Positions 1 to 34,704 of a stretch of DNA of 34,704 nt are shown here, piece by piece. The DNA lies in contig CAIQOK010000116.1 of assembly GCA_903873415.1 (NCBI GenBank), positions 1 to 34,704 on the forward strand. Direction: 5' to 3'. This DNA is from an uncultured Verrucomicrobiota bacterium. GTDB lineage: Bacteria; Verrucomicrobiota; Verrucomicrobiia; Limisphaerales; CAIQOK01. Each line of letters starts with the position of its first letter. The first letter of the stretch is position 1. The translations under genes and the position numbers were made by a program. The notes below the pieces were generated by a model. It was given only the letters and a program-made list of their open reading frames with translations, was not told where the DNA came from and made no database searches.

Positions 1-201
1 CGGTTCGCTATGCTCACCATCGCTCCGCCTCACCCCAAAGGGGCGAAGCAGCAGGGAAAGAAAGCAATTTACAGAAAGAAATTTACACCGGCTGTAAAAG
101 CAGGTGACCAAAGGAAACACTGGTGTAAAAGCCCACGATTGAGGAATATGAGGGCACACTCATTTCCGCCCATTGCACCGGATTAAAAAACACTTGTTTC
201 C
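1..201. other. Gene-free left edge with operator-like repeats
   Basis: No coding region is supported here. A short hairpin (CCCC-AAA-GGGG, 33-43) may be the tail of an upstream transcript outside the window. The rest is the upstream region of the first pseudopilin gene and holds the TTTACA/TGTAAA cluster described separately. No clear Shine-Dalgarno sequence precedes the ATG at 202. Confidence 0.5.
68..129. promoter_or_regulatory. Cluster of four TTTACA/TGTAAA elements, candidate operator
   Basis: TTTACA occurs at 68-73 and 82-87, and its reverse complement TGTAAA at 93-98 and 124-129. The middle two form a 17-bp palindrome, TTTACA-N5-TGTAAA (82-98). The outer copy extends the match to an 8-bp inverted repeat, TTTACACC (82-89) with GGTGTAAA (122-129). 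Such clustering is typical of sites bound by a dimeric repressor or activator. The cluster ends about 70 bp before the pseudopilin start. The regulator is unknown, and the target could also be a divergent gene outside the window. Confidence 0.45.
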
Positions 202-1047
202 ATGAACGAATCAAACCGGCCTCCTCGGGAAAAATCGCGCGCATTCACACTGATCGAGTTACTGGTTGTCATCGCCATCATCGCCATTCTGGCCGCCATG
301 CTCCTGCCCGCTTTGAGCCGGGCCAAGCAGAAAGCCCACGCAATCATGTGCATGAGCAACAGTAAACAGTTGTCCCTGGCTTGGCGGATGTATGCCGACG
401 ACAATCGGGACCGGATTCCCTTCGCTTACGCACCGGATCCGCCCGACGCGAACGCGCCCTATGCCTGGGTCACCGGAGTGCTGGATTTTAGCGGCAGCAA
501 TCCCGCCAACTGGGATGTGGCCAACAACATCGCCAAAAGTCCGCTCTGGCCCTATTGCGGCAAACAGGCTGCCATTTGGAAATGCCCGGCCGACCGAGCC
601 ACGGTCACGGCGGGGGGCAACATCCTGCCACGCGTGCGAAGCATGTCCATGAGTATCTGGGCGGGGGGCAACCAGGGCACCGACGGTGGCTGGGGGCCCT
701 CTTGGAAGGTCTACCGGAAAATGAGCGACATGCTCCAACCCGGACCGGCCAACACCATCACCCTGCTCGAGGAGCGGGAGGACAGCATCAACGATGGATT
801 CTTCGTCATCTCAATGGAAGGTTATCCCAATCAGGCCAGCACGGTGATGGTTGATTTTCCCGCCAGTTATCACGGTGGAGCGGCTGGTTTTGCCTTTGGC
901 GATGGGCATTCCGAAATCCACAAATGGAAGGATGCCAGAACCACGCCGGTTTTGAAAACCGGCCAACCGCTCCCGCTCAATCAATCCCAGCCCAATAACC
1001 AGGATGTCCTGTGGATGCAGGATCACTCCACGCGGCTCAAACTATAG
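202..1047 (+). CDS. Pseudopilin-like protein with type IV prepilin N-terminus
   Basis: This 281-residue protein has a short charged leader followed by the class III prepilin motif FTLIELL. The inferred PilD cleavage site is between A14 and F15, which places the conserved glutamate at mature position +5 (E19). A hydrophobic helix of about 22 residues follows and ends in a Lys/Arg-rich stretch. The remainder is a globular exported domain with a late Asp-Gly-His motif (residues 234-236). That architecture is a large paralogous family in Verrucomicrobiota and Planctomycetota, where genomes carry many copies. The residue before the cut is alanine rather than the usual glycine. No secretion or pilus assembly gene is adjacent, so the partner machinery must be elsewhere. 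The fold class is certain; the specific role is unknown. Confidence 0.88.
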
Positions 1048-1228
1048 CGCGCCAGCCGGCACATTGGAATGGAAGGTCGCGTCCCCAAAAATAATGTTGC
1101 CGTTGCGGGAGCCGGTTTGCGAACTTGGACCCAGTCACAATTGGCGTCCGACCCCGTGGCAATGAACTTGGGGTTGCCGGGCGCAACTTGGCCTGGCCGA
1201 CTTGAACTGTAACGAACAGATAAAGCAC

Positions 1229-1849
1229 ATGACAAAATCCCTTCTGCGCATTGCGACCCTCTTCCTACTGGTGCATTTCCAAGCCCACTCCGAGACGGCC
1301 GAGGATTGCCTGAAAAGCGGGCTGGCCCTCAAGATCAAAGGGCAGATGGCTGGGGCGATTACCAACTACAACCGGGCCATCGAGCTCAATCCGCAATTGA
1401 CTAAAGCCTATTATTACAGGGCCATCGCGTACCAGGCCCAGACCAATCTGGCCGCCGCACTGGCCGACTACGACCAAGCCATCCATCTCCAACCGGACTA
1501 TGCGCCCGCCTACATGAACCGCGGCACTGCCAAGGCCAAGAAAGGAGATCTGCAAGGTGCCATTGCCGATTTCAGTGAAACCATCCGCCTCCGGCCCAAA
1601 GATGCCCTGGCCTACAACAACCGTGGCAACGCCAAGGCAGACGGACACGATTTGGAGGGGGCGCTGGCCGACTACAACCTGGCGATCGAGCTCAAGCCCG
1701 ATTACATTTCCCCCCACCTCAATCGCGGGGACATCAAACGGACCAAGGGCGATCTGGACGGAGCCAAAGCCGATTACAAAAAGGCCCTTGAAATCAATCA
1801 CGGCTCCTACGAAGCGCAAAAACGTCTTAATGAACTGAAGAAAAAATAA
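1229..1849 (+). CDS. Exported TPR-repeat protein
   Basis: I place the start at the ATG at 1229 (206 residues) rather than a TTG 27 bp upstream, because the ATG begins directly with a signal peptide: a Lys/Arg start and a Leu-rich core, with a likely cut near residue 21. The mature part is five consecutive 34-residue tetratricopeptide repeats (about residues 22-191), each with the usual small/aromatic pattern such as A-Y-x-N-R-G and A-I/L-x-D-Y/F ending in a proline. A short Lys-rich tail follows. TPR arrays form a scaffold for protein-protein contact, and the signal peptide puts it in the periplasm or outer envelope. It lies about 180 bp downstream of the pseudopilin on the same strand. I see nothing that names a partner. 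Confidence 0.85.
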   Translation: MTKSLLRIATLFLLVHFQAHSETAEDCLKSGLALKIKGQMAGAITNYNRAIELNPQLTKAYYYRAIAYQAQTNLAAALADYDQAIHLQPDYAPAYMNRGTAKAKKGDLQGAIADFSETIRLRPKDALAYNNRGNAKADGHDLEGALADYNLAIELKPDYISPHLNRGDIKRTKGDLDGAKADYKKALEINHGSYEAQKRLNELKKK

Positions 1850-2092
1850 TGGGAATCACCGCTTTTTCCCGCTGCTCCAGTCCGCGCTCACTCTGGACGC
1901 GGCAACCCGCAGACAGGAATCCCCTGCCCCGCCGGTGCCTCAATACTGCGGCATGGGCAGCCCCGGCATCCCAACTGTCTGGACAATCTGTCGGCGGGGT
2001 CAACCCTGGCATCAAGTCTGAAAGTCGGGTGTGAAAATTAGGTGTTCCAGTCGGGGTCTTTTAATGCCACACTCGGCCTTTGGATTCCGCAT

Positions 2093-2812
2093 ATGAACAT
2101 CGTATCCGCCGTTTTTGACTGTAGTGCTCCTGATCTGGACTCCTGCCCGGACGAGTCCCTGCCTGAATTCGCTTTCATTGGCCGGTCTAATGTGGGCAAG
2201 TCTTCCCTGCTGAACATGCTCTCGGGCAAGGGCGATCTGGCGAGAGTCTCCGCCACTCCGGGTTCCACCCGCCTCATCAATTTCTTCACCATGAACCGGC
2301 ACTGGCGTCTGGTGGATTTGCCCGGCTACGGCTACGCGCACGTCGCCCGCAAGGACATGGCCCAATTCAACCAGGCAGTCTCTGATTATATCGAGCTGCG
2401 GCCCAACCTCTTCCGCGTCTTCGCGCTGATCGATTCCGGGCTGCCGCCGCAGAAGATCGACCTGGAATTCGTGGAGTGGCTGGCCGTGAACTCCGTCCCG
2501 TTCGTCTTGGTCTTCACCAAAACCGACAAGATCAAACCCACCCCGATGCGGGCCAACATGGCTGCGTTCATGGACCGCATCTCGGCTTGGAACATCACCC
2601 CGCCGCAGACCTTCACCTGCTCGGCCAAAACAAAGCACGGGCGCAGCGAACTGCTCTCCATGATCGCCGCCACCATCGCAGCGGAACGATCCGAACGGGG
2701 CCTTTCCGTGCCGGATGAGGAACCGCTCCCGGATCCGGCACCCGCCGCCGAGCGCAAATCCAAAGCTCGGGAAGGTTGCGTGACCCGTCCCAATCCGGCA
2801 CGCCCTTGGTAA
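2093..2812 (+). CDS. engB: Ribosome biogenesis GTP-binding protein EngB (YihA/YsxC)
   Basis: This TRAFAC-class GTPase of the EngB family acts in the cytoplasm in assembly of the large ribosomal subunit. All G motifs are visible, numbered from the ATG at 2093: P-loop GRSNVGKS (30-37), switch I TPGST (55-59), DLPGYG (75-80), TKTD (142-145) and SAK (177-179). The ATG at 2093 is preferred over a GTG 51 bp upstream because family members begin shortly before the P-loop. At 239 residues it is about 40 longer than the usual 195-200. The excess is a Pro/Glu/Arg-rich C-terminal tail after residue 200 that looks disordered. No obvious operon partner: the next gene starts 113 bp downstream. Confidence 0.93.
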   Translation: MNIVSAVFDCSAPDLDSCPDESLPEFAFIGRSNVGKSSLLNMLSGKGDLARVSATPGSTRLINFFTMNRHWRLVDLPGYGYAHVARKDMAQFNQAVSDYIELRPNLFRVFALIDSGLPPQKIDLEFVEWLAVNSVPFVLVFTKTDKIKPTPMRANMAAFMDRISAWNITPPQTFTCSAKTKHGRSELLSMIAATIAAERSERGLSVPDEEPLPDPAPAAERKSKAREGCVTRPNPARPW

Positions 2813-2925
2813 GCCCCTCCCGCCCCCTCCCGGGAACCGCACGGCTGGGTGCGCCTTTGCCGAGGCCTCTTCAACGCATCACTGCCTTCACGCCCGGTTA
2901 AGGTTGAGGATGATAGGATGAGGGC

Positions 2926-4329
2926 ATGAAAATGAACACATTCTTCCGGTTCGCATGTCAACTCGCAGCCTTGCCCCTCAGCGGACACCTCACCTTGGCC
3001 TCCGTCACCGCCACGCTGCCTGACCCCGGCTCATTCCTTACCCTAGACAAAGCCGGCGCCGGACTTGCGAGCCTGACCGTCAGCAACACCGGCAACCAGG
3101 TTTGGATCATCCAAAGTTCCACCAATCTCGGGAACTGGTCGGAGGTGGAGGCCTTGAAGGTTTTCAACGGCACCTATCACCGCAACTACACCAACCCCGC
3201 CGGCGGGAACCTTTTTTACCGCGCCGCTTATGATCCGGCACGGCAGAATATTTCCAGCACGACAAGCAACGCGCTGTTGCTGCCGGCGGCAGCCTACAAC
3301 TATGCCGCGCCCCTCCTGCCCGCGGGCTTTTCAACCAACCCGATTCTGGCGGAGGATAACACACCCGGCAACAATCCCACGACGGATGCGGGTGCAACGC
3401 TGGGCCGGGTCTTGTTCTACGACAAGCGGCTTTCAACCAACCAGACCGTCTCCTGCGCCTCGTGTCATCAGCAGGCCCACGGATTCTCCGACCCGCGCCG
3501 TTTCAGCGTGGGCGATAATGGCGGAGCCGGCACACGCAACGCAATGGGACTGAGCAACGCCCGGTGGTATCAACGCCGCAAATTTTTCTGGGACGAGCGC
3601 GCCGCCACGCTCGAGGACCAGACCCTTATGCCGATCCAAAACCCGGTTGAAATGGGGATGTCGCTCGAGGCGCTGACAAACCGGCTGGCCGCGGAACCGT
3701 TTTACACGAATCTTTTCAGCCAGGCTTTCGGCTCACCCAAGATCACCACCAACCGGATTTCCCAGGCTCTCGCTCAGTTCGTCCGCTCCATCGTTTCCAC
3801 CCGGTCCAAATATGACCAGGGTGTGGCGAGTAACTTCACCAACTTCAACGCCCAGGAAAACCTGGGGCGGCAGATCTTCTTTGGCCAGTCGGGCAGCCCC
3901 CGCGCCACCTGCGCCGCATGCCATGGCACGGACAACTTTGTCCCCACGGTGGCTCTGAACAACAACGGGCTGGAATTCCCTTATGTGGATTTGGGTGCCG
4001 GAGCAATCACCGGCTCCACCAACGACAACGGCCTCTTCAAAGTGCCTTCGCTGCGCAACATCGAGTTGACGGCACCTTATATGCACGACGGACGATTCGC
4101 CACCTTGGAACAGGTTGTGGATTTCTATAGCACCGGCGTGATGGATAACCCCAACCTTTCCCCACCCTTGCGGGTCCCCACGGCCCCAGGCCAGCCGCCC
4201 GGGCAGGTGCTCCGGCTCAATCTCAGCTCCGACCAAAAGGCCGCGTTGGTGGCTTTTCTCAAAACACTCACCGACTCCTCGCTGGCAAGCGATCCGAAAT
4301 TGTCCGATCCCTTCAACTATGGGAACTGA
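2926..4329 (+). CDS. Di-heme cytochrome c peroxidase family protein with extra N-terminal domain
   Basis: This 467-residue exported protein is preceded by a fair ribosome binding site (AGGATGAGGG). Residues 1-25 are a signal peptide. Residues about 30-102 form a small domain ending in S-S-T-N-L...F-Y-R-A, a pattern common in verrucomicrobial extracellular proteins. The CcpA/MauG-type region follows, with heme-binding CASCH (177-181) and CAACH (329-333) and the PYMHDG motif (384-389) near the second heme. In the family, one heme reduces hydrogen peroxide or oxidises a bound substrate and the other transfers electrons, in the periplasm. The heme-to-heme spacing of about 150 residues is normal. 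Whether it is a true peroxidase or a MauG-like oxidase cannot be decided from sequence. Confidence 0.9.
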   Translation: MKMNTFFRFACQLAALPLSGHLTLASVTATLPDPGSFLTLDKAGAGLASLTVSNTGNQVWIIQSSTNLGNWSEVEALKVFNGTYHRNYTNPAGGNLFYRAAYDPARQNISSTTSNALLLPAAAYNYAAPLLPAGFSTNPILAEDNTPGNNPTTDAGATLGRVLFYDKRLSTNQTVSCASCHQQAHGFSDPRRFSVGDNGGAGTRNAMGLSNARWYQRRKFFWDERAATLEDQTLMPIQNPVEMGMSLEALTNRLAAEPFYTNLFSQAFGSPKITTNRISQALAQFVRSIVSTRSKYDQGVASNFTNFNAQENLGRQIFFGQSGSPRATCAACHGTDNFVPTVALNNNGLEFPYVDLGAGAITGSTNDNGLFKVPSLRNIELTAPYMHDGRFATLEQVVDFYSTGVMDNPNLSPPLRVPTAPGQPPGQVLRLNLSSDQKAALVAFLKTLTDSSLASDPKLSDPFNYGN

Positions 4330-4340
4330 GCCGGAATCAT

Positions 4341-4355
4341 GCGGGAAAAACCCGC
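4341..4355. terminator. Small hairpin between convergent genes
   Basis: GCGGG (4341-4345) and CCCGC (4351-4355) form a 5-bp GC stem around a loop of five A. It lies in the 42-bp gap between the convergent ends of the peroxidase (+) and acetyltransferase (-) genes. The A loop reads as T on the other strand, but no T tract follows the stem on either strand. A bidirectional terminator is plausible but weak. Confidence 0.3.
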
Positions 4356-4371
4356 CGCGCATTTAATGGAT

Positions 4372-5277
4372 TCATCCCAGCTCAAAGGTGGTGACCCCAT
4401 AGATCCAGCCCAGCTCAAGGTGCGGTGCCGGCCCGGTATACATCCGGGCGGTGGCAAAGACCTGGGTCATACCGTGGCGCCGAACCATCTCCAACGCCTG
4501 AAGATTTGGCTCCGCTATGTCCAAAAAAAAGGTCTCGCCCGCCGGAATGCGATCCACCAAGCCGCAAAACAGACTCTCAGCCGAAGCCGCATCACGCGAG
4601 AACAACGGCCCAATCTTCCACCCCCGAAAACACGGGCGGATCACCCCGTAGCCCAGCAGCCGCCTCCCGGGCTCACCCACCAACGCCAAGGCATGCGCAC
4701 CGGGTTGATGGATCCACGCCTTGAGAAAAGCGGTTCGAGCTGCAGGAAAACAGGCCCGATCCAACTGCTCCAGTTCGGCAAACGCCACCTCGCGGGCATT
4801 CATACACGACCCTGAACCGGGCGAGTGCCAAGCGATTGATTTCACGCCCTCATAGCGGGCATTTTGATAGGCATAAACACGCCCGATCCGCTTGTATTTC
4901 TCCACATTTTCCAAAACCCCGTCTCCGCCTTGCAGGCAGCCTTGAAGATGACGCCGGGCCGCCTCATGAAGAGCCAATCCATAGCCATAACCGCGATAGG
5001 CCGCCTCCACCAAATAGCACCCCAGAAAACCAAAGGAATCGTCGTAGCGCACAGCACTCACGCACGCAATCGGCACATCCTCCAATCCACCCATGAGAAA
5101 ACCCTGCGCATCGGCAGCGAAAAAACTCCCCGCATCGCGCAAACCGGGATTCCACCCGGCCGCCTGCATCCAAGGAATCGTCACCGTTTCAAAATCCCGA
5201 AGTGACATGCGCCGGATTTGGTAGCGACCGCTGGCCAGATCGACGGCAGCCTTCGAATTTTGATCCAAGGTTTTCAT
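4372..5277 (-). CDS. GNAT family N-acetyltransferase, two-domain YitH-like
   Basis: The protein has 301 residues, counted from the ATG at 5277. That start is preferred over one 69 bp upstream because the conserved domain begins soon after it. The first half is a GNAT fold: the acetyl-CoA pyrophosphate loop is R-G-Y-G-Y-G (95-100) and a late motif, EKYKRIGRVYAYQNARYEG, spans about 126-144. The second half resembles the C-terminal domain of YitH-type acetyltransferases. The family transfers acetyl from acetyl-CoA to an amine in the cytoplasm; the acceptor here is unknown. It is convergent with the peroxidase and isolated on its other side by a gene-free stretch of about 0.9 kb. Confidence 0.8.
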   Translation of the reverse strand: MKTLDQNSKAAVDLASGRYQIRRMSLRDFETVTIPWMQAAGWNPGLRDAGSFFAADAQGFLMGGLEDVPIACVSAVRYDDSFGFLGCYLVEAAYRGYGYGLALHEAARRHLQGCLQGGDGVLENVEKYKRIGRVYAYQNARYEGVKSIAWHSPGSGSCMNAREVAFAELEQLDRACFPAARTAFLKAWIHQPGAHALALVGEPGRRLLGYGVIRPCFRGWKIGPLFSRDAASAESLFCGLVDRIPAGETFFLDIAEPNLQALEMVRRHGMTQVFATARMYTGPAPHLELGWIYGVTTFELG

Positions 5278-6188
5278 GGATGTGATTTTTCCCAAGAAGC
5301 AGCGTGGCGTCACGCACTTTCTAAAACACCCCAGCACCACAGGCATCCCCCTGATCGGCGCAGGTTCAAAACCACGCTGCCCGCAGTGTATCGCTCAACT
5401 GCAGGCCGTTCAACCGGTGCTTTGCCGGTGACATCCGACCCGCTTTTCAATTACGAACTCTGAACCCAAGCCAAAAGCTGCGGTCTTAAAAAATCAATAA
5501 ATGGCTGCCTCTAGAAAATGGAAAACGGGAAGATCCTTGGCGTTGTCTTTTTCATTCCAAGGTTTAGGCATTTTTATACCGGTCTGAGTTCAATTTTCCG
5601 GCTCACCACCGCCTTTAATCTCCGAAACAAAGGCCTGGAGAATTCAAGATTTTGCCATTGGACCTTGGGCCTCTGCAACCTTGTTCCAACTCCAGGGGAC
5701 TCGGAAACATTTGTTTTGACTGGCCCGGTTGGAGCTCAGTCCGGAGCACCTGAGTTACAAAGGATGAATATGGTTTCGGGCTGCGACTCCTTACCTCGTC
5801 GGCCATGAATCCATTCCGTGGCTTCTGGCGTGAATGGTTTGTCATACCCGGTGCCCAAGGGAATACGCGCCCTGCCACAGCATGGTCAAATCCTAACGGA
5901 AACGCTGCAAACCAATACGTCATCGGCCATCTTGCCCGGCCGTTTTCAACTTTCAGACCGAGGCCGTTTTTGCTCATTGCTTCGTCTTAGAATCCGGCGG
6001 TTGCAACCGCGAAACCACAATGGTTTGGAAAGGCGGCCATTCCCCTTGGATGAACGGCTTTGGACCAGGATGCGAGGGTTCCATTTCGGTTGATCCCGCC
6101 CGAATGGCTCGCACTCCATCCCAAATGTGATTTATAAGACGATGCGATTCAGAGCCTTCCGGATCAGGTGGAGGCCTCCAGTCTCCGG
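5278..6188. other. Gene-free stretch of 0.9 kb with one repeat copy
   Basis: I find no convincing gene. Short open frames lack recognisable motifs and good start sites. The first third is richer in A and T than its surroundings. A 6-bp inverted repeat CCTTGG/CCAAGG lies at 5535-5562, and a weak terminator-like stem, CGGCC/GGCCG, followed by five T lies at 5937-5971. One copy of the CTCCTTAC-core repeat lies at 5783-5803. The upstream region of the acetyltransferase must be at the left end. Confidence 0.5.
5783..5803 (+). repeat. Copy 1 of a 21-bp intergenic repeat (CTCCTTAC core)
   Basis: The 21 bp around CTCCTTAC (5787-5794) match the reverse complement of 7857-7877 at 18 of 21 positions by eye. 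They resemble 7791-7811 around the same core. All three copies are in the two largest gene-free stretches of the window. Confidence 0.5.
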
Positions 6189-7289
6189 TCATTTCACAAA
6201 CGGCAGGGAAACGACCTCGGCGGAGAACTCCGCGGCGCCGCTTTTGAGGACCAGTCCGGTTCCTATCGCATTGGCCTCGCGCCGGACGATAGCCAGAGCA
6301 ATCCAGCAACCCAGTGCCGGCGACCAAGTCGCACTTGTGACCTGCCCCACTTCCTTTGCGGCATGGAACAATTTGTCACCTTTCACCGGGTGAACGGCGG
6401 CTTGGACTGCCAATCGCAACCCGCATAATTCGCGGTTGACACGAGCAAAGCTATGAAGGCGGTTCAACACCTCCTGACCGATATAGCAGCCCTTATTGTA
6501 ACTCACCGCGCGGTCTCCCAGACCGCACTCAGGCGGCAGATTAGTCCCATCCATGTCCGATCCGAACCGCGGAATGCCCGCTTCGATCCGCCCGACCTCA
6601 AACGCATCCCAACCACAGGCCCGACCGCCCAGCGCCCGGGCTGCGGCCACCAATTTATCGACCACCACGCCCAGAGAATCCGCAGGCACAAACAGATCGT
6701 AGCCTGCAGATCCGAGACGCGGCTGGTTCATCAGATAAATCTCCCCCAGCATGCCCTCGGAAATTTTGACAAACCCAAAAGGAACGGCGGGCAACTCCGG
6801 AAACACCTCCAAACCGCCCACAACCAACCCCGCAGATGGGCCCTGAACACTGAGCAAACCGTAATGCGGAGCGGCATCCACAATCTGCACCTCGTCAGAA
6901 ACCAGAAACTTCTCAAGCCGCTCAGCCACCGCCCCGCTCAACCCCGGCTCGAAATCAAGCAGCAGTTCATCGGCCAACGCATAGATGTTCAGGTCGCTCT
7001 CCATCCTGCCCTTGGCTGTCACCAACGCCGAATAGCAACCCTCGCCACTCCGCAGCCTTTTCACATCGTTGGTCACCTGACCGTGGAGAAAGCGAACCCG
7101 ATCCGCCCCGGTCAGACACAAGCGCCCGCGAAACCCCAGATCCAACACCCCGGCGCTCTGCCTCAATGCCTCATGTTCTGCAGCCACATCACCGTAGTCG
7201 CCAACCAACTCCATCCCATTCAACCCGGCGAAGCGGGCGTTGAGTCCCTGATGAAATTCATGCAATGCCAGTGTGCTCATTGTTCTCAT
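6189..7289 (-). CDS. ygfZ: YgfZ/GcvT-like folate-binding protein
   Basis: This 366-residue protein is related to the T-protein of glycine cleavage. The signature K-G-C-Y-I-G-Q-E at 266-273 places it in the YgfZ group, whose members bind tetrahydrofolate and support assembly or repair of iron-sulfur enzymes in the cytoplasm. Also visible are the early segment F-L-H-G-Q-V-T-N-D-V (67-76), which is YgfZ-typical, and R-F-G-x-D-M near residue 241. The start at 7289 is preferred over the ATG 9 bp downstream because GAGGGCGAG precedes it at good spacing. True aminomethyltransferases lack the KGCY motif, so glycine cleavage is less likely. It stands alone between two large gaps. Confidence 0.88.
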   Translation of the reverse strand: MRTMSTLALHEFHQGLNARFAGLNGMELVGDYGDVAAEHEALRQSAGVLDLGFRGRLCLTGADRVRFLHGQVTNDVKRLRSGEGCYSALVTAKGRMESDLNIYALADELLLDFEPGLSGAVAERLEKFLVSDEVQIVDAAPHYGLLSVQGPSAGLVVGGLEVFPELPAVPFGFVKISEGMLGEIYLMNQPRLGSAGYDLFVPADSLGVVVDKLVAAARALGGRACGWDAFEVGRIEAGIPRFGSDMDGTNLPPECGLGDRAVSYNKGCYIGQEVLNRLHSFARVNRELCGLRLAVQAAVHPVKGDKLFHAAKEVGQVTSATWSPALGCWIALAIVRREANAIGTGLVLKSGAAEFSAEVVSLPFVK

Positions 7290-7508
7290 TCTCGCCCTCT
7301 GGTGTTTGCGGGCAAGAAAAGTTTTGAAACCCCACCATCACCGGCAGTGCCCGGCAATTGAGAATGCTTTCTGCCATCGAAAGACAGCGGCGGATTGGGC
7401 AGTTTTTATTGCTCAAAGGGAAGGTTTTACCAGTCAACACCGCAAATCAGGCTGTTCCATGCGAAAATCAGATGGATTTCTCTTTCGGCGTCTTTCTGCT
7501 CAGCGTCA

Positions 7509-7517
7509 TTATCCACA
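7509..7517 (+). promoter_or_regulatory. Single consensus DnaA-box sequence
   Basis: TTATCCACA matches the classical 9-mer exactly and lies in a gene-free stretch. It is the only perfect copy I saw. No AT-rich unwinding region, second box or dnaA/dnaN gene accompanies it, so it is not evidence for an origin and may be chance. Confidence 0.2.
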
Positions 7518-7790
7518 GGGCGCTTGAGTAAGGTCGTTGGATCTTTGGGCGAGCGATCTCAGCTTGATTTGGACGGTGGTGGCAGGTGGGACCGGTTGTC
7601 TTAGTCGCGGAGGTTGTGACGGGAGGAGATGCCATCAGTCTGCCAGTGAGCGTTTACTGGTTTTGGGGTGCGTGTTGTGGTGTTTTCGGAGTGTATGGGC
7701 CGTGGACTTGCCGTATTTGGTGCAGCACGGCAGACAGCAGCAGTTGCGGGTGAACCTCGGTTAATTCGAGCGGTTTGCGCCAGACATCAG

Positions 7791-7896
7791 GCACTCCTTA
7801 CGCCGTGCGCCACACGGAGTGGTTTAGTTCGCCACGAGGTGGTTTCCCGTCCTGTAGCCGCCGACGTAAGGAGGCGCTTCAGGGAGCGCTAAGCGC
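7791..7896. repeat. Structured repeat element with nested hairpins
   Basis: CTCCTTACG (7794-7802) and CGTAAGGAG (7865-7873) form a perfect 9-bp inverted repeat. Between them are CCAC...GTGG (7810-7822) and CCAC-GAG-GTGG (7832-7842). Just after it, GCGCTT (7875-7880) pairs with AAGCGC (7891-7896). The two arms are copies of the 21-bp repeat also seen at 5783-5803. The layout resembles a palindromic intergenic element of the REP or MITE sort, but no target duplication is evident. Confidence 0.5.
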
Positions 7897-8548
7897 CAAG
7901 ATTCTTTACCGTCAACTTTTTAGGTTTAAATTCGGCTCTAAACTGTTGAATCCGGCAATTTCGCATTTTCCGTTTTTCTGGAAAACCGGATTTATCCAGT
8001 CTGCCCAGGGAAATGGCGCGTTTCCGGAGCAATCGCACGATCCGACCGGCGTCTTTAGAGTGTCGGGCGGTGGCACGGGCTTGATCCTTCGGATCCGCGG
8101 GGATGTCCCGGCGCACACTCCAACGCGCTAATCCATTCCGGAGTGCGCCCGAGAGAGGTGGAGCGGAGAAGCTGGCATGGGCACAATTCGCAGGCGCTCA
8201 TGCGGAAGATGGTCTCTGGGCCCGAGAACGGGCGCGCTCCCAGGAGACGTAGTGTTGGGGGGTATTATTTAAACTGAAGCGGTGGCGGCAGTTCGCCGAC
8301 GTTTTGCGCGGGCGCCAAGATGTTCAACCTCCTGATCACGCTGCAAAACCACCTGGTGGCCCTCCAGACCAGTTCCAAGCTGCTGCAACTCCAGTCCAGC
8401 CCGCTCAACTCCATCGCATGACCATCCCTGCCAGAGGCGTTGCTAACCATCCCGATTACTCCCGGTGCCCTGTTGCTTGTGCCCCCCGGCACGAGGCAGG
8501 AATCCGCCTTCGATACCACCCCAGATCGACCGGCAGGATTTTCAGAAA

Positions 8549-9442
8549 TCAAAGCCGCTGAACCGACTTCCATCCAATGAGCACCCGGTTCAGAACTCCG
8601 CAGATTAGATAAACCGCGCCCAGCAGGACCACGTCGGTCGGTCCCACAGGCAGGTCGGCGCTGTAGGCCAGCCAGAAACCCAGAAAGGATGTCAGCCCGC
8701 CCAGCAGCGATGCGCCGATGACAAATTGCCGCATGGTCCGCGAGAACAAATGCGCCGTCAACGCCGGGATCAGTAGAAACCCAAACGCAATCAGCGGCCC
8801 CACGCTCAGCACCGCAATCGACACCGTCAGGCCGATCAGCAAATAGAGTGCGGCGTCCCAGAACACCACCTTTTTACCAAGCGTGGCCGCCATGGAACGA
8901 TCGAACGAAACGAACAAGATCTCCTTGTGAAACCAGCCCAGCACGCACAGCACCAGGGCCAGGGCAATCGCCGTCAGCTTGAGATCGAAATCGGAGATGG
9001 TGATGATCTCGCCCTTGAGCAGATCCAGCCAACCGGCCTCGGCAACCCGGTTCTTGGACAGGAGCAAAATGCTCGCGGCCGTGGCCACGACATAGACCGT
9101 GCCCAGGCGTCCCTCCGGCAGGCCGCGCCCCCGTCGTTCCATGAAGGCCAGGGACAGGATGGCCAGCAGAGTGAACAGCGTGGACCCGGCCAGGGCCAGC
9201 AAATGCCCGGTCTGTCCGTTGGAGCCGTGGGGCGCTGCGCCAAGGTGCAGCCACACGGGCAGGGACAAGGCCACGGCAACGCCGGTGGACGACACCTGAG
9301 GCAGCGCCACGCCCATGAATACAAGCCGGCGCAGGACGAGAAAGACCCCGACAAGCGGACAGGCAAATCCGACGAGCACACTGGTGTAAACCGAATTGCG
9401 CAGCAGAAAGTCGGGCGCTAAAATTTCCTTGAGTGTTTCCAT
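8549..9442 (-). CDS. Metal ABC transporter permease (ZnuB/MntB family)
   Basis: This 297-residue inner-membrane protein of the ABC-3 family has about eight hydrophobic segments spread over its length. It begins, like family members, with a hydrophobic segment followed by L-V-L-R-R and a G-x-A-L-P-Q-V-S-S-T-G-V-A segment (about 46-58), the family's coupling region. It carries zinc, manganese or iron into the cytoplasm together with the adjacent ATPase and binding protein. Its ATG overlaps the stop of the upstream ATPase gene by one base (TGATG), a sign of translational coupling. It is the last gene of the cluster. Confidence 0.9.
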   Translation of the reverse strand: METLKEILAPDFLLRNSVYTSVLVGFACPLVGVFLVLRRLVFMGVALPQVSSTGVAVALSLPVWLHLGAAPHGSNGQTGHLLALAGSTLFTLLAILSLAFMERRGRGLPEGRLGTVYVVATAASILLLSKNRVAEAGWLDLLKGEIITISDFDLKLTAIALALVLCVLGWFHKEILFVSFDRSMAATLGKKVVFWDAALYLLIGLTVSIAVLSVGPLIAFGFLLIPALTAHLFSRTMRQFVIGASLLGGLTSFLGFWLAYSADLPVGPTDVVLLGAVYLICGVLNRVLIGWKSVQRL

Positions 9443-10158
9443 CAGCCGGCCTCCACTTCGAATATTTCCGCCATGCGCTCCGGGGTGAAGAGTTCGGCGA
9501 CAGTCCCGTGCAATGCCCGGCCGTCATGGAGCCAAAGAATCCGTTGGGCGTGTTTGCGGACCAGCGGCAGATCGTGCGTGACCAGAAGCACAGTCAAGGA
9601 TCGTTCCTGATGAATTTGGGTGATGAACTCCAACAACACCCTCGTCGCCTTCACATCCACCCCGGCCGTCGGCTCATCCAGCACCAGGATGTCGGGGCGC
9701 GCGGCCAGAGCCCGCGCGATGAGCACCCGCTGCTTTTGCCCGCCGGAAAGCTGGCTGAATTTCCGGTCCGCAAACCCAGCCGCCCCGGTGGCCTGCAGGC
9801 AATCCCTCACAAAATCCCGCTCCCCGCGCCCGGGCCAGCGCCCCGGCCCGACCCGGCCATATGCGCCCATCAGGGCCACATCAAATCCGGTCAGCGGATA
9901 GAGCGGATCGAACTGAGTGGCCTGAGGCACATACCCGAAGATGAGTGCACGGCCCGGCGCAGCGTGAAGCTCGATCCGGCCCGCCACGGCAGGCTGCAGG
10001 CCGAGGATGGTTTTGAGCAAGGTGGATTTCCCCGTTCCATTGGCCCCCAGCAACGCCGTGAAACTGCCGCGGGAAATCACCAGGGAAATGCCCGACAAGA
10101 CCACGTGTCCGTCATAACCAATGGCCAGCTGGTCGAGGGTCAAAAGCGGCTCGGACAT
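9442..10158 (-). CDS. Metal ABC transporter ATP-binding protein (ZnuC family)
   Basis: The protein has 238 residues from the ATG at 10158. An open frame extends upstream to 10284, but only into the binding-protein gene. Motifs: Walker [10 protein letters not shown] (38-46), Q-loop near residue 79, signature LSGGQ (137-141), Walker B ILVLDEP (157-163) and the H-loop histidine in THDLP (about 195). It powers metal import at the cytoplasmic face. It starts 1 base after the stop of the binding-protein gene (TGATATG) and its stop overlaps the permease start, so all three are one coupled unit. Metal type is inferred from the neighbours. Confidence 0.92.
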
Positions 10159-10159
10159 A

Positions 10160-11068
10160 TCATTTGGCTGCGGCAGCGAACGTGTGGACGATGTAATCCA
10201 TCTCGGCAATGTAGGTGGTGGTATCCGGCACCCCACCGGGCATGATCGGCAGGGTGATGAGCTTGGCTCCAGTCTGCCGGGCAATCAGGGTGGGAACCTT
10301 CTCGGGAAACTGCGGCTCCCGCACCACGACCGGGACACGCTCGGATTTCATCGAGGCGATCAGTTGCTCGATATGACGGGGGGTGGGATCCACACCGGGC
10401 TTGAGCTCGATGGTGCCGAAGTATTGCAGGCCGAAACGGGCGGCGAAATAGGGCCAGTGCTCATGATAGGAGACAAATTTAACCCCCTTGCACGGGGCGA
10501 GTTCCTGCTCCCAACCAATTATTTTCGCATCGAGTTTCGCAAGGTAACCCTGGCGGTTCCGGACAAATTCGGCCGCATGTTCCGGGGCGGCGGCGATGAG
10601 GGCCCGGGCGATATTCCCCACGGCAGTCTTCGCCAGCAGAGGGTCGAGCATGTAATGCGGATTGCCATACGGATGGACATCCCCCTCGGAATGATCCGTG
10701 GATTTGGGGATATCAACGGGCGAAACCCCTTGCGAACAGTCCACATACCCCGATTTACCTGGCAAGATCCGCGGGTTTTTGCTCGCCTCCAGCAACGCCG
10801 GCAGAAACACATGCTCGCAATCAAACCCAATAAGAACGACCAGGTCCGCGCGGTTCAGCAATGTGACAAAGCTGGGTTTCATCGGCACCCCATGCGTGTC
10901 TTCCACACCGCTGGCCAGGCTGCGAACCTCCACAAATTCGCCGCCGAGATTGCGGGTGAAGTCGGCCAGATCGGTGAGCGTGGTGACGACGCGGAGTTTG
11001 GCCGCCCGAGCGGGAAACAGACCGAGCGCGGCAACGACAAATGGGATCAGGAGGAATTTGAATTTCAT
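10160..11068 (-). CDS. Zinc/manganese ABC transporter substrate-binding protein (ZnuA-like)
   Basis: This 302-residue protein has a signal peptide (cut near residue 22, after A-R-A). It is a cluster A-1 metal-binding protein. Candidate ligands by family position are H59 (D-T-H-G), H138 (G-N-P-H-Y), H202 (Y-H-E-H-W) and the acidic residue E251 (R-E-P-Q-F). The loop before H138 contains two extra histidines (D-H-S-E-G-D-V-H), shorter than the His-rich loop of classic ZnuA. Three histidines favour zinc, though manganese or iron is possible. It acts in the periplasm and hands metal to the adjacent permease. It lies 32 bp after the barrel protein gene. Confidence 0.9.
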   Translation of the reverse strand: MKFKFLLIPFVVAALGLFPARAAKLRVVTTLTDLADFTRNLGGEFVEVRSLASGVEDTHGVPMKPSFVTLLNRADLVVLIGFDCEHVFLPALLEASKNPRILPGKSGYVDCSQGVSPVDIPKSTDHSEGDVHPYGNPHYMLDPLLAKTAVGNIARALIAAAPEHAAEFVRNRQGYLAKLDAKIIGWEQELAPCKGVKFVSYHEHWPYFAARFGLQYFGTIELKPGVDPTPRHIEQLIASMKSERVPVVVREPQFPEKVPTLIARQTGAKLITLPIMPGGVPDTTTYIAEMDYIVHTFAAAAK

Positions 11069-11100
11069 AAGAATTTAGGGCTTTGGATCGTTTGCTGGGC

Positions 11101-12555
11101 TCAGCGCTGTGTCCAACCATGCGAATGGGCCCCGATGATCCAAGCCCATTGCAAATAGACCGCATCATCCGGTTTGAAGCCGGAAACGGCATTGTGATCG
11201 GTATGGGTATATTGCAGACGCAGCTGGTTCCAATGGCTAAAGGCAAAGGTGATGAAAGGCGAATAGGCGGAAGTCTGGTCACTGTGATTCCAGGCGGCCT
11301 GCACCCAGTCATAGAGGAACCCCGCGCTCCACTGGCGGCTCCACTTGTGGCTCACATACGAGTAGAAACCGAGAGATCCCACTCCATTGAGGTGTTCCCC
11401 ATCACCCGGCCCGGAAAATGGGTTGGCCGGATTCCAATTTCCGTTCGGATCGAATCGGTAGCGGTTGTCGCTGTAGAGCACTTCGGTGCCCCAGGTTGAG
11501 CTGGAAAACTGATTGTCCCGCAGCGGCACGTAGCTGAGCTTGAAATCCAATCCCGCCAGACGGCGCTCGCGCTCGGTAAGCGTGCCGCCATCCGCCTGAA
11601 CACTCACGCCACCCCGGTCCTGGGTGGCCGGATTCCACAACCCGGAAGTGCCCGCCTCCAATTGCCAGCTCGGGGCCAGATCGAAATAAGTAGAAAGGCG
11701 TCCCCAGCCATTGAGTTTCGGGGCGCTCCGGAAAGTCCCGGGATTGTTCGGATTGGGACTGTCGCCACCAAACTGGTCGCCCGCTCCCAGGGTGAGACTG
11801 ACATAATGTTCGGTGGGCAGGAGCCAGTTGACCTGCGCGCCATCGGTGCGCGTCTCTCCGCCGATATATCGGTCGAGCACCTGAGGGCGGTTCACAAAGG
11901 GCAGTTCATGATCATGGATGCAGCCCAAGCGCCCGAACTCGCCGAAGAACCGGCCGGCCGTGAGCGTCAGGTTGCCGGGAAGTGATGTGGTCTGGAGGGC
12001 AGCCTCCTCAACACCAAGGGCCGCCTCACCGGTCAGAGGATCCGCCGAAGAATTGGCCACGATCCACGCTTTGGCAAACGGATCCACCGAGGCCATCGCA
12101 TTCAACTCCACCGATCGCTGAAAGATGTCAAAACCCCCGGGCCGCGCACTCCCGGTCTGATCCGACCCTTTGCTGCGATAGCCGAAAATGGTCTCCCCCA
12201 CCAGACCAATGGCAGGGTTGAATTCCCCGGGCAAGCTCTTCTTCTGGGCCTCGACAACCTGATCAACCCGCTCGTCGAGCCTCTTGAGGCGGTCCGGCGC
12301 CGCCGTTTCCACGGGTGTTTTTCCGGCGGCCAGCGGACTGAAATTAGTGGATGCCGGCAGGGCCCCCTGCGCGGACACCACCTCCATTTTTTGGATCAAC
12401 TGATTGATCAAGGCGCGGTCTTCGGCATGCACTTTATCAAAATACTCCCGCATCTGCTGCAACTGGAACCTCAATTCCTGGACTTCATTGGTTTCCCTGG
12501 CGCCCGCCAAGGGCATGACAAGCCCCAGGCAAAGCGCGGTGGCGATTTTTTTCAT
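11101..12555 (-). CDS. Predicted outer-membrane beta-barrel protein of the metal-uptake cluster
   Basis: This 484-residue protein has a signal peptide (residues 1-20) and then a helical, probably coiled-coil stretch (about 22-65; L-R-F-Q-L-Q-Q-M-R-E). After a linker comes a long region (about 115-484) of alternating polar and aromatic residues typical of porin-like barrels. The coiled coil followed by a barrel resembles porins that anchor to the cell wall. The C-terminal part is rich in His and Trp (for example H-S-H-G-W near the end), and it does not end in the usual aromatic residue. The gene lies directly upstream of the metal-binding protein gene on the same strand, so I infer it passes metal across the outer membrane. 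No TonB box or plug domain is visible. Confidence 0.7.
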   Translation of the reverse strand: MKKIATALCLGLVMPLAGARETNEVQELRFQLQQMREYFDKVHAEDRALINQLIQKMEVVSAQGALPASTNFSPLAAGKTPVETAAPDRLKRLDERVDQVVEAQKKSLPGEFNPAIGLVGETIFGYRSKGSDQTGSARPGGFDIFQRSVELNAMASVDPFAKAWIVANSSADPLTGEAALGVEEAALQTTSLPGNLTLTAGRFFGEFGRLGCIHDHELPFVNRPQVLDRYIGGETRTDGAQVNWLLPTEHYVSLTLGAGDQFGGDSPNPNNPGTFRSAPKLNGWGRLSTYFDLAPSWQLEAGTSGLWNPATQDRGGVSVQADGGTLTERERRLAGLDFKLSYVPLRDNQFSSSTWGTEVLYSDNRYRFDPNGNWNPANPFSGPGDGEHLNGVGSLGFYSYVSHKWSRQWSAGFLYDWVQAAWNHSDQTSAYSPFITFAFSHWNQLRLQYTHTDHNAVSGFKPDDAVYLQWAWIIGAHSHGWTQR

Positions 12556-12660
12556 GATTGCTCCAACAATGGTTTTTCAAGTGTTTCTAAGGGATTGGTT
12601 TGACGCCAAAAGCGCAAACGAATCATTTCGGGCACGGACAGAACGGGAGAACGGCAAAGG

Positions 12661-12987
12661 TTAGAAACAGGGGGGAGCGCGGCCCGGATCAAGCCGGAGA
12701 TCGGAGAAGCTGAGAACAACGTAAAAAATCCGGGGCATGACCATGCTCAAGGCCGGGATAAATCCGGCCACCAGCGCCAAAAGAGACGGGGAGTGAAGCT
12801 GACCGTGGGTCAAAAGTGTGACAGGACAGTGATGCCCGGAGTGATGGGCATCGGGGTGAATGGATTGGTGGAGGTCGGCGGAAGCGGCGAACAACTCAAG
12901 CGCAAAGAACAAGACCAGACACAAGAGCCCTGCCCACCGGAACCGACTCCGGGAATGGACAGCAAGCTCTGTGGGTGACGGATGCAT
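12661..12987 (-). CDS. Small His-rich exported or membrane protein
   Basis: This 108-residue protein starts at the ATG at 12987, before a Leu/Phe-rich signal or membrane segment (about 18-36). Next is a dense His segment (about 38-62, with D-L-H-Q-S-I-H-P and H-H-S-G-H-H-C), then a second hydrophobic stretch (about 67-92). The first hydrophobic segment followed by a His cluster with C-P-V-T-L-L resembles small DUF2946-like proteins found next to metal transport genes. It lies 105 bp upstream of the barrel gene on the same strand, so a role in metal binding or buffering in the periplasm is plausible. It overlaps nothing; the longer frame extending into the kinase gene is spurious. Confidence 0.65.
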   Translation of the reverse strand: MHPSPTELAVHSRSRFRWAGLLCLVLFFALELFAASADLHQSIHPDAHHSGHHCPVTLLTHGQLHSPSLLALVAGFIPALSMVMPRIFYVVLSFSDLRLDPGRAPPCF

Positions 12988-13060
12988 TGGCTGGGAAACT
13001 AAATGACAGCCCTGTGGAGGGGTCGCAAGTTCTTTCTTTGATAAAAGCTCCGTCCGCGCT

Positions 13061-14233
13061 TCAATCGGCCCCGGGGAGGGTGAAGAAAAAAGACGAACCC
13101 TTGCCCGGCTCGCTTTTCGCCCAGACCCGGCCGCCATGGTTCTGGACGATGTGTTTGACGATGGAAAGCCCAAGGCCAGTGCCTCCCTGCTCCCGGGACC
13201 GGGCCTTATCCACCCGGTAAAACCGCTCGAACACCCGTTCCAGCGACTCTGGCGCGATGCCCGGCCCGTCATCCTGCACACAGACCTCAATCAAGCCGAG
13301 AGCAGCCGGCGCGGCGGAGAGAGTGACATGCCCGTCATTCCGGCCGTATTTGATGGCATTGCCCACGAGGTTGCCCAGCACCTGATGCAACCGGTTCGCA
13401 TCGGCCCGGACCACCCCTTGGGCCACCGCATTGGTGAGAGTGACGTTTTTCGACCGGGCCTGGTTTTTGAAATCCTCCAGCACGCGATCCACCAAGGGAA
13501 CCAAGGGGAGTTCCTCCACGTTCAGGGTGACCCGGCCCGATTCCAGTTCGGAGATGATCAGCAGATCTTCAATTAGGAAATGCAAGCGCTCGGCATTGCG
13601 GTGGATTGTCTGAAGAAATCTCAAGCACACCTCGGGATTGTCCCGGGCCCCGTCAATGAGCGTCTCGACATACCCTTTGATCAGCGAGAGGGGGGTGCGC
13701 AACTCGTGGCTGACATTGGCAACGAATTCCTCCCGCGTCCGTTCCAAAAGCTTAAGCCGGGTCAAATCATGAAACACCAGCACCGTCCCCTGTCCCTCCC
13801 CGTCCTGGCCCAGAATCCCTGCGGCATTTATCTCCACGGAGCGGTCGGCAAAACCACCCAGCTTCAATTGATATCCCAGAACCTGTCTCTCGGCCTCAAC
13901 CCGGGCCAGCAACCCGGTGAGTTCATGCTGCCGCAACACCTCCAGCACCGTCATCCCCCGCACATCCGTGGCCACCTCAAACAGCTCGCCAAAGGCCCGG
14001 TTGGCCAGCTGGATGCGGCCCTGCGGATCCAGTAGCAACAGGCCCTCGACCATGCTGTTGAAAAGCGTTTCCTGCCGGGTCTGGATTTGCGCGGCCTGCT
14101 GGCGCTGCTGTTCCCGCAGCCGGTCCAGTGCAGCGGACCCTTGGGCTTGAATTCGGAGACAGTTTTGGCGCCACCGCAGATGAAGAACCAGAAGGGCTGC
14201 CGCGAGGAGGATACTGAGGATTTGCCAAAACAT
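13061..14233 (-). CDS. phoR: PhoR-like sensor histidine kinase
   Basis: This 390-residue kinase has one N-terminal membrane segment (about 3-20), a short coiled stretch, a PAS domain (about 52-160), and a HisKA dimerisation domain with phosphoacceptor H176 in V-S-H-E-L-R-T-P. The ATPase domain shows the N box (N-L-V-G-N-A-I-K-Y-G), G1 (D-D-G-P-G-I-A) and G2 (G-G-T-G-L-G-L). The lack of a periplasmic loop between two membrane helices matches PhoR-type kinases that sense through the transporter/PhoU complex. It follows the regulator gene after 9 bp, in regulator-kinase order. The Pho box upstream of the pair supports a phosphate role; no pst or phoU genes are in the window. Confidence 0.85.
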   Translation of the reverse strand: MFWQILSILLAAALLVLHLRWRQNCLRIQAQGSAALDRLREQQRQQAAQIQTRQETLFNSMVEGLLLLDPQGRIQLANRAFGELFEVATDVRGMTVLEVLRQHELTGLLARVEAERQVLGYQLKLGGFADRSVEINAAGILGQDGEGQGTVLVFHDLTRLKLLERTREEFVANVSHELRTPLSLIKGYVETLIDGARDNPEVCLRFLQTIHRNAERLHFLIEDLLIISELESGRVTLNVEELPLVPLVDRVLEDFKNQARSKNVTLTNAVAQGVVRADANRLHQVLGNLVGNAIKYGRNDGHVTLSAAPAALGLIEVCVQDDGPGIAPESLERVFERFYRVDKARSREQGGTGLGLSIVKHIVQNHGGRVWAKSEPGKGSSFFFTLPGAD

Positions 14234-14242
14234 GGGCCAAGG

Positions 14243-14947
14243 CTAGGCTTCAACAAAACGGTAACCCACACCCCGGACGGTATCGAGAAACTTTGCCGCC
14301 CCGCCGAGTTTTTCCCTCAGCCGGCGCATATGGGTATCCACCGTGCGGGTGTCCACCAGACTGTTGTATTCCCATACATCCCGCAACAGTTGGTCCCGGG
14401 ACTGAACGCGACCGCGGCGCTGGGCCAAAACCGAGAGCAGCTTGAATTCAGTGGCCGTCAGTTCGATGGCGCTGCCCTTGTAAGTCACCATGTGCCGGGG
14501 ATTATCAATCACCAGATCCCCGAAACGCAGCACCTGAGATTCCTCCTTGGGTTGGACCTGACCGCGCTGCAAAAGCTTCTTAACCCTCAACACGAGTTCC
14601 CGCGGGCTGAACGGCTTGGTGATATAATCATCGGCCCCCAACTCCAGCCCCAGCACCCGGTCGATTTCAGCCGCCTTGGCTGTCAGCATGATGATTGGAA
14701 TCCCCGCCGTGGCGGGATCGCGTCGGAGCATCTTGCAAATTTCGAGTCCTCCGATTTCCGGCAGCATCAGATCAAGGACGATCAATCGGGGCGAGGCGGA
14801 CCGGGCTTTAGTGAGCGCCTCGGCGCCATCGGAGGCCGTCACCACGGAAAAACCGGCCTGCTCCAAATTGAACTCCACCAGCTCCACCGCCTCCGGCTCA
14901 TCATCCACCACGAGAATTTTAGGTTTCAACGGGGCTTTGATTAGCAT
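14243..14947 (-). CDS. phoB: PhoB-like response regulator (OmpR family)
   Basis: The protein has 234 residues from the ATG at 14947. A TTG 36 bp upstream in the same frame is rejected because it lies inside the Pho box. The receiver domain shows D15/D16, phosphoacceptor D59, T89 and K111. The C-terminal winged helix spans about 138-234, with the OmpR-type T-x-x-E-F-K-L-L and D-T-H-M-R-R-L-R-x-K segments and a G-V-G-Y-R-F ending. When phosphorylated by the adjacent kinase it should bind direct-repeat sites such as those at 14976-14993, 15438-15455 and 28604-28621. The first of these sits in front of its own gene and suggests autoregulation. The PhoB name is supported by family and context rather than by a test. 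Confidence 0.87.
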   Translation of the reverse strand: MLIKAPLKPKILVVDDEPEAVELVEFNLEQAGFSVVTASDGAEALTKARSASPRLIVLDLMLPEIGGLEICKMLRRDPATAGIPIIMLTAKAAEIDRVLGLELGADDYITKPFSPRELVLRVKKLLQRGQVQPKEESQVLRFGDLVIDNPRHMVTYKGSAIELTATEFKLLSVLAQRRGRVQSRDQLLRDVWEYNSLVDTRTVDTHMRRLREKLGGAAKFLDTVRGVGYRFVEA

Positions 14948-14975
14948 GCGCAGAGCATGGCCACAACCACGGGAC

Positions 14976-14993
14976 TGTGACAAGAAGGTTACA
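14976..14993 (-). promoter_or_regulatory. Pho-box-like direct repeat upstream of phoB-like gene
   Basis: On the minus strand this reads TGTAACC-TTCT-TGTCACA, two 7-bp half-sites 11 bp apart in the same orientation. That is the geometry of a PhoB binding site. It ends 28 bp before the ATG at 14947 and covers the alternative TTG at 14983, which fixes the choice of start. The half-sites match those at 15438-15455 and 28604-28621. Confidence 0.7.
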
Positions 14994-15016
14994 ATCCGGC
15001 AACACGTGCCCTCCTT

Positions 15017-15394
15017 TTATTGCCGGGGCGGGGCGAGCAGTTCGTCGATCCTGGCAACAAGTTGGACCAGATTGCAGGGCTTGGTCATATACGCGCTGGC
15101 CCCGGAGGCCAAACCGGTCAGACGCCCGAAATCACTCGCCACGGCCGTGAGCATGATGATGGGCAAGGCGGCCGTGACCGAGTCCCGGCGCAGTATTTGG
15201 CAGACCTCCAACCCATCCAACTCCGGCATCATCCAGTCGAGCAGGATCAAATCAGGCGCAAGCTGGCGCACTTGACTGAGAGCCTCCACCCCGTTGAGAG
15301 CGGTGGCAATGGCATAGCCCCGGCGCCTCAAATTAAAAGCCAGCAGCTCCACTTGATCCGCCTCGTCATCCACCACAAGAATCCTGTTTCCCAC
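15017..15394 (-). CDS. Stand-alone response regulator receiver domain
   Basis: This 125-residue protein consists of a single CheY-like receiver with D9/D10, phosphoacceptor D53, T83 and K105 and no output domain. The start is a GTG at 15394 preceded by AAAGG at about 6 bp; a nearby ATG at 15400 is in another frame. It sits 70 bp upstream of the PhoB-like gene on the same strand and has its own Pho-box-like repeat (15438-15455). It may be a phosphate sink or an additional target of the PhoR-like kinase. The receiver is about 60 percent like the neighbouring regulator's by eye, which hints at duplication. Confidence 0.85.
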   Translation of the reverse strand: MGNRILVVDDEADQVELLAFNLRRRGYAIATALNGVEALSQVRQLAPDLILLDWMMPELDGLEVCQILRRDSVTAALPIIMLTAVASDFGRLTGLASGASAYMTKPCNLVQLVARIDELLAPPRQ

Positions 15395-15437
15395 CCCATA
15401 CCTTTAACAGAGGAATCCCCAATCTCAAGAGTCGGCA

Positions 15438-15455
15438 GGTTACGGTAACGTGACA
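15438..15455 (-). promoter_or_regulatory. Pho-box-like direct repeat upstream of receiver gene
   Basis: On the minus strand this reads TGTCACG-TTAC-CGTAACC, a 7-4-7 direct repeat with GTMAC cores 11 bp apart. Ten bases downstream is TGAGAT, a weak -10-like hexamer at the spacing expected for a Pho promoter. The site is 44 bp upstream of the GTG start of the receiver gene. The centre also forms a short palindrome, GTTAC-G-GTAAC, so another regulator is not excluded. Confidence 0.68.
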
Positions 15456-15559
15456 TTTACCGGCACCCCATCCGCCAGCAGAACCCTTGAACAGACCGGG
15501 AAGAGCCGCAGAAAAAAACCAGACTGCCTCGCGGCGTTCGGGGTTTGCCTCAGACCACG

Positions 15560-15581
15560 GCATTTCGGCCCGCCGAAATGC
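15560..15581 (-). terminator. Strong hairpin just after aconitase gene
   Basis: GCATTTCGG (15560-15568) and CCGAAATGC (15573-15581) form a perfect 9-bp stem with a 4-base loop. It lies 6 bases beyond the aconitase stop codon on the minus strand. No T tract follows, so it may stop transcription poorly or act mainly as an mRNA 3' end stabiliser. Confidence 0.6.
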
Positions 15582-15586
15582 CCGCA

Positions 15587-18331
15587 TTAAAACGGCTTGA
15601 GGTGCGTCACGCTATCGCCATACACATCACGCGCCACCAGCTGCCGCAACACGAAAGGCAGGATGCCGCCGTGATGGTAGTAATCAATTTCAATCGGCGT
15701 ATCAATCCGACAACGCACCGGCACGCTCTCCACCCGGCCGTCCTGACGCGTGATTTGCAAGGTCAGATCCTGCTGCGGCTTGAGCGTCGCATCCAGACCC
15801 ACGACATCGTAGGTCTCCTGACCGTCGAGTTTGAGGGTCTGGGCCGTGGTTCCCTCCTTGAACTGGAGCGGCAGCACCCCCATCCCGACGAGATTGCTAC
15901 GATGAATGCGCTCGAAGCTTTGAGCCACCACCACCTTCACTCCAAGCAGATTCGTGCCCTTGGCGGCCCAGTCCCGGCTGGAACCGGTACCATACTCCTG
16001 GCCGGCTATGATGATCAGCGGCGTCCCGGCGTCGATGTGCTTCATCGCCGCATCGTAAATGCTCATTTTCTCACCCGTCGGCTGATAGAGGGTGTTGCCG
16101 CCCTCCTCACCGCCAAGCATCAGATTCTTGATTCGGACGTTGGCAAAAGTGCCACGAGTCATGATCCGGTCGTTACCGCGGCGCGACCCGTAACTGTTGA
16201 AATCCGCCGCCGCCACTCCGCTTTCAGTCAGAAACCGGCCGGCGGGGGAACTCTTCTTGATCGAACCGGCCGGCGAAATATGATCCGTCGTCACGCTGTC
16301 CCCGAAGACTCCCAAGGCCCGGGCGCCGGTGATGGACTGGATGCTGCCGGGGATCATGGAGAATTTCTCAAAAAACGGCGGCTCTTGGATGTAGGTGGAC
16401 TGCCGGTCCCATTCGTAGATGTTTCCCACCGAGGACGGGATCTCATTCCACTTGGGGTTTTGAGCCGCGAAATCGCGGTAGAGCTTGCGGAAAACCTCCG
16501 GCTTGAGCGCGGACTCCATTGCCTCGCGCACCTCCTGGAGGCTGGGCCATATGTCGGCCAGAAACACCGGCAAGCCGTCCTGGTCCATCCCCAGCGGTTC
16601 GCAGCTCAGGTCGATATCCACCCGGCCAGCCAGGGCAAACGCCACCACCAAGGGCGGAGACATGAGGAAATTGGCTTTGATGTTCTGGTGAACCCGCGCC
16701 TCGAAATTTCGGTTTCCCGACAGCACGCTGGCCGCCACCAAATCATTCTTCACCACAGCCTCCTCAATGTTGGCATCGAGCGGACCGGAGTTGCCGATGC
16801 ACGTTGTGCACCCGTAGCCCACGAGATTGAAGCGCAGCTTGTTGAGATACTTTTGGAGATTGGTTTTCTTAAGATAGTCGGTGACCACCCGCGATCCGGG
16901 TGCCAGCGAGGCTTTGACCGCAGGATTGACGGTGAGACCTTTTTCAACGGCCTTCTTGGCCAACAACCCGGCCGCCAGCATCACGCTCGGGTTGGACGTG
17001 TTCGTGCAGCTGGTGATGGCGGCAATCAGGACCGAGCCGGTGCCGATTTTAGCCTTCTTCCTCGAAGTCGTTTCGATCTTAACCGACTTGGCCGAATCCT
17101 GCCGGGTTTTGCCGAATCCGTTCTCGGTGACCGGCCGTTGCAAGGCGCTGAAAAACTCCCGCTTCAGGTTCGGCAGCTCGATACGGTCCTGCGGACGTTT
17201 GGGGCCGGCGACGCTCGGCCTGACCGAAGCCAGGTCCAACTCGACAACTTGGGAGTATTCGATATCGCCGGCCTGGGGCATGCCCCACAGCCCTTGGGCG
17301 CGGTAGTAATTTTCGTAAAGCTTGCAGTCGCCGTTGGTCCGCCCCGTGGCCCTGAGATAATTGGTGCACTCCTCGTCGATGGGGAAGAATCCCATCGTCG
17401 CTCCGTATTCGGGCGCCATGTTCGCGATGGTCGCACGATCCACCACCGGCAAGGCCGCCGCCCCAGGACCGAAAAACTCGACAAACTTGCCCACCACCTT
17501 GACCTTGCGCATCAACTGCGTCACCGTCAGCGCCAGATCGGTGGCGGTGACCCCTTCCTTCAGCGCGCCGGTGAGATGAACCCCCACGACATCGGGGGTG
17601 AGAAAATAAACCGGCTGCCCGAGCATGCCCGCCTCGGCCTCAATGCCGCCCACGCCCCAACCCACAATGCCGATCCCGTTGATCATCGTCGTGTGGGAAT
17701 CTGTTCCCACCAGGGTGTCGGGATAATAAACCCGGCCGGCGTTGAGGACGCCTTTGGCTAGGTATTCCAAATTGACCTGATGCACTATGCCGATGCCCGG
17801 CGGGACGACCTTGAACGTTTCAAAGGCCTGCATGCCCCACTTGAGAAACTGATAACGCTCGCGGTTCCGGCTGAACTCCAGATCCAGATTCTGCTGAAGC
17901 GCTTCGGCGTTGCCGGCAAAATCCACCTGGACAGAATGATCCACAACGAGATCCACGGGCACCAGCGGCTCGATCATCTTCGGGTTTTTCCCCAGCTTGG
18001 CCACGGCACTGCGCATCGCCGCCAGATCCACCAGGAGCGGCACGCCGGTGAAATCCTGCAACACAATCCGCGCCACCACGAAGGGAATCTCCTCCGTGCG
18101 GCAGTCATTGGGCTTCCAGTTGGCCAGAGCCCTTACCGCGGCCTCACTCACGCGCTTGCCGTCGCAATTGCGGAGCACGGCCTCCAGCACGATGCGGATA
18201 CAGACAGGCAGCTTGGAAACCGGCCCCACCCCGGCTTTTTCCAAGGCGGGGAGTGAATAATAATTTCCGGCACGACCCGTGCCCAGGTCGAAGGATTGCA
18301 GCGTGTTAAACAAATCTTGGACTTCGCTCAT
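15587..18331 (-). CDS. acnA: Aconitate hydratase (AcnA/IRP type)
   Basis: This 914-residue enzyme interconverts citrate and isocitrate in the tricarboxylic acid cycle in the cytoplasm. Length and domain order match bacterial AcnA. The [4Fe-4S] cluster ligands are C442 (T-S-C-T-N-T-S-N-P) and the pair C508/C511 ([12 protein letters not shown]). D-S-H-T-T at about 211-215 is an active-site motif, and the C-terminal swivel domain carries Q-E-Y-G-x-G-S-S-R-D-W. It begins 163 bp downstream of chorismate synthase on the same strand. That gap contains a run of six T (minus strand), so the two genes are probably separate transcripts. Nothing looks broken. Confidence 0.96.
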
Positions 18332-18494
18332 AATTCAAATTGTCGGCCAAACTCTGGAAGTTGAACATCCCGGGTGGAATCGTCAAGCATGCAGGCGGAG
18401 AAAAGGCATGAAAAAACCGCTACAGCCCCAAACCGGCAACCCGGCCGCGCAACAGATTCATGCCCGCCTCGACAATCCGGGCAAACCGCCCCCT

Positions 18495-19577
18495 CTACGG
18501 CCCGCACTGGGCCTTGTGCCGCAGCGCATGGTCCACCAGCACCAAAGCGGTCATCGCTTCCACCATCGGCACAGCGCGAGGCAGCACACACGGATCGTGC
18601 CGGCCCCGCCCCTTGAGCGTGGTGTTTTTGAGCCGCTCGTCCACCGTGTCCTGCTCGTGCATCACAGTGGCCACCGGCTTGAAAGCCACCCTGAAATAAA
18701 TCAGCGCCCCGTTGGAAATCCCGCCCTGAATCCCCCCTGACCGATTGCTCGTCGTGACCACCTTCCCGTTTTTCGCCCGGAACAAATCATTGTGCTCCCG
18801 CCCGGTCATCGTGATCCCGCCAAAACCCGAACCTATATCAAAGCCCTTCGACGCCGGCAGACTGAGCATGCCCTTGGCCAAATCAGCCTCGAGCCGGTCA
18901 AACACGGGCTCACCCCATCCCGGAGGCACTCCCCGCGCCACCCCCTCAACAATCCCACCCACCGTGTCCCCGGCCCGACGCACCCTGTCGATCAACCGGA
19001 TCATCTTGTCCGCCACCGCCAAATCCGGACACCTCACAATATTGGATTCCACCTCCGACATCTGCACGGTCGCAGGATCCACCTCCGCCCGGATTTTCTG
19101 GACCTGCTTGACGTAAGCCAGAACCTCCACGCCGAATTTTTCACGCAGGATTTTTTTGGCAATGGCACCGGCGGCAACTCGGCCGATGGTTTCCCGGGCA
19201 CTGGTCCGCCCACCCCCGGGCCAGGCACGAATACCATATTTGGCAAAATAAGTGTAGTCGGCATGCGATGGACGAAACTTGGATGCCATCTCCGAATAGG
19301 CCTCAGAACGCTGATCCTCATTCTTGACCCACATCGAAATCGGCGTTCCCAAGGTTTGCCCCTGATATGTGCCGGAGAGGATCTGCACCGTGTCGGTCTC
19401 CTTGCGCGGCGTGACAATTTTGGACTGGCCGGGCCTGCGACGGTCCAGATCGGGCTGGAGATCGGCCTCCGTCAGCGCGATGCGCGGCGGGCAACCGTCC
19501 ACCACCACCCCCACGCCGCCCCCGTGCGATTCGCCCCAGGTGGTGATGCGGAACATCTGCCCAAAAGTATTGCCCAT
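18495..19577 (-). CDS. aroC: Chorismate synthase
   Basis: This 360-residue enzyme converts 5-enolpyruvylshikimate 3-phosphate to chorismate, the last step of the common aromatic pathway, using reduced FMN. Visible signatures are G-E-S-H-G-G (16-21) near the N-terminus, R-R-R-P-G-Q with the following segment, and [10 protein letters not shown] in the middle, all diagnostic for AroC. Length is normal (350-390). It is divergent from the MFS gene across 129 bp that include a GGGGC-CGC-GCCCC hairpin (19622-19634). Confidence 0.96.
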
Positions 19578-19706
19578 GACAGCAGTATGGAAAAAACAGC
19601 CCTCAGGTCAAACTTGGAAGCGGGGCCGCGCCCCTCCACTTGAAAACCGCCGCACCGTGATCCAACTCGACGCCCGAGGACATTGTGCTAATTTGCCCGC
19701 TCTAAG

Positions 19707-21008
19707 TTGATGAACAACACCGACAAACCAGAACATCCCGCCGCGCCCGGGGCCTATTCGGTCCTGCGCAACCGCGATTTCGTCCGCTACCTTCTGGGCC
19801 GCCTGGTGGCGGTGCTGGGACAGCAAATGTTCACCCTGGCCATCGGCTGGGAAATCTATGACCGCACCGGATCGGCGCTGAGCCTCGCCGCAGTGGGCGT
19901 GACCCAGATGATCCCGATGTTTGTGTTCACCCTGCCCGCGGGGCACGTGGCCGATAATTACAACCGCAAGCGGGTCATCGTCCTGATGACTACCGTTCTT
20001 GGAGCGACCAGCCTGATCTTGGCGCTGATCTCCGCCCTGCAGGCACCAGTGCTCTGCATTTACTTCTGCCTCTTTGTCACCGGAACGGCGCGCACCTTCA
20101 TGTGGGCCTCCAGCGCCGCATTCCTGCCGGGACTAGTGGAGCGCCGCGACTTTGCCCGCGCGGTCAACTGGAACACCGGGGTCTTTCAGCTGGCCTGCAT
20201 CGCCGGCCCGTCGGCGGCAGGGGCGCTCATCGCCCTGATCCTGCCCCGGCACCCCCACCAGGCCGCCGCAGCGGTTTATGCCTTCAACGCTCTGGCCGCA
20301 CTGGTCTTCTGCCTGCTCGTCACCGGTATCCGTTGGCATCACACGCCGGGAACACGCGAACCAATGACCGTGCGCACCCTGCTCACAGGCTTTCAGTTCG
20401 TGTTCGCCAGCAAAATCATCCTCGGCATCATCACCCTCGACATGTTCGCCGTCTTTCTGGGCGGGGCGACTTCGCTGCTGCCCATTTACGCCAAAGACAT
20501 CCTGCACGCTGGCCCGGATGGCTTGGGCCTGCTCGTCGCCGCCATGCCGCTCGGAGCAGTGGTGTGCATGATGATTTTAAACCATCGCCCCCCACTCCAA
20601 AAAGCCGGCCGCGCCCTGCTTTGGGCGGTCGCGGCTTTCGGTCTGGCCACCATCGGCTTCGGCCTTTCAACGTGGTTCTGGCTCTCCTTCACCCTGCTCT
20701 GCACCTGCGGCGCCGTGGACAATATCAGCGTCGTGGTCCGCCACACCTTGGTGCAACTCCTCACCCCGGACGACAAACGGGGACGCGTCTCCGCCGTCAA
20801 CAACCTCTTCATCGGCACTTCCAACGAACTGGGCGGTTCAGAATCCAGCCTTATCGCCCACCTCTTCGGTCCCGCCCTGGGCCACACCCTCGTCACCGGC
20901 GCGGTCATCTCCGCCGTCTCCGGCGGCATCGGCACCATCGCCGTGGTCATCGGTGTGGCGATCCTCTGGCCCGAAATACGGAAATACGGACGGCTCGATG
21001 CCCACTGA
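19707..21008 (+). CDS. MFS transporter, MFS_3/EntS-like exporter
   Basis: This 433-residue inner-membrane protein has about twelve hydrophobic segments. The opening F-V-R-Y-L-L-G-R and the motif between helices 2 and 3, G-H-V-A-D-N-Y-N-R-K-R-V (about 73-84), place it with the MFS_3 group, which includes the enterobactin exporter EntS and many drug or lipid exporters. It uses the proton gradient; the substrate is unknown. No siderophore or antibiotic genes are nearby. The ATG at 19707 is preceded by a weak ribosome binding site. Confidence 0.85.
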   Translation: MMNNTDKPEHPAAPGAYSVLRNRDFVRYLLGRLVAVLGQQMFTLAIGWEIYDRTGSALSLAAVGVTQMIPMFVFTLPAGHVADNYNRKRVIVLMTTVLGATSLILALISALQAPVLCIYFCLFVTGTARTFMWASSAAFLPGLVERRDFARAVNWNTGVFQLACIAGPSAAGALIALILPRHPHQAAAAVYAFNALAALVFCLLVTGIRWHHTPGTREPMTVRTLLTGFQFVFASKIILGIITLDMFAVFLGGATSLLPIYAKDILHAGPDGLGLLVAAMPLGAVVCMMILNHRPPLQKAGRALLWAVAAFGLATIGFGLSTWFWLSFTLLCTCGAVDNISVVVRHTLVQLLTPDDKRGRVSAVNNLFIGTSNELGGSESSLIAHLFGPALGHTLVTGAVISAVSGGIGTIAVVIGVAILWPEIRKYGRLDAH

Positions 21009-21415
21009 ACCGCCCCCCAATTCCCGCCTCGAAGCTCTTTGGCTGGACTCGGGGCTTAGAAAAACACCCGCCTACCGCACAAATTTTCAGAGCCTTCCTT
21101 CCCGCTGACTCCCAAGCTACTATGCTCCTCCGTTTGTTGCAGCCAGTCGCTTGCCCTCTCTCCGACGGATTGAACAAAAAAATCGATCCATTTTACTCCT
21201 CGCCCCCCCAAGTTTCGGAATATCACCAACCGCACGATCCGGACAAACAGAACCCAACCAAGTGAACAAGGCGTGGCGGAATCTCCCCCGGGTCCAGACC
21301 ATCGCTCCAAAACCGGCAAGATGCCAGATCCATGCCCCCCAGATTCCAATGCCGGGTGGGCCCGAAATGAAAATAGAACTTGTGGCCGGAGTGATTGACT
21401 GGCACGAACAGGCTG
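21009..21415 (+). other. Gene-free stretch of 0.4 kb before UPF0324 gene
   Basis: I see no gene. It contains a run of seven C, short open frames without motifs on both strands, and no clear terminator for the MFS gene. It must hold the promoter of the UPF0324 gene, but no convincing -35/-10 pair is visible. Confidence 0.4.
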
Positions 21416-23032
21416 ATGACCAACCGCAAACCCCGGATCAGTGAAGACTGGCTGTCCCTTTGGACAGGCTTGGCGGTATTTGTGCCGTCGCTGGGGGTTT
21501 TTCTGGGCGTGAACCTGTTGGGCTTTGGAGCCAAGGTCGGCACTTGGACCGACCTAGCCAAATCCATCACGCCTATCGCCTCCTCATTTCAATGGATGCC
21601 GGCCTGGGCCTGCGTTTTTTCAACCTATTTGTTCATGGGCCTGGTGGTGGGTGTCGGCAACTGGCTGCTGGGCGGCAGTCTCAAAAAGTTCCTGTTGGCC
21701 TTCACTCTGGTCTTCGGGATCAGTTTCGGCTGCTGGCTGCTGGGCAACCATGCCCATCTGGCAGCAACCACGCCGGCCGAATTCGCCAAATTCCACATCA
21801 ACTGGTCGCTCAAGCTCACCGGGGAGGCGGGATTTGTCCTAGCGCTCCTGGCGGGCCTTTTGATCGGGAATTTCTCACCCAAACTGGCAGCACTGCTCAC
21901 GGAGTCCCTCAAGCCCGAACTTTTCGTCAAGGCGGCCATCGTCATCATGGGTGCGGGGGTAGGAATCAAGGCCCTGGAAAACTCGACTCTGGCCTGGGGA
22001 ATCATGCTCCGGGGCTTTTGCGCCATCGTCGAGGCTTACCTCATCTACTGGGCGGTGGTCTATTTCATTGCGCGCAAGTATTTCAAGTTCAGCCGGGAAT
22101 GGGCCGCGCCGCTGGCCTCGGGCATCTCCATATGCGGCGTCTCAGCCGCCATAGCCACCGGGGCAGCCATCCGCGCCCGTCCACGCGTGGCGGTCATGGT
22201 GTCGTCGCTGGTGGTGGTGTTTGCCGTGGTGGAACTGCTGCTCCTGCCGTTTCTGGCGCAAACCTTCCTCTGGAAAGAACCTCTGGTGGCCGGGGCGTGG
22301 ATGGGGCTGGCGGTCAAGACGGACGGGGCGGCCACGGCGGCGGGCGCGGTGACCGAGGGGTTGATTCTGGCCAAGGCGGCGGCCAACGGCATCGTTTATG
22401 AGAAGGACTGGATCCTCAACACCGCCACCACAATCAAGGTGTTCATCGATATTTTCATCGGGATCTGGGCGTTTATTCTGGCTTGGATCTGGGCCAACCA
22501 CATCGAAAAACGCGACGGGGACAAGGTTCGGGCGGCGGAGATATGGCAGCGCTTTCCAAAGTTCATTCTGGGCTACGCGCTCACATTCGGCCTGTTCCTC
22601 ATCCTCGGGCTGGCATTTCCAAAACTGGTGAAAACCGAAACATCCGTGGCGGTCACCCGCGAGGTGAAGGTGACCGATCCGGCGACCGGCCAGGAGCACG
22701 TGGAAAAGATGCCGGTCCTCAAGGAAGTGGCTCGGGTGGATCCCGCCACGGGTCGGATCACGACGGTTTCGGTGCCGGAGCTCAAGAGGGAAATCAAACC
22801 CGGCCCGGCGCGCAGCTCGACGGATCAGGCGAATGTTTTCAGGATCCTCTTTTTCTGCATGACATTCTTTACCATCGGGGTGATTTCGAATTTCAAAAAA
22901 CTATGGGCCGAAGGAATCGGAAAACTCGCGGCAGTGTATGCTGTGGGGCTCTTCGGCTTCATCATCTGGTTCGGGCTGGTCGTTTCATGGGTGTTTTTCG
23001 GCGGGGTGCATCCGCCGATTGTTCACCCCTGA
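21416..23032 (+). CDS. UPF0324 (YeiH-like) membrane protein with a hydrophilic insert
   Basis: This 538-residue, polytopic inner-membrane protein starts at the ATG at 21416, preferred over a TTG 21 bp upstream. The family signature S-G-I-S-I-C-G-V-S-A-A-I-A is at about 235-247, and L-L-I-G-N-F, V-I-M-G-A-G-V-G-I-K are also present. The family is predicted to export sulfate or related anions, but function is poorly tested. Typical members have about 340-360 residues. This one is longer because of N-terminal segments and a hydrophilic insert (about 406-466). The insert contains two copies of a 21-residue unit beginning D-P-A-T-G (421 and 442). A small membrane ORF follows 52 bp downstream. Confidence 0.82.
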   Translation: MTNRKPRISEDWLSLWTGLAVFVPSLGVFLGVNLLGFGAKVGTWTDLAKSITPIASSFQWMPAWACVFSTYLFMGLVVGVGNWLLGGSLKKFLLAFTLVFGISFGCWLLGNHAHLAATTPAEFAKFHINWSLKLTGEAGFVLALLAGLLIGNFSPKLAALLTESLKPELFVKAAIVIMGAGVGIKALENSTLAWGIMLRGFCAIVEAYLIYWAVVYFIARKYFKFSREWAAPLASGISICGVSAAIATGAAIRARPRVAVMVSSLVVVFAVVELLLLPFLAQTFLWKEPLVAGAWMGLAVKTDGAATAAGAVTEGLILAKAAANGIVYEKDWILNTATTIKVFIDIFIGIWAFILAWIWANHIEKRDGDKVRAAEIWQRFPKFILGYALTFGLFLILGLAFPKLVKTETSVAVTREVKVTDPATGQEHVEKMPVLKEVARVDPATGRITTVSVPELKREIKPGPARSSTDQANVFRILFFCMTFFTIGVISNFKKLWAEGIGKLAAVYAVGLFGFIIWFGLVVSWVFFGGVHPPIVHP

Positions 23033-23084
23033 ACCCGGCACCAAGCGCGGCAACCTAATCTTATCCTCAAGAACAATCCCACTC

Positions 23085-23249
23085 ATGCCTGACGAACCGG
23101 AAATTGGCAAGGAACTGAAACGGATGGAGCAGGACTACGAACCGCTGCTGCCGGTGGAAAAAAAACTCATCGGCTGGAGCCTGGGGATCGGACTGGTTCT
23201 GCTGGGGGTGCTCTACTGGGTCAGCCGGCTCCTGCCCGCGGGCCCTTAA
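23085..23249 (+). CDS. Small single-pass membrane protein
   Basis: This 54-residue protein has an acidic first half (E-P-E-I-G-K-E-L-K-R-M-E-Q-D-Y-E) and one membrane helix (about 30-47), ending in a short Pro/Gly tail. It begins 52 bp after the UPF0324 gene and ends 27 bp before the dehydrogenase gene, so it fits a three-gene run. Codon use resembles its neighbours. It may be a small partner of the transporter. No known family is recognised. Confidence 0.55.
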   Translation: MPDEPEIGKELKRMEQDYEPLLPVEKKLIGWSLGIGLVLLGVLYWVSRLLPAGP

Positions 23250-23276
23250 CCTCCCCCAAACAAGACCACCCCGCTG

Positions 23277-24254
23277 ATGCCACCCCAAAAAATCATCATC
23301 CTCGACGGCCACACCTTGAATCCAGGCGACCTGGATTGGGCCGGGCTGGAAGCACTCGGAGAATTGACCGTCCACCCCCGGACCGCACCGGAACAGGTGC
23401 TCGAGCGCTGCGCCGCAGCCTCCATTGTGCTGACCAACAAGGTGGCTCTGCAAACAAAGACCCTCCGATCGCTGCCGGGGTTGAGGTTTATCGGCGTGCT
23501 AGCCACCGGCTATAACATCGTGGATGTGGCCACTGCGGCCGAGTGCGGAATTCCGGTTTCCAATGTGCCCGGCTATGCCGGCGTCTCAACCGCGCAAGCC
23601 GTTTTCGCCCTGCTTTTGGAACTCGCCACCCACGCCGGTGACCATGCCCGCAGTGTGCGTGAAGGCCGCTGGGTCAAAAGTCCCGATTTCAGCTTCTGGG
23701 ACCATCCCCTGCATGAACTTGCAGGACGCACCCTCGGCATACTCGGCTATGGCGACATAGGCAAACGGGTGGCCGTCATTGGCCGCGCCTTCCGAATGAA
23801 TGTCATCGTTCATTCCCGGCGCGCGGCCATCAATGAGGAAAATGTCGGATTAGACGAACTATTCACTCGCGCCGATGTGGTCACACTCCATTGCCCACTA
23901 ACGCCGGAAACACAGGGCATAGTGAATGCGGCCCGGCTCGCGAAGATGAAACCCGGCTCTTTTCTGATCAACACCGGCCGCGGCCCGCTAGTGGACGAAG
24001 CCGCTCTGGCCTGCGCGCTCAATGCCGGCATTCTGGCTGGAGCGGGACTTGATGTCCTGAGCAAAGAACCCCCGGCTGCGGACAACCCCCTACTGACCGC
24101 GCGCAACTGCATCATCACCCCGCACATTGCATGGGCTACTCTGGCAGCCCGGCAGCGGCTGATGAACGCCACCGTTGCCAATGTCCGAGCCTTCCTCTCC
24201 GGCCACCCTCAGAATCTGGTCGGACCCGCCATCCGCCCCCGGGCGGCGGACTGA
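23277..24254 (+). CDS. D-2-hydroxyacid dehydrogenase (glycerate dehydrogenase/hydroxypyruvate reductase-like)
   Basis: This 325-residue cytoplasmic NAD(P)-dependent enzyme has the nucleotide loop G-Y-G-D-I-G at 157-162. The catalytic triad is R235 (N-T-G-R-G), E264 (L-S-K-E-P-P) and H283 (T-P-H-I-A-W-A-T). The D-V-L-S-K-E-P-P and H-I-A-W-A-T pattern is closest to glycerate dehydrogenases, which reduce hydroxypyruvate to D-glycerate, so serine/glyoxylate metabolism is likely. The exact substrate is uncertain. Confidence 0.88.
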
Positions 24255-24295
24255 GATTAATGCAATGCCCTTTTTCACTCTGGAAAAAGACACCG

Positions 24296-25057
24296 ATGCC
24301 TCAGACTGCACCAATAACAAAAGGGTCTGCCAAAAAAACGGCAACCCCGCAAAAAAGTGAAACCAAAAACACAATCGATCCCCATGCCTTTACACTCATC
24401 GAGTTGCTCGTCGTCATCGCCATCATCGCGATTCTTGCGGCTCTGCTCCTGCCAGCCCTGACCAAGGCCAAGCAGAAGGCAAAACTGGTCCGCTGCGTCT
24501 CCAACCAGCATCAACTCGGCCTGGCCGATGCAATGTATCTGGCCGACAACAAAGACCAATTCCCCTTTTCAGGCCGGTCGTGGCCTGAAATGCCCTTTGT
24601 GGATCTGCTGCTCCTGCTCAACCCCTACATCGGGTCCAACAACCGGCTTTTCTACCTCTGCCCGGCGGACGAGGGCAAGGGCTACAACATGGAATGGTTC
24701 GCCCTGAACGGGCTGCCCACAGCGCAGCTGCTTTGCCCATGCTCCTACTTTTACCTGTTCCAGTTTTACACTCTGGACGGAGGATTGCGCCTCCGGCGTT
24801 TGAGCGAGGTGGTTTATCCCAACCGCAAGGCCATCGGTGAATGCTTCGCCAGCAGGTCGGGCACAATCCCCCTTTCCTCCACAGGCACCTACGTCAGCGC
24901 CAACGGAGGCAGCCACGGCAACAAAGGCCTCTCCCTCCTATTCGTGGACGGACACGCCCAATTTGCCCCCTACGCCAACCTCAACCCCACCAGTGTGGGC
25001 TTCTTCAATCTTGACTGGACGGTCAATGGTCTGGCCGGTGCCGACTTGAACCCATAG
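24296..25057 (+). CDS. Pseudopilin-like protein, second copy
   Basis: The protein has 253 residues from the ATG at 24296; an ATG at 24260 in the same frame is also possible. It has a 31-residue Lys/Thr-rich leader, then F-T-L-I-E-L-L with inferred cleavage between A31 and F32 and the +5 glutamate at E36. A membrane helix and a K-A-K-Q-K-A-K stretch follow. The late D-G-H motif is at 218-220. The leader is much longer than in the copy at 202-1047, but the helix and the stretch after it are nearly the same. It starts 41 bp after the dehydrogenase gene. It is exported or inserted through a type II secretion/type IV pilus-like system encoded elsewhere. Confidence 0.85.
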
Positions 25058-25416
25058 CTCACGGCACCTCCAAGCCGGGCCGGGCCAATCCCTTTCCGCA
25101 AACCAGAAGCCGTCACGAAAAATTTGAAAAAAGCGCCGCCGGGATACGAAGCCGCTGCCCAACCCTTGCGTCCGCCTGATAACGAAACCCAAATCCCGTC
25201 ACTGGTGCCGTTTCCAGAAGGGTTTAACGGACATCGAAAAAGCAGCTGGACCGGATTTTTTCCCGGCGCATCGACATCGAACCACAGCGCTGGATTACCG
25301 TGTTGCCAATCTCAACACTTGGCTGTTAGGGTTGGTTTTCCAGCTTTCAGAATGTCAAGTATCGTCCGGCCCACGACCAAACGGCCGGCAGCGCGCGGCG
25401 GCATGGATTGTTAATT
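25058..25416 (+). other. Gene-free stretch of 0.36 kb before PVC cytochrome
   Basis: No gene or motif is supported here. It separates the pseudopilin from the large cytochrome. A short in-frame TTG at 25408 and an out-of-frame ATG at 25403 precede the chosen start. No clear promoter hexamers or terminator hairpin were found. Confidence 0.4.
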
Positions 25417-28400
25417 ATGAACCCGTTGAAACGATTATACCGAAACTTAAAAGATCTTATCCCTGCCAAATGTCTGGCGGCACTCTGCGGCATCCTGCTC
25501 TCCGCCCCCACAACGGCTTTGTCCGCCACCAACACACTGGGCCAATTCACCTTGGCCGACGGCCTCCAAGTCTCGCTCTTCGCCGCCGAGCCCATGGTTC
25601 GCAACCCGACCGACATGGACATCGACGAGCGGGGCCGGATCTGGATAACCGAAGGCGTCAACTACCGGTCCACATTCAAGGAGTGGGGCGTCTTGCAACC
25701 CGCCGGCGACCGCATCTTGATCTTGGAAGACACCAACGGCGACGGTCAGGCGGACAAGCAGACCGTTTTTTATCAGGACCCGAGCGTCAACGCAGCCCTG
25801 GGCATCTGTGTCCTGGGCAATCATGTGATCATCTCCGATTCACCCAATGTCTTCATGCTCACCGATACCAACGGCGACGGCGTGGCGGATCAGCGGGAGC
25901 TTTTATTCACCGGCATTGGCGGTGCCGACCATGATCATGGCATGCATTCCTTCAGCTTCGGCCCGGACGGGAAGCTGTATTTCAACATGGGCAACGAGGG
26001 CCAACACCTCTTCCGCCCCGTTCGCCGCCAAGTCCCGCTCCACGGCGCCGTGGGCCCGGTGGACATGCAACCCGTGATCGATCTGGACGGCCGCGAGGTG
26101 TCGAACCATGGCAAACCGTATCGCATGGGCATGGTGTTTCGCTGCAACCTCGACGGCACAGGCGTGGAGACTTTAGGCTGGAATTTCCGCAACAACTACG
26201 AGGTCGCAGTCGACTCCTTCGGCACTTTGTGGCAGTCGGACAACGACGACGACGGGAACCGGGGTGTTCGCATCAACTACGTTATGGAGTTTGGCAACTA
26301 CGGCTACGCCGATGAAATGAGCGGCGCCGGTTGGAGCAGCGGTTGGGCCTCCGCCAAAGCCAAAGGCGCGCCCGAGGACTCGAAGATTTCCTATCAATGG
26401 CATCAGTTCGATCCGGGAGTCGTTCCAAACCTGCTGCATACCGGCAGCGGTTCACCCACCGGAATCACCCTCTACGAAGGCAAACTCCTACCCGAAGTTT
26501 TCCGCAACCAGATCATTCATTGTGACGCCGGAGCGCGGGTGGTCCGCTGCTACCCTGTTCAAACAGCCGGCGCAGGCTTCCGGGCTGATACCCGGGATAT
26601 CCTCACCTCCACGGACACCTGGTTCCGCCCTTCGGACGTTTGCACGGCCCCAGACGGATCAATTTATGTGAGCGATTGGAACGATGCCGGCGTGGGCGGC
26701 CACAACATGGCTGACCATCATCTCGCAACAATGACCGGACGCATCTACCGCATCGCCCCCGTCGGGAACCGCCCCTCCGTTCCATCACTGAATCTCAAAA
26801 CCGCCGCCGGCTGTGCCGCCGCACTCCAATCCCCAAATCAGTCCACTCGCTATCTGGCGTGGTCCAAGCTCTTTGCCATGCAGGGCAAGGCCGAAAAAGC
26901 CCTGAAAAAAATCTGGGCCTCAGACAATGCCCGGACACGGGCCAGGGCCCTGCAGTTGCTGGCCCGCATCCATGGCAAGGACCGCACCTATCTCCTGGCG
27001 GCGCTCCAGGATCAAAACCCCGACATCCGGGTGGTTGGACTGCGGATCGCACGCGAACTCAAGCTCGATCTCATTCCGCTCATCAAACAGCTCACCGCGG
27101 ATGACTCGGCCCAAGTCCGCCGCGAATGTGCTCTGGCGCTGCGGCACTGCCCGGATCCCCGGGCAGCCGCGCTCTGGGCCGAACTGGCCGCCCGCTACGA
27201 CGGCCGGGACCGCTGGTATTTGGAGGCCTTGGGCATAGGTGCCGACGGCCAATGGAATCCATTTCTGGATGCCTGGCTGGCCCTGGTGGGGCCTCATTGG
27301 AACACCCCGGAGGGACGCGAACTGATCTGGCGCTCACGCGGCGCCAAGACACCCGCCCTGCTCGCTCAAATCCTCCAAACCGAAGGCCTGAGTGCGGATC
27401 AATACCCCCATTTTTTCCGGTCCTTCGATTTCCTGCAGGGGCCTGAACGCGACGCCGCCGTGGCCAACCTGCTGGTAAGCCACGCCTCCGCACTTGCTCA
27501 ACCCCAGCCCAACACCGCGCCACCGCTCCGGCTCACCCTGGCTCTGGAAGCCCTCAACCGCTTGAACGGCATGGAACTGGACGACAAACCTGAGGTGCGC
27601 CGGATCCTCAAGGAGCTGCTGGCCCGGGCGCGCGGCACCCCGCAATTCATCCAGATTGTCCGCGACTGCAACCTCCGCGACGAGGACCCATCCTTGATTG
27701 CCATGGCCACCTTGAATCCGGATTCATCCCAGGCTGTGGAGGCGCTCCGTCTGGTCCTAAACCATGCCCAGAGTGATCTGTTGAACAAGGCCCTGGCCGG
27801 CAGCAACGCCGTTGCCCTGGCTCAGGCATTGGGCAACACAGGCGAACATAAAATCATCCCCTTCCTCCTGCCCCTCCTCACTAATTCCACTTCCGATCTG
27901 AGCGTGCGCCGGGAGTCGGTTCGATCCCTCTCCAAAATCCAAGCCGGTGCCAGCTCCCTGCTGCAACTGGCGGAGAGCGGGCAATTGCCCGCCGACCTCA
28001 AACTGACCGCTGCCACCGCGCTGGCCTCCGTGCGCTGGAAAAAAATCCAGACCCGCGCCGCCCAACTCCTGCCACCAGCCAAGAGTCGCGAGGCCCAACC
28101 CCTGCCGCCCATTTCCCAACTCGCCGGAATGCGGGGAGACCCCACCGCAGGAGCAGCCGTTTTCCGGCGCGATTCCGTTGGCTGCCTCAAATGCCATCAG
28201 GTCAACGGCGAAGGAATTGACTTCGGCCCGGCTCTCTCGGAGATCGGCACCAAGCTGGGCAAGGACGCCCTTTATGAATCGATTCTGGACCCCAGCGCCG
28301 GCATCTCCTTCGGCTATGAAGCTTGGCAAATCACCCTGAAGAACGGCGATGAAGCCTTTGGAATCATCCTAGGCGAAACGGCCCGGGAATTGACGGTGAA

Positions 28401-28569
28401 AGCCGTGGGGGGAATTATCTCCCGCTACAAGCAAAGCGAGGTGGTCGGCCGAACCCGCCAGAAGATCTCCCTCATGCCCGCCGGGCTCCAACAGTCAATG
28501 ACCCGCACGGAATTGGTGGACTTGGTGGATTACCTCAGTTCTCTCAAGCAAGCCCGGGCGGCACGATAA
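25417..28569 (+). CDS. PVC-type membrane-bound dehydrogenase with HEAT region and heme-binding C-terminus
   Basis: The protein has 1050 residues from the ATG at 25417 and an N-terminal signal segment (about 15-35, hydrophobic, after a basic start). Domains: a propeller-like PVC dehydrogenase domain (about 40-440) opening with D-G-L-Q-V-S-L-F-A-A-E-P; an alpha-helical HEAT-like region (about 460-890); and a C-terminal cytochrome domain with CLKCH at 923-927. This order is characteristic of large cytochromes known almost only from Planctomycetota and Verrucomicrobiota. They act in the periplasm, and sugar or polyol oxidation has been suggested. The true substrate is unknown. It stands apart from the sulfatases that often accompany such genes. 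Confidence 0.9.
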   Translation: MNPLKRLYRNLKDLIPAKCLAALCGILLSAPTTALSATNTLGQFTLADGLQVSLFAAEPMVRNPTDMDIDERGRIWITEGVNYRSTFKEWGVLQPAGDRILILEDTNGDGQADKQTVFYQDPSVNAALGICVLGNHVIISDSPNVFMLTDTNGDGVADQRELLFTGIGGADHDHGMHSFSFGPDGKLYFNMGNEGQHLFRPVRRQVPLHGAVGPVDMQPVIDLDGREVSNHGKPYRMGMVFRCNLDGTGVETLGWNFRNNYEVAVDSFGTLWQSDNDDDGNRGVRINYVMEFGNYGYADEMSGAGWSSGWASAKAKGAPEDSKISYQWHQFDPGVVPNLLHTGSGSPTGITLYEGKLLPEVFRNQIIHCDAGARVVRCYPVQTAGAGFRADTRDILTSTDTWFRPSDVCTAPDGSIYVSDWNDAGVGGHNMADHHLATMTGRIYRIAPVGNRPSVPSLNLKTAAGCAAALQSPNQSTRYLAWSKLFAMQGKAEKALKKIWASDNARTRARALQLLARIHGKDRTYLLAALQDQNPDIRVVGLRIARELKLDLIPLIKQLTADDSAQVRRECALALRHCPDPRAAALWAELAARYDGRDRWYLEALGIGADGQWNPFLDAWLALVGPHWNTPEGRELIWRSRGAKTPALLAQILQTEGLSADQYPHFFRSFDFLQGPERDAAVANLLVSHASALAQPQPNTAPPLRLTLALEALNRLNGMELDDKPEVRRILKELLARARGTPQFIQIVRDCNLRDEDPSLIAMATLNPDSSQAVEALRLVLNHAQSDLLNKALAGSNAVALAQALGNTGEHKIIPFLLPLLTNSTSDLSVRRESVRSLSKIQAGASSLLQLAESGQLPADLKLTAATALASVRWKKIQTRAAQLLPPAKSREAQPLPPISQLAGMRGDPTAGAAVFRRDSVGCLKCHQVNGEGIDFGPALSEIGTKLGKDALYESILDPSAGISFGYEAWQITLKNGDEAFGIILGETARELTVKAVGGIISRYKQSEVVGRTRQKISLMPAGLQQSMTRTELVDLVDYLSSLKQARAAR

Positions 28570-28603
28570 GCAGGAAAGCACCTTGTCCCCCCTCAGGGCG
28601 ACC

Positions 28604-28621
28604 TGTAACCTGATCGTAACT
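28604..28621 (+). promoter_or_regulatory. Pho-box-like direct repeat upstream of ppk1
   Basis: TGTAACC-TGAT-CGTAACT has the same 7-4-7 layout as the two sites before the regulator genes, and its first half-site, TGTAACC, is identical to that of the phoB-like gene. It ends 62 bp upstream of the ATG at 28684. A GTG in the ppk frame at 28624 starts 3 bp after the box, too close to be the start of a transcript controlled from it. No strong -10 hexamer is visible. Confidence 0.72.
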
Positions 28622-28683
28622 TTGTGAAAGGGACGGTGTGGGTCAGCATGCTGATGCGCATGCACGCAGCGCCCTCAAAACCG

Positions 28684-30810
<2,127 letters not shown>

Positions 30811-30822
30811 GAATCCAGACTC

Positions 30823-31692
30823 ATGAAATCCGCCCTTCCAGCCCGGCTCGCGGCGCATCTGGCCAAAAGCGTGGGCCGGATGCGCCGCCACTACCGCCGC
30901 CGGCTCAATCAATGCCAGAGGGATTTCTCCCCCCACGCAGTCCACGCTTTGCGGGTGGAAACCCGGCGCGCCCTGGCTTTGCTGGATCTTCTGGACACAT
31001 TGGGCGGCGCCAGGGGCTTGAGGAAATCACGCAAGACCTTCAAGCAACGACTCGACGCATTCGACGGCCTGCGCGACACCCAAGTCCAGCTGGAGCTGCT
31101 GCAACCCCTCTGGCGCAAGTTCCCCGGGCTCAAGCCGCTGAAAAAAAACCTCTGCAGCCGCGAGAAAAAACTCGCCACCCGGCTGAAAGCCGAAATCAAA
31201 CCCGTCCAGCAAACCAGCCTCAACCACCGGCTCAAATCACTCGAGCAGGACCTCATCCACACAGCCAAAACAAAAAAAGACCCGATCCCGCTTGCCCTTC
31301 AATCCGCCTTCACTCGGGTTTTGAAACAACGCTCCAGAGTACGATGCGACAGCCCGCCGACCATTCACCGCATGCGGATCGCCTTCAAACGCTTCCGTTA
31401 CCTCTGCGAACTCCTCCAGTCCTTCCAGCCGGCCATCACCAACAAACGCCTTGCGGCCATGCACGATTTCCAGACGGCCGCAGGCACGATCCAAGATCTG
31501 GAAACCCTTCTGAAGCGGCTTGAACGACTGGCCAACAAGGAGCGGGTATCCCCGGAAAAATTGCGGCTGCTGCAGGCCGAGCTGCTCCGCCAACAACAGG
31601 CAGCCTTGAATTCTTTCCTCCCGAATTTGGATCTGGTGCTTGAGTTTGATCCCGCACAATCCCAGACTTCCTCCTCCAAATTGAATCCATGA
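30823..31692 (+). CDS. CHAD domain protein
   Basis: This 289-residue protein is an all-helical CHAD domain (conserved histidine alpha-helical domain). It has two internal halves, each starting with a His/Arg motif: V-H-A-L-R-V-E-T-R-R-A (from 40, H41) and I-H-R-M-R-I-A-F-K-R-F-R-Y (H182). It is rich in Lys and Arg. CHAD proteins bind polyphosphate and locate to its granules. It starts 12 bp after ppk1, and its stop overlaps the start of sixA (ATGA), so the three form an operon. No catalytic role is expected. Confidence 0.92.
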   Translation: MKSALPARLAAHLAKSVGRMRRHYRRRLNQCQRDFSPHAVHALRVETRRALALLDLLDTLGGARGLRKSRKTFKQRLDAFDGLRDTQVQLELLQPLWRKFPGLKPLKKNLCSREKKLATRLKAEIKPVQQTSLNHRLKSLEQDLIHTAKTKKDPIPLALQSAFTRVLKQRSRVRCDSPPTIHRMRIAFKRFRYLCELLQSFQPAITNKRLAAMHDFQTAAGTIQDLETLLKRLERLANKERVSPEKLRLLQAELLRQQQAALNSFLPNLDLVLEFDPAQSQTSSSKLNP

Positions 31693-32201
31693 AAATTTAT
31701 CTTCTGCGGCATGGCGAGGCGGTGGATGGAACCGAGGCGCGCTGCAAAGACTCGGACCGCCCTCTTGCCGCCAAGGGCATCCAGCGCACTCGGCAACTCG
31801 CCCACACGCTGGGCCATCTGGAAATCTCCTTCGACTTAATCCTTTCAAGCCCCCTGACCCGGGCGCGCGAAACCGCTGAAATCATCGCCCGGAGCCTCAA
31901 ATTGGAAGGACACCTGATCTTCAGCGAACACCTGACCCCGTCGGGCGACCTGCAAAGGCTCATCGACCAAATCCTGATCGTTCGCCCACCGGCGGAGAAT
32001 GTTCTCTTGGTGGGCCATGAACCGCAGCTCGGCAACCTCATCTCCCACCTCTGCGTGGGCGGCCCCGGCCTGGCTGTCGCGATGAAAAAGGGAGCCCTTT
32101 GCCGGCTGGACGCCACCCCGCTTAGCCTGGCCAAGTGTGCCGTGCTCGACTGGCTTCTCCCCCCGCGCCTGTTGACTTTCCCACCCGACAAACGCAAATA
32201 G
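31689..32201 (+). CDS. sixA: Phosphohistidine phosphatase SixA
   Basis: This 170-residue protein of the histidine phosphatase superfamily has R-H-G at 7-9 with nucleophile H8 and the second histidine H110 in V-G-H-E-P. SixA-type enzymes dephosphorylate phosphohistidines on signalling proteins in the cytoplasm. Its ATG overlaps the stop of the CHAD gene by four bases. Given the operon, phosphohistidine of PPK1 or of the PhoR-like kinase are candidate substrates, which is my inference. Confidence 0.9.
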   Translation: MKIYLLRHGEAVDGTEARCKDSDRPLAAKGIQRTRQLAHTLGHLEISFDLILSSPLTRARETAEIIARSLKLEGHLIFSEHLTPSGDLQRLIDQILIVRPPAENVLLVGHEPQLGNLISHLCVGGPGLAVAMKKGALCRLDATPLSLAKCAVLDWLLPPRLLTFPPDKRK

Positions 32202-32252
32202 CCCCATAATAATTTCCGTGCGCTCCCCAAACCGCCCGTTAGGATTTCTTCC

Positions 32253-33167
32253 ATGTCCGACGCCTATCACCAGCTGCTGAGCGCTACCATACGGCACCTG
32301 ACGGAATTACGGGCCCAAGGGGTGCATTATGTCCCCGTCTCCCCAGTCACTCTCAACGCACTGAACGGTGCCGCACCGACTGCGACACATCCCGCCCCCC
32401 AGCGCACGGCCTCACTCTCCTCGCAGCCCGCCCCACAAAAGCCAGCACTTGCGCCCCCCCCCCACCCTCACGCCGCATCCCTTCCCCCAACCCCGATCTT
32501 GGTGTCCGAAACCAAACCAGTCCGCACCAAACCCGGCCCGGTTCTGGAGAAATCCGCAGCCTATGCCGCTCTGCGCCAACGCGCGTTGGCTTGCGGAAGA
32601 TGCACCCACCTCGCCGCCTCACGCAAAAACGTCGTCCTCGGCGCAGGCAACCTTAACGCCAGACTCATGTTCATCGGCGAGGCACCGGGCGCCCACGATG
32701 ACGAGCGGGGCGAGCCGTTTGCGGACAAACCCGGGCAGCTCCTGACCAAAATCATCCAGACCATGGGCCTGACACGCGACACCGTCTACATCACCTGTAT
32801 CGTCAAGTGCCGTCCCGACACACCCGGTGAGCCCGACGGAAGCCGCAAGCCCACAGCCGCTGAAATCCAAACCTGTCTGCCCTTCCTGCAGGAGCAGATC
32901 GATTTGATCCAGCCCGGAGTTCTAGTGGCGCTTGGAGCCACCGCAACAGAGGGGCTGCTGGGCAAAACCGCCGGCATCACCCGGTTGCGCGGCCAATGGC
33001 AGTCCTACCGCGGCATCCCCCTTATGCCGACCTATCACCCGGCTTATCTTCTGCATAATGAGGTCTTGAGCCATAAACGCCTCGTCTGGGAAGACATGTT
33101 ACAGGTAATGACCCGGCTCGGGATGCCTGTCACCGAAAAGCAGCGAGGCTACTTTTTGAAGGCATGA
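32253..33167 (+). CDS. Uracil-DNA glycosylase, family 4 (UdgA type)
   Basis: This 304-residue protein has an N-terminal helix (1-30), then a Pro/Ala-rich linker (about 40-95), then the glycosylase. [4Fe-4S] ligand candidates are C114, C117 (C-G-R-C), C186 and C208. Active-site motifs are G-E-A-P-G (142-146) and Y-H-P-A-Y-L-L (261-267). The enzyme removes uracil from DNA in base excision repair. The linker includes a C10 tract at 32454-32463 on the coding strand; the frame is intact as given. It lies 51 bp after sixA, and its stop overlaps the next start (ATGA). Confidence 0.93.
   Translation: MSDAYHQLLSATIRHLTELRAQGVHYVPVSPVTLNALNGAAPTATHPAPQRTASLSSQPAPQKPALAPPPHPHAASLPPTPILVSETKPVRTKPGPVLEKSAAYAALRQRALACGRCTHLAASRKNVVLGAGNLNARLMFIGEAPGAHDDERGEPFADKPGQLLTKIIQTMGLTRDTVYITCIVKCRPDTPGEPDGSRKPTAAEIQTCLPFLQEQIDLIQPGVLVALGATATEGLLGKTAGITRLRGQWQSYRGIPLMPTYHPAYLLHNEVLSHKRLVWEDMLQVMTRLGMPVTEKQRGYFLKA
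32454..32463 (+). repeat. Poly-C tract (C10) within coding sequence
   Basis: Ten consecutive C lie in the region encoding the Pro/Ala-rich linker of the uracil-DNA glycosylase. Tracts of this length are prone to slippage in replication and to read errors. A change of one base would truncate the glycosylase before its catalytic domain. Confidence 0.8.
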
Positions 33168-34042
33168 GGTCTCCCATTCAAGCCCCCTTCCACCCCGTCA
33201 AGATGTCGACACTCGCCTCACTGTTGATCCTGCTATGTCTCGCCGCCAGCCCTTCCGAAATCCGCGCCGCCACCAACCAGCCGCCCCAGGGCCGGATCCA
33301 AGTCATTAGCGCGCTGCCGCCCGACTTGACCACGCCACAACCCCGCGACACTGTGTCGATGCGGATCCTGACTTGGGCATCGAAAATTCAGAGCCGTCGG
33401 GCCCAGCCCGGCGCGGAAACAATGCGCTTCTCGTTCCCCGTCACCAATGTTTCCCCGGCCGATGTGTTGATTTTCACTACCAGCACCAGTTGCGGCTGCA
33501 CCGTGGCAAAACTCCCGACCCAGCCGTGGAAACTTGCCCCAGCCGCCACCGGACAAATCGAGGTCACCATGGATTTACGCGGCAAACAAGGCCTCATCTC
33601 CAAGGAAGTCACAGTCTTCACCTCCAAAGGCAACAGCCTCCTGCGCGTGGAAGCAATCATGGATGACACAAGTCCATCCCCGCCTGACAGCCGGATGCAG
33701 AATCAGGCTCTAGCCATGAAAAACCGCCAGGCAGTGTTCCAGGGTGACTGTGCCGGCTGCCATGCCACTCCGGCCGTAGGCAAGCTGGGCAAAGAACTAT
33801 ATCAAGCCGCTTGCGCCCTCTGCCACGAATCCCAGCACCGCGCCCCAACCGTGCCCGATTTGCATCGGCTCAAAGCACCCGCCACCCTCGATTTCTGGAT
33901 AACCTGGATCACCCATGGCAAGGCCGGCTCAATGATGCCTGCCTTTGCCCGGGACCAGGGAGGACCGCTGAGCCCGGAACAAGTGTCCTCCTTGGCCGAT
34001 TACCTGACTTGGGATTTCCCCATCGTTTCGGACACAAAGTGA
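33164..34042 (+). CDS. DUF1573 plus cytochrome c fusion protein
   Basis: This 292-residue exported protein has a signal segment (about 14-36), a DUF1573 domain (about 80-165) with T-S-C-G-C-T at 108-113, and a cytochrome region with two CxxCH motifs only 21 residues apart: CAGCH (196-200) and CALCH (217-221). Methionine axial ligand candidates lie in G-S-M-M-P-A-F (255-261). DUF1573 folds like immunoglobulin/PapD domains and occurs in envelope proteins of PVC bacteria. The domain pair suggests periplasmic electron transfer. Its ATG overlaps the glycosylase stop (ATGA), although the functions are unrelated. Confidence 0.85.
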   Translation: MRSPIQAPFHPVKMSTLASLLILLCLAASPSEIRAATNQPPQGRIQVISALPPDLTTPQPRDTVSMRILTWASKIQSRRAQPGAETMRFSFPVTNVSPADVLIFTTSTSCGCTVAKLPTQPWKLAPAATGQIEVTMDLRGKQGLISKEVTVFTSKGNSLLRVEAIMDDTSPSPPDSRMQNQALAMKNRQAVFQGDCAGCHATPAVGKLGKELYQAACALCHESQHRAPTVPDLHRLKAPATLDFWITWITHGKAGSMMPAFARDQGGPLSPEQVSSLADYLTWDFPIVSDTK

Positions 34043-34101
34043 GCTGTTCGGAATACTTCGCCCCTCTCTTAGCCAGACCGCGATTCAGGCCCGTTTGCGA
34101 A

Positions 34102-34130
34102 TTGACTCCGCCGGGCGTTGCCGTCACGAT
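34102..34130 (+). promoter_or_regulatory. Weak promoter-like hexamers upstream of small zinc-knuckle gene
   Basis: TTGACT (34102-34107) is followed at exactly 17 bp by CACGAT (34125-34130). The -35 hexamer is good but the -10 matches at only three of six positions. It lies 15 bp before the ATG at 34146, so any 5' leader would be very short. Confidence 0.25.
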
Positions 34131-34145
34131 CTTCGCCATAAGCAC

Positions 34146-34376
34146 ATGCGTAAAGACGCCCCTGACGCCAATCAAATTGAGCTATCTTTCTCCGTTATAA
34201 TGTGTGCTTGGTGCAGACCCCAAGCTCGGCACGGCTCAGCCGGATTGCAATCTCACGGTATCTGCCCCCGTCACCTGAAAAAGCTCAAGGGCAAGTTGAA
34301 CAAAACTGAACCGTTCCGCCCCGCCCGCCCGCCCAACCGCAGGGGAATCGACAGCGACTCCTTATTCCCCTTCTGA
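34146..34376 (+). CDS. Small putative zinc-knuckle protein (CxxC...CxxH)
   Basis: This 76-residue protein has C20-A-W-C23 and, after a short loop, S-H-G-I-C40-P-x-H43, then a Lys-rich stretch and a Pro/Arg-rich tail. The C-x-W-C...S-H-G-I-C-P pattern resembles a short metal-binding module found at the ends of some bacterial PAS/histidine-kinase and regulator proteins, where the last ligand is usually Cys, not His. Zinc binding is inferred. No good Shine-Dalgarno sequence precedes the ATG at 34146; a second ATG at 34200 is possible. The gene stands alone downstream of the DUF1573 gene. Confidence 0.5.
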   Translation: MRKDAPDANQIELSFSVIMCAWCRPQARHGSAGLQSHGICPRHLKKLKGKLNKTEPFRPARPPNRRGIDSDSLFPF

Positions 34377-34577
34377 ACCGGTCAAGCAACTCCCGAGAAC
34401 CTCCCTCCCGCGCTCCGGACCGCTCTCAAACCAATCGGGTCCTCCGCAGTAAAGCTGCTCTTAGAACTCCGATTCGTTTTTAAATCGAGAATAGCGCCCG
34501 GCATGTTCTCACCTTGGCGGGTCTACTCCAATTCAGCCTTGTTTTACAAATTTTTCAGAAGAAAAAGGAGGGAGCGG
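34377..34577 (+). other. Gene-free stretch before right-edge reading frame
   Basis: No gene or RNA is recognised here. It ends in a strong ribosome binding sequence, AGGAGG (34566-34571). Confidence 0.4.
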
Positions 34578-34704
34578 ATGAGCCGTTGGCGCGTCTCAAT
34601 CTGGAGCAATCGCTCGCAACAAATAGCAGGCTTCGATCAGCTAAAACAAAATCGGATTTCGATCGACAATAATCGCGGCGAAAGCCTCGGAACCGCCCCC
34701 AGCC
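34578..34704 (+). CDS. Possible start of a gene cut by the right edge
   Basis: From the ATG at 34578 the frame stays open for 42 codons to the end of the window. AGGAGG (34566-34571) precedes it by 6 bases, the best ribosome binding site I saw in the window. The peptide begins M-S-R-W-R-V-S-I-W-S-N-R and shows no known motif. With so little sequence, chance cannot be excluded. Confidence 0.35.
   Translation, partial: MSRWRVSIWSNRSQQIAGFDQLKQNRISIDNNRGESLGTAPS

Follow-up and report, generated by a model that had tools for sequence, protein, structure and literature searches.

A zinc-type uptake cluster with a candidate translation-arrest leader and a predicted plug-free barrel in an uncultured Verrucomicrobiota bacterium

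Gene content and conservation of the cluster

The window analyzed here (34,704 nucleotides from an uncultured Verrucomicrobiota bacterium; contig CAIQOK010000116.1, assembly GCA_903873415.1) contains a cluster of five genes that are all encoded on the minus strand between positions 8549 and 12987, as the initial annotation had described and as the open reading frames confirm. The cluster comprises a leader gene of 108 aa (12661..12987), a gene of 484 aa (11101..12555) whose product combines an N-terminal coiled coil with a predicted 16-stranded β-barrel and belongs to no curated family, and genes for a ZnuA-type periplasmic metal-binding protein (10160..11068), an ABC ATPase of the ZnuC/AztA/MntA type (9442..10158), and an ABC-3 family permease of the ZnuB/AztB type (8549..9442). 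The open reading frames of the binding protein and the ATPase, and those of the ATPase and the permease, overlap by a few bases, and the three genes are therefore coupled. The phoBR genes adjoin the cluster in the window. Scans for promoters and terminators gave results at chance level. A Zur-type site, for which a search before 12987 had been suggested, was not found: a search for Zur-like palindromes (GTTATAATATAAC, up to three mismatches) gave no match anywhere in the window.

The initial annotation had also suggested a search for a conserved neighborhood of the barrel with ZnuA-like genes. Among 97 testable barrel loci from Verrucomicrobiota, Desulfobacterota-type genomes, and Vibrio, 84 have a ZnuA-type gene directly after the barrel gene (37 of 37, 31 of 40, and 16 of 20 loci in three genome sets); homologs of the barrel are thus not found mostly beside unrelated genes. 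Such a neighborhood is far from what chance would give; the cluster of five genes is genuine and highly conserved.

The importer genes were identified by matches to PF01297 (E value 9e-52; 176.5 bits against a cut-off of 29), PF00005, and PF00950 (E value 1e-40), and with the conserved gene order these matches uphold the earlier view of a self-contained uptake cluster with binding protein, ATPase, and permease. This composition within a single operon, like the His ligands, is shared with ZnuABC and AztABC; however, the operon in the window has its own non-TonB porin and leader, and its importer genes do not reach the NCBIfam equivalog cut-offs for AztA/B/C and ZnuA/B/C. The best NCBIfam model for the binding protein is AztC (98.8 against a cut-off of 350), and ZnuA scores 78.9 against 268; for the ATPase the best are MntA and AztA, both below cut-off. 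The binding protein carries the three-His zinc-type ligand set of ZnuA/AztC proteins (H59, H138, and H202), and these residues and H132 are invariant in all 81 cluster homologs. H202 aligns with a His of the solved zinc ZnuA (2ov1/1pq4), at the third metal ligand position, where manganese proteins of the PF01297 family have Glu. From these sequence features, the cluster is most likely a metal-uptake operon and its metal most likely zinc. It is unlikely that the cargo is instead manganese, iron, or another divalent metal under the same regulation as that proposed below. The highest score of the ATPase against MntA, the manganese and iron members of the binding-protein superfamily, and the relatives of the leader that precede TonB receptors and efflux genes would fit such a cargo, but the invariant H202 and the zinc protein AztC as the best, although below cut-off, NCBIfam model of the binding protein argue for zinc.

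The barrel protein and its invariant histidines

The N-terminal coiled coil and the His/Trp-containing C-terminus that had been ascribed to the barrel protein are borne out by its sequence and by a predicted helix at residues 23–63 (12367..12489). The absence of a plug was likewise read correctly, as neither the TonB plug PF07715 nor the receptor barrel PF00593 matches the protein at E≤1. We rejected a TonB receptor identity because there is no plug and about 16 rather than 22 strands are predicted. Like the zinc TonB-dependent receptors of the ZnuD type, the barrel would be the outer-membrane partner of a Znu system, but it differs from them in precisely these respects. Searches of the window protein against Pfam and NCBIfam gave no family match, Porin_O_P (PF07396) and the LbtU siderophore porin (NF033652) included. 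A PDB sequence search with the barrel alone returned nothing, profile searches returned just coiled-coil or marginal matches, and a viral sequence collection contained no relative.

Structure prediction of the 11101–12555 product gave a porin-like model of 16 strands that resembles the 16-stranded porins OprP/OprO, VhChiP, and OprB with Z scores of 19–20 (19.8 for OprP). A barrel was predicted, but at a pLDDT of only 45; the model is weak because its input consisted of the window sequence and three relatives. OprP/OprO, VhChiP, OprB, and LbtU have no significant sequence match to the window barrel. The barrel family of the window also differs from the 16-stranded porins in an invariant His-x-His motif located between predicted strands 5 and 6. 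This motif, H214-D-H216 (11908..11916), lies in the loop between the two predicted strands and is invariant in 31 of 31 homologs in one alignment (A1) and 43 of 43 in another (A3). A C-terminal pair after the last predicted strand, H477 and H479 (11119..11127), is invariant in A1 and mostly kept in A3. Judged from the alignments, the most informative feature of the barrel is therefore H214-x-H216 and not the C-terminal His/Trp alone, and in the predicted fold the motif may sit at the place of the constriction loop of 16-stranded porins.

We also considered whether the barrel might be a phosphate porin linked to the adjoining phoBR but rejected this, since the neighbors at other loci are zinc-type ABC genes. 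A general porin or a TonB-independent receptor for a metallophore complex, as in LbtU, instead of a route for free metal ions, is a doubtful but arguable reading of the barrel. The predicted 16-stranded fold with a coiled coil would suit it, and some homologs weakly match BBP2, Porin_O_P (3 of 43, best E value 8e-5), or LbtU (3 of 43, best E value 0.0076). The window protein itself, however, matches none of these three, genes for metallophore synthesis were not seen in the cluster, and the His-x-His, which is invariant, and the nearly invariant His pair at the C-terminus point to contacts with bare metal.

The leader gene and its relation to known arrest peptides

The small open reading frame at the head of the cluster is a real gene because related open reading frames head the cluster in most relatives. 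Its product has a hydrophobic stretch at residues 18–35 (12883..12936), a signal peptide or membrane anchor, followed by a putative metal motif, H40xxxH44xD46xxxxxH52H53C54 (12826..12870), and ends in RAPPCF, so that RAPP (residues 103–106; codons CGC GCT CCC CCC, 12670..12681) lies two residues before the stop. In an alignment of 24 relatives (A4), C54, R103, P105, and P106 are invariant and H40 and H44 are conserved in more than 90%. All synonymous codons are used for R-A-P-P across relatives; selection therefore acts on the peptide. The gap between C54 and R103 is 48 residues, and the corresponding gap is 47, 48, or 49 in 56 of 72 leaders. When a leader was defined by [RH][AG]PP within the final 32 residues and a Cys at a gap of 46–49, leaders were found at 62 of 99 barrel loci but for only 2 of 413 control genes, which are the other genes of the same loci; at 27 of the 99 loci a detectable leader is absent.

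The same gap of 48 separates C90 and R139 of CruR (DUF2946), the leader of the bfrG copper-uptake operon of Bordetella pertussis (PMC9426467); in leaders of this type it is kept within 1–2 residues. Arrest of CruR at RAPP, with the two Pro codons in the P and A sites, has been demonstrated, and RAPP and RGPP support arrest in many contexts (PMC12992588). The window leader shares with CruR its small size, exported type, and RAPP near the C-terminus, and it too is the first gene of a metal-uptake operon in which an outer-membrane barrel comes next. The two differ in the metal motif, which is CxxC for copper in CruR and HxxxHxD...HHCPVT here. The window leader thus reads CPVT where CxxC/CxxxC is expected; among the 62 leaders 38 have CxxC and 19, the window copy included, have CxxT. 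CxxC-bearing relatives match DUF2946 (PF11162), the best at 7e-5 and above cut-off (24.0, 23.3, and 23.1 against a curated cut-off of 23.7). The window leader matches no Pfam model, PF11162 included, and no NCBIfam family, and we therefore describe it as CruR-like in working and not as a DUF2946 member. Furthermore, CruR acts through Rho termination ahead of a TonB receptor, whereas here a TonB-free porin and ZnuACB follow and the RAPP codons match the ribosome-binding site downstream.

CutF, the leader of cutO in Rhodobacter capsulatus, is also an exported nascent metal sensor with a proline-rich C-terminus and a structure that masks the downstream gene's ribosome-binding site. It serves copper detoxification with a CxxxC motif and metal promotes expression (PMC9973294), in contrast to the uptake and opposite polarity proposed here. 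Clusters with a His-only CutF precede HupE/UreJ (Ni/Co), and the main text of that paper (PMC9973294) contains none of the words zinc, porin, ABC transporter, and Verrucomicro-. SecM, ApdA, and ApdP share the C-terminal arrest at RAGP/RAPP, and in SecM the stalled ribosome exposes a masked downstream ribosome-binding site, but these peptides monitor protein export, control sec/yidC genes, and lack a metal motif.

Because of the gap of 48, the C-terminal RAPP, the first position in a metal-homeostasis operon, and the complementarity of the RAPP codons to the downstream ribosome-binding site, the small protein is most likely, as far as its sequence tells, a metal-sensing translation-arrest leader of the CruR/CutF type. 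The initial annotation had treated it as a His-rich exported component of the cluster; the gene and its conserved position stand, but the periplasmic role gives way to the likelier arrest leader. A periplasmic or membrane chaperone that receives metal from the porin and delivers it to the ZnuA-type protein would be consistent with the hydrophobic N-terminus, the His/Cys cluster, and the conserved position beside both partners. We nevertheless consider it very improbable, as the sole other invariant feature is the C-terminal RAPP at a fixed distance from the Cys and the gene comes first in the operon with codons that match the next gene's ribosome-binding site. Moreover, members of the family also precede TonB receptors, efflux genes, and FUR-family genes; an import chaperone shared with efflux and FUR-family genes would make little sense, and the metal of the leader therefore need not be zinc everywhere.

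Pairing of the RAPP codons and a model for control

A family-wide complementarity peak falls within the RAPP codons, where the window has a possible anti-Shine-Dalgarno GCUCC (12674..12678), and the likely Shine-Dalgarno of the barrel gene is GGAGC (12560..12564), 5′ of the ATG at 12555. Across loci the RAPP segment pairs with its own ribosome-binding site at −13.55 kcal/mol compared with −10.96 ± 0.32 for swapped sites (permutation p = 0.0002) and −10.84 for dinucleotide shuffles. A GC-matched site swap gave a difference of −2.44 (p = 1.7e-5), whereas the control segments at −120 to −36 and +24 to +36 gave none. These three controls argue against C-rich proline codons or genome GC as the sole source of the complementarity. 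The window's own pairing is limited to five bases, GCUCC:GGAGC, and is not exceptional (rank 0.60 among other segments), and the local fold there is no stronger than that of shuffled sequences (z −0.8).

This weak pairing in the window would also fit a CruR-like device, with masking not the main device: a ribosome arrested at RAPP would prevent Rho-dependent transcription termination in the interval from leader to barrel, and metal, by relieving the arrest, would let Rho stop transcription. The motif, spacing, and uptake-type cargo are the same as in CruR, and the intergenic gaps of 58–285 nt across loci could hold a Rho site. We consider it unlikely, if credible, that Rho is the main device, since a pure Rho mechanism would not predict locus-specific complementarity of the RAPP codons to the downstream site across the family.

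We instead favor, as probable on the sequence evidence, a zinc-uptake operon under post-transcriptional control by its RAPP arrest leader through masking of the ribosome-binding site. In the mechanism that we infer, the RAPP codons and the bases just 3′ of them would pair with the ribosome-binding site of the porin gene. When metal is scarce, a ribosome stalled at RAPP would cover the pairing strand and leave this site free, so that the porin and the coupled ABC genes would be translated. When metal is plentiful, the nascent leader would bind it, presumably as zinc, 48 residues upstream of the arrest site, the stall would be relieved, the leader would be finished, and the masked site would turn the operon off. 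The polarity cannot be read from the leader family because CruR uses Rho termination and CutF has the opposite polarity. The porin, with its coiled coil and predicted 16-stranded, plug-free barrel, would let metal pass passively, probably aided by His-x-His in the constriction loop, and the His-liganded binding protein, ATPase, and permease would carry it into the cytoplasm.

The kind of mechanism is already known from CruR/CutF and SecM, and by analogy the window system is most likely a variant of it. A zinc-uptake setting for such a leader and the porin family of the window barrel were not found described in the literature consulted. A published genome-wide RAPP survey left out uORFs whose downstream gene is annotated as unknown; this case would thereby have escaped notice, as the barrel belongs to no family. 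Metal-responsive arrest peptides are on record for copper, and there are hints of them for nickel and cobalt; most of the known specific outer-membrane routes for scarce metals are TonB receptors. Distantly related bacteria share the arrangement, and it is plausible, though not quite probable, that in at least three phyla a zinc-sensing arrest peptide exposes the ribosome-binding site of new TonB-independent, histidine-lined zinc porins, beside or instead of Zur. If so, a nascent chain that senses metal while still on the ribosome would control zinc uptake as well, in phyla whose zinc regulation is little known, and a widespread unannotated porin family would provide a TonB-free outer-membrane route for a scarce metal.

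A porin-like protein encoded beside Znu genes

The five genes grouped by the initial annotation as one cluster are present at 8549–12987, all on the reverse strand, in a source assembly of 3.8 Mb and 189 contigs. Pfam searches of the window proteins identified the last three as ZnuA (10160–11068; E 9e-52), ABC_tran (9442–10158), and ABC-3 (8549–9442) and assigned no family to the barrel protein (11101–12555) or to the small His-rich protein (12661–12987), hereafter the leader. The NCBIfam matches of the cluster, of the AztC/AztB/MntA/AztA type, all fall under equivalog cut-offs. Genes similar to phoR and phoB (13061–14983) lie immediately upstream of the leader, across a gap of 74 bp.

A domain search detected neither a TonB plug nor a TonB-receptor barrel domain in the window barrel protein, in line with the absence of a plug originally proposed. 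The AlphaFold2 model, built from four sequences, comprises an N-terminal helix (residues 23–63) and 16 strands; a trimmed run agreed, and Foldseek and VIA-align group the model with the 16-stranded porins VhChiP (Z 20.4), OprP (19.8), OprB (19.7), and OprO (19.4). The model contains the anticipated barrel in porin-like form, but because it is weak (mean pLDDT 45) the protein is only likely to belong to the 16-stranded porin fold class, and the structural details are tentative. Weak Pfam matches among barrel homologs were to BBP2 and Porin_O_P. Residues E183, G201, H214, H216, R446, and G475 are invariant among 43 diverse members of the family, as are H477 and H479 in the order-level set. In the model, H214-x-H216 sits in the long loop joining predicted strands 5 and 6, the loop position that in classical porins is occupied by the constriction loop L3, and we infer that this motif lies within the pore.

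The nearest named relatives of the barrel are encoded in Verrucomicrobia MAGs and on one contig of a Syntrophobacterales MAG. Homologs were found in 35 of 58 genomes mostly of the same order, and a profile search recovered them from 62 of 288 genomes in the window's phylum and 25 of 198 in the phylum to which the Syntrophobacterales MAG belongs; Vibrio campbellii and Sulfurovum replicons also carry them. The conserved neighborhood, which the initial annotation had named as a check, is evident from a ZnuA-type gene directly 3' of the barrel at 37/37, 31/40, and 16/20 loci in three genome sets, counting only loci with enough sequence to tell.

Several loci depart from the window in content or host. 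Many clusters (L031, L036, L045, L177, L181, and others) have no adjoining ATPase gene; they combine a leader with barrel, binding-protein, and permease genes, or in the case of L177 comprise just those three genes. The Syntrophobacterales contig (L028; JADGQN010000288.1) carries the window's own subtype (barrel 55% and ZnuA 66% identical), which may reflect either transfer or misbinning. On a plasmid of Sulfurovum mangrovi (Campylobacterota; L181, 3806–5490), a CxxC leader with a HAPP end and a longer Cys-to-motif distance accompanies the barrel, annotated as a hypothetical protein, and zinc ABC genes.

The proposed leader peptide and the predicted pairing of its RNA with the barrel start

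Nearly all leader relatives carry a Cys with His residues ahead of it and have R-A/G-P-P (in a few, H-A/G-P-P) close to the C-terminus. In CruR, which leads a copper-uptake operon in Bordetella and responds to copper, CXXC occupies residues 90–93 and RAPP residues 139–142 (PMC9426467), so that 48 residues separate the first Cys from the Arg, exactly as in the window leader. A candidate leader was present at 72 barrel loci, and at 56 of these the distance is 47 (25 loci), 48 (25), or 49 (6); a strict leader definition was satisfied at 62 of 99 barrel loci, compared with 2 of the 413 other genes that these loci contain. Across loci, the R-A-P-P positions use all synonymous Ala and Pro codons and all six Arg codons, which argues that selection acts on the leader peptide. 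CxxC-bearing relatives match the Pfam model DUF2946, one of them above the cut-off. Because the window leader, with CPVT, did not match it, we regard this copy as DUF2946-like in its presumed working without placing it in that family. Upstream ORFs at L173, L174, and L176 have a RAPP end without CxxC at the usual distance and are possibly leaders for another signal.

On average across loci, the 20 nt preceding the barrel start pair better with the 36-nt segment beginning at the RAPP codons than with any other leader segment (−13.55 kcal/mol vs about −10 elsewhere), the pairing peaking sharply at offset zero. Pairing was −10.96 ± 0.32 when ribosome-binding sites were swapped between loci (p 0.0002) and −10.84 in the dinucleotide-shuffle control. 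In a GC-matched swap a difference of −2.44 remained at offset 0 (p 1.7e-5), with none at offsets −120, −84, −60, −36, +24, and +36. As the window's own pairing consists only of GCUCC:GGAGC and is unexceptional, a masking device in this copy would be carried over from the family.

Cargo and polarity of the proposed control

H59, H132, H138, and H202 of the binding protein are invariant among 81 cluster homologs, and H202 aligns with a His of a solved zinc protein; manganese members of the family have Glu at the equivalent position. Judged from these residues, zinc is the best guess for the cargo.

In vitro, CruR translation arrests in a RAPP-dependent manner while the two Pro codons occupy the P and A sites (PMC12992588), and RAPP/RGPP can drive arrest in several contexts. 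A ribosome so stalled on the leader would cover much of the RAPP pairing strand. Since an uptake operon would be on under metal scarcity, masking would imply that the leader stalls at low metal and that metal relieves the stall, which is the CruR logic. CutF, in a detoxification operon, has the opposite polarity (PMC9973294), and we therefore infer the polarity here from the cargo. With 48 residues between it and the peptidyl-transferase center, the metal motif would lie close to the exit of the ribosome or just beyond it, so metal sensing is probably cotranslational, ahead of full export.

Leaders at other loci and relation to known systems

The leader profile has hits in 47 of the 58 order-level genomes; the source genome has one match and one FUR-family gene. 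Leader copies without an adjacent barrel stand ahead of genes for TonB receptors, for CusB/HlyD and OEP efflux proteins, and for FUR-family regulators, as well as operons of choice-of-anchor M/TIGR03773 surface proteins, one of which includes a ZnuA-type gene. Such variety is consistent with a broad family of metal-responsive leaders, one large branch of which is dedicated to the porin–Znu cluster. Where the same leader type directly precedes FUR-family genes (L207, L209), a metal regulator may in turn be controlled by an arrest peptide. At L196, L197, L201, L204, L206, L207, L208, and L210, leaders head operons with a prepilin-like protein, several including the surface proteins and L197 the ZnuA-type gene; these resemble actinobacterial anchored-repeat transporter loci.

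In open-access texts, CutF-like leaders are linked to copper, and His-only groups adjoin nickel/cobalt HupE/UreJ genes. The word "zinc" is absent from the main texts on CruR, CutF, and two RAPP surveys, although an unlabeled entry may occur in supplementary files, and the 2025 survey left out downstream genes annotated as unknown. In a published table, the first gene of the Caulobacter czr/zntA zinc-efflux operon is a DUF2946 gene, to which no leader role is given (PMC4176598). The proposed regulation is a variant of a known, CruR-like kind, and the porin family has so far been unnamed. The cluster is genuine and makes a stronger case than the initial claim: a Znu system of ordinary appearance is accompanied by its own porin and headed by a CruR-like leader, with arrest, zinc sensing, and pore function predicted. 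The porin family deserves its own name.
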